38,443 bases of DNA from a virus, in IMG/VR virus record IMGVR_UViG_3300023192_004449, positions 1 to 38,443 of that record; one strand, given 5' to 3'. Shown piece after piece: positions 1 to 38,443 of the stretch; the stretch's first letter is position 1; each line of letters begins with the position of its first letter. Under the pieces are notes generated by a model. The model ran no database searches and was not told where the DNA came from. It was given only the letters and a program-made list of their open reading frames with translations. A program made the position numbers and the translations under genes.

Positions 1-1454
1 GTGTAAATGACAACATAACCTTCAGCGATGACTCTGCGTTCAATTTTGGAACCGGTGACTATACAATTAGCACTTGGTTCTATATGCCCGATGATTCAAC
101 TTATAATCTATATGGTGTTTTATTGGCTACAAATACATTGAACGCCACCGCTCCTCTCAGAATATATTTGAACCACCATAATATTAGCGTCTACGGGCAG
201 CCAATTCCAGGGGGTACTCACGACGTAATATTCACACATAACGCTGGGGTCAATGCTCTAAGAGGTGTTTGGAATCACTTAGGGCTTGTTAGAAACTCAG
301 GAATTACAGGATTATATTTGAATGGTACTCAAGTAGAATCCAGCAGTGTTTCTTATAATATTGATAGCTCAAACAGCGTAACTATCGGAACTGATATCGG
401 TGGTAGTCGCGACTGGGAAGGATATATCGACAATTTCTTTGTGACCGCTGATGCTTTAGACGTGCCGACTTATTATGCCTCAAACGGGCAAGTTTTGGTA
501 AACCAAGTTCCCATCATAAACTCATTTGCTTCATCCGCTGCTTCCGCATCTTCGGGGCAAACAATAACACTAACATGGAACACAAATTATTCTAGTACAT
601 TAGAGTTATTAACATATATAAATGGACTACTTACAAATACTGAATCGGTTACTGGGTTAACCTCTAAACAAGTTACAATTACACAATCAGTTATATATAA
701 ACTCAGAGCCACTAACTCTTATAGTTCTGTGGATTCTGTGTCGGTTCAAATTACACTTTCCCAAGGAGGAAATAATATGCCTAGAATTACAAGTGGATCT
801 GCTGATGGTCTAGTGTTACAAAGAGATATGGTTACATCCGGTGACGAACTCGCCGCAGTTATGGTTGTTACAAAGGTTGAACTTCAAAACGACGGTTATT
901 TGAACGTTGAACTCGCAGCCATGAAATCTGCCTATGATGCTGCTGATGCTGCTCTCCAGTCTGATGTTGATCAGAATGAATCTGACTCAGATGCTGCTGA
1001 TGTTTCTCTATCAACCCGTGCTACGGTTGACGAAGCAGCTTTAAGTGCTGAGCTTATTGATCGGGCTGCTGCTGATGCTGCTCTCCAGGCTGACATTGAT
1101 CAGAACGAAGCTGACTCTGATGCTGCTGAAGCTACTCTCACAGCCGCTCTAGCTGCTGAAGTTAGTCGTGCAGGCTCTGCTGAATCTGCTATCCAGTCTG
1201 ATGTTGATCAGAACGAAGCTGACTCTGATGCTGCTGATGCCACTATCCAGTCTGATGTTGATCAGAACGAAATTAACTCAAATAATGCTGATAATGCTCT
1301 TGGTCAATATATCGCTTCTGTAGATACTAGAATGGGTAATATGGTGTATGATTCCACCCTCAAAACGCTTAAGATTGATAACTATATCAAAATGGCATTT
1401 GAAATAGGGGTCGCCTCAGGTAGCGCAATGCAGTTAACCATTACTGCTGAATAA
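1..1454 (+). CDS. Tail-fibre-like protein: LamG/ConA domain, Ig-like domain, coiled-coil repeats (5'-truncated)
   Basis: The reading frame is open from the window edge (first full codon at base 3), so the N-terminus is missing and the ATG at 84 is internal. The first codons read VNDNITFSDDSAFNFGTGDY, the usual opening of a LamG/concanavalin-A-like fold, which runs to about base 470. An Ig/fibronectin-like beta domain follows (about 500-760). The rest is Ala/Asp-rich heptad-like sequence with the recurring core SDVDQNEADSDAAD, as in trimeric phage fibre stalks, and a short non-repetitive C-terminus. Likely role (inference): a receptor-binding or decoration fibre on the virion. A strong Shine-Dalgarno lies in frame inside the gene just before the ATG at 777, so a separate 225-aa C-terminal product is possible. 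A hairpin terminator follows. Confidence 0.7.
   Translation, partial: VNDNITFSDDSAFNFGTGDYTISTWFYMPDDSTYNLYGVLLATNTLNATAPLRIYLNHHNISVYGQPIPGGTHDVIFTHNAGVNALRGVWNHLGLVRNSGITGLYLNGTQVESSSVSYNIDSSNSVTIGTDIGGSRDWEGYIDNFFVTADALDVPTYYASNGQVLVNQVPIINSFASSAASASSGQTITLTWNTNYSSTLELLTYINGLLTNTESVTGLTSKQVTITQSVIYKLRATNSYSSVDSVSVQITLSQGGNNMPRITSGSADGLVLQRDMVTSGDELAAVMVVTKVELQNDGYLNVELAAMKSAYDAADAALQSDVDQNESDSDAADVSLSTRATVDEAALSAELIDRAAADAALQADIDQNEADSDAAEATLTAALAAEVSRAGSAESAIQSDVDQNEADSDAADATIQSDVDQNEINSNNADNALGQYIASVDTRMGNMVYDSTLKTLKIDNYIKMAFEIGVASGSAMQLTITAE
763..779 (+). promoter_or_regulatory. Internal in-frame ribosome binding site and ATG
   Basis: AAGGAGG at 763-769 sits 7 bases before an ATG at 777-779 that is in the frame of the surrounding fibre gene. 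The same arrangement (AAGGAGG, then ATGCC) starts the small gene at 6848. It could give a 225-aa C-terminal coiled-coil product (777-1454), or mark an old boundary between two genes now fused. Confidence 0.55.
951..1300 (+). repeat. Imperfect coiled-coil-coding repeats in fibre gene
   Basis: Four related copies begin near 951, 1079, 1189 and 1241. Each carries a version of CAGTCTGATGTTGATCAGAA followed by Asp/Ala codons, and the last two are directly adjacent. They encode the AIQSDVDQNEADSDAAD-type stalk units. The DNA-level similarity suggests recent duplication or recombination among copies. Confidence 0.75.
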
Positions 1455-1487
1455 TCCCTGACTTTAGTCAAGAATTATAAGTTTCAT

Positions 1488-1521
1488 GAAAGAGGCGGCT
1501 TCGGTCGCCTCTTTCTTATTT
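1488..1521 (+). terminator. Intrinsic terminator after fibre gene
   Basis: GAAAGAGGCG (1488-1497) pairs perfectly with CGCCTCTTTC (1506-1515). A further G-U and C-G pair close a UUCG tetraloop, giving a 12-bp stem. The run TTTCTTATTT follows. It lies 33 bases after the fibre stop codon. Termination of the fibre transcript is the clear reading. Confidence 0.85.
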
Positions 1522-1538
1522 AAGAGGATATTTATTGT

Positions 1539-2111
1539 ATGCCCAAAAAAAAGAACATAAAGAAGCTTGTCCTACAATCACAGTACGTCACTGAAGACTA
1601 TAATGAGACGACGGATAAAATGGTTCAGTATAAGGAGGCCTTTTATAAAGAGTTTCCAGAAGAATATAAGAGGATGATTGAACATCAAGACAAAATGAAT
1701 AAAGGAACAGAAGACCATTCAGAAGGAGAAGACTCCGGAGAACAAGAAATAGATGAGAAGGCACCCAAGTCTGAAACGATGCGAAAACTCTACAGAAGAA
1801 TCTCCAAGATCACACATCCAGATAAAGTAGAATCAGAATTCCTCACATCCTATTTCAAAAAGGCTTCTACAGCATATAGCGAGGATGATGTAGCAGAATT
1901 ATTCACAATAGCTTCAACCCTGGACATTGATATATCTGATATCAATTCCGACGATATAGCTTCTGAACTAGAGAGTTCTATACAGAGTAAGAGTATATAT
2001 GTTAGCAGGCTAAAGGGATCCATGGCTTGGGTCTGGGCGCATGCAGAAACAGAAGAAGAAAAACAAGTAATAAGAAATATAATAACCAAACATGTAAAAG
2101 AAAACTACTAA
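1539..2111 (+). CDS. J-domain (DnaJ-like) protein
   Basis: A 190-aa protein whose central segment KLYRRISKITHPDKV (residues 83-97) has the helix II/HPD-loop signature of a J domain, with HPD at 93-95. The following helix (FKKASTAY) fits helix III. In characterised J proteins this surface stimulates the Hsp70 ATPase. Residues 52-78 are a charged, probably disordered linker, and there is no Gly/Phe region or zinc-finger domain, so this is not a full DnaJ. AAGAGGA at 1522-1528 precedes the ATG by 10 bases. It sits among structural genes, so a role recruiting host DnaK for virion assembly is plausible, but that is inference. Confidence 0.7.
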   Translation: MPKKKNIKKLVLQSQYVTEDYNETTDKMVQYKEAFYKEFPEEYKRMIEHQDKMNKGTEDHSEGEDSGEQEIDEKAPKSETMRKLYRRISKITHPDKVESEFLTSYFKKASTAYSEDDVAELFTIASTLDIDISDINSDDIASELESSIQSKSIYVSRLKGSMAWVWAHAETEEEKQVIRNIITKHVKENY

Positions 2112-2138
2112 TTATAATATTATGGATTGGAGCACAAA

Positions 2139-2591
2139 ATGGAAGTCAAAGATATTATATTAAACCTGAATATAAAGAACTATAAGGTAGGGAAGCACCT
2201 GCACCTTGTTTTATTAGATGCCATCGCTGATTTTGAAAGAGTTCATCCCCGTGTAGTACCGGGGCTTTTAGCTGCTTTAAGAAAAGGTGATGGTCGGGGG
2301 GCAAAAGAGGGGATAGAAGATCTGAAAAAGATTGTATTAACACTCTCAGATCAAATTACAGAATTAGATATAGTGATAGAAGAGTATATGTATAAATATA
2401 TCAAGATAAAGGAAGGTTTGGCAGTACATTTTATTGATACAGATGGTAATACTTCCTATTCTATGAAAAAAGATGAGAAGATTATTCTAGGAAGACAAGA
2501 TGATGAAGAGCCCAAAAAGAAAAAGCTAAAAAAGAAGCCCGCCAAAAAGCGAGCCTCTAAAAAAACAGGTAAAAAGAAAAAAGAAGAGTAA
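2139..2591 (+). CDS. Hypothetical protein with Lys-rich C-terminal tail
   Basis: A 150-aa protein. The ATG at 2139 is preferred because GGAG (2129-2132) lies 6 bases upstream; a TTG at 2127 in the same frame would add four residues. The first roughly 110 residues look helical and acidic/hydrophobic (segment LSDQITELDIVIEEYMYKYI). The last 35 residues are dominated by lysine (EEPKKKKLKKKPAKKRASKK), like histone-type tails that bind nucleic acid non-specifically. The family is not recognised. It follows the J-domain gene by 27 bases. Its stop codon directly abuts the stop of the convergent minus-strand gene with no base between them. Confidence 0.6.
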   Translation: MEVKDIILNLNIKNYKVGKHLHLVLLDAIADFERVHPRVVPGLLAALRKGDGRGAKEGIEDLKKIVLTLSDQITELDIVIEEYMYKYIKIKEGLAVHFIDTDGNTSYSMKKDEKIILGRQDDEEPKKKKLKKKPAKKRASKKTGKKKKEE

Positions 2592-3833
2592 TTATTCTCC
2601 CAAACAGAGCCCATCAAAGATAGACCGAATTTGCTGGAAAACAACAGAAGAATTCACAGACGGGGAAAAGTACCTTGTTTGATTACTATCAATAATAGCC
2701 GCAAATGAAGTCCAGTGTTGTGTTAAGGCAAAGATATAAATATTAAAGAAATTATCCCTAGCTAATTCAAAGCAACTCATAGGGGTGCCGGCTGGGTCGT
2801 TATAGGTTTGTCCTTCTTCATCTGTCATTAAAATTATTACTTTTTGACTAATTTCCGAAAAAGTCAATCCCATTGTCCCATCCATTATATAAGCTAAAGC
2901 ATCATAAGAGGGCTCTCGACCGCTGCTGGGTATAATTCTACTTTCATTTAGAAATGATAGAAATTCGGCAGCCGGGACGAAGTCGGTCATCAATCTCATA
3001 TATTCAAAGTTAGAACCCGGACCAGCATCGCCAGGAGTGTTTTTTCTATCCCTGGTTCCTATAGCAACGAGTCCAAATCTGAAATTACTAGTAACAGGAT
3101 CAGACAACAAAGGGGTTATGCCTGCTATCATCGTCCCAATCTCATCATTAAAAGAGCCAGAAACATCTAACACAAAAACTATATCAACAGGAGATTCATC
3201 CATCCCTTCATCCACCAATCCATCACAATCATTATCTAGATTATCACATCGTTCAATTGTTGGTAATATTTGCCCCTCACATTCTCCAAATCCACCTTCT
3301 GAACAATATTGAACCCCTGCGCGACATTCTCCAACATGTAGAGTTTCGAGAGGTCCTTCATAACATACAATAGCTGTCTGATTCGGTATATTATCGTCTA
3401 TAGTTCCATTACAATCATTATCTAGATTATCGCAGAATTCTTCAGAGGGCCCAATATGTCCTTCACAATAAATGACACCATTTACACAAGTTGATATCCC
3501 AGGTTTACAAACACCGACTCCATAATTGATGCCTTCAATAAATCCGCAAAGTTGATTTTCTTCAGGATAAGATTCATCAACATGTAAATCACAATCATTG
3601 TCATATCCATCACAAATTTCTTCCGTTGGTCCAACAGCACCGTCACAATCAGACCATCCAGTGGCCATACATTTCTGAATCCCAAATTTGCACAGTCCAA
3701 CAGGTCGTCTAATACTCTCTGAATCCCAAGAACATTCGCGAGTTTGTCCAATTGGGCATTCATGATGAATTAGTTGAATATCTTCGCAACTTATAAGACC
3801 TATTCCGGATAAGAGGATGATTATTTTTCTCAT
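2592..3833 (-). CDS. Lipoprotein with three MopE-type motifs and a von Willebrand factor A domain
   Basis: A 413-aa predicted lipoprotein. The signal peptide ends in the lipobox LISC with the lipidated Cys at 16. Three Asp/Cys motifs of the MopE putative metal-binding type follow: DGYDNDCDLHVDE (75-87), DNLDNDCNGTIDD (135-147) and DNLDNDCDGLVDEG (197-210), each after a Cys-rich stretch. A vWFA domain starts near 216 with the MIDAS motif DVSGS (223-227). MopE-like repeats are frequent in surface proteins of Myxococcota and relatives, and vWFA domains bind ligands through a divalent cation. The start overlaps the upstream gene's stop (ATGA). A surface lipoprotein in a phage structural region is unexpected; a host-derived, infection-expressed adhesin or exclusion factor is possible (inference). 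Confidence 0.75.
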   Translation of the reverse strand: MRKIIILLSGIGLISCEDIQLIHHECPIGQTRECSWDSESIRRPVGLCKFGIQKCMATGWSDCDGAVGPTEEICDGYDNDCDLHVDESYPEENQLCGFIEGINYGVGVCKPGISTCVNGVIYCEGHIGPSEEFCDNLDNDCNGTIDDNIPNQTAIVCYEGPLETLHVGECRAGVQYCSEGGFGECEGQILPTIERCDNLDNDCDGLVDEGMDESPVDIVFVLDVSGSFNDEIGTMIAGITPLLSDPVTSNFRFGLVAIGTRDRKNTPGDAGPGSNFEYMRLMTDFVPAAEFLSFLNESRIIPSSGREPSYDALAYIMDGTMGLTFSEISQKVIILMTDEEGQTYNDPAGTPMSCFELARDNFFNIYIFALTQHWTSFAAIIDSNQTRYFSPSVNSSVVFQQIRSIFDGLCLGE

Positions 3834-4315
3834 TTCATGGCAGCCTCAACACACGCTGATTGTGTATCATAAATTACCATGGTGAGAACTGTGCTATTAA
3901 ATACTCTAAATCTAATTTGCCTAATTGGCAAATCTTTTATTTCATAAATTGCGGTAAGAATAATAGGCGGGGTAGAATCTGATTGTGTTGGAAGCTTAAA
4001 GGCTAATAATAAAGATAATCCGGGTCCATTTTGTATAATACCGGAGATATATCCATTTTCTATAACTTCAGGAATTCCTATTTGTGCAGAAGAGTTATCA
4101 CCAGGAAAGGTAGTAATTTCATTGCTTATATGAATAACCCATTTACACGTATTATTTTGCCCAGGGGTATAATAGGTGGTTCCAGAAGGAATTACTACAG
4201 GATAGTTCTCATTGGCTTTAATCTGCCAATAAAGAGAACAAACACTGGCGATTGCCAACACTCCAAGTAATATGGTACGCTTGAGACTTTTAAGGTTTTC
4301 TAAGAAGCTTGACAA
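3830..4315 (-). CDS. Membrane-anchored or secreted hypothetical protein
   Basis: A 161-aa protein starting at a TTG, chosen because GAGGAG lies 6 bases upstream on the minus strand and no better start is seen. Residues 14-31 (ILLGVLAIASVCSLYWQI) form one hydrophobic segment, either an N-terminal anchor or an uncleaved signal, so the remaining roughly 125 residues should be outside the cytoplasm. That part looks beta-rich, with Cys at about 57 and near the C-terminus. The family is not recognised. It is the middle gene of the three-gene minus-strand cassette, with 10 bases separating it from the gene before it and a 4-base overlap with the MopE-vWFA gene after it, so the three are probably co-transcribed. 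Confidence 0.6.
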   Translation of the reverse strand: MSSFLENLKSLKRTILLGVLAIASVCSLYWQIKANENYPVVIPSGTTYYTPGQNNTCKWVIHISNEITTFPGDNSSAQIGIPEVIENGYISGIIQNGPGLSLLLAFKLPTQSDSTPPIILTAIYEIKDLPIRQIRFRVFNSTVLTMVIYDTQSACVEAAMK

Positions 4316-4325
4316 AGAGCACTCC

Positions 4326-4580
4326 TCAAGGGAGTGGATCTATATCAAATACCTCTCCCTGCGGAGATAAAGTAATAAAAGGCATTTTCTTTATCTCTTT
4401 AATAAGTATCTCGTTCTCATGGCTTTTTGAATTCTTTTCTATCCAAAAAAGAATTTGTGTTTTTTCCTTGACCTGGCCAACATAGGACCACTTTCCTTCT
4501 ATTTTCTTCCAAATATTAGAAAAGTCAGTGCCTTGTCCTAAAATCATCAGGAGACCTGATAACATAATACTGCTAATCAT
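4326..4580 (-). CDS. Small secreted hypothetical protein
   Basis: An 84-aa protein, first of the minus-strand cassette. The N-terminus (MISSIMLSGLLMILGQG) is hydrophobic like a short signal peptide. The rest is Lys/Glu-rich with several Trp and aromatic residues, and no known domain is recognised. The ribosome binding site is weak (GAAGGGA about 12 bases before the ATG). Its TGA stop forms part of the GAGGAG that serves the next gene, which supports both being real and coupled. It shares the 82-base divergent intergenic region with the protease gene on the + strand. Confidence 0.5.
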   Translation of the reverse strand: MISSIMLSGLLMILGQGTDFSNIWKKIEGKWSYVGQVKEKTQILFWIEKNSKSHENEILIKEIKKMPFITLSPQGEVFDIDPLP

Positions 4581-4609
4581 TTTATTATTTCGTCCCTTCT
4601 GCGCAGTCT

Positions 4610-4639
4610 TTGTATAGACTTACTGAGGATAAATAGTAT
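4610..4639 (+). promoter_or_regulatory. Possible weak sigma70-type promoter for the protease gene
   Basis: TTGTAT (4610-4615), an 18-base spacer and TAGTAT (4634-4639) lie 23 bases before the ATG at 4663 in the divergent intergenic region. GATAAATA (4628-4635) in the same place resembles the T4-type late promoter TATAAATA recognised with gp55. Both matches are imperfect and such strings occur by chance in AT-rich DNA, so this is only a candidate. Confidence 0.25.
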
Positions 4640-4662
4640 CCTTTCAGTCTAGTTACTAAGCT

Positions 4663-5553
4663 ATGAAGAAAAAAACACCTTTTTACTTAAAGTTTCTTAT
4701 AGTTTGGTTATTTTGTTTGACAAGTTGTACTAGTGGGTGTACCACAATCAATATAAATTCAGGGCAAGAAAAAGAAATCTTACCGAGAAGAGCCTTCGCC
4801 CAAATACAACAATCAATAAAACTTGAAGGATGCGGACAGGATCCTAAGACGAAAAAAAGTAAATGTCAGAAGGCAGTTATGAGATATGTTTCCTCTGGCG
4901 CATATGTTTTTCACAGTGAGATAGCCCAAAATATTTCTTATGTTTTGACTGCTGGTCATTCTTGCGAGAGCAATATTCCGGAAGTTCAAAATATAAATGG
5001 ATATAAGGTTATAAAAAAAGGATCAACATTTAAGGTAGTTGATTTAGACGGGACAGAACATTTAGCAACTGTTGTTGATATAAACAAGCAATTTGATCTT
5101 TGTCTCATGCAGGTATCTGATGTTTTCAATAATCCTACTACTCTCAAAGTAGCTAAAAAAGAACCGCTTCGTGGGGAAATTGTAACTAATATGGCTGCAC
5201 CGCATGGATTATTCTGGCCTGGAACTGTTCTAATCTTCAAGGGGACATTCTCGGGGTATCATGACCGAGGATATTCCGTTTATACTATACCAACAAAGCC
5301 AGGATCTAGCGGATCGCCCATTATAAATGATAAGAATGAACTTATAGGAGTCATATTTGCTGGATATCCTGTAATAGAAAATGTAGGGTTATCTTCACCC
5401 TTAGTCGCTATCAAAGTATTTTTAAAGAAATCAGTTGCAAAAGGCGAAATGATTTTATGGGAAAAAATAAGCAAACTAAAAACTAATACAAAGGTTGATA
5501 GGATATGGATTATAGAAATGAAAACAAAGATGGATCAAGTTTTCGGTCAATAA
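4663..5553 (+). CDS. Trypsin-like serine protease lipoprotein
   Basis: A 296-aa protein with a lysine-rich start, a hydrophobic stretch and lipobox LTSC (Cys22), predicting export and lipid anchoring. The catalytic triad of a chymotrypsin-fold protease is visible: His99 in LTAGHSC, Asp145 in FDLCLMQV and Ser216 in KPGSSGSPI (usual form GNSGGP). The sequence around them (TNMAAPHG, LIGVIFAG) fits the DegP/trypsin group, but no PDZ domain follows; the last 50 residues are basic and unrecognised. Established knowledge: these enzymes cut peptide bonds in extracytoplasmic proteins. It is divergent from the minus-strand cassette and 30 bases before a virion-type gene. It may process surface proteins or alter the host envelope (inference). 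Confidence 0.8.
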   Translation: MKKKTPFYLKFLIVWLFCLTSCTSGCTTININSGQEKEILPRRAFAQIQQSIKLEGCGQDPKTKKSKCQKAVMRYVSSGAYVFHSEIAQNISYVLTAGHSCESNIPEVQNINGYKVIKKGSTFKVVDLDGTEHLATVVDINKQFDLCLMQVSDVFNNPTTLKVAKKEPLRGEIVTNMAAPHGLFWPGTVLIFKGTFSGYHDRGYSVYTIPTKPGSSGSPIINDKNELIGVIFAGYPVIENVGLSSPLVAIKVFLKKSVAKGEMILWEKISKLKTNTKVDRIWIIEMKTKMDQVFGQ

Positions 5554-5583
5554 AGTATATATTGATATTCCAGAGGACATTTT

Positions 5584-6033
5584 ATGGCTGACTTATCAAA
5601 CTCATTATCAAAACCAACTATTAATTCTAAGGCTATAAAGGCAAATCCGGTCTCTGTAGCTAGAATTAAGTTAAGTGGTGCTACCAACACTGCTCCCATA
5701 GATATTACAACTGCTGGGAACTTAATTCATACATGTCCAGACTACTGTGTAGATGAGATTTATTTATGGGTTGCCAATTATAGTGCAGGTTCTGTGCTTT
5801 TGACTTTAGAAATAGGAGGTAGTGGTACCTTTGCAGATCCCTCAAAAACAATAGAAGTAAGTATTACACAACAAACAGGAATGATAACGGTTTACCCCGG
5901 AGTACCTCATGAAAATATTAGTATTTATGCTAAAGCCGCATCCAACAGTACCATAAACTTATTTGGATATGTTTCTCGTCATTATAGAATAAGTACTACG
6001 GATCCAGAGCTTGGATTTGACGGTTCTGAATAA
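5584..6033 (+). CDS. Probable virion or tail-fibre-associated protein
   Basis: A 149-aa protein with GAGGA 8-12 bases before the ATG. The N-terminal 30 residues look flexible (Ser/Lys/Asn-rich), and the rest reads as a compact beta-sandwich (DEIYLWVANYSAGSVLLTLE; ENISIYAKAASNSTINLFGY). No enzymatic motif or signal peptide is seen. Its stop overlaps the ATG of the next, clearly fibre-like gene (TAATG at 6031-6035), so the two are probably translated together. A small fibre-attachment or decoration protein is the best guess. The family is not recognised. Confidence 0.55.
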   Translation: MADLSNSLSKPTINSKAIKANPVSVARIKLSGATNTAPIDITTAGNLIHTCPDYCVDEIYLWVANYSAGSVLLTLEIGGSGTFADPSKTIEVSITQQTGMITVYPGVPHENISIYAKAASNSTINLFGYVSRHYRISTTDPELGFDGSE

Positions 6034-6779
6034 TGGCTAGAAAAAGAGACTTAGGTCATATATCTCCGCACCACGCTATGGCTAGCGCCATTAAAACGTG
6101 GTTTGATATAAACGATTTATCAGGATCTGCAATCTCACAAGTATATGAAGCACGCTTAGATGATGTAGAAGATGATCAGCTAGCTCTTTCTGTGGCTTTG
6201 GGTGATGAAATCAATCGTGCTCAAGCTTCTGAGGCTAGTCTTTCCGGAGATATAACTGCACTTAGCTCTTCTTTGAGTGCTAGTTTTGATACTAAGCTGA
6301 CTGCACTTAGCTCTTCTTTGAGTGCTAGTTTTGATACTAAGCTGACTGCACTTAGCTCTTCTTTGAGTGCTAGTATTGGTCAACATGGGCATCTTAATGT
6401 TAATATCCCAGGTGATGCCGAATTATATTTCAGCGGAGATACTCTCTTAACAAACGCCAATATCTATATTTCAGGATCCGGTAACAATCTTTATCTTCAT
6501 GGAACGAATGATTTGGGTCTCCCAGCTAAGTTTGAATTTTCTATATCTAGTGGTAGTACATATATCTCTGAAGTTTCTGCTACTGACTTCGGCGAATCCG
6601 TGGATGATCCCTGGTTCAAATTTGATGGTGATTCTTTGATTACTAACGCCGATATTTATGTTTCGGGCTCAGGAAACTACCTCTATCTTAATGGTACTAA
6701 TGAACAAGGAGAATATGCTAAATATTATTTTGATATTGTGAGTGGTTCAGTAATCATTGTGCAATCCGGATCTTCTTAA
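6033..6779 (+). CDS. Fibre-like protein with coiled-coil and duplicated beta modules
   Basis: A 248-aa protein. Residues about 45-115 form a coiled coil with a 15-residue unit TALSSSLSASFDTKL present almost three times, matching exact 45-bp repeats in the DNA. After a short GQHGHLNV segment come two copies of a beta module (LYFSGDTLLTNANIYISGSG and FKFDGDSLITNADIYVSGSG, each continuing into NxLYLxGTN), about 65 residues apart. This is the usual build of a trimeric phage fibre: head, stalk, tip. The start overlaps the previous stop. It is smaller than most main tail fibres, so it may be an accessory or short fibre. No ligand is evident from sequence. Confidence 0.65.
   Translation: MARKRDLGHISPHHAMASAIKTWFDINDLSGSAISQVYEARLDDVEDDQLALSVALGDEINRAQASEASLSGDITALSSSLSASFDTKLTALSSSLSASFDTKLTALSSSLSASIGQHGHLNVNIPGDAELYFSGDTLLTNANIYISGSGNNLYLHGTNDLGLPAKFEFSISSGSTYISEVSATDFGESVDDPWFKFDGDSLITNADIYVSGSGNYLYLNGTNEQGEYAKYYFDIVSGSVIIVQSGSS
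6255..6374 (+). repeat. 45-bp tandem repeats, 2.7 copies
   Basis: Copies at 6255-6299 and 6300-6344 are identical, and 6345-6374 repeats the first 30 bases exactly before diverging. Each unit starts ACTGCACTTAGCTC and ends GATACTAAGCTG, coding 15 residues in frame. Identity at silent positions points to recent duplication. Copy number may vary between related phages and change stalk length. Confidence 0.9.
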
Positions 6780-6847
6780 GTCATAGAACAAAATTCTAAC
6801 TATTTATAATACACATTTATTACATTTTACCCCAAGGAGGATATAAA

Positions 6848-7057
6848 ATGCCAAGCCCAGGATTAAGAAAACGACGTAGAACAGCCGCTTTAGCTGCCGA
6901 AGGTAAAGCGGCTGCCGCAGCACCCGCTGTTGAAGAAGTGGCCGAAGAAGCACCTGTTGTAGAAGAAGTACTTTCTGATGAAGAGGCTGCCGAAGAGGAA
7001 CCCAAGGCAAAGAAGGCCGCAAAGAAGAAAAAGTCCAGTGTTAAGAAAGCTAACTAA
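6848..7057 (+). CDS. Small charged Ala/Glu/Lys-rich protein
   Basis: A 69-aa protein with one of the best ribosome binding sites in the window: AAGGAGG about 8 bases before the ATG. Composition runs from a basic N-terminus (LRKRRRTA) through an Ala/Glu-rich middle (VEEVAEEAPVVEEV) to a lysine-rich end (KKAAKKKKSSVKK), resembling histone H1-like or scaffold-type low-complexity proteins. No fold is recognised. The strong initiation signal suggests high expression, consistent with an abundant virion-core, scaffold or DNA-condensing protein, but that is inference. TATAAT at 6805-6810 lies upstream without a matching -35, so no promoter is claimed. The next gene probably begins within its last 20 bases. 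Confidence 0.65.
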   Translation: MPSPGLRKRRRTAALAAEGKAAAAAPAVEEVAEEAPVVEEVLSDEEAAEEEPKAKKAAKKKKSSVKKAN

Positions 7058-7277
7058 AGTATTTCTATTAAAAGAAGAATGGAAAATAGATCCCGCGGCG
7101 TCTGTACAGGCGTTATTTGATATTGTTACAAGTGTTAGAGTTACAAATAAGAGAGATACCAATCGTCTCTCGGTAGCCAAAGAACACCTGCGCTCTATTA
7201 AACGCCATGTAAGGTCTCTAAACGAGCGTGTAAATTCTTTAGAAGAACAGTTGAAGCTTCTAAACGAGGAGAAATAG
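7038..7277 (+). CDS. Small coiled-coil hypothetical protein
   Basis: The frame is open from an ATG at 6978, but the first part is an Arg/Pro-rich shadow of the preceding gene's lysine tail. A GTG at 7038, overlapping that gene by 20 bases and preceded by a purine-rich AAGAAGAAAAAG, is the more sensible start and gives 79 aa. The C-terminal half (LRSIKRHVRSLNERVNSLEE) has a clear heptad pattern and should form a coiled coil. The N-terminal half is predicted helical. It ends one base before the 1098-aa gene, which uses a GAGGAG inside its last codons. The family is not recognised and the start is uncertain. Confidence 0.5.
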   Translation: MLRKLTKVFLLKEEWKIDPAASVQALFDIVTSVRVTNKRDTNRLSVAKEHLRSIKRHVRSLNERVNSLEEQLKLLNEEK

Positions 7278-7278
7278 A

Positions 7279-10200
7279 ATGGGTGGTGTTGCTGGTCATA
7301 TGGACCATCTCTACGATAATGATAATTTATCTTTTGGAAAAATGAAAGAAATTCTAGAAGCCGCAGCCAATGCAGAGATGACTACTGAAGAAAAAGTAGA
7401 TGGACAGAATTTATTTCTCTCTTATTCTATCCTAGAAAGAAAAGCCAAAGGTGCAAGAAACAAAGGAAATCTTAAAGCTGGTGGATTAGATGCCGCTGAT
7501 CTAGCAAAAAAGTTTGCCGGCAGAGGCGGAATAGAAAAAGCATTTACCGGCGGCTTTGCAGCGTTTGAGAAGGCCGTAGAAGCTTTATCGGATAAAGAAA
7601 AACTGAAAGTATTTGGGCGTGATGCTGATATCTGGTATAATTCTGAGATTATGGATCCCGGCACTACTGGTGATAAAGACGACCCAGGCTCAATAAATGT
7701 TATCAAATATGATAATAAAACATTGAAAATCCATAGTGTTGGTCATTTTCGGTTTGATAAAAAGACTGGTGAAAACTTTCCTATTCCTCAAGGATCTCTG
7801 GAAATTATTGATAATGCTCTAGAGAGAATGCAAAATCAGTTATCTAATAATAAATTCTCAATTGTTAGAAAAGCTATTATTCAATTACAAAAATTAGAAG
7901 ACGAAGAGGCTTTATCAATAGCTATTTCTAGAATTGATAGACAAATGTCTGATCACGATCTCTCTGATAATTCTACTATGTCAGACTATATGTTCTCTCG
8001 TTTATTAGAGGGAATGGATACCGAGTTGCCGGAAAATACAAAAAGGGAAATTGTTAAGTATCTTTTAAAACTCCCTGGAAATCTTGGTCTGCGAGCACTA
8101 AAAAAAGGATTATCTCCACAAGATCTCCAAGATCTAAATAGCATCATCAATTCTAGAAAAATTCTACTATTGCAAGCTATTGAACCTTTAGAATTAGCTA
8201 TTCATGATTTCTCTGTAGAATTATTGAAAGGCTTGGATAGTGTATTTATTGCTGATACTGATGCTGAAGTTATTCGTTTAAGAGATAACTTAGCCACCGC
8301 AGTTAAAGAAATAACAGCCCGAGGTATTGAAGATCCCGCAGCCATGGAAGTAATGCAAAGGCACCTAAATAAGATTAAGGATTTCTCACAAATTACAACA
8401 CCCGTTGAAGCAGTTGTATTTGATTATGATGGCCATACCTACAAATTCGCCGGAAACTTCTCACCTCTAAATCAGATTTTAGGGATGTTCAAATATAGTG
8501 GAAGATCTGGTAGCACAATAGCTAATGAAAGTATATTTCATGGTAGATCTATTCTAAAGGAAGAAGGGAAAAACATTAAGAGAGAAAAAGCAAAACAATT
8601 TGTTCTCTCACTCCCAAAATTCACTCCAAGCGAGGCGTGGGGTGATCCCAACTCAATGGAAAGAAAACAAATTCAAAAAATCTTTGATACTGTTGGCGGC
8701 GGCGCTACTATTCAAGAAAAACTTCAATTTTTGAATGATAGTGTTGAAAATCCTCGTGGCGGGATTACATCGCCGACGCGAATTATTAGTACTCTTATTC
8801 TGATGGAATCATTAGCAGCCGTTGTCCGAAGTTTCAATTCTGCTTCTGCTGGTTTTGTATTTGAAGGCTTTTTAGCCGCCCTTTTTCGTGGAACCCAAGT
8901 AGCAGAAATAAGTGAAAAAGGTAATTTACCCATTCAAGATTTGATTGCCTTTTCAGAAATTGAGGGTGGGCGCGCAGTCCCAATTAGTCTTAAACTATTA
9001 AACCAAAAAACGAATATAGAAGGAAGTTATACAAATCTTGTTGATTCTTTAGACGAATTTGGACAAATGGTTTATATTGTTACTAGAAAAGATGTAGATA
9101 AACTAGCCTTAGAAAAATTCACATTTACTAGAGATAATTTTATTGATGCCCTTATTGCATCCGCCAAAGGTGGGACAACTAAGGAAGCTGACTTATTTAC
9201 TCTTCCTTCTAAAATTGCTCGTACAACAGATAGTTCTATTAAGAGGCTCAATAAACTAAAGGGTGATGCTAACTGGCCAGAGAAATATAAGCTTCTTCAA
9301 ATGTCTAAAGGCTATAGAAATAGAAAGAAAAAGGCTGCGCCGCCCGAAGAAACTGTAACAGTAACTGACGAAATGCCAGATGGCGAAAATATTGCCCCAC
9401 AGCAATTGGCGGCGAATCGCACCTATACTGTAGAAGAAAACAGGAGACTTCTTGCGGAGGAGATGCTGACAGAAAGTCAAGGTACACAATGGTCTATTAG
9501 TCCCCAACAGTTAAAGAGTATTTCTGGAGTAGTTGATTATGAAACTCTGGGTACATTGCCAATTTCTTCTGAAAGAATTATAGATATCGCAGAACAATAT
9601 ATGGATCATTTGTCGGATACTCTAGCAAATATATTTGAAGCAACAAGTAAACTATCTGAAAATATAAATGATTACTTTACATATCAAGACAGAAGCCAAG
9701 CCATCAGTGCCGGACAAAAAGCGATTGAAGAATCAAAAGTTGTTGCTAATGAGATGACTCAACAGATTTCTAAGGATACTAGCGCTCCAGGGCAACGTAA
9801 TGAATCTGTAGAACACCCAAGTGAACAAAAAGGTAAACGAATTGCATTGTTTCCCGGCAAATTCAAACCACCACACAAAGGTCATTATGAATTTGTAAAT
9901 CAAGTAGCTAAAAGACCTGATGTAGATAAAGTAATGGTTTTGATTAGTCCCGTGGATAAAACAGAGGTATCTGCTGAGGAGTCTCTTGAAATATGGTCTA
10001 AGTTTTTATCTTCCCCGGACGCTTCTCCCAATATAAGCGTAGATATCGCAGACTATAGAAGTCCCGTAACTACGGTATATGAATTTTTAGCTGATCCTGT
10101 AAAGTCAGGACCGAAAGATACTATCCTACTAATCAAGAGCAGTAAGGACGAGGGTGATACCCGTTTTCAGAATGCTAAAACATATGCTGAAAGACACAAC

Positions 10201-10575
10201 CCAGAAGTTTCTATAGAAGAGATAGAAGAAGACCCTGTTACATCTTCTACTGGTGTAGTATTCAGCGCTGAAGACTTACGTGAGTTTATCACTGCAAATA
10301 AAAAAGAAGAATTCCTCAGTTATATGCCCGACAGTGTTGACGGTGAAGAAATTTGGAGAATATTCAAACCAATGGATCAGATTGATTCTGAGATTGACAA
10401 TGCAATAGAAGAAATATCTAGCATGGCTGGTGGAAGCGTTGAAGGATATTCATTACCTCTGGGGTCTACCCCTCTTGGCTCGCCAGGTTATGCTCCGGCT
10501 TCTTTTCCGAAAAAAAGACGCAGAAAAAGCACAAATGCGAAAGTAAGTCGTGGAAAACGTCAAAGACGAAGATAA
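7279..10575 (+). CDS. Large multidomain protein: KxDG N-terminus and HxGH nucleotidyltransferase C-terminus
   Basis: 1098 aa. The N-terminus has EEKVDGQNLFLSY (K39-V-D-G42) then GARNKGNL (58-65), resembling the nucleotide-binding KxDG motif of ATP-dependent ligases; from memory, similar N-termini occur in marine T4-like phages. Around residues 525-575, FVFEGFLAALF followed by IQDLIAF and PISLKLL has the E...D...xxK spacing of restriction-nuclease-like folds (weak inference). At about 853-1000, LFPGKFKPPHKGHYEF is a clear HxGH motif of the NMN/cytidylyl-type nucleotidyltransferases, ending in SSTGVVFSAEDLR. The last 20 residues are strongly basic (KKRRRKST, GKRQRRR). One plausible job is nucleotide or NAD-related transfer, or nucleic-acid end repair. 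Substrate is unknown. Confidence 0.65.
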   Translation: MGGVAGHMDHLYDNDNLSFGKMKEILEAAANAEMTTEEKVDGQNLFLSYSILERKAKGARNKGNLKAGGLDAADLAKKFAGRGGIEKAFTGGFAAFEKAVEALSDKEKLKVFGRDADIWYNSEIMDPGTTGDKDDPGSINVIKYDNKTLKIHSVGHFRFDKKTGENFPIPQGSLEIIDNALERMQNQLSNNKFSIVRKAIIQLQKLEDEEALSIAISRIDRQMSDHDLSDNSTMSDYMFSRLLEGMDTELPENTKREIVKYLLKLPGNLGLRALKKGLSPQDLQDLNSIINSRKILLLQAIEPLELAIHDFSVELLKGLDSVFIADTDAEVIRLRDNLATAVKEITARGIEDPAAMEVMQRHLNKIKDFSQITTPVEAVVFDYDGHTYKFAGNFSPLNQILGMFKYSGRSGSTIANESIFHGRSILKEEGKNIKREKAKQFVLSLPKFTPSEAWGDPNSMERKQIQKIFDTVGGGATIQEKLQFLNDSVENPRGGITSPTRIISTLILMESLAAVVRSFNSASAGFVFEGFLAALFRGTQVAEISEKGNLPIQDLIAFSEIEGGRAVPISLKLLNQKTNIEGSYTNLVDSLDEFGQMVYIVTRKDVDKLALEKFTFTRDNFIDALIASAKGGTTKEADLFTLPSKIARTTDSSIKRLNKLKGDANWPEKYKLLQMSKGYRNRKKKAAPPEETVTVTDEMPDGENIAPQQLAANRTYTVEENRRLLAEEMLTESQGTQWSISPQQLKSISGVVDYETLGTLPISSERIIDIAEQYMDHLSDTLANIFEATSKLSENINDYFTYQDRSQAISAGQKAIEESKVVANEMTQQISKDTSAPGQRNESVEHPSEQKGKRIALFPGKFKPPHKGHYEFVNQVAKRPDVDKVMVLISPVDKTEVSAEESLEIWSKFLSSPDASPNISVDIADYRSPVTTVYEFLADPVKSGPKDTILLIKSSKDEGDTRFQNAKTYAERHNPEVSIEEIEEDPVTSSTGVVFSAEDLREFITANKKEEFLSYMPDSVDGEEIWRIFKPMDQIDSEIDNAIEEISSMAGGSVEGYSLPLGSTPLGSPGYAPASFPKKRRRKSTNAKVSRGKRQRRR

Positions 10576-10595
10576 TTATATAGGATTTTATAAAT

Positions 10596-11390
10596 ATGAT
10601 TAATAGAAAAACACTGATAGCTGAACATCTGATTCGTGAGTATATTCGCGAAAAACTACAAAAACGCCTAAGCGCAATTAATACTCAGGAAAATAAACTA
10701 CGCTCAATTATCAAAGCCTTAATTATAGAGGCTGAAACAGGAACAGAAGAGCCTAGTAGCTATACTGGTATCAATGTTCTAGCTGATCTTTTGAAGAATA
10801 TTATTCCCACCGTTCAAGACGATTATATGATGCTGACAACTTCTAAAGAACAAAGAGATTCTTTCAGGAATCATTTAGTTCACGCAATTAAAGGCTCTTT
10901 ACGGCCAATTGAAATAACCGCTGATGCTGAAGATATGGAACTAGAAGAAAATATAGTATATGAAATTAGAAAAGATTTGTTAACTGAAAAGGTTGTTATT
11001 GATATTGAGGGCGAAGAAGAACCAGATATAAAATCTCTAGAAGATGATTTCATTGATATTGAAGAGAAAGAAGATGAATTTATCCAGATAGAAGACCAAA
11101 ATGAAACAGGCAGAAACTTTGCTGCCGACACTTTTAAGAGAGTTGAAAAACAGATTATTGATGCTTACGACATGTTGGCGGATAATCAGGACCGTGATTT
11201 ATTTTATGATTATCTTATCACAAATTTGCTTCTGTACTTTGATAAATTTGAGGACGACCTAGCATATGTTCTCCCAGATGTGACCACTCCAAAATATGAA
11301 GAAGAGAAAGAGAAGGAAGATATCAGCGACGCCGAGGCGCTGGCGGCCGAAGAAGCAGGAGAAGAGTTTGATCTAGATTTAGAAGTTTAA
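10596..11390 (+). CDS. Acidic hypothetical protein following the 1098-aa gene
   Basis: 264 aa, 20 bases after the preceding stop, with AGGA 10 bases before the ATG. The N-terminal 100 residues are helical and mildly basic (LIREYIREKLQKRL). From about residue 110 on the protein is very acidic, with blocks such as EDDFIDIEEKEDEFIQIED and a C-terminal EEAGEEFDLDLEV. No enzymatic motif, signal or membrane segment is seen. Acidic tails like this are common in phage scaffold and chaperone-type proteins, but no family is recognised. TATAAATA (10589-10596) overlaps its start codon and cannot be its promoter in any usual geometry. It is the last gene before the tmRNA region. Confidence 0.55.
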   Translation: MINRKTLIAEHLIREYIREKLQKRLSAINTQENKLRSIIKALIIEAETGTEEPSSYTGINVLADLLKNIIPTVQDDYMMLTTSKEQRDSFRNHLVHAIKGSLRPIEITADAEDMELEENIVYEIRKDLLTEKVVIDIEGEEEPDIKSLEDDFIDIEEKEDEFIQIEDQNETGRNFAADTFKRVEKQIIDAYDMLADNQDRDLFYDYLITNLLLYFDKFEDDLAYVLPDVTTPKYEEEKEKEDISDAEALAAEEAGEEFDLDLEV

Positions 11391-11496
11391 CTTTTTTAAC
11401 TTTTTAACTTAACACTTTTTCTTTAACTATTATACTGCTATTGTTAGCTTTCAAAACTCTAATAGCTCTTGCTAGCAATTTATGAAGGTAAATAAA
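11391..11496. other. Non-coding T-rich leader region upstream of the tmRNA promoter
   Basis: No gene is seen. It opens with three near-repeats of TTTTTAACTT-like sequence (11391-11421), then a 9-bp inverted repeat with one G-U pair, ATTGTTAGC (11440-11448) and GCTAGCAAT (11471-11479), around a 22-base loop. Without a T-run after the stem it is not a convincing terminator. Confidence 0.5.
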
Positions 11497-11525
11497 TTGA
11501 CAAGTTATACGTTATATTGTATAGT
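11497..11525 (+). promoter_or_regulatory. Sigma70-type promoter for the tmRNA
   Basis: TTGACA (11497-11502, perfect -35), a 17-base spacer and TATAGT (11520-11525, one mismatch to TATAAT) form the strongest promoter match I found in the window. Transcription would start near 11532, about 11 bases before the mature tmRNA 5' end, leaving a short leader for RNase P to remove. It implies transcription by the unmodified host polymerase, possibly from early infection. Confidence 0.8.
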
Positions 11526-11542
11526 ATTCATAACATAACAAT

Positions 11543-11866
11543 GGGGGTAACCGGCATTGATTGATAGGGAAATAGAAAAGGTGCAAGGGTGAGGGAAGCG
11601 TGGCTCACTAAAAACGCTTAACAACATAATCGCAAATGACGATTTTAAAATGGAGATGGCGGCTTAAAAAGCTGACCCCTCTTGAGGCGGTGGCAGCCAA
11701 TAAACAGAAAGCCGCATTGTGTGTCTTGAGTGCTTTTGATTGTTTTAGCCGCAATAAAACGATCTAGTCAAGTGGTCTGTCCGACGAAAAAAACAGTTCT
11801 AACCTTGTGAATGACCTTTTTATGGAACTAGACAAGACGGGAGTTCAATTCTCCCTACCTCCACCA
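11543..11866 (+). ncRNA. ssrA: Transfer-messenger RNA (tmRNA), phage-encoded
   Basis: The RNA is 324 nt. The 5' GGGGGTA (11543-11549) pairs with TACCTCC (11856-11862) across all seven acceptor positions with one G-U wobble, followed by A and an encoded CCA. The T arm is GGGAG-TTCAATT-CTCCC (11839-11855). A long P2 helix is visible as AAAAGGT near 11576 against ACCTTTTT near 11814. Pseudoknot PK1 is clear: GTGAG (11589-11593) with CTCAC (11604-11608), interlocked with AAGCG (11596-11600) and CGCTT (11615-11619). Twelve bases later the tag frame starts. tmRNA with SmpB frees ribosomes stalled on broken mRNA and adds a degradation tag. No smpB gene is seen here, so it would use the host protein. 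It has its own promoter and terminator. Confidence 0.95.
11632..11667 (+). other. tmRNA proteolysis-tag reading frame
   Basis: Resume codon GCA at 11632, then a frame coding ANDDFKMEMAA and TAA. The context TAATCGCAAATGACGA closely follows the E. coli TAGTCGCAAACGACGA. The AND start is typical of bacterial tags. The end is MAA rather than the usual LAA recognised by ClpXP, and the middle is FKMEM instead of ENYAL. Confidence 0.92.
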
Positions 11867-11887
11867 GCCGCCTCCGGGCGGCTTTTT
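11867..11887 (+). terminator. Intrinsic terminator of the tmRNA
   Basis: GCCGCC (11867-11872), loop TCCG, GGCGGC (11877-11882), then TTTTT (11883-11887). It begins immediately after the encoded CCA, so the primary transcript needs only 3' trimming. The tmRNA is thus a self-contained transcription unit. Confidence 0.92.
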
Positions 11888-11933
11888 CCTTACGGGAACA
11901 ACTACATATTAATATACAGAAGGGGGTCATAAA

Positions 11934-13235
11934 TTGACCAAAGTAATATTATTAGACACAAACGTTTTACTTACTGAAGTTCGCTCAATATTAGCTTTCG
12001 GAAAAAGCAACATCGCTATTCCAACAATTGTATTAGATGAGATAGACAAACATAAACACAGGCAGGATACTCCTGGTCTAAACGCCCGAATTACAAACAA
12101 ATTCTTAGACAAATTACGTTCAAAGGGAAGCCTTATACGAGGAGTCCCTCTTGGCAAAGACAAGGGGAAGCTTTTTGTAGCACAATTTAAAAATCATTAT
12201 TTGCCCGAGGGAATGAACCCAACAGATTCAGACAATAAAATTATAGCCACGGCTCTAAAACTCATATCCGAAGGGTGTGATCTGACTGTTGTTTCACGAG
12301 ATATCAACATGAGAGTTAAATGTGATTCATTTGGAATTGCCTGTGAAGACTATCAACCAGAAAAAGTTATTAGCTCTGTCAAAAACCTATATGATGGCTG
12401 TACTACACTTAAGGTAAAGGAAGATATTATAAATCAATTTTATAATGGAATCCCAATCACCATACCAGAGGACGTTGGTCTCTTCCCCAATCAATTTGTA
12501 GTTCTCCAGAGTGATACTAGTACAAAATCAGCACTTTGCGGTTTTAAGAATCACAATAATCCTCTGAAAAAATTGAATAAATACAAGAATATATGGGGCT
12601 TATCCGCTAAAAATAAAGAACAGGAGTTTGCAATGAATCTCCTTTTTGATAAAGATATCCAGATTGTATCTATGACCGGCCCGGCCGGCACTGGAAAAAC
12701 TCTTCTGGCGGCCGCATGTGGTTTGGAACAGGTGATTAGTACTAGTAAAAATTCTGGTGGTTATGACAAGTTGATCATTACACGACCCGTGCAGCCTATG
12801 GGCAGAGATATCGGCTTTTTGCCTGGAACTATAGAAGAGAAGATGGCCCCATGGATTGCACCCTTACGAGATAATTTAGAACATCTATACGGTGATCGTA
12901 TGGCGCTTGATATTCAGATGGAACAGGGAATTATTGAGATAGAAGCAATGACTTTCATCCGTGGAAGATCAATATCAAATGCTTTCATCATCGTAGATGA
13001 AGCTCAAAACTTAACAGCACACGAACTTAAGACTATAATTACAAGGGTAGGACACGGTACAAAGATTGTCTTAACGGGAGATGTCCAACAGATAGACAAT
13101 TCCTATGTTGACGCTGTTTCAAATGGACTTACCTATGCTGTGGAGAAATTTAAAAACTATGAAATTTCTGGGCACGTTACTTTATATAAAGGTGAGCGAT
13201 CCAAACTTGCTACACTAGCAGCGAAGATATTATGA
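11934..13235 (+). CDS. phoH: PIN-PhoH fusion ATPase
   Basis: 433 aa from a TTG start with AAGGGGG about 7 bases upstream. Residues 1-140 form a PIN ribonuclease domain with the acidic set D8 (LLDTNVLL), E36 (VLDEIDKH), D98/D100 and D123 (SRDINM). Residues about 225-433 are the PhoH P-loop ATPase/helicase: Walker A GPAGTGKT (249-256), RPVQPMGRDIGFLPG, Walker B FIIVDEAQN (351-359) and sensor-like LTGDVQQID. This is the PhoH2-type layout, thought to couple RNA unwinding to cleavage. phoH genes are common in marine T4-like phages, though their benefit to the phage is unsettled. The stop overlaps the next ATG (ATGA) within a 36-bp tandem duplication. No clear promoter lies between it and the tmRNA terminator. 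Confidence 0.9.
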   Translation: MTKVILLDTNVLLTEVRSILAFGKSNIAIPTIVLDEIDKHKHRQDTPGLNARITNKFLDKLRSKGSLIRGVPLGKDKGKLFVAQFKNHYLPEGMNPTDSDNKIIATALKLISEGCDLTVVSRDINMRVKCDSFGIACEDYQPEKVISSVKNLYDGCTTLKVKEDIINQFYNGIPITIPEDVGLFPNQFVVLQSDTSTKSALCGFKNHNNPLKKLNKYKNIWGLSAKNKEQEFAMNLLFDKDIQIVSMTGPAGTGKTLLAAACGLEQVISTSKNSGGYDKLIITRPVQPMGRDIGFLPGTIEEKMAPWIAPLRDNLEHLYGDRMALDIQMEQGIIEIEAMTFIRGRSISNAFIIVDEAQNLTAHELKTIITRVGHGTKIVLTGDVQQIDNSYVDAVSNGLTYAVEKFKNYEISGHVTLYKGERSKLATLAAKIL

Positions 13236-13285
13236 GAGATTATATTCTAACTAGCAGCGAAGATATTATTAGAGATTATATTCTA
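13214..13285 (+). repeat. 36-bp tandem duplication across the phoH stop / next-gene start
   Basis: Copy 1 (13214-13249) and copy 2 (13250-13285) are identical except for one base: G at 13234, T at 13270. In copy 1 that base completes the ATGA that ends phoH and starts the metallopeptidase gene. In copy 2 the change makes ATG into ATT, so the second copy is read as codons 7-18 of the downstream protein, giving the repeat RDYIL...SEDIIRDYIL. Confidence 0.95.
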
Positions 13286-13927
13286 GAAACTATCAAAGAC
13301 ACCACCCGCCATTTTAGATTTGGCGGCATTGTCGTAAATCAGATAGAGCCGGCAGAAGAAGGAGTAGATTTCTCCCCAGTGTTTATAGCAGTTGAGGAAA
13401 AGTTCCCCTCACACTATTTCAGTAAATTGGAAGGCGTTGAAATAGCTCACCGCGCAGAGTTTGATGATAGAAATATCTCAGCCTTGTATAGTAATAATTG
13501 GCTATTTCTTAGTAATAAGCAAGAGGGAATCACTGATTTACTTGATGATTTGGTCCACGAAATGGCTCATCATATAGAAACAATCTATAAAGAAGAAGTC
13601 TATGGAGATAATGATCTAGCCTCTGAATTTTTAAAAAAGAGAAAAATGCTCGAGCAGGAACTTAAGTCGGAAGGGTATTGGACTAAAGAATACAACTTCA
13701 AAAATATTAAATATAGTAAAGGGCTAGATACATTCCTATACAATAGAGTCGGGAAGAACATGTTAAGAACGTGTACAACAGGTGTCTTTATTAGACCTTA
13801 TGCCTCCGTTTCCCTCCGAGAATACTTTGCTACAGGTTTTGAAGCATATTATATGGGAAAAAAAGAAATACTTTTCAAAATCAGCCCAGTGTTGTATAAT
13901 AAAATAGAGAACCTACACAATCTCTAA
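13232..13927 (+). CDS. Putative zinc metallopeptidase (HExxH)
   Basis: 231 aa. LVHEMAHHIE contains HExxH at residues 109-113, the zinc-binding and catalytic helix of gluzincin/metzincin peptidases. A later helix, LREYFATGFEAYYMG (about 195-209), offers E197 or E204 as third zinc ligand, a pattern seen where a family puts the Glu in an 'E-x-FA-x-x-F/E' helix. No signal peptide is seen, so it acts in the cytoplasm or the virion. The N-terminus carries an internal repeat (MRDYIL, IRDYIL) from a 36-bp duplication. It is translationally coupled to phoH by ATGA. Substrate and family are not identified; a motif-only match keeps confidence moderate. Confidence 0.6.
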   Translation: MRDYILTSSEDIIRDYILETIKDTTRHFRFGGIVVNQIEPAEEGVDFSPVFIAVEEKFPSHYFSKLEGVEIAHRAEFDDRNISALYSNNWLFLSNKQEGITDLLDDLVHEMAHHIETIYKEEVYGDNDLASEFLKKRKMLEQELKSEGYWTKEYNFKNIKYSKGLDTFLYNRVGKNMLRTCTTGVFIRPYASVSLREYFATGFEAYYMGKKEILFKISPVLYNKIENLHNL

Positions 13928-13941
13928 GAAAGAGAAAAAAA

Positions 13942-14781
13942 TTGGTCGGCAAACATATTTCCTACTCCGAGTGGAAGAACTGGCATATATGCCCTCACTA
14001 CCACAAACTCACCTACATTGATAAAGTAACTCAGTTCCAAGGCAACATTTTTACAGCCTTTGGCAAAGCCCTTCATACGGTTTGTGAACTTACTTTGACG
14101 TCCCCCGAAAAGTACCGGGAGACGGGTGCGATAGATGCGCTAGTTAAAGAGCAGTTTTTGAAAGAACTCAACGCTCTGCCCGAGAGTGAGCAGCAAAGAG
14201 CTAAACGCGATTTTAAACTCAAAGAGTGGCTTGTAAGTGGCTTGGAAATCGTTCCCGACCTTTACCGTTGCCTGACCGAGAAGTTCGGCAAGCTGGGTGA
14301 AGATTGGGAGGTGCTCAAAGCAGAGGAACAACTCTACGAGCCCATCACAGAATTCACGGAAGCAGAAAAAAACTTTAAAGGCTTTATTGACCTCGTGGTC
14401 ATGTCCAAAAAAGACAACAAGGTACACCTGATTGACTGGAAGACCTGCTCATGGGGATGGAGGCGTGAAAAGAAGAGCGACACCATCCTTGCTTATCAGT
14501 TGGTTTACTATAAACACTTCTGGTCTCGGAAGTATGATGTAAACCCCAAAGATGTGGATTGTCACTTCGTTTTATTGAAGCGAACAGCCAAGGCTGGGAA
14601 GAAGGCGGAGTTCGTGCGGGTGACGGCAGCGAAAAAAAGAACAACAGATGCCCTTAACGCTTTAACAAAAGCACTGCATAATATTAACAAACAGAATTAC
14701 ATTAAAAACCGTAATGCCTGCACAAATTGTAAAGACCGATTCGGAACTTGTGAATTTTATCAGACGCCCCATTGTTTATAG
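13942..14781 (+). CDS. PD-(D/E)XK nuclease with Cas4/RecB-like Fe-S cysteines
   Basis: 279 aa from a TTG start with only a weak purine-rich site upstream; no better start is seen. Motifs run in RecB-family order: C17 (WHICPHYHKL), H45 (FGKALHTVCE), D149 (FKGFIDLVV), D164-W-K166 (HLIDWKTC), Q185 (AYQLVYY), and C-terminal C260, C263 and C270 (CTNCKDRFGTC). Four such cysteines hold a 4Fe-4S cluster in Cas4 and AddB nucleases, which cut or resect DNA ends. A recombination or host-DNA degradation role is likely. GC is about 49% (147 of 300 bases in 14041-14340), clearly above the roughly 30-35% of sampled lines on either side, suggesting recent transfer. Confidence 0.8.
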   Translation: MVGKHISYSEWKNWHICPHYHKLTYIDKVTQFQGNIFTAFGKALHTVCELTLTSPEKYRETGAIDALVKEQFLKELNALPESEQQRAKRDFKLKEWLVSGLEIVPDLYRCLTEKFGKLGEDWEVLKAEEQLYEPITEFTEAEKNFKGFIDLVVMSKKDNKVHLIDWKTCSWGWRREKKSDTILAYQLVYYKHFWSRKYDVNPKDVDCHFVLLKRTAKAGKKAEFVRVTAAKKRTTDALNALTKALHNINKQNYIKNRNACTNCKDRFGTCEFYQTPHCL

Positions 14782-14790
14782 GAGAGGACA

Positions 14791-16041
14791 TTGACACAAA
14801 AAATTAAGATCATGACGATTAGTGATCACCCTTTATTACCTTCAGGTGTGGGCACACAAACCAAATACATGATTGAGGCCCTTATAAGCACCGGCAAATT
14901 TGAAGTATTCTCACTCGGCGGAGCCGTAAAACATCCCAACTACGACTTGATGAACCAACATGAGAATTGGAAAATCCTACCAGTAGATGGTTATGGGAAA
15001 AAGGATCAAATCTTAACTCTCATCCAGCAAATAAAGCCGGATATGCTTTGGTTTATGACAGATCCAAGGTATTATGAATGGCTTTGGGCCTTTGAAGAAG
15101 ATATCCGACAATATATTCCAATGATTTATTATCATGTTTGGGATAATTACCCTTTCCCTATGTTCAATAAAAGATATTATGACTCAAATGATGTTGTAGT
15201 TACAATATCAAAGGTTACTAGTAATATCGTTCAAAATGTTTCCCCGGATGTCCATGAAATTTATTTGCCTCATGCTGTTCCTATGAACATCTTTCGCAAG
15301 TTAAACGGCACAGAAAAAAATCAATTATTCCAAAATAACCCAAACTTGATGAATAAATTCATATTTTTCTGGAATAATAGAAACGCAAGAAGAAAACAAA
15401 GCGGCACTCTAGTAATGTGGTTCGCTGATTTTTTGAAACAAGAGCATATAGACAAAAATAAAACATGCTTGATTATGCACACTAATCCAGACGATACTCA
15501 CGGACAACCGTTAGAATATTTAGCAGAGAGCTATGGACTCACAAAAGGCGAGATCATCTTTTCCAAAAAGGGACTGCCAACCGAAGACTTAGCAAAACTG
15601 TATGGTGTAGCAGATTGTACTATCAATATATCAGACGCCGAAGGATTTGGCTTATCAACTTTGGAATCTCTTTCAAGCGAAACCCCAATTATTGTAACCA
15701 TGACCGGCGGATTACAAGAACAAGTGACAGACGGCGAGAACTGGTTTGGCGTTGGCATTGAACCAGCCTCTAAAGCTCTCATCGGTTCTCAACAAGTCCC
15801 ATATATCTTTGAGGACCGGATTTCAAAGGAATCTTTCATTGCAGCGCTTAATCAAATCTACGCTATGACTGATAAAGAACGAGAAGATATCGGCAGGCAA
15901 GGCCGTGAACACGTCATGAAGAGATATAACTTTGATGACTACGGTTCATCTTGGGTTAAGCTGCTTGAAGAAGTTCACGAGAAGTATGGCTCCTGGGAAA
16001 ATCGCAAGAACTATCAAGCTTGGAAATTCGAGGAAATATGA
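14791..16041 (+). CDS. Glycosyltransferase, GT-B fold (GT4-like), first of five
   Basis: 416 aa from TTG with GGAGAGG 3-9 bases upstream. The N-terminus MTISDHPLLPSGVGTQTKYM has the Gly-rich acceptor-side loop of GT-B enzymes. The C-terminal half carries the donor-side E-x7-E motif in EGFGLSTLESLSSETPIIVT, followed by the GGLQEQVTDG segment typical of GT4 retaining transferases. These transfer a sugar from a nucleotide-sugar to an acceptor in the cytoplasm. There is no signal or membrane segment. It begins a run of five transferases (14791-20088) and overlaps the next gene by ATGA. The acceptor is unknown: phage DNA, virion protein or host surface glycan are all possible. Confidence 0.8.
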   Translation: MTQKIKIMTISDHPLLPSGVGTQTKYMIEALISTGKFEVFSLGGAVKHPNYDLMNQHENWKILPVDGYGKKDQILTLIQQIKPDMLWFMTDPRYYEWLWAFEEDIRQYIPMIYYHVWDNYPFPMFNKRYYDSNDVVVTISKVTSNIVQNVSPDVHEIYLPHAVPMNIFRKLNGTEKNQLFQNNPNLMNKFIFFWNNRNARRKQSGTLVMWFADFLKQEHIDKNKTCLIMHTNPDDTHGQPLEYLAESYGLTKGEIIFSKKGLPTEDLAKLYGVADCTINISDAEGFGLSTLESLSSETPIIVTMTGGLQEQVTDGENWFGVGIEPASKALIGSQQVPYIFEDRISKESFIAALNQIYAMTDKEREDIGRQGREHVMKRYNFDDYGSSWVKLLEEVHEKYGSWENRKNYQAWKFEEI

Positions 16042-17312
16042 CGAAACAAAAGAAAATATTAATCATGGGCTCCTTCTGCAACATAAGCGGATACAGCGAC
16101 CATGCACGCCTAGTAGCAGACGCCTTCCTTGATAGCAATGAAAACCATATGATACATCTTATAGATCTTCAGTGGGCTGATTCTACTCGCAACTTAGAAT
16201 ATACCAGCAAATATAAGTCTCTCATAGAGAATACTCAGCATTATCTCAAATTTCTGAAGTCTACTGGCACTTCTATGGCTGCTGGCTTTGACTGCTGTTT
16301 TCAAGTGCGACCGCCTAACGAATGGCATCAAGTTACCAACTATGATGTGGGGGTGACGGCGGCTTTGGAAACGGTGGCTGCCCCTGAAGAGTGGATTGCC
16401 AACTGTAATCTAGTTCACAGGATTCTTGTAGTTTCAGAACATGCTAAGAAGAACCTTTTGGCTGCTGTTCATAGCGAGACTAAAGAAAAAATTAGAACTC
16501 CTATTGACGTCATCCCTTTCTACGATAACCTGCCCCTTGAGAGAGAAAAATTTTCCGGCTACAACGAGATGACAACTGATACTAATTTCTTATGTGTGTC
16601 TCAAATTGCCCCTCGTAAGAATTTATTCAAGATGTTAGAATATTTCGTTACTGAATTTAGTGATGAAGAAAATGTGGGTCTCGTCTTGAAGACTTATATC
16701 AGAAACAATAGTAGTATTGATTTTTTCATGGTAAAAGATCATATAATTAAGTTTCTAAACCATGTGAATCTCAATAGAAAGTGTAAGGTATATATTCTCC
16801 ACGGGAATCTATCTCAAAGTGAAATGAATTCCTTATACGACAATGAGGTCATCACTGGTTATATATCTGTGACTCATGGAGAAGGCTTCGGAATCCCAAT
16901 CTTTAATGCTGTTTGTTCGGATATCCCGGTGGTGGCCCCTTCATGGTCTGGTCATATGGATTTTCTTAGCGCACCTGTAAAAAACGAAGTTAGCGGGAAA
17001 GTAACAACTAAGAATTTGTTTCTAAAAACAAGTTATGATATAAAAACCGTGAATCAAGAACATTTGATGCCAGGACTTATAACAGAAGGTTGTAAGTGGT
17101 GTTATCCTCATGAAAAATCCTTTAGAAAAAATCTTAGATCTTTGGTAACCTCTCCTTCCTTCCATAAGAAAAATGCTGTGATATTGGGAGAACATATTCG
17201 TCAGAAGTTTACTAGGGAAAGCGTAAATCAAATGTATTATAAAGTATTAGATGAAATAGGGGGTCTTGATGCTTCGGGAAAAGCCGACAACGCACAAATA
17301 CTTGAGTTGTGA
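16038..17312 (+). CDS. Glycosyltransferase, GT-B fold (GT4-like), second of five
   Basis: 424 aa. The ATG at 16038 overlaps the preceding TGA and follows GAGGAA; the frame is also open from an ATG at 16020, which would add six residues inside the previous gene. The N-terminus ILIMGSFCNISGYSDHARLV is a GT-B acceptor-side Rossmann start. The donor domain shows SQIAPRKN and THGEGFGIPIFNAVCSDIPV. Here the second Glu of the usual E-x7-E is replaced by Asn, so catalysis or donor choice may differ from the first enzyme. PSWSGHMDFL fits the donor-binding region. It is co-transcribed in the five-gene cluster, with a 44-base overlap into the next gene. Confidence 0.75.
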   Translation: MTKQKKILIMGSFCNISGYSDHARLVADAFLDSNENHMIHLIDLQWADSTRNLEYTSKYKSLIENTQHYLKFLKSTGTSMAAGFDCCFQVRPPNEWHQVTNYDVGVTAALETVAAPEEWIANCNLVHRILVVSEHAKKNLLAAVHSETKEKIRTPIDVIPFYDNLPLEREKFSGYNEMTTDTNFLCVSQIAPRKNLFKMLEYFVTEFSDEENVGLVLKTYIRNNSSIDFFMVKDHIIKFLNHVNLNRKCKVYILHGNLSQSEMNSLYDNEVITGYISVTHGEGFGIPIFNAVCSDIPVVAPSWSGHMDFLSAPVKNEVSGKVTTKNLFLKTSYDIKTVNQEHLMPGLITEGCKWCYPHEKSFRKNLRSLVTSPSFHKKNAVILGEHIRQKFTRESVNQMYYKVLDEIGGLDASGKADNAQILEL

Positions 17313-18495
17313 TATTTTCTCTCAACACGAGACTCTAACAAGAGAACAAATATTACAGAACAATACTTTAGATTTAAAATTTACCCAGGGTGAAATGTCT
17401 ATAGACCTATCTCAGGTGATTAGATATCCAAGGCTAGGAGAGTATCTCCAGATTCTTGAGTCAAGTGTAGTGGGCAACTTTCCATTCATTTGTCAAAATA
17501 TGAGTTATACCACAAAAATTCATAATATAAAGCTAATAAATCCACAAAATCCAGGTCTTCTGTTACCGATCAAAGATTCAATTGAATTACTTGAATTTAC
17601 ATTGTCCAATCTATGCGACTCTAAAGTAAATGAGGTAGCAAATATTACGATTATTGATGATAGATCAGAAGATCCTAAGTCTATTAAAGAATTGGCTGAT
17701 AAACATGGTGTGATTTATATCAGGGTTGATTATCCTTCAGAGATTTTCAATTTTTCTATGCTCAATAATATTGGTGCCTTCTTATATCATAAATTAGATC
17801 ATGAAGATATTATTTTATGGAACGCTGATTTATGGACACCCGATAAAAAAACTGTTCCTACCCTTCTAAAGAGATATAAAAAACTCAAAAAAACGGGCAC
17901 TAAATTAGCCGGAACCAAACTGCTCTATCCTACTGATGACTTTTGTTATCTGGTAGACGGAGATAGAACCATAAAAGAGCTTTCAAAAGACTTCTCAATA
18001 TCAATAGAAAATTTGAAGGAAATAAACCCGCTAGGAAAGATTCAATACGGCGGAGGATCTTTTGTAGTAACTACAGAATTTTTAAAACAAATTACTCATG
18101 TGTTTATGTCTCCGGTACATTATGGAAGATTTTCCGACAAAGAAAACACTATAGTCAATATTGACAGGGAAACAAGGTTTGTAACGGGAGCATTTCAAAT
18201 TATTGATCTTCCAACTTTTATAGAGATTGGTGGCTTTTGTCCTTCTTTATCTTGTAGCCATCAGGACGCAGATCTTTGTTTAAGAATGACCAAACGCGGC
18301 GATAAGGTCCAATATATCGGGAAAGATGTATTTTTATATCATGCAGAATCTTTAATCATTTCCTCTAAACTAGAGAAGAATGGAGTTTCTTTGAAACACG
18401 CCCACAGCGGAACGAGAAATAAACTGATTTCAGATGAAATAATATATTCTTTATTGTGGAATTATTATTTCTTCACAGGACAATTACCTTTATAA
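17269..18495 (+). CDS. Glycosyltransferase, GT-A fold (GT2-like), third of five
   Basis: About 408 aa. ATG at 17269 (or TTG at 17266) lies within the end of the previous gene, with GGGGGT just upstream. An N-terminal region of about 90 residues is not recognised. From residue 97 the GT2 fold is clear: LLPIKDSIELLEFTLSNL, NITIIDDRSED (Asp130/131), FNFSMLNNIGA, and ILWNADLW where GT2 enzymes have their metal-binding DxD. Later comes GGFCPSLSCSHQDADLCLRM, the 'ED-x-D-L-x-x-R'-type catalytic segment of polymer-forming or rhamnosyl-type GT2 enzymes. No membrane segment is seen, so it is soluble. It is one base from the next gene. Confidence 0.75.
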   Translation: MLREKPTTHKYLSCDIFSQHETLTREQILQNNTLDLKFTQGEMSIDLSQVIRYPRLGEYLQILESSVVGNFPFICQNMSYTTKIHNIKLINPQNPGLLLPIKDSIELLEFTLSNLCDSKVNEVANITIIDDRSEDPKSIKELADKHGVIYIRVDYPSEIFNFSMLNNIGAFLYHKLDHEDIILWNADLWTPDKKTVPTLLKRYKKLKKTGTKLAGTKLLYPTDDFCYLVDGDRTIKELSKDFSISIENLKEINPLGKIQYGGGSFVVTTEFLKQITHVFMSPVHYGRFSDKENTIVNIDRETRFVTGAFQIIDLPTFIEIGGFCPSLSCSHQDADLCLRMTKRGDKVQYIGKDVFLYHAESLIISSKLEKNGVSLKHAHSGTRNKLISDEIIYSLLWNYYFFTGQLPL

Positions 18496-18496
18496 T

Positions 18497-19378
18497 ATGA
18501 AAAAGATATTATTAGGACAAAACCATTTACACACTCTGGGCGGCAGTGAAACATTCATTTATACTATGGCTCAGGAGCTAACTCGTCTAGGGCATCAAGT
18601 AGATATAGTAACCCATCAAGAGGGAATTATATCCGAACTCATTCACCGGCAATTTGGCTGCAACATAAATAAGATTTCAAATTCTTATGATTTTGCTTTG
18701 ATAAATCACACCACAGTAGTTACTGGTGTAAAAAACATGTTCCCTGGTAGCAATATAATACAGACTTGCCACGGAATATATCCAGCACTTGAACAACCTG
18801 TGCCAGGAGTAAAACATGTTTCTATTTCAAAAGAGGTTCATAGCTACTTGTCCGCCAAAGGTTTTAAATCCACGTTAATTCATAACGGAATTAATTGTGA
18901 AGTATTCAGCCCAGGCAAAAAACCATCCCCAAAAATAAGAAGAATGTTCAGCTTATCTCAATCTGATCAGTTCAATCAGATGCTAATAGAGGTTGGCAGT
19001 GAACTTGATATAACGGTTGAGTATAACAATAAATTCACCTCACCACGAGTTGACATCCAAAATATTATAAAAACCACCGATCTGGTAGTTAGCCTAGGGC
19101 GAGGCGCTTATGAAGGAATGGCGTGCGGAAAGCCTGTTCTAATTGCCGACAAGAGAGATTATCAGCCTGGTTTAATGGATGGCATTATCACATCTAATAA
19201 CATTGACCAGTTTTTGCAAAATAACTGCTCAGGAAGAAAAACCCGTGTTCCTGTCACCAAGGAGAATTTGCTGGCAGAAATAAAAAAGTATGATCATACC
19301 CAAGGGCAAAAAAATAGAGAATATGCCTTAGAGAACTTAAATATTCAAAAACAAGTACAGGAATATCTAAAGCTATGA
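18497..19378 (+). CDS. Glycosyltransferase, GT-B fold, compact, fourth of five
   Basis: 293 aa, shorter than typical GT4 enzymes of 350-400 aa. The N-terminus GGSETFIYTMAQELTRLGHQ is a textbook GT4 acceptor-side loop and helix, followed by VDIVTHQEG and VKHVSISKEV. The donor side has VSLGRGAYEGMACGKPVLIA, in which the usual first Glu of E-x7-E is Gly/Arg but the second (YEGMACGKP) is kept. The linker and first donor-domain strands seem shortened rather than frameshifted, since the frame is continuous. It begins one base after the previous stop and overlaps the next gene by four bases (ATGA), so it belongs to the same operon. Acceptor unknown. Confidence 0.7.
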   Translation: MKKILLGQNHLHTLGGSETFIYTMAQELTRLGHQVDIVTHQEGIISELIHRQFGCNINKISNSYDFALINHTTVVTGVKNMFPGSNIIQTCHGIYPALEQPVPGVKHVSISKEVHSYLSAKGFKSTLIHNGINCEVFSPGKKPSPKIRRMFSLSQSDQFNQMLIEVGSELDITVEYNNKFTSPRVDIQNIIKTTDLVVSLGRGAYEGMACGKPVLIADKRDYQPGLMDGIITSNNIDQFLQNNCSGRKTRVPVTKENLLAEIKKYDHTQGQKNREYALENLNIQKQVQEYLKL

Positions 19379-20088
19379 AACTTGTTGGCCTAACCAGGGT
19401 TCGTAACGAATCAGAAATCATACAAGAAACTTTAGACCATATGGCGGAGTTCTGCTCTCAGGTTTTTATTTACGATGATTGCTCTGAAGATAATACAGTT
19501 GAGATATGTAGGGCTCACCCAATTGTATCTTCTGTAATTGAAGGGCAAAGTTGGGACTCTTTCCGTGCCAAGGCGGAATTCCAAAACAGACACGCAGTTT
19601 ATTTAGAGGCTGCAAAACACCTATCAGAGAATGATTGGTTTGTTTATTTGGATGCTGATGAAAGAATTGAGTTTGATTGGACAAAACTAAGTAACAATTT
19701 AGACGCTGTAAGAATGAGATTATTTGATTTCTATATTACAGAAGCAGACGTCCATAAAAAATACACAGATAGAAAATGGATCGGCCCAGAATATCGCCAG
19801 ATCTTATTTGCTTTCAGATTTGGAGCAACAACCGGATATTATGGTTTAGATCAGAGAGAATGTTCTATAAAATCATTTAGAATTTTAGATGAAGGTTATG
19901 TTCGTCATTATGGTAAATCTATTTCTGTTGAACAGTGGGAAGAGACTTGTGATTACTACATAAATCACTTTCCCATGTATGCCGCTAAGTGGCTCGCAAG
20001 AAAAGGAAATGCTATCCATTCACACTCAGATTTTGGCAGAGATTTAATTTTATGGGAAGATAAAGTTAAAAAAGGTTTGCCTTTGTAA
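19375..20088 (+). CDS. Glycosyltransferase family 2-like protein, fifth of five
   Basis: 237 aa. The N-terminus MKLVGLTRVRNESEIIQETL matches the GT2 branch whose members begin with a 'RNE' nucleotide-binding loop. FIYDDCSEDNT (Asp34/35) and WFVYLDADERIEF (DxD at 93-95) are the donor and metal sites. The C-terminal part (RHYGKSISVEQWEE) is typical of short GT2 proteins found in lipopolysaccharide and tail-glycosylation clusters. It is soluble, with no membrane segment. It overlaps the preceding gene by ATGA and is separated by 30 bases from the small genes leading to gp55. It closes the glycosyltransferase cluster. Confidence 0.8.
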   Translation: MKLVGLTRVRNESEIIQETLDHMAEFCSQVFIYDDCSEDNTVEICRAHPIVSSVIEGQSWDSFRAKAEFQNRHAVYLEAAKHLSENDWFVYLDADERIEFDWTKLSNNLDAVRMRLFDFYITEADVHKKYTDRKWIGPEYRQILFAFRFGATTGYYGLDQRECSIKSFRILDEGYVRHYGKSISVEQWEETCDYYINHFPMYAAKWLARKGNAIHSHSDFGRDLILWEDKVKKGLPL

Positions 20089-20118
20089 TATACTTATGAT
20101 ATACTAGGAGAACAAAAA

Positions 20119-20310
20119 ATGAAATTATCACCTCAAGCAATCGGCGCACTTCTTATGACTTTACAGAAATGCCTCTCAGAACAGACAGATATTACTGAGC
20201 TATTATCTGATTGGGATATGGAAGTTATTGATGAATTGATATATGTAAAAAATATACCAACAGTTTCAGCCGAGCCGGCTCAAGAAATGAATAGGTTTGA
20301 AATAGAATAA
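20119..20310 (+). CDS. Small conserved-type phage protein
   Basis: 63 aa with AGGAG 8 bases before the ATG. The opening LSPQAIGALLMTLQKCLSEQ is a hydrophobic helix, followed by TDITELLSDWDMEV. From memory, short proteins of this look occur near gp55 in marine T4-like phages; I cannot check this. No motif is recognised. The stop overlaps the next ATG (TAATG), so it is translated with the FmdB-like gene. Confidence 0.55.
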   Translation: MKLSPQAIGALLMTLQKCLSEQTDITELLSDWDMEVIDELIYVKNIPTVSAEPAQEMNRFEIE

Positions 20311-20576
20311 TGCCATTATATCATTATTTGTGCAAAGACTGCAATAAAGATTTTGAAATACGACACCGATATCGTGAAAAAGGTATTGTTTGTCTGTATT
20401 GTAATACTGAATCTATAATAAAATATTTGGGCAACACTGTTTCTGTGGTGAAAAAAGTAATCACTAAAAAAGAGAAGGTTGGATCAGAAGTGTATAAAGC
20501 TATTGAAGATGGAAAGCAAGAATTAGAAAAAGCTAAAAACGAATTAGCGGGAAAGGTATACAAAAAAAATGAGTAG
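20310..20576 (+). CDS. FmdB-like zinc-ribbon protein
   Basis: 88 aa. The N-terminus MPLYHYLCKDCNKDFEIRHR with CxxC at 8-11 and a second CxxC at 28-31 (VCLYCNTE) is the FmdB/CxxC-CxxC-SSSS zinc-ribbon type, a small domain widely annotated as a putative regulator. The second half is Lys/Glu-rich and helical (YKAIEDGKQELEKAKNELAG), probably a coiled coil. The start overlaps the previous stop by one base, and the end overlaps the next gene by eight. Its place just before gp55 would fit a role in transcription, but the function of this family in phages is not established. Confidence 0.75.
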   Translation: MPLYHYLCKDCNKDFEIRHRYREKGIVCLYCNTESIIKYLGNTVSVVKKVITKKEKVGSEVYKAIEDGKQELEKAKNELAGKVYKKNE

Positions 20577-20865
20577 TATTATTATGTGGACAATAATTGT
20601 TATATCTTCCCTTATTAACCTCTTCTTAATTTGGTATTGTCGGAATCTTATTAAGTTTGTAAAAATGACCACAGAAGATTTTACTAGTTTACAGGATTCA
20701 ATTGATTCTTATAAGAAACATCTTTCAAAGGTTTATGGATTAGAGACATTTTACGGTGATCAAACCCTTAAAGGGTTATTACAGCATACTAAGGATATTA
20801 GTGGAGATGTAGGCGACTTTATCCAAATCAACACTAACCTACTTTATGGAGAGGATGATGGCTAG
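20569..20865 (+). CDS. Small membrane protein upstream of gp55
   Basis: 98 aa. Residues 4-24 (IIMWTIIVISSLINLFLIWY) form one strong transmembrane helix at the N-terminus, followed by a soluble, helical and acidic part. The ATG at 20569 lies inside the end of the FmdB-like gene; an ATG at 20584 would shorten the anchor to a marginal length, so the first is preferred. No family is recognised. The last codons contain the GGAG that serves the sigma-factor gene, so translation of the two is coupled. Confidence 0.6.
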   Translation: MSSIIMWTIIVISSLINLFLIWYCRNLIKFVKMTTEDFTSLQDSIDSYKKHLSKVYGLETFYGDQTLKGLLQHTKDISGDVGDFIQINTNLLYGEDDG

Positions 20866-21547
20866 GCGCTTCAAGAAAAAGAACCACTATTTTACCAAAG
20901 TTACAGAACAAGCAATCATTGATTATTGTGCAACTGATAATCTTGAAGAAAGAACGGTCTTGTATGTTGAGCACATTCAGCCAGCGTTTCATGAACTTGT
21001 AACTAAAATTGTCTATACATATAAGTTTACTTCTTTACAGAATATTGATTATCTTAAAGATGATTGCAAAGTATGGCTTACAACTATTCTTGGGAAGTTT
21101 GATTCAACCCAGGGAACGAAAGCCTTTTCTTATTTTTCTGTAGTAACAAAAAACTGGTTTACCCACAAGGCAAAACAGCAAACCAAGAAAAACCGCCGGG
21201 AAATTGATTATGATTCAATGATTCGCGAAATTGAGGCCGTAACATCCCTAGATAATGAAAATTTATATGATGAACAAGAAGACCGAGAATTTTGGCACTT
21301 CTTACTTGTTGAAATAAAGAGTTGGCATAACCCAAATCTTAAACCAAACGAAGAGAGGGTTTTAAACGCTATTTTGACACTAATGAACAATGTGGAACAA
21401 ATAGAAATTTTCAATAAAAAGGCAATTTATTTGTACATGAGAGAAATTACAGGTCTCAATACTAAACAAATAGTTAGTTGCCTCAATAAGATGAGAGAGA
21501 AGTTCAGGATTTTCAAGAGTAAATGGAACGAAGGAGAAGTTAAGTGA
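20858..21547 (+). CDS. 55: Late-transcription sigma factor, T4 gp55-like
   Basis: 229 aa from the ATG at 20858. GGAG at 20848-20851 is 6 bases upstream, whereas the ATGs at 20846 and 20855 are poorly placed. Residues about 80-110 (AFSYFSVVTKNWFTHKAKQQ) match the region-2-like core of T4 gp55 and its relatives, preceded by YLKDDCKVWLTTILGKFD. The C-terminus (KMREKFRIFKSKW) is basic. Gp55 binds host RNA polymerase and, with the sliding clamp and gp33, reads late promoters with a TATAAATA -10-like element. It directly precedes the structural block, which is the expected late regulon. Clamp and gp33 genes are not in the window. Confidence 0.85.
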   Translation: MARRFKKKNHYFTKVTEQAIIDYCATDNLEERTVLYVEHIQPAFHELVTKIVYTYKFTSLQNIDYLKDDCKVWLTTILGKFDSTQGTKAFSYFSVVTKNWFTHKAKQQTKKNRREIDYDSMIREIEAVTSLDNENLYDEQEDREFWHFLLVEIKSWHNPNLKPNEERVLNAILTLMNNVEQIEIFNKKAIYLYMREITGLNTKQIVSCLNKMREKFRIFKSKWNEGEVK

Positions 21548-21562
21548 CTCCCTATTTATTAT

Positions 21563-21853
21563 ATGAAAAAGAATCTAGATTCACTTATTGAGCAAGCTCT
21601 CGATAATATTAACAGAGATAGACAAGTCACAGAAGATTTGTTATCTAATCTCAAAGAGTATATGGCAGTCTCTCAGGACCGCTACTCTGATAGTGGCCCT
21701 GTAGCAGCCAAATTTGTTGAAACACTTCAAAGAAGTAATGAACAACTTGTTAAGTTAGCGACTCTGGTCTATAAGAAAGACGTAGCGATAAGGCAAGATG
21801 GATTATCAGATGCGGATAAAAATCAGTTATTTGATCTCCTCAACAAGGAGTAG
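21563..21853 (+). CDS. Small hypothetical protein between gp55 and the baseplate hub
   Basis: 96 aa, helical and charged throughout (LIEQALDNINRDRQVTEDLL; FVETLQRSNEQLVKLATLVY), likely a helical bundle or coiled coil. No signal peptide or membrane segment. There is no recognisable Shine-Dalgarno before the ATG (the upstream sequence is TATTTATTAT), so expression may be coupled to gp55, which ends 15 bases before. Family not recognised; its position suggests a baseplate or tail assembly helper. Confidence 0.55.
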   Translation: MKKNLDSLIEQALDNINRDRQVTEDLLSNLKEYMAVSQDRYSDSGPVAAKFVETLQRSNEQLVKLATLVYKKDVAIRQDGLSDADKNQLFDLLNKE

Positions 21854-21858
21854 ATATA

Positions 21859-23031
21859 ATGACCAAAGAGATTGTTGAAAAACATGTCCGCAAGTCTGTT
21901 GATTTAAGTCAATCTGATTGGCGACCCTCTGACGGCGTTGCTGGTCTTATAAGGCAGACTTCGGCTGCTCATATAACCAAAAAAGGTGCTCTAAAAAATA
22001 ATTCTTTAGTTACGGCGCGAGTATTGGATTCTGGCGATAGAATCCCTCGGTGGTGGGAACGGGTATCTACCTATATTGGTAAAATGTTTAGTTTAGGAGC
22101 AGACGACGCCAAAAACCTAAAAATATATAAATGTAGAGTAGAACAGGACTCAAGATGTTATGGGGTCCCTGAACCCACGAGTGCGGAGGATAACGTTATT
22201 TTTGAGTTACCACAAATGGTATTTGAATCAGAAATCGCTGAATCACTCGGCCCAGGTAATATAGTTCAAGTTAGAATAACCAATGCAAACACATGTTTTG
22301 TTGATGATATTGCAGGATCTATAGTTAAATTAATAGACAGTACATCAAATTTTAATAACTTATCTTCTAATTGTACAAGACCAGTGCCTGGTGCAGGCGG
22401 CAAAACAAATACCCTTTCTGGCTGTACAGTTTCCAGAAGAAGCAAAAGTACAGCAAAGCGCGTTTCTATCCCTCGTTCTACTTCTGGCAAAGGTAAATCA
22501 CCACTAGGACCAATAACCGCGAGCCCAACAGTAAGCTCAACCGATGTTGGAATTATAACGTCCGGATTTGGTTGGCGAAATCCTCCTCCCGGCGGATCTG
22601 CCGACCACACAGGAATTGATATTCGTGTTCCTGTTGGTACTGCCGTATATGCTGTTTTAGACGGAGAGGTAATATATGCTGTACAATCTGGAAACCCAGA
22701 TCGCGAAGGCGCAGGGTATTATGCAGTAATAAAACATACGGTATATGAAGCCCATACTCCCAATAGTGAATTCTACACATTATATGCACATTTAGAAAAA
22801 GAGTCCGTTATAACACAAAATAGATTTTTCGGCACCGGTACTAGGGTAAAGGCGGGTACACAAATAGCCACATCTGGAGAGTCCGGTGCAGGCGGTCCTC
22901 ATTTACATTTTGGTATTATATATGATAGTGACCCAGGATGGACAACCGGGGGGCAGGTTTCACAATATGGAGCAAAATCTAATCCAATGACGGATTTCTT
23001 TACAAACAAATTCGTAAAGAAGAAAAAATAA
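21859..23031 (+). CDS. Baseplate hub protein with M23 peptidoglycan endopeptidase
   Basis: 390 aa. The N-terminal 165 residues (NSLVTARVLDSGD, KIYKCRVEQDSR, GNIVQVRITN) fit an OB-fold like that opening T4 gp5-type hub proteins. A Ser/Pro-rich linker follows (170-228). Residues 229-355 are an M23 peptidase: GFGWR, zinc ligands H250 and D254 (ADHTGID), catalytic H311 (TLYAHLE) and HLH at 348-350. M23 enzymes cut peptide cross-links in peptidoglycan. T4 gp5 carries a lysozyme instead, so this phage appears to breach the wall with an endopeptidase. It is one base from the spike-like gene. No signal peptide is seen, as expected for a virion enzyme. Confidence 0.85.
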   Translation: MTKEIVEKHVRKSVDLSQSDWRPSDGVAGLIRQTSAAHITKKGALKNNSLVTARVLDSGDRIPRWWERVSTYIGKMFSLGADDAKNLKIYKCRVEQDSRCYGVPEPTSAEDNVIFELPQMVFESEIAESLGPGNIVQVRITNANTCFVDDIAGSIVKLIDSTSNFNNLSSNCTRPVPGAGGKTNTLSGCTVSRRSKSTAKRVSIPRSTSGKGKSPLGPITASPTVSSTDVGIITSGFGWRNPPPGGSADHTGIDIRVPVGTAVYAVLDGEVIYAVQSGNPDREGAGYYAVIKHTVYEAHTPNSEFYTLYAHLEKESVITQNRFFGTGTRVKAGTQIATSGESGAGGPHLHFGIIYDSDPGWTTGGQVSQYGAKSNPMTDFFTNKFVKKKK

Positions 23032-23032
23032 A

Positions 23033-23953
23033 ATGCCAAGAATACCTACTATAACCGACACATATTTGAACGCCACTAAATCCGAAAGGGAAAGGCTTAA
23101 TCCCGGCGGTACAGAAAAAAACGCTTCGGGGTTTGCCAATGGTCCAATGTTGAGTGCGAAACCTCAACTTACGGTTACACCGGCTGAAAAAGTAATTGAT
23201 GGCGAATCTAATGCTGTAATTATCATCGGTCGCGACCGCCCCGGCTCTAGAGCTACCGGGCTTGGTGCGAAAGGGCGCTGGACGGGAGCATCCCGCATAG
23301 ATCTGATCGCCGGTCTAAATGGTGTATGTGCCAAAGAGACAGATGAGAGAGGTAACCCAATTGCGACAAACCCAAGCCCTTACCTAGATTCAGCACGAAT
23401 TTATATGACGCAACAAGCAGCAGATATTGATTCAGAAGAATATTTCAATATAGTCAAAGGTAAAGTAGGAACAGTAAAAAACGAGCCGGCAATTGCTATA
23501 AAGGCCGACTCTATAAGGATTATTGGGAGACAAGGAGTAAAAATTGTAACAGGTACTGATAAATATTCTGCTGGTGCCGGCTGGTTCATCGGAGAACAAG
23601 TTAGAGGTATTGATTTAATCGCTGGCAATGATGATAGGGATTTACAACCTTTAGTCAAGGGAAACGATTTATATGAGTTGTTAATAAGACAACAAGATCT
23701 AACTCAGGAACTCATGGGATTTATTGATTTCCAATTAAAATTACTTTTGACCTATATGGCTAGCCAATCTGTAGTTCCAGAGATAAAAGCCGCCGGGACG
23801 ACAAAATTAATAGGGATGATGATAAGTTTAGTCCCGCATGTACTTGGAATGAATGTGTGGACTCTCAAAAGCATTTTTCATAAATTGAATTTTGATGATG
23901 ATAACCCATTCGCATTTTATAACTTTAAAAGTAAATTTAACCACACGAATTAA
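23033..23953 (+). CDS. Probable baseplate spike or hub-associated protein
   Basis: 306 aa. The central part (AIAIKADSIRIIGRQGVKIV, about 160-180) has alternating short hydrophobic and charged residues like the intertwined beta-helix of gp5C/VgrG spikes, preceded by DSARIYMTQQADIDSEEYF, which resembles segments I recall from marine phage virion proteins. The C-terminal 90 residues are helical and hydrophobic (LMGFIDFQLKLLLTYM), without a clean membrane topology. It follows the M23 hub gene by one base and precedes the giant 1826-aa gene by five. Spike function is inferred from position and composition, not from a recognised domain. Confidence 0.5.
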   Translation: MPRIPTITDTYLNATKSERERLNPGGTEKNASGFANGPMLSAKPQLTVTPAEKVIDGESNAVIIIGRDRPGSRATGLGAKGRWTGASRIDLIAGLNGVCAKETDERGNPIATNPSPYLDSARIYMTQQAADIDSEEYFNIVKGKVGTVKNEPAIAIKADSIRIIGRQGVKIVTGTDKYSAGAGWFIGEQVRGIDLIAGNDDRDLQPLVKGNDLYELLIRQQDLTQELMGFIDFQLKLLLTYMASQSVVPEIKAAGTTKLIGMMISLVPHVLGMNVWTLKSIFHKLNFDDDNPFAFYNFKSKFNHTN

Positions 23954-23958
23954 TAATA

Positions 23959-26900
23959 ATGAGCCTCAATAAACAACAAAAAAATATCATCAACCCCTTC
24001 GCTCAGGAAATTACTGAGTATGCATTTAATAATAGGCGAAACAGGTTTGTTATTGATGTGATTCACGATACCTATCTAAATTTCTATACATTGTTACCAG
24101 AAAATCAACAACTTATATTGAGTGTAGAAGAACTTCAAGCGCTTGAAATTATAAAAGAGACCCCAAACTTAGAAATATCAGAGCAAGACTTGAGGGCATA
24201 TACAGTTCTTTATCCTCAAAATAGTAGCATCGTAGTAATAGAAAATGGTGTAAAACTTGAACTTCCAAGTATAGATATTTCACAAGGTCGCCTAGCCACT
24301 CTAGCTTCTGAGCTTGAACAGCGTGGCCTTATAAGATTGTATACCTCTAATTCAACGCCAACTTCTCTGCTTCCTGAGAATGTAAATAATCTCGGACCAG
24401 AGGGATATACATCAAGATTGATAGCAATCCCCCCAAGTCATTCAAATGAGTATCTCACCCTGCTAAGAAAATCAGTAAATTTAGAGAACGATATATCTTT
24501 AGATTCTTTTCAAAGTCTTGAGAACTTCTCGATGTCTACTGTGGCCACATCATTTGTCAATAGCGATAACAATGTTGACATTTATGATTGGCGCGAAAAT
24601 TGTGGACCCAGCACTGATACTAATAAAGTTTACTATAATCCGGTTGATGATAAATTTTATTACACCACAAGAACTGATATTACTACAACCCAGCTATTTG
24701 ATATGTCTTACTGGAGCCGGTCAGAAGAAGCGGCAGAAGCACTAGATCAGTCAGTTAGAACAGGTCTATCAGAGATATTGAAATTCACAGGTAAATACTC
24801 ACAAGAAAATCTTCAAAGACTTCTAAATCTAGGACTTCAATCAGAAAATGTTAATTTCTTATCGCATCTAGATATTCGCCCTGGCTCGCGATGGCTTCAC
24901 GCCGTCAGGGTAAAGAGAGACAAACTTGATAATTTAAATCCTGGCAGTGCTGCTGTAATATCTTATGATGAATTTGAGCCGACTCCTTTAGAAAAAGCCC
25001 AAATCCTTTTAGATCCAAATAAAAATAAAATGGTCAATAAGAAATTTATGAAAGTTGGCAACCTTGTACGCTATATTCCTACTGTAATTTTGGTCTTACG
25101 AGGATATGCCGACCAATTAGCTGATGAAAATATCCTTCCAGAAGATATACAGGGAATAGATCTAGGAAGAGAAACCACGCGCCTAGATACGTTTATTGAT
25201 TTGTTGTCTGTGGCTTTTATCTACAACAAAATTACTCTAGAAGATGAAGATATCCTTGAATTCGGATTCACTGATAAATATAAGTTAGAATATTTTGTAG
25301 TAAATGGTTTTCTTATGACTAGGGGTATAGGAAATAAAATATTCTATAAAACACTTGAGAATGAGGAAATTCCGAAAAAGATTCTCAATGCCTTTTCTCT
25401 TTTGAATCCTACAACATATAGCGCTCTTGCCAATAGTTATGAAATCTATAGTGATTATTCTTTGAGAGCAGAATCCTCGGAAAAGCCGTGGCCTGAATTT
25501 TTTGATGATTATTTATATCCTACGGTTAAATTTTCACCTGAGAAGATTCGCGAGAAATCAAGAAACTCACTTTTAAATTTTAGGTTTCAAAGAAGAGATA
25601 AGCTTTATACTAAGATTGCAAACCTCAATAAAGAAGGTGCAGAAATTGAGGCAAACCTGCGCAGGGTTAATAAAAATAGGCACCCATATTATCAGGTGGC
25701 TACAATCTTTGCAGATGTGGGCTGTAATACCGGTCAGGCAGAAGTCTTAAAGAATGTTTTAAAATTCTGGCAAGCTGCCACTGGAAAAACAAAGGTCAGA
25801 TCTCTTTTACGGCAATCTATTTTATTGATACGAGATGAAATTATAAAAGACTCTGTAACTAAGGCATATCTTACACGATCACTACAGGCAGGCGAGAACC
25901 CACGTTTATATATCCGAGAGATTGAAAGAAAAATAAATGAAGAGATATTTTGTGGGTTAGATGTAATGGGTAATATTATTGAGACGCAACTCCTAAATGC
26001 TAAAGATATGTCACCCGAAAAAAAGGCAGCCGGCAAAGCGCCAGGAATTGGTCTTCCTTTCAAAATTGATTTGAAAGTCCCCAAAGGCATCCAGGGGTTT
26101 ACAAAAACAACACACCAAAGACAATCCGAACTATATGAAAAGATGATCAAGAATATTTTGTTAGGATTCCTAAAAAGTATTATTATGGGAGTTGCTAAGG
26201 ATATTCTTAAAGCAATTCTTGGCTGCGGACCAGACGGTGCCAATCAAAACACGCTTAATGATGTGATGAAAGATCTTAGATTTGGCTATATCAATTTGAA
26301 TAATTATCTGTTTGATGTTGATATCGTGGCAATTGCTAAACAAGCCGATCTATACAATACTAGAAGGACAATAGTAGATGGGGTGGAAACCATAGAAAAG
26401 AGGGATCCCACTCTCATTCAAATCACAACTCTAATAAGGGATGTATCTTATATGTGTACCCCTAGTGAACTTGACCGCCTCTCTTTCGGCGATGGGGATC
26501 ACACGTTATATGAATTGATCTTAGAAACTATAGAAGATGGTATAATAACCTTTCCTACAGAAACAAATATTGACCCCAACGGAGAGAGAGAAATAGAGAG
26601 AAGAACTATTGATCCATCCATATACGGCGAGTTTGAATTCTCAGTAGACAAGATAAAATCTTTCTTCGCTGCCATCGGCGATGCCATGCGTGATGAGAAT
26701 GCAGAAGAATTAGCCAAATTTACATTTTCCCCATTGGAAGCATATTGTGCGGACCAAGACCCGGAACTTGATAAATTAGGATTAGAAATAAGCAGAGAAC
26801 AGTTAGAAGCCCAATATTCAAGCCTTGCCCAAGACAAAATAGCCAAAATAAATGCTCTGTGTGATTGGCTTCGTGGTCTAGAAAATATTCAAAGGCAGAT

Positions 26901-29439
26901 TGAGGATCTGATAAATTCTATACCACTCATGGAAGGATATAGTGATCTATTACAATCTATTGCAGACTTTTCAAATGCGTTATGGCAAGCCTTTGCAGAT
27001 TGGTGGGCCAGTTTGTTTGATGAACCTATTAAAGACTCCGATTCGCCTCGATTTAACTTATATATAACAAGCTTCGGTCAAGATCTTTTTTATGCTGTTC
27101 GTATGTTAATCTCTAAACGTATAATGGTTGCTCATCAGAGAACAACACATAGAACAGGGGAGTTCAGTTATTATGCTCCAAGTGTGAGTAGACGTGTCGG
27201 ATTTCAACATTCTCGTGTTGATCTCCCATATCCACCGCCTAATTCATTAACAGATTACTGGTTTTCAGACAATATCATGTCTGATCTAGAGGATAAAGAA
27301 GTTGCATATTCTATGCGCTCAGGACCTTATAAATTAAGAGAATATTTACAAAGAGTAGCTGTTCCTCGCGAAGCCGGCGATCGTTCCGAATATTATGATG
27401 ATTTAAATAGACGTCTTCTGACATATCAGACAAATCAAAAGAGGTCTTATACCCCTGATCAATGGATTAGCAATTTCCCCACTTCACATGCCTCATGTAG
27501 AATGGAGGTCAACAACCTTCAGGATGGCGGCGTGAGAATTATGAAGTATATAAAGAGTAGAAAGACGTCTATTGTTGAGCCAGGTGAGGACCCTTTTGAA
27601 AAAAAAGAAGAAGTAATCGCAGAATACATCCCACTTCCCGGAGATCACGAGCCAGATGCAGAGCGTCAGAGTATTGACTATTATCGGGTACTGGGTGGTA
27701 TAGGAAATAAGTCGCACCACCAAACCGGCGGTCCTTTAATTTATGGAGAATTTGCAGTAGATGAAGAACCGGGTGTTCTATCCGCCCAAACACACCTGAT
27801 GCCGTCAAGAAATAACGAAAGAATGTCAAGATTTATTAATGATATTATGCAGGGGCTGATCAATTGGGAAATAACAGACTCTTTAGTCGGCGCGCAGCAG
27901 TACCCCAACTCGGTGCCATCAGGAACGCCTGCTGATTACGCTGAGCCGGAAGATGGGGGGGCTCCACCGTATACTCTTGAAGAATCCCGCGCCGGTGGCG
28001 ATAACGATACAAGAGCAATCGGTAATTGGACAGAATTTATTGATGAACAGATAAATCATTCTTATGTTTCAACTTCCGGAAAAAGCCGCCTAGGTCCATA
28101 TTTACGAGCCACTAACATTCCCCCCTTCATTATAAACGATGACAGATGTGTAACAAATGAAGAGGTACAAATTGCCCAGTCTATTATTTTATCCATCCAA
28201 TCTCGTATTCAGAGATTTTTTATGAATGCACTTCCTCTGGCTAGGGTATATCCTCATTGGAATAGTTTGGGAGCAACAAAACTTGTGTCCGATTATTTAG
28301 CACGAAAGATATATTCAGAACTTGATCAGCGGGAATTGGTAAATCTAATGTATGACAAAATAGAAATAATCAAAAAAGTATTTTCCGACGTTCCGGAAAA
28401 TGATTTAGAATTGGACAATTCACTAACACCATTTCAATTTATAAAAGTATTGGTTGAAAAGATATACGTGGGAATGCTTTCAAATATATCGGAGAAATCA
28501 GCTTACTCTAACCTTAGTCGTTCTCCATATTCACCAGGAACAACTAACGACCGGTATAAAGCAACTCTAATCAAGTTTTTCAACGAACTCGCCCGTGCCC
28601 TTTCCCGAGGAGGTCGCGGTGCTGGCGCTGGTGGGTTTGGACTAACCCGGCCCCAACGCCTTAAAGCATCGCGATTCATACGCAGTAATCTGGTAATAGA
28701 TTTCAACGGAGAAGACCTCCTAACACCAAAAGGGTATTTATACGGCACTTATTATTTTCCCATGGCATTTCTACATGGATTATATTTGATAACATATGAT
28801 ACTTTGGTAAACATCACTAGAAATTTTGAATCTGGATATCTTAGAACTATAATAGAAATAGCTTCCGCCGATGACTCATTATTGAGTAGTTTGGCAGGTC
28901 AAAATATCAACAAATATATACAACAAGTGGAAATGTTCCCAATCAAAGAATCTACATGGCAAAATATAGGTATAACTTATTTTACTCGCGAACAGGTCTT
29001 AGACAGGATTGCTAGCCTCACTTTCCTCGAGGAAAATGAACCAGCAGCAATTTTATTGAGAGAATATCCAGATTTTTTCCGCCGCTATGGCAGCCGAGAC
29101 CTCCCACGACAGATAGCTGAAGTTTTAGGGTCCGTTCTGTTCTGGATCTTTATGCATCACGCGCTACCGAGAACTGAAATTATAAAAGAAAGGTTGGAAC
29201 AACTCGCACCTCGCGACGGTGATCATCGTATCGGGGAGACGACATATCCAGCCCACGCTGCCTTAATGTTGCTGGATGAAATAGAATCAAGAAATCTAAG
29301 AACCCTGGAAGACGTAGTACCGGGAGGTCTGGAAGATATTACATCAATATGGGTCTCAAACCCCATACGACAGCAATTGGAGGGTAGAAAACAAATACTC
29401 GTAGAAAAAAGCCGTCTAGAAGCGCTACTTAGAATATGA
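23959..29439 (+). CDS. Giant predicted baseplate/virion protein (1826 aa)
   Basis: One continuous frame of 1826 codons between the hub/spike genes and gp25, a place reserved for baseplate parts in T4-like phages. No enzymatic motif is recognised. The sequence is mixed alpha/beta, with charged helices (KLYTKIANLNKEGAEIEANL), a hydrophobic stretch with Cys near 745-760 (FLKSIIMGVAKDILKAILGC), a Trp-rich piece near 1010-1020 (WQAFADWWASLFDE), and a Gly/Arg-rich loop near 1555 (RGGRGAGAGGFG). The last codons overlap the ATG of gp25 (ATGA). A structural hub-to-wedge connector or DNA-ejection protein is possible. Length alone makes it one of the larger phage proteins. Family not recognised. Confidence 0.6.
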   Translation: MSLNKQQKNIINPFAQEITEYAFNNRRNRFVIDVIHDTYLNFYTLLPENQQLILSVEELQALEIIKETPNLEISEQDLRAYTVLYPQNSSIVVIENGVKLELPSIDISQGRLATLASELEQRGLIRLYTSNSTPTSLLPENVNNLGPEGYTSRLIAIPPSHSNEYLTLLRKSVNLENDISLDSFQSLENFSMSTVATSFVNSDNNVDIYDWRENCGPSTDTNKVYYNPVDDKFYYTTRTDITTTQLFDMSYWSRSEEAAEALDQSVRTGLSEILKFTGKYSQENLQRLLNLGLQSENVNFLSHLDIRPGSRWLHAVRVKRDKLDNLNPGSAAVISYDEFEPTPLEKAQILLDPNKNKMVNKKFMKVGNLVRYIPTVILVLRGYADQLADENILPEDIQGIDLGRETTRLDTFIDLLSVAFIYNKITLEDEDILEFGFTDKYKLEYFVVNGFLMTRGIGNKIFYKTLENEEIPKKILNAFSLLNPTTYSALANSYEIYSDYSLRAESSEKPWPEFFDDYLYPTVKFSPEKIREKSRNSLLNFRFQRRDKLYTKIANLNKEGAEIEANLRRVNKNRHPYYQVATIFADVGCNTGQAEVLKNVLKFWQAATGKTKVRSLLRQSILLIRDEIIKDSVTKAYLTRSLQAGENPRLYIREIERKINEEIFCGLDVMGNIIETQLLNAKDMSPEKKAAGKAPGIGLPFKIDLKVPKGIQGFTKTTHQRQSELYEKMIKNILLGFLKSIIMGVAKDILKAILGCGPDGANQNTLNDVMKDLRFGYINLNNYLFDVDIVAIAKQADLYNTRRTIVDGVETIEKRDPTLIQITTLIRDVSYMCTPSELDRLSFGDGDHTLYELILETIEDGIITFPTETNIDPNGEREIERRTIDPSIYGEFEFSVDKIKSFFAAIGDAMRDENAEELAKFTFSPLEAYCADQDPELDKLGLEISREQLEAQYSSLAQDKIAKINALCDWLRGLENIQRQIEDLINSIPLMEGYSDLLQSIADFSNALWQAFADWWASLFDEPIKDSDSPRFNLYITSFGQDLFYAVRMLISKRIMVAHQRTTHRTGEFSYYAPSVSRRVGFQHSRVDLPYPPPNSLTDYWFSDNIMSDLEDKEVAYSMRSGPYKLREYLQRVAVPREAGDRSEYYDDLNRRLLTYQTNQKRSYTPDQWISNFPTSHASCRMEVNNLQDGGVRIMKYIKSRKTSIVEPGEDPFEKKEEVIAEYIPLPGDHEPDAERQSIDYYRVLGGIGNKSHHQTGGPLIYGEFAVDEEPGVLSAQTHLMPSRNNERMSRFINDIMQGLINWEITDSLVGAQQYPNSVPSGTPADYAEPEDGGAPPYTLEESRAGGDNDTRAIGNWTEFIDEQINHSYVSTSGKSRLGPYLRATNIPPFIINDDRCVTNEEVQIAQSIILSIQSRIQRFFMNALPLARVYPHWNSLGATKLVSDYLARKIYSELDQRELVNLMYDKIEIIKKVFSDVPENDLELDNSLTPFQFIKVLVEKIYVGMLSNISEKSAYSNLSRSPYSPGTTNDRYKATLIKFFNELARALSRGGRGAGAGGFGLTRPQRLKASRFIRSNLVIDFNGEDLLTPKGYLYGTYYFPMAFLHGLYLITYDTLVNITRNFESGYLRTIIEIASADDSLLSSLAGQNINKYIQQVEMFPIKESTWQNIGITYFTREQVLDRIASLTFLEENEPAAILLREYPDFFRRYGSRDLPRQIAEVLGSVLFWIFMHHALPRTEIIKERLEQLAPRDGDHRIGETTYPAHAALMLLDEIESRNLRTLEDVVPGGLEDITSIWVSNPIRQQLEGRKQILVEKSRLEALLRI

Positions 29440-29840
29440 CAAAGAGACAAGGAATTTCACCTAGCGTCCCGCTTGTATATGATAAGACTGATGGACCCTA
29501 TCGCCTAAACAAAACCCTAAAAGAGGTTATTAAACAGAATTTTAAGAATATTGTTTTAACATGTCCGGGTGAAAGAGTAATGCTCCCAGATTTCGGGGTT
29601 GGCCTTTACCGTCTTCTTTTTGAGAACCTTGGTCCCGAGACATTTGAAGAAATAGCACAACGAGTAGCAGAGCAAACAGAAGCATATGCCCCCGCTGTAA
29701 ACCTAATATCTGTAGTGTTCACTACATCAGATGAAGATAAAACAATGGATTCTAATGAGGTTCGTGTATCTATTAAGTATAATATACTACCTTATAATGA
29801 AGAAGATGAACTAATAATAACATCAACAATGACTAGTTAA
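29436..29840 (+). CDS. 25: Baseplate wedge protein, T4 gp25-like
   Basis: 134 aa, close to the 132 aa of T4 gp25. The pattern LKEVIKQNFKNIVLTCPGER, then MLPDFGVGLYRLLFENLG, then an amphipathic helix and beta strands (NEVRVSIKYNI) is the gp25/GPW/TssE-type fold. In contractile systems this protein ties the wedge to the hub and starts sheath polymerisation; the conserved EPR-like core appears here as GERVMLPDFG. Its ATG overlaps the stop of the giant upstream gene, and 23 bases separate it from the gp6-like gene, matching the T4 25-6 order. Confidence 0.88.
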   Translation: MTKRQGISPSVPLVYDKTDGPYRLNKTLKEVIKQNFKNIVLTCPGERVMLPDFGVGLYRLLFENLGPETFEEIAQRVAEQTEAYAPAVNLISVVFTTSDEDKTMDSNEVRVSIKYNILPYNEEDELIITSTMTS

Positions 29841-29863
29841 AAGGCGAGGCGGATGGAAATAAT

Positions 29864-31657
29864 ATGGCAAAAAGACCAATAAATTATACTAGCAGAGATT
29901 TTGAGTCCATCAAAGCGGATTTAGTAAATTATGCCGAGAGATATTATCCAACAACCTTTAAGGATTTTAGTGAGGCATCCTTTGGCGCTTTAATGCTTGA
30001 TTTGGTTGCCTATGTCGGTGATCAATTGTCTTTTTATGCAGACTTCCAGGCTAACGAAAGTTTCTTGGACAGCGCCATTACCTATGAAAATGTAAATCGC
30101 CTCGCCAATACTCTAGGCTATAAAACTCCAGGTGCAGCCAAATCTACTGGTCAAGCTGCTTTTTATATTATCGTCCCAGTCGACCCCAATTCTCGGGGTC
30201 CGGATTTAGATTATTTTCCTATTTTACAAAGAGGTAGTGTTATCTCCTCAAAAAATGGTTCTGCTTTTACTTTGATTGATAACGTAGATTTTACAGATCC
30301 TAATAATCAGGTAACGGTCGCCCGAGTTGATAATTCTACTGGTAATCCAACTTTCTTCGCTATTAAGGCTTATGGTCAAGTTGTTTCAGGACAAAAATAT
30401 AATCAAGTATCAACGGTAACTGACTATGAGAGATTCCTAAGAATTAGAATTGATAGCGCCAATGTGAGTGAAATACTTTCAATTAAGGATAGCCAGGGAA
30501 ATGAATATTTTGAGGTTGATTTTTTGACTCAGGATGTGATAATAAAGGAATTCCAAAATACATCAACAGATCGTCAGGTTGTTCCTTATATTATGAAGCT
30601 AAGGCCTGTACCAAGAAGGTTTGTAACAGAATTTGAAGCGAACGGTGAGGCTTTCATACAATTTGGATATGGTTCTCAGGATAACCTTACTACCGATGTA
30701 ATAGCTGATCCTGCGGATGTAGTACTCAATGTCAGCGGTAAAACTCACATCACCGATCAAACTTTTGATCCAGCTAATTTGATTCAATCTGATAAGTTTG
30801 GTGTTGTTCCAACTAATACAACGTTAACAATTGAATATACAGCAAATACATCTGATACAATAAATCTCTCCGTTAACGGTTTAAGCGAAGTTGTTTCTCC
30901 ACGATTATCCTTTAAAAATGAAGGAACTCTTGATATAAATTCGGTAACGGGCATTCTCACAAGCCTTGAAGTAGAAAATGAGAATCCTATTCTTGGGGAT
31001 ACCTCAATTCTAACAGTTGAAGAAATAAGAGAAAGAGCATTTGGAACATTTGCATCTCAGAATAGAGCCGTCACTCGAGTAGATTATATCAACTTAATTT
31101 ACCGGATGCCATCAAAATTCGGAAAAGTTAAAAGAGTAAATGTCATTCGCGACGTAGATTCCCTAAAGAGGAATCTTAATGTTTATCTTCTTTCTGAGAA
31201 TTCTAACGGTGATTTAATAGAACCCAACGCCAGCCTTAAAGAAAATACTAGAGTTTGGCTAAACAAATATAGAATGATCAACGATACTATTGATGTGTTA
31301 GACGGGAAAGTAGTCAATATTGGAATTAAGTTTAAAGTTCTACCAGAACTTGATATTAATAGGTACGAATTATTAGACGCCTGTGTTCAAAAACTAAAAG
31401 ATGAATATATCAACATTAAATTCAACGTTGGTGAATCAATTTATATTTCACAAATATACAAACTTCTCAACGAAGTCCCTGGGGTTGTGGATACAACAGA
31501 GGTGGAGCTAGTCAACAATGTTGGGGGCGTTTACAGCAACTACAGACTTGATATTGATTCAAACCTATCTGATGACGGCAGATTTTTGATCCTTCCTGAA
31601 GATGCCGCGGCAGAAGTATTGCTGCCAAACACTGACATTGTGGGGGCGATAATATAA
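29864..31657 (+). CDS. 6: Baseplate wedge protein, T4 gp6-like (Baseplate_J type)
   Basis: 597 aa. The N-terminus (INYTSRDFESIKADLVNYAE; SFGALMLDLVAYVGDQLSFY; ANESFLDSAITYENVNRLAN; LGYKTPGA) closely follows the gp6 family of T4-like phages as I remember it. The C-terminal part (RAVTRVDYINLIYRMPSKFG, then a ferredoxin-like beta-alpha unit ending YKLLNEVPGVVDTTEVEL) is the Baseplate_J signature. Gp6 forms the ring of wedges around the hub and carries the conformational change that triggers sheath contraction. It sits directly after gp25 and one base before the next structural gene. Confidence 0.88.
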   Translation: MAKRPINYTSRDFESIKADLVNYAERYYPTTFKDFSEASFGALMLDLVAYVGDQLSFYADFQANESFLDSAITYENVNRLANTLGYKTPGAAKSTGQAAFYIIVPVDPNSRGPDLDYFPILQRGSVISSKNGSAFTLIDNVDFTDPNNQVTVARVDNSTGNPTFFAIKAYGQVVSGQKYNQVSTVTDYERFLRIRIDSANVSEILSIKDSQGNEYFEVDFLTQDVIIKEFQNTSTDRQVVPYIMKLRPVPRRFVTEFEANGEAFIQFGYGSQDNLTTDVIADPADVVLNVSGKTHITDQTFDPANLIQSDKFGVVPTNTTLTIEYTANTSDTINLSVNGLSEVVSPRLSFKNEGTLDINSVTGILTSLEVENENPILGDTSILTVEEIRERAFGTFASQNRAVTRVDYINLIYRMPSKFGKVKRVNVIRDVDSLKRNLNVYLLSENSNGDLIEPNASLKENTRVWLNKYRMINDTIDVLDGKVVNIGIKFKVLPELDINRYELLDACVQKLKDEYINIKFNVGESIYISQIYKLLNEVPGVVDTTEVELVNNVGGVYSNYRLDIDSNLSDDGRFLILPEDAAAEVLLPNTDIVGAII

Positions 31658-31658
31658 T

Positions 31659-33173
31659 ATGGCTATCAAAAAATATTATGCGTCAAAAGATAATACCCTG
31701 GCGAATGCATACAAAAATAACTTAATTGACCGCGCTGACGACGCCAACATGGGCGCGGCGGATATTCTAGAAGCATTTGTTATTCATGGACAAACCGACG
31801 CATCTGTTTCTATTTCCCCTTCAGTCGCCAACGCAACCAACTCAGAACAAAGTAGAATTACTATTCAATTTCCAATTTCTGATATTGTAACAGATATGCT
31901 CGCTGGCTCTTTGCCCACAGATACAGGAAGTATCAAATTCTATTTGAATCTTTATAATGCTCCTCACGGAGATACCGTACCTTTAGATTTCTCTGTAGAT
32001 GTGTTTATGCTCTCAGAAATATGGACCGAAGGTCGCGGTCTAGACATGGAAAATTATACAGATATTGGAGCCTCCAACTGGCTATCTAATTCTGCTGGTA
32101 CTGAATGGACACAGGCCGGCGGCACTTACTTACCTGCTGCTGGCACTCAAAAGACTTTTTCCTTTGAAACAGGTTTAGAAAATCTAGTGTTGGATGTATC
32201 AGATCAAGTTTATCAATGGCTTGATACTACAGACAATTATGGATTTCTCATCAAACTTCCGGATTCTGTTGTTTCGGGATCACAAACTTTATATACCAAA
32301 AAGTTTTTCTCTAGAACAAGCGAATTTTTCCACTACCGCCCAACTCTAGAGGCACGCTGGGATTCAACGAGACAAGATAATAGAGGTAATTTCTTTGCTA
32401 GCAGTAGTGTTGCCTCTGCTGCCAACAACCTCAATACCCTATATCTTTATAACGTAGTCAGAGGGCAACTTCAAAACCTTCCAGGTCTCGTAAACGAAAC
32501 ATTGACCGTGGATATATATTCTGGAAGTACCGCTCCTGCCGATAATCCATTGGTTCTTGTAGACTCTGACGGCTCTAGTGCTACAACTGTAGCAGCGGGT
32601 ATCTTGCGCGAGAACGGGGCAACGATTACGGGTATTTATACTGCATCTTTTGCTTCTACTAGTTCTTTGGATACCGTGTTTGATGTGTGGTACACTGGTT
32701 CGGTTGTCGCAGCCGATCGGGTCAACTTTTATACAGCATCTTACGATCCAAAAACATTTGGAACAATTGATGGTCTTTACGATGAAGAATATCTTACTTC
32801 AATAACAAACTTAGAAGATTCTTATACTCAGGGACAGAAACCAAATCTGCGTGTATTCGCCCGAAAGAAAAATTGGAATCCTAATATTTATACTGTCGCG
32901 ACAGCGGAAACACTACCAGAAATTATAGAAGATTCTTATTACCGTGTACATAGAGTTGTTGATGGCTTAGAAATCATCCCATTTGGTACAGGAAGTACTA
33001 ACAACTATTTCAGTCGTCTCTCTTACGACGTAAGCGGTAATTATTTTGAGCTAGATACTTCATACCTAGAGCCAGGCTATGCATATGGAATTACATTTGC
33101 ATACTATTTACAGGGTGAGTATACCGAACAGCCAGAGGTGTTCAAGTTCAAAATAAAAGAAGAAGATAAATGA
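31659..33173 (+). CDS. Structural protein after gp6, possible DNRLRE-like beta domain
   Basis: 504 aa. The N-terminal half (KKYYASKDNTLANAYKNN ... ADILEAFVIHG ... SRITIQFPISDI) has the build of DNRLRE/CBM-like beta-sandwich domains: a 'DNT' start, a short loop, and an R-x-x-x-x-F strand. The C-terminal half contains further beta-rich, Ser/Thr/Gly-rich segments (about 270-360, 400-500). No enzyme motif or signal peptide. In T4, gp7 and gp8 follow gp6; this protein is not recognisably either, so it may be a replacement wedge component or fibre-attachment protein. Its stop overlaps the ATG of the last gene (ATGA). Confidence 0.6.
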   Translation: MAIKKYYASKDNTLANAYKNNLIDRADDANMGAADILEAFVIHGQTDASVSISPSVANATNSEQSRITIQFPISDIVTDMLAGSLPTDTGSIKFYLNLYNAPHGDTVPLDFSVDVFMLSEIWTEGRGLDMENYTDIGASNWLSNSAGTEWTQAGGTYLPAAGTQKTFSFETGLENLVLDVSDQVYQWLDTTDNYGFLIKLPDSVVSGSQTLYTKKFFSRTSEFFHYRPTLEARWDSTRQDNRGNFFASSSVASAANNLNTLYLYNVVRGQLQNLPGLVNETLTVDIYSGSTAPADNPLVLVDSDGSSATTVAAGILRENGATITGIYTASFASTSSLDTVFDVWYTGSVVAADRVNFYTASYDPKTFGTIDGLYDEEYLTSITNLEDSYTQGQKPNLRVFARKKNWNPNIYTVATAETLPEIIEDSYYRVHRVVDGLEIIPFGTGSTNNYFSRLSYDVSGNYFELDTSYLEPGYAYGITFAYYLQGEYTEQPEVFKFKIKEEDK

Positions 33174-36100
33174 GTGTAAAAAAGCTATTTGACAATAACA
33201 AACAAATTGTTACTGTTGGAAAATTCCTAAAGCTTAGCGCACCCGCAACCTTGGGCGATGGAATAGAGTCCGGTGCTCATCTATCTGCATCTCTGCAAAA
33301 GCAGGATTATTTTCTACCCCCGATTGATTATTCAAAACCTGAAAACTTTGTAAAGTTCGGCTCGGCTGAACAATATTATACAAATGCTTTCAATTACATC
33401 GCAAACTATTACCCATATGACGGCTCTATCTTAGAAAGGGTTGGTTTTTATAATAAAATCAATCCACTAGAGAAGTATATTCTTGAGGATATTTATCCTA
33501 CGTCTACAGGATATGTGACGATCGGTGGAAATTATGGTTCTGTAACCTCTAATCTTACAGGGTATTATTCATCATCAGCCGAATACATCCAAATAAAGGG
33601 TGGCCCACACTCTGGATCAATTTATAAAGAGTCTAAGAATAGAACTTCCAACCTTGAGTTCGGTGGTCCTAGCGGAAGTACCGTTGAATTTTTCTTCAAG
33701 AAGAATTCCCTAATTGATATTTCTACCAGTTCCGACCGACAAGTTATCTTTGATTTGTGGAACGGCGCTGCCACCACTTCCGCTCAATACGGAAGACTAA
33801 GAATTGAATTAAGAGAAGGGACAGAAGATAGATTTTATGTAACACTTAGATCCGGATCAGTTGGCTTTGATGCCATACAGGTCCCAACAACCGGAGCAAT
33901 TAGTATTTCAGATGGAGTATTCCGCAACTTTGCGTTTGTGTTCAATACATCAGGATCTTCTCCCACTATTGATTTCTTTGTAAATGGTGTATGTATTCAA
34001 ACTGCGATATCACCAGCAGTCGATGCTACTATTGGTTTAGTCACTGGCTCAATGATCGGCAACATTGGAGCACTAAGAACAGATATTTCGGGTCTCCCCG
34101 GCGCAGCAGAGGGTTACGGAAAGTTGTCAGCCTCCGTGGATGAATTTAGATTCTGGAAGGCTAGCCGAAACGATGAACAAATTGGCAGATATTGGTTTGA
34201 TAACGTCGGCGGCGGCACAGATTTATATGATGCTAACGTTGCTTTGGGCGTATATCTAAAGTTTAATGAAGGAATAACTCAAACATCCAGTATTGATAAG
34301 GTTTGTTTAGATTATTCAGGACGTTTATCAAATGGTACATTTACAGGTTATAGTAGTACCTATAGTAGGAACACAGCATCAGCTATTAACTCCCTTAGTT
34401 TAACTTCTGTTAAAGAAGTTGGTGACCCCATAGTCCGAACCTCAAACCCATTATATACTTCAATTAAAGCCGAGTACATTTTAACCGGAAGTAACTACGA
34501 TTATAACAATAATGCTCGCTTATTAAACCACCTCCCTAATTGGATTATTGAGGAAGAAGAAGACGGTGAGAATGAGATAGTCAGCATAACACAGATTATC
34601 TCTAGCTATTTTGATACTCTCTATAATCAGCTAACATCACTCAAAGAATTACGTCATCTGAAATATATCAGTGGCAGTGTTAGCGCTTCCATCAACGAAT
34701 ATCCCTATAATGACCGACTTGTTGAATCTATGGGTTTGGAAATACCCGAATTCTTCCAAAATGCGGGCACTTTACAACAATTTTTGGAAAGAGATGAACA
34801 AATAAATTTTGAACAACGACTTGTAGATATTAAGAATTCAATTTATAAGAACATTTATAACAATCTGAGTTTCATTTTAAAATCCAAGGGCACAGAAAAA
34901 TCAATTAGAAACTTCATACGCTGTTTGGGTGTTAGTGAAGAAATCATAGCCCTAAACACCTATCCTGATAATTCAGACTTTGAAGTCAAGAGCAATTATT
35001 TCTCCACGACGAGCACAAAGAAATTTGCTGATTTTACGGGTCTCCTGAATCAGGGCGACGACGGCGCTACAGTTTATCAATACCCAGAAGCTTCTAATGT
35101 AAATTCTAAAGGATTTGTTACTGGCTCTGTAAACTTAGAAGAATTTGCTTTCTCTCTGCAAAGTGAGATAGTATTTCCAGATAAAGACAGCCCAGAGGTC
35201 CTTTCTTACGAGATGCCCAGGGTTGTAACAGCCTCCGTAATGGGATTTCATACCCCATTTGATTCAAACCAGACCTCAACAGATATGACTTGGAAGTCAG
35301 CAGCTAATGATTATGGTCTACAAGTTTATGCCATTCGCAGCCCAGGAGAATACCCAAAAGTATATTCTCCAGATTATCGGGTGAGGGATGCGTATTTCAT
35401 CGTTAAAAACCGGGCCGGCACAACACTCTTATCAAGTTCAATCTTTAACGATGTATATGATAACCAGAAATGGAACTTTACTTTATCTCTACGTCCTAAA
35501 AAATATCCTTTCACAGACGCGATCAACGGCGCTTCTGTGGCGGCTGACGGCTATACTTTAGATCTTTATGGAGTCAATTATGACACAGGGATTAAAAGAA
35601 ACAGCTTCCTTTCTACAATTGACTTATCTTTCGCGAGCGGCTCAGCAATTGTTGAATCCAATAAACGAATTTATGTCGGATCGCACAGAACAAACTTCAC
35701 AGGTACTGTTTTAAACAACACAGATATAAGAGCATCAAGTGTTAGATATTGGACAGATTATTTCCCAAGCGGCACCTTAGATTTGCAGGCAAAAGAGACA
35801 GACACTTACGGTTGTCAAAGACCTTATAGAAATGCTTTTTCTTTCCAAAACAATAATCCAAACGTTTACATCCCAAGAATTCAGACTCTTGCAATGAACT
35901 GGGATTTCTCTGATATTACAGGAAGCAATGCTTCTGGTCGCTTTACTGTCACAGATTTCTCTTCTGGTTCCGTTGCGGCGGACTATCCAAGCCAATATCA
36001 AAAGGAAATGTTTAGCGACATTAACCTAAGACAGCACACAGGACGTGGCGACTTCTTTACTGCCAATTTCACACCGGTGCGCAAAGAGTATGTCTACACT

Positions 36101-38443
36101 GAAAAACTTCAGGTCCCTGAATATGTTGGCGGCGATGAAATGGTTAAGGTTCTCAATTCTGATGATAGAACTTTTGGAATCTACACAAGACCTGAAAGCT
36201 TCTACTTTGCTATAGAGCGCAGTATGTATCGCAGCATATCAAATAGAATGCTTGAATTGTTTGCCAGCATTAAAGATTTCAACAACCTCATCGGCGAACC
36301 TGTAAACAAATACCGCTTAAATTATAAGAGAATGGAGAAGATCCGCGAGATCTTTTTCCGGAAAGTAAGAAACGATATACCAGACTTAGAAAAGTATATT
36401 GAATATTATAAGTGGTTAGACACTTCAATGAGTCAGGTTATTGAAGAGTTCTTCCCAGAATCTGCTCGCCATGCTACGGATGTCCGCAAAATTGTTGAGA
36501 ACCATGTTTTAGAACGACCCAAAATTCAACATAGGATCTCCATTCTCAGAGACCGCCGCCCAGGCGGCATCCCTGGTCCTTCCGGTTCTATCAAGGGCTC
36601 TGTATGTTTGGATTATCCAGGCTGGGTCAAAAACCACCGACCAATATCAGGACTTCAGAGCCAGAATTGCTTTTGGTGGCAGACAAGAGCCGAACGCGAC
36701 GGGGCACCACTTGTAGTAACTGCCGGCAACCTGCCAACCCGAAATGCAGTTCTCAATGCAGCCCAAAAGGATACAAATTCTCACTCAATGGTATGTTTGT
36801 CTGCTAATATAATACCTCCGTATTATGGTGGTATCAATCAATACCTCAATAAGAAGCGCCGCTTCCGTGATCTAACTTTTGATCGGTTCGAACTACTTGA
36901 AGATTGTTCTGATGAAGATGTGCCGAACGAAAAGAAGAAGATTCCGTTTAGAGCAACCAAAGACGGAACACTTTATAAAGGCAGCCAGATCACGCCATTC
37001 ACAGCGATTAGCTCAAGCGTAACTTCAGGCTATAATGCAGGGCTTATCAGTTCCGGACTGACAGGCATCTCACTGACCAATCTTCATGAAGACAGTATTA
37101 TACCTTACCGACACAGTGTTCCAATGCAGGGGCCCTTCCCCAAACGGTGGGTCGGCGGCGTTCAAGCACGCCATAACGCACCATTTAGAACGGCAGATCG
37201 CGCCGAAGAATACAGTTTAGAGATTGTTGGCGGTACTGGTTCCATAACGACTTTAACCGTAGAAAATAAGCCCAAAGGTCAATATCTAAGAGGGATGGCT
37301 TCTAAGTCTCCTCTCAACATTGCCAACATCAAAACTGTCATTTCCGGACACACCACTCCCGACGGTGTCCGAGTTGTCGGAAACTATTCAAAATACTATG
37401 AAGTTGTACAAGGTAATGATCGTTCCGAAACAAACACGGACTTTATTTTCAACAATAATCATTACGATTACAATATGCCTTCGGCCTTCATAACTCCCCC
37501 AACGCGCAGAACATTGGGGTTAACCGGTTCGGCAGATTATCCAGCCCCTCGTCAACGCCAAGCTATCGCAGCAACTGCTATCTTAATTACGGATGGCGCA
37601 CCGACTGGAGCAGATGACGGCAAAACAATCGTTATTACAAACGACGATTTGACTGTAGCTATTTTCACTTTGACACCAGCTACGCGCTCTTCTACAGAGA
37701 TTGATAGATCCGCCATTGGCAATGCTAATGACTTTGCCACCGAGATTAAAGCTTCTATGGATTTGGCTACCGCCGCTGGACTTCTCAAGACTATAGTATC
37801 TGCCGTAGAAGACGACGCCAACGGTAATCCAAGAATGATCACACTGACTTCTGCGATTACCGGACCAAAAGGCAATCAACCTGTGGCGGGAACGTTCATT
37901 ACTGGTGCCGGCGGAGAATTAGTTTGCAATCCATCAGATAACGACCCTGCGAGCGGAAATGGAGCCTTGGCGTTTACAGGCGGTGATAATGCCGTTCGCA
38001 CGAACCAGACAATCTTCACTGACCGATTCGCCGCCCCTGGCTCTAAGCAAGATTCTAAGCAACAGTTTAGGGATGTGCACTCTAACCCGCTCTCTCCCAA
38101 CAATGCGCTGCCCTTCAGAAACATGGCAGTACGTCAACCTTATCATAAGGATTTGACAGAACATTCACTGTTTGGTGGTATTGTTGGTGTTGCTACTGGA
38201 AGCGCTGTTATTATTACAGATTCCGCGCCAATTGCTGCTGATGACGGCAAAACAATCGTCCTCACCAATTTTGACGATACAACCGTAACCCTTACAATGA
38301 CTGCTACCACAACCTCTGCTACAGAGATTTCGCGTGCTGCGTCAGGCAATGCTGACCTCTTTGCTATTGCCATTAAGGCTTCTCTAGACTTAGCATTCAC
38401 CGCTGGAACCTTGAAGTCTACAGTTTCGGCAGTTGAGAACGAT
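33170..38443 (+). CDS. Very large structural protein with LamG domain and C-terminal repeats (3'-truncated)
   Basis: The frame from ATG 33170 (overlapping the previous stop) stays open to the last base, giving at least 1758 codons. Residues about 143-360 form a LamG/concanavalin-A-like domain (TVEFFFKKNSLIDISTSSDR; SASVDEFRFWKASRNDEQIG). Next is an alpha-helical part (LLNHLPNWIIEEEEDGENEI; IYNNLSFILKSKGTEKSIRN), then mixed beta regions with a helical segment near 1025-1105 (SMYRSISNRMLELFASIKDF). From about 1470 there is a repeated module, DDGKTIV...TEIxRxAxGNA, spaced 209 residues apart. Position after gp25-gp6 suggests a gp7-like wedge or large fibre-bearing protein. Carbohydrate binding is possible from LamG. 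Confidence 0.7.
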   Translation, partial: MSVKKLFDNNKQIVTVGKFLKLSAPATLGDGIESGAHLSASLQKQDYFLPPIDYSKPENFVKFGSAEQYYTNAFNYIANYYPYDGSILERVGFYNKINPLEKYILEDIYPTSTGYVTIGGNYGSVTSNLTGYYSSSAEYIQIKGGPHSGSIYKESKNRTSNLEFGGPSGSTVEFFFKKNSLIDISTSSDRQVIFDLWNGAATTSAQYGRLRIELREGTEDRFYVTLRSGSVGFDAIQVPTTGAISISDGVFRNFAFVFNTSGSSPTIDFFVNGVCIQTAISPAVDATIGLVTGSMIGNIGALRTDISGLPGAAEGYGKLSASVDEFRFWKASRNDEQIGRYWFDNVGGGTDLYDANVALGVYLKFNEGITQTSSIDKVCLDYSGRLSNGTFTGYSSTYSRNTASAINSLSLTSVKEVGDPIVRTSNPLYTSIKAEYILTGSNYDYNNNARLLNHLPNWIIEEEEDGENEIVSITQIISSYFDTLYNQLTSLKELRHLKYISGSVSASINEYPYNDRLVESMGLEIPEFFQNAGTLQQFLERDEQINFEQRLVDIKNSIYKNIYNNLSFILKSKGTEKSIRNFIRCLGVSEEIIALNTYPDNSDFEVKSNYFSTTSTKKFADFTGLLNQGDDGATVYQYPEASNVNSKGFVTGSVNLEEFAFSLQSEIVFPDKDSPEVLSYEMPRVVTASVMGFHTPFDSNQTSTDMTWKSAANDYGLQVYAIRSPGEYPKVYSPDYRVRDAYFIVKNRAGTTLLSSSIFNDVYDNQKWNFTLSLRPKKYPFTDAINGASVAADGYTLDLYGVNYDTGIKRNSFLSTIDLSFASGSAIVESNKRIYVGSHRTNFTGTVLNNTDIRASSVRYWTDYFPSGTLDLQAKETDTYGCQRPYRNAFSFQNNNPNVYIPRIQTLAMNWDFSDITGSNASGRFTVTDFSSGSVAADYPSQYQKEMFSDINLRQHTGRGDFFTANFTPVRKEYVYTEKLQVPEYVGGDEMVKVLNSDDRTFGIYTRPESFYFAIERSMYRSISNRMLELFASIKDFNNLIGEPVNKYRLNYKRMEKIREIFFRKVRNDIPDLEKYIEYYKWLDTSMSQVIEEFFPESARHATDVRKIVENHVLERPKIQHRISILRDRRPGGIPGPSGSIKGSVCLDYPGWVKNHRPISGLQSQNCFWWQTRAERDGAPLVVTAGNLPTRNAVLNAAQKDTNSHSMVCLSANIIPPYYGGINQYLNKKRRFRDLTFDRFELLEDCSDEDVPNEKKKIPFRATKDGTLYKGSQITPFTAISSSVTSGYNAGLISSGLTGISLTNLHEDSIIPYRHSVPMQGPFPKRWVGGVQARHNAPFRTADRAEEYSLEIVGGTGSITTLTVENKPKGQYLRGMASKSPLNIANIKTVISGHTTPDGVRVVGNYSKYYEVVQGNDRSETNTDFIFNNNHYDYNMPSAFITPPTRRTLGLTGSADYPAPRQRQAIAATAILITDGAPTGADDGKTIVITNDDLTVAIFTLTPATRSSTEIDRSAIGNANDFATEIKASMDLATAAGLLKTIVSAVEDDANGNPRMITLTSAITGPKGNQPVAGTFITGAGGELVCNPSDNDPASGNGALAFTGGDNAVRTNQTIFTDRFAAPGSKQDSKQQFRDVHSNPLSPNNALPFRNMAVRQPYHKDLTEHSLFGGIVGVATGSAVIITDSAPIAADDGKTIVLTNFDDTTVTLTMTATTTSATEISRAASGNADLFAIAIKASLDLAFTAGTLKSTVSAVEND
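37577..38443 (+). repeat. Long-period repeat module in the terminal structural gene
   Basis: Two copies, about 37577-37836 and 38204 to the window end, share TDGAP/TDSAP, ADDGKTIV, TEIxRxAxGNA, IKASxDLAxxAG and LKxxVSAVExD. The 20 bases GATGACGGCAAAACAATCGT are identical at 37613 and 38240, 627 bases apart. The second copy is cut by the edge, so more copies may follow. Confidence 0.85.

What the first reader, a model, noticed from the sequence alone, without database searches (positions are those of the whole stretch)
2592..5553. Secreted-protein island inside phage structural genes: MopE-vWFA lipoprotein, two exported proteins and a trypsin-like lipoprotein
Three minus-strand genes and one divergent gene break an otherwise + strand block. 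All four have signal, lipobox or membrane sequences, which phage structural genes lack. MopE motifs and vWFA domains are typical of Myxococcota-type surface proteins. Inference: an infection-expressed cell-surface system, perhaps superinfection exclusion, adhesion between cells, or surface proteolysis, captured from the host. I know of no described phage system with this combination.
Basis: partly seen in the sequence, partly recalled or inferred. Interest (0 to 1): 0.78.

Follow-up and report, generated by a model that had tools for sequence, protein, structure and literature searches.

The report
Late phage cassette of exported proteins
A group of uncultured T4-like phages carries a conserved block of four genes for exported proteins, including a protein-cutting enzyme and a binding protein that both appear to be anchored by lipid, and the block probably acts on the infected cell's outer layers late in infection, in a way not described before.

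Summary
In detail: four intact genes for exported proteins (MopE-VWA lipoprotein, membrane-anchored beta-domain protein, small exported protein, divergent trypsin-like lipoprotein) lie at 2592-5553. They form a conserved cassette: 47 distinct copies in four unrelated gene neighbourhoods, always the same order and orientation, under purifying selection, with invariant catalytic triad and MIDAS residues. The phages are T4-like. In a search by a flanking gene, every close relative with enough flanking sequence has the cassette; more distant ones lack it.

New here: (1) both transcription units have, at fixed positions, a CTANTTA motif like the ACTATTTA that precedes this group's sheath, tube, hub and head-tail adaptor genes, which suggests late expression and argues against ordinary (early) superinfection exclusion. 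(2) VWA and trypsin-like lipoproteins are neighbours in at least three other arrangements in other viral contigs, once as an overlapping pair, so they are probably partners. (3) Cassette-bearing genomes also encode a compact RseP-like site-2 protease (7 of 8 contigs over 120 kb; 0 of 16 cassette-free).

Capture from the host is not supported: limited searches of about 85,000 bacterial and archaeal genomes found nothing. Best reading: a late module for targeted proteolysis of the host envelope, most likely aiding release. The function is inferred, not shown.

The parts
2592..3833 (-). vwa: MopE-VWA lipoprotein, 413 aa. Lipobox Cys16; MopE-type motifs at about aa 74-87, 134-147 and 196-210; VWA domain aa 217-386 with MIDAS D223/S225/S227 and D338
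3830..4315 (-). tm161: single N-terminal transmembrane helix followed by a beta-rich globular domain on the far side of the membrane; invariant Cys57 and Cys155; overlaps vwa by 4 nt
   Evidence: AlphaFold2 mean pLDDT 91; no significant fold match
4326..4580 (-). s84: small exported protein, about 65 aa after the signal; conserved W..GxW and KxPF motifs
   Evidence: model of low confidence
4663..5553 (+). tryp: trypsin-like lipoprotein protease, 296 aa, divergent from s84; lipobox Cys22; triad H99/D145/S216; HtrA/DegP-like and Spl-like by sequence, no PDZ domain found
4620..4637 (+). conserved intergenic core TTACTnnGGATAAwTAGT, not found elsewhere in the loci then held
4630..4636 (-). late-promoter-like motif (A)CTATTTA reading towards s84-tm161-vwa, 56 nt upstream of the annotated s84 start
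4649..4655 (+). late-promoter-like variant CTAGTTA(C) reading towards tryp, 14 nt upstream of its ATG

Best explanation
Shown (about 0.95 certain): this is a conserved, self-contained four-gene cassette of a clade of T4-like phages, encoding only exported proteins. Proposed mechanism (the confidence given is for this part): late in infection, together with the virion genes, the phage makes an envelope proteolysis module. The MopE-VWA lipoprotein uses its MIDAS site to capture a target peptide or protein in the outer envelope; the trypsin-like lipoprotein, anchored in the same compartment, cleaves it. tm161, anchored in the inner membrane and translationally coupled to vwa, and the small exported s84 hold or regulate the complex, so that with vwa it may bridge the two membranes as a spanin pair does. 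The result is breakage or shaving of outer-envelope proteins that helps virions leave the cell, and may also destroy receptors on the debris. Inferred steps: actual localisation, the VWA-protease contact, the substrate, and the effect on release.
For: All four proteins carry export or anchor signals, and the four genes stay together across 47 distinct cassettes. Triad and MIDAS residues are invariant, so catalysis and metal-dependent binding are probably kept. dN/dS is 0.03-0.23. The group's motif ACTATTTA is enriched about 7- to 13-fold in intergenic DNA and stands before sheath, tube, baseplate hub and head-tail adaptor genes; CTANTTA variants stand in the s84 direction in 42 of 46 cassettes and a related [CA]TANTTA before tryp in 41 of 46, including non-alignable neighbourhoods. 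VWA and trypsin-like lipoproteins are adjacent in other arrangements: overlapping tryp-vwa pair (L234, L277), side by side in L038 and in L063. 7 of 7 cassette-free VWA-MopE contigs over 120 kb carry a Trypsin_2 gene, all with a lipobox-like signal on inspection. The tm161-vwa pair resembles the inner-membrane protein plus outer-membrane lipoprotein plan with overlapping genes of two-component spanins (PMC9636201). In G018 no small o-spanin-like lipoprotein was found and in G009 one weak candidate; Phage_lysozyme and Amidase_2 were found in 0 of 7 cassette-bearing contigs.
Against: No expression data; the cassette's promoter-like sites score lower than the sites used to build the matrix (about 8-11 against 11-18 bits) and most have p of about 0.01-0.09 on their own. 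The cassette is not known to be next to a holin or endolysin. tm161 and vwa are globular and larger than known spanins, with no coiled coil. Other endolysin families were not searched, and a metallo-endopeptidase gene is present in the window (21859-23031). No substrate is known, and outer- versus inner-membrane sorting of the lipoproteins in the unknown host cannot be predicted.
Confidence: 0.4

Rival explanations
1. Superinfection exclusion or receptor inactivation: the lipoproteins bind and cleave the phage receptor, or incoming tail proteins, at the surface of the infected cell, as T5 Llp blocks FhuA.
For: Phage lipoproteins that block receptors are a known kind (PMC9586334). The VWA domain is a binding module. 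vwa and tm161 diverge more than the flanking g1098 and g264 genes in some pairs (W/L002: 59% against 79-82%). Late expression would still protect progeny from receptor-bearing debris.
Against: Exclusion proteins are usually made early; the motifs here are of the late type. Known examples are single small proteins, not a two-unit set of four. dN/dS gives no sign of an arms race in vwa (0.05-0.13).
Confidence: 0.2
2. A regulated proteolysis cascade: tryp acts as a DegS-like site-1 protease, the phage RseP-like M50 enzyme as the site-2 protease, and a single-pass protein (tm161, the companion F10 protein or a host anti-sigma factor) as substrate, so that the phage senses or controls envelope stress or lysis timing.
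For: M50 is present in 7 of 8 cassette-bearing contigs over 120 kb and in 0 of 16 cassette-free ones (Fisher p about 2e-5 if treated as independent, which they are not). In G018 tryp, F10 and M50 overlap in one apparent operon; in L152/L158 M50 flanks the cassette. tryp matches HtrA/DegP best.
Against: In the window's own type (G009) M50 lies about 75 kb away. Cassette-free phages keep the trypsin lipoprotein without M50. No PDZ domain was found in tryp. tm161 has only about 12 cytoplasmic residues. Co-occurrence may only reflect shared descent.
Confidence: 0.2
3. Surface or host-interaction system that keeps the infected cell alive or attached, for example protection from predators or adhesion between cells, derived from MopE-VWA surface proteins of the host.
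For: A MopE relative is found in Myxococcota (plasmid hit in Sandaracinus). A related phage carries another MopE lipoprotein (G018 573-2618).
Against: No bacterial homologue was found in genome scans. Late-type motifs suggest action near the end of the cycle.
Confidence: 0.08
4. Virion or virion-assembly components that happen to carry signal-like N-termini.
For: Late-type motifs; position between fibre-like genes in the window's neighbourhood.
Against: Two lipoproteins, an anchored protein and disulfide-suggesting invariant cysteines point to the periplasm. In neighbourhood B the cassette lies among replication and metabolism genes. Tailed-phage virions are assembled in the cytoplasm (general knowledge).
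Confidence: 0.05

Closest known systems
Two-component spanins (lambda Rz/Rz1, T4 PseT.3/PseT.2)
   Same: Inner-membrane-anchored protein plus lipoprotein encoded by overlapping genes; likely late timing.
   Different: tm161 is a beta-rich globular domain and vwa a 413-aa MopE-VWA protein; no coiled coil; two further genes, one a protease; not in a recognised lysis gene cluster.
Superinfection-exclusion lipoproteins (T5 Llp, Cor)
   Same: Phage-encoded lipoproteins acting at the host envelope.
   Different: Those are small single proteins, Llp made early; here a conserved four-gene set with a protease and late-type motifs.
HtrA/DegP/DegS serine proteases and RseP site-2 protease (sigma-E pathway)
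   Same: Trypsin-like sequence closest to HtrA/DegP and Spl proteases; an RseP-like M50 enzyme is encoded by the same phages.
   Different: tryp is a lipoprotein with no PDZ domain found; the M50 protein is a compact 267 aa; no anti-sigma substrate identified.
MopE-related and VWA surface proteins of Myxococcota
   Same: MopE motifs and VWA domain in an exported protein.
   Different: No bacterial protein with this arrangement was found; the cassette is specific to a phage clade.
vWA-MoxR ternary conflict systems with trypsin-like domains (eLife 2020, PMC7159879)
   Same: A peptide-binding VWA protein, with a trypsin domain associated in some systems.
   Different: Those are built around a MoxR AAA+ ATPase; here all four proteins are exported and there is no ATPase.

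Membership tests
Two-component spanin | Inner-membrane protein with N-terminal transmembrane helix and periplasmic domain (i-spanin) | tested here: met
   tm161: helix 2-37 then beta domain; topology inferred
Two-component spanin | Lipoprotein partner, in a nested, overlapping or adjacent gene | tested here: met
   vwa lipobox and 4-nt overlap with tm161; outer-membrane sorting not tested
Two-component spanin | Coiled-coil i-spanin periplasmic domain and small o-spanin | tested here: not met
   tm161 model is beta-rich; vwa is 413 aa with MopE and VWA domains
Two-component spanin | Complements an Rz/Rz1 defect in lysis | not testable with these tools
   needs an experiment
Superinfection-exclusion lipoprotein | Lipoprotein signal in a phage protein | tested here: met
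Superinfection-exclusion lipoprotein | Early expression | tested here: inconclusive
   late-type motifs argue against it; no expression data
Superinfection-exclusion lipoprotein | Blocks adsorption or injection | not testable with these tools
   needs an experiment
HtrA (S1C) protease | Trypsin-like domain with His-Asp-Ser triad | tested here: met
   PF13365 E 4e-14; triad invariant
HtrA (S1C) protease | C-terminal PDZ domain or curated HtrA score | tested here: not met
   no PDZ hit; NCBIfam DegP score 24 against a cut-off of 416
MopE-VWA protein | MopE motifs above the Pfam cut-off | tested here: met
   39.1 bits against a cut-off of 27; 23 of 23 relatives match at E up to 0.01
MopE-VWA protein | VWA domain with intact MIDAS | tested here: met
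   PF00092 in 23 of 23 at E up to 0.01, though the window copy alone is below the Pfam cut-off; D223/S225/S227/D338 invariant
T4-like phage (carrier) | Gp23-type major capsid protein | tested here: met
   in all 5 cassette-bearing contigs over 170 kb; the window itself does not reach that gene but has gp25 and baseplate-wedge genes
vWA-MoxR conflict system | MoxR AAA+ ATPase partner | tested here: not met
   none in the cassette or among the flanking genes looked at

The most novel reading that the evidence does not exclude
A previously undescribed kind of phage machine: a lipid-anchored VWA receptor and trypsin-like protease pair, expanded in one clade with an inner-membrane beta-domain protein, a small exported protein and an RseP-like intramembrane protease, that carries out targeted proteolysis of the host envelope late in infection and takes over, or adds to, the job of spanins.
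Probability: 0.3. Interest if true: 0.82.

Novelty: new variant of a known kind. Interest (0 to 1): 0.62.

Why it matters
Two of the four protein families (tm161, s84) match nothing in Pfam, PHROGs, NCBIfam or PADLOC, and the tm161 model has no significant fold match, yet all four stay linked across very diverged phages. If the proposed role is right, it would show that phages can use a dedicated protease-adaptor pair on the host envelope for exit, a step for which only spanins and disruptins are well described. It gives testable genes for how large uncultured T4-like phages leave, or control, their hosts.

Tried and rejected
Classic T4 late promoter TATAAATA: absent from intergenic upstream regions of G009 and G018. 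DnaA-box reading of the intergenic core (TGTGGATAA in some members): not conserved, the window has TGAGGATAA. Defence system: PADLOC gives only weak protease-domain hits to tryp. Isolate phages: no hit for vwa or tm161, and for tryp only a 'degQ' in two Acinetobacter phage-bin records that look like bacterial DNA. GenBank phage hits to the M50 protein also look like bacterial contamination, for example in the same Acinetobacter set. Bacterial relatives: two genome-contig scans empty; search by phylum was not possible because no bacterial centre genome was available. PDB profile match of vwa to a designer PPR protein is treated as spurious. s84 model too poor for a fold search. Host identification failed. 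The ascertainment bias of finding cassettes with cassette proteins was checked by searching with the flanking g1098 gene.

Full report
Observation. The window is a 38,443-base virus record. Four intact ORFs lie at 2592-5553: three on the minus strand that abut or overlap (vwa, tm161, s84) and one divergent (tryp). vwa has a lipobox, three MopE motifs (PF11617 39.1 bits, cut-off 27) and a VWA domain; tryp has a lipobox and a Trypsin_2 domain. A strict lipobox scan of the window returns exactly these two. tm161 has one N-terminal helix and a confidently modelled beta-rich domain (mean pLDDT 91) without significant fold relatives. s84 has an N-terminal signal and a poorly modelled small domain.

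Conservation. Scans of IMG/VR with vwa, tm161 and tryp and profile searches give 47 distinct cassettes after removing duplicates. Every contig in which tryp or tm161 was found and which is long enough has all four genes in the order vwa, tm161, s84 on one strand and tryp divergent, down to about 30% identity; more distant VWA-MopE proteins of other viral contigs lack the cassette. One copy has tryp split into two frames (L115/L175). Catalytic and MIDAS residues are invariant. dN/dS among close pairs is 0.03-0.23. Because these contigs were found with cassette proteins, I repeated the search with the flanking gene g1098. All contigs with at least 54% identity in that gene and enough flanking sequence carry the four genes, as do three at 47-48%; L229 at 48% and the lower ones do not within the flanks held, and tm161 is absent from 23 of them searched in full (same query positive). 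The cassette is therefore a trait of one clade.

Carrier. All five cassette-bearing contigs over 170 kb have a Gp23-type capsid protein, and the window has gp25 and baseplate-wedge genes: T4-like myoviruses. No isolate relative was found for vwa or tm161. The cassette sits in four neighbourhoods: fibre-like/DnaJ-like genes (the window), GroES and ribonucleotide reductase on one side with an M50 protease on the other, methylase and fibre-like genes, and DnaJ/M50. It therefore moves, or is kept, as a unit.

Timing. In two near-complete genomes the T4 late promoter is absent from intergenic upstream regions, but ACTATTTA is enriched in intergenic DNA (CTATTTA in G009: 13 in 15.6 kb against 21 in 175 kb genic; in G018: 13 in 10.7 kb against 17 in 164 kb) and stands before sheath, tube, baseplate hub and head-tail adaptor genes. 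For comparison, T4 uses TATAAATA and cyanophages NATAAATA (PMC2984593). In the cassette, CTANTTA stands upstream of s84 in 42 of 46 copies and a related [CA]TANTTA stands 12-18 nt upstream of tryp in 41 of 46. Single-site scores are modest, so late expression is a supported inference, not a result.

Partners. VWA and trypsin-like lipoproteins occur together beyond this clade. L234 and L277 have a trypsin lipoprotein overlapping a VWA lipoprotein by 4 nt. L038 and L063 have the two side by side. Seven of seven cassette-free VWA-MopE contigs over 120 kb carry a Trypsin_2 gene, each with a lipobox-like signal. This makes the pair the likely functional core, with tm161 and s84 as later additions.

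M50. Cassette-bearing contigs over 120 kb have a compact RseP-like M50 protease in 7 of 8 cases, cassette-free ones in 0 of 16. In G018 tryp, a coiled-coil membrane protein and M50 overlap in one apparent operon. This supports a proteolytic cascade as a rival or as part of the same system, though shared descent could explain it.

Mechanism. I propose late, targeted proteolysis of the outer envelope to aid release: VWA captures, trypsin cuts, tm161 anchors to the inner membrane. Shown: gene content, conservation, intact active-site residues, linkage, motif positions. Inferred: location, contacts, substrate, outcome. Exclusion is less likely because such proteins are usually early (PMC9586334). 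Capture from the host is not supported by two genome scans, which can miss distant relatives.

Novelty. None of the papers found in the library describes the combination. It resembles spanins in plan (PMC9636201) but fails their defining coiled-coil and size features, so it is not filed as one.

Noticed in passing
window 11543-11866: Phage-encoded tmRNA with tag peptide ANDDFKMEMAA.
   Followed up: partly
L176-L194 (G009, G018), window 6800 and 21552: A T4-like phage group in which ACTATTTA, not TATAAATA, precedes virion genes: an unusual late-promoter-like motif.
   Followed up: partly
G009 186403-187206 (L185); G018 48206-49006 (L188): Compact RseP-like M50 site-2 protease with an overlapping upstream single-pass coiled-coil protein, limited to cassette-bearing phages among those tested.
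   Followed up: partly
G018 573-2618 (L186): A 681-aa lipoprotein with a MopE motif, weak propeller-type hits and a DAGTDVRDVGTDAG stretch.
   Followed up: no
L196, L199, L200, L201, L202, L229, L241: Trypsin-like lipoprotein next to and divergent from the PIN-PhoH gene in phages without the cassette.
   Followed up: partly
window 14791-20088: Cluster of glycosyltransferase genes.
   Followed up: no
G009 and G018, several places (e.g. G018 53150-54560, G009 187337-190017): Many short paralogues starting MKITKxQLRxIIKEE.
   Followed up: no
L115/L175: tryp split into two frames in one contig, either a real break or an assembly error.
   Followed up: no
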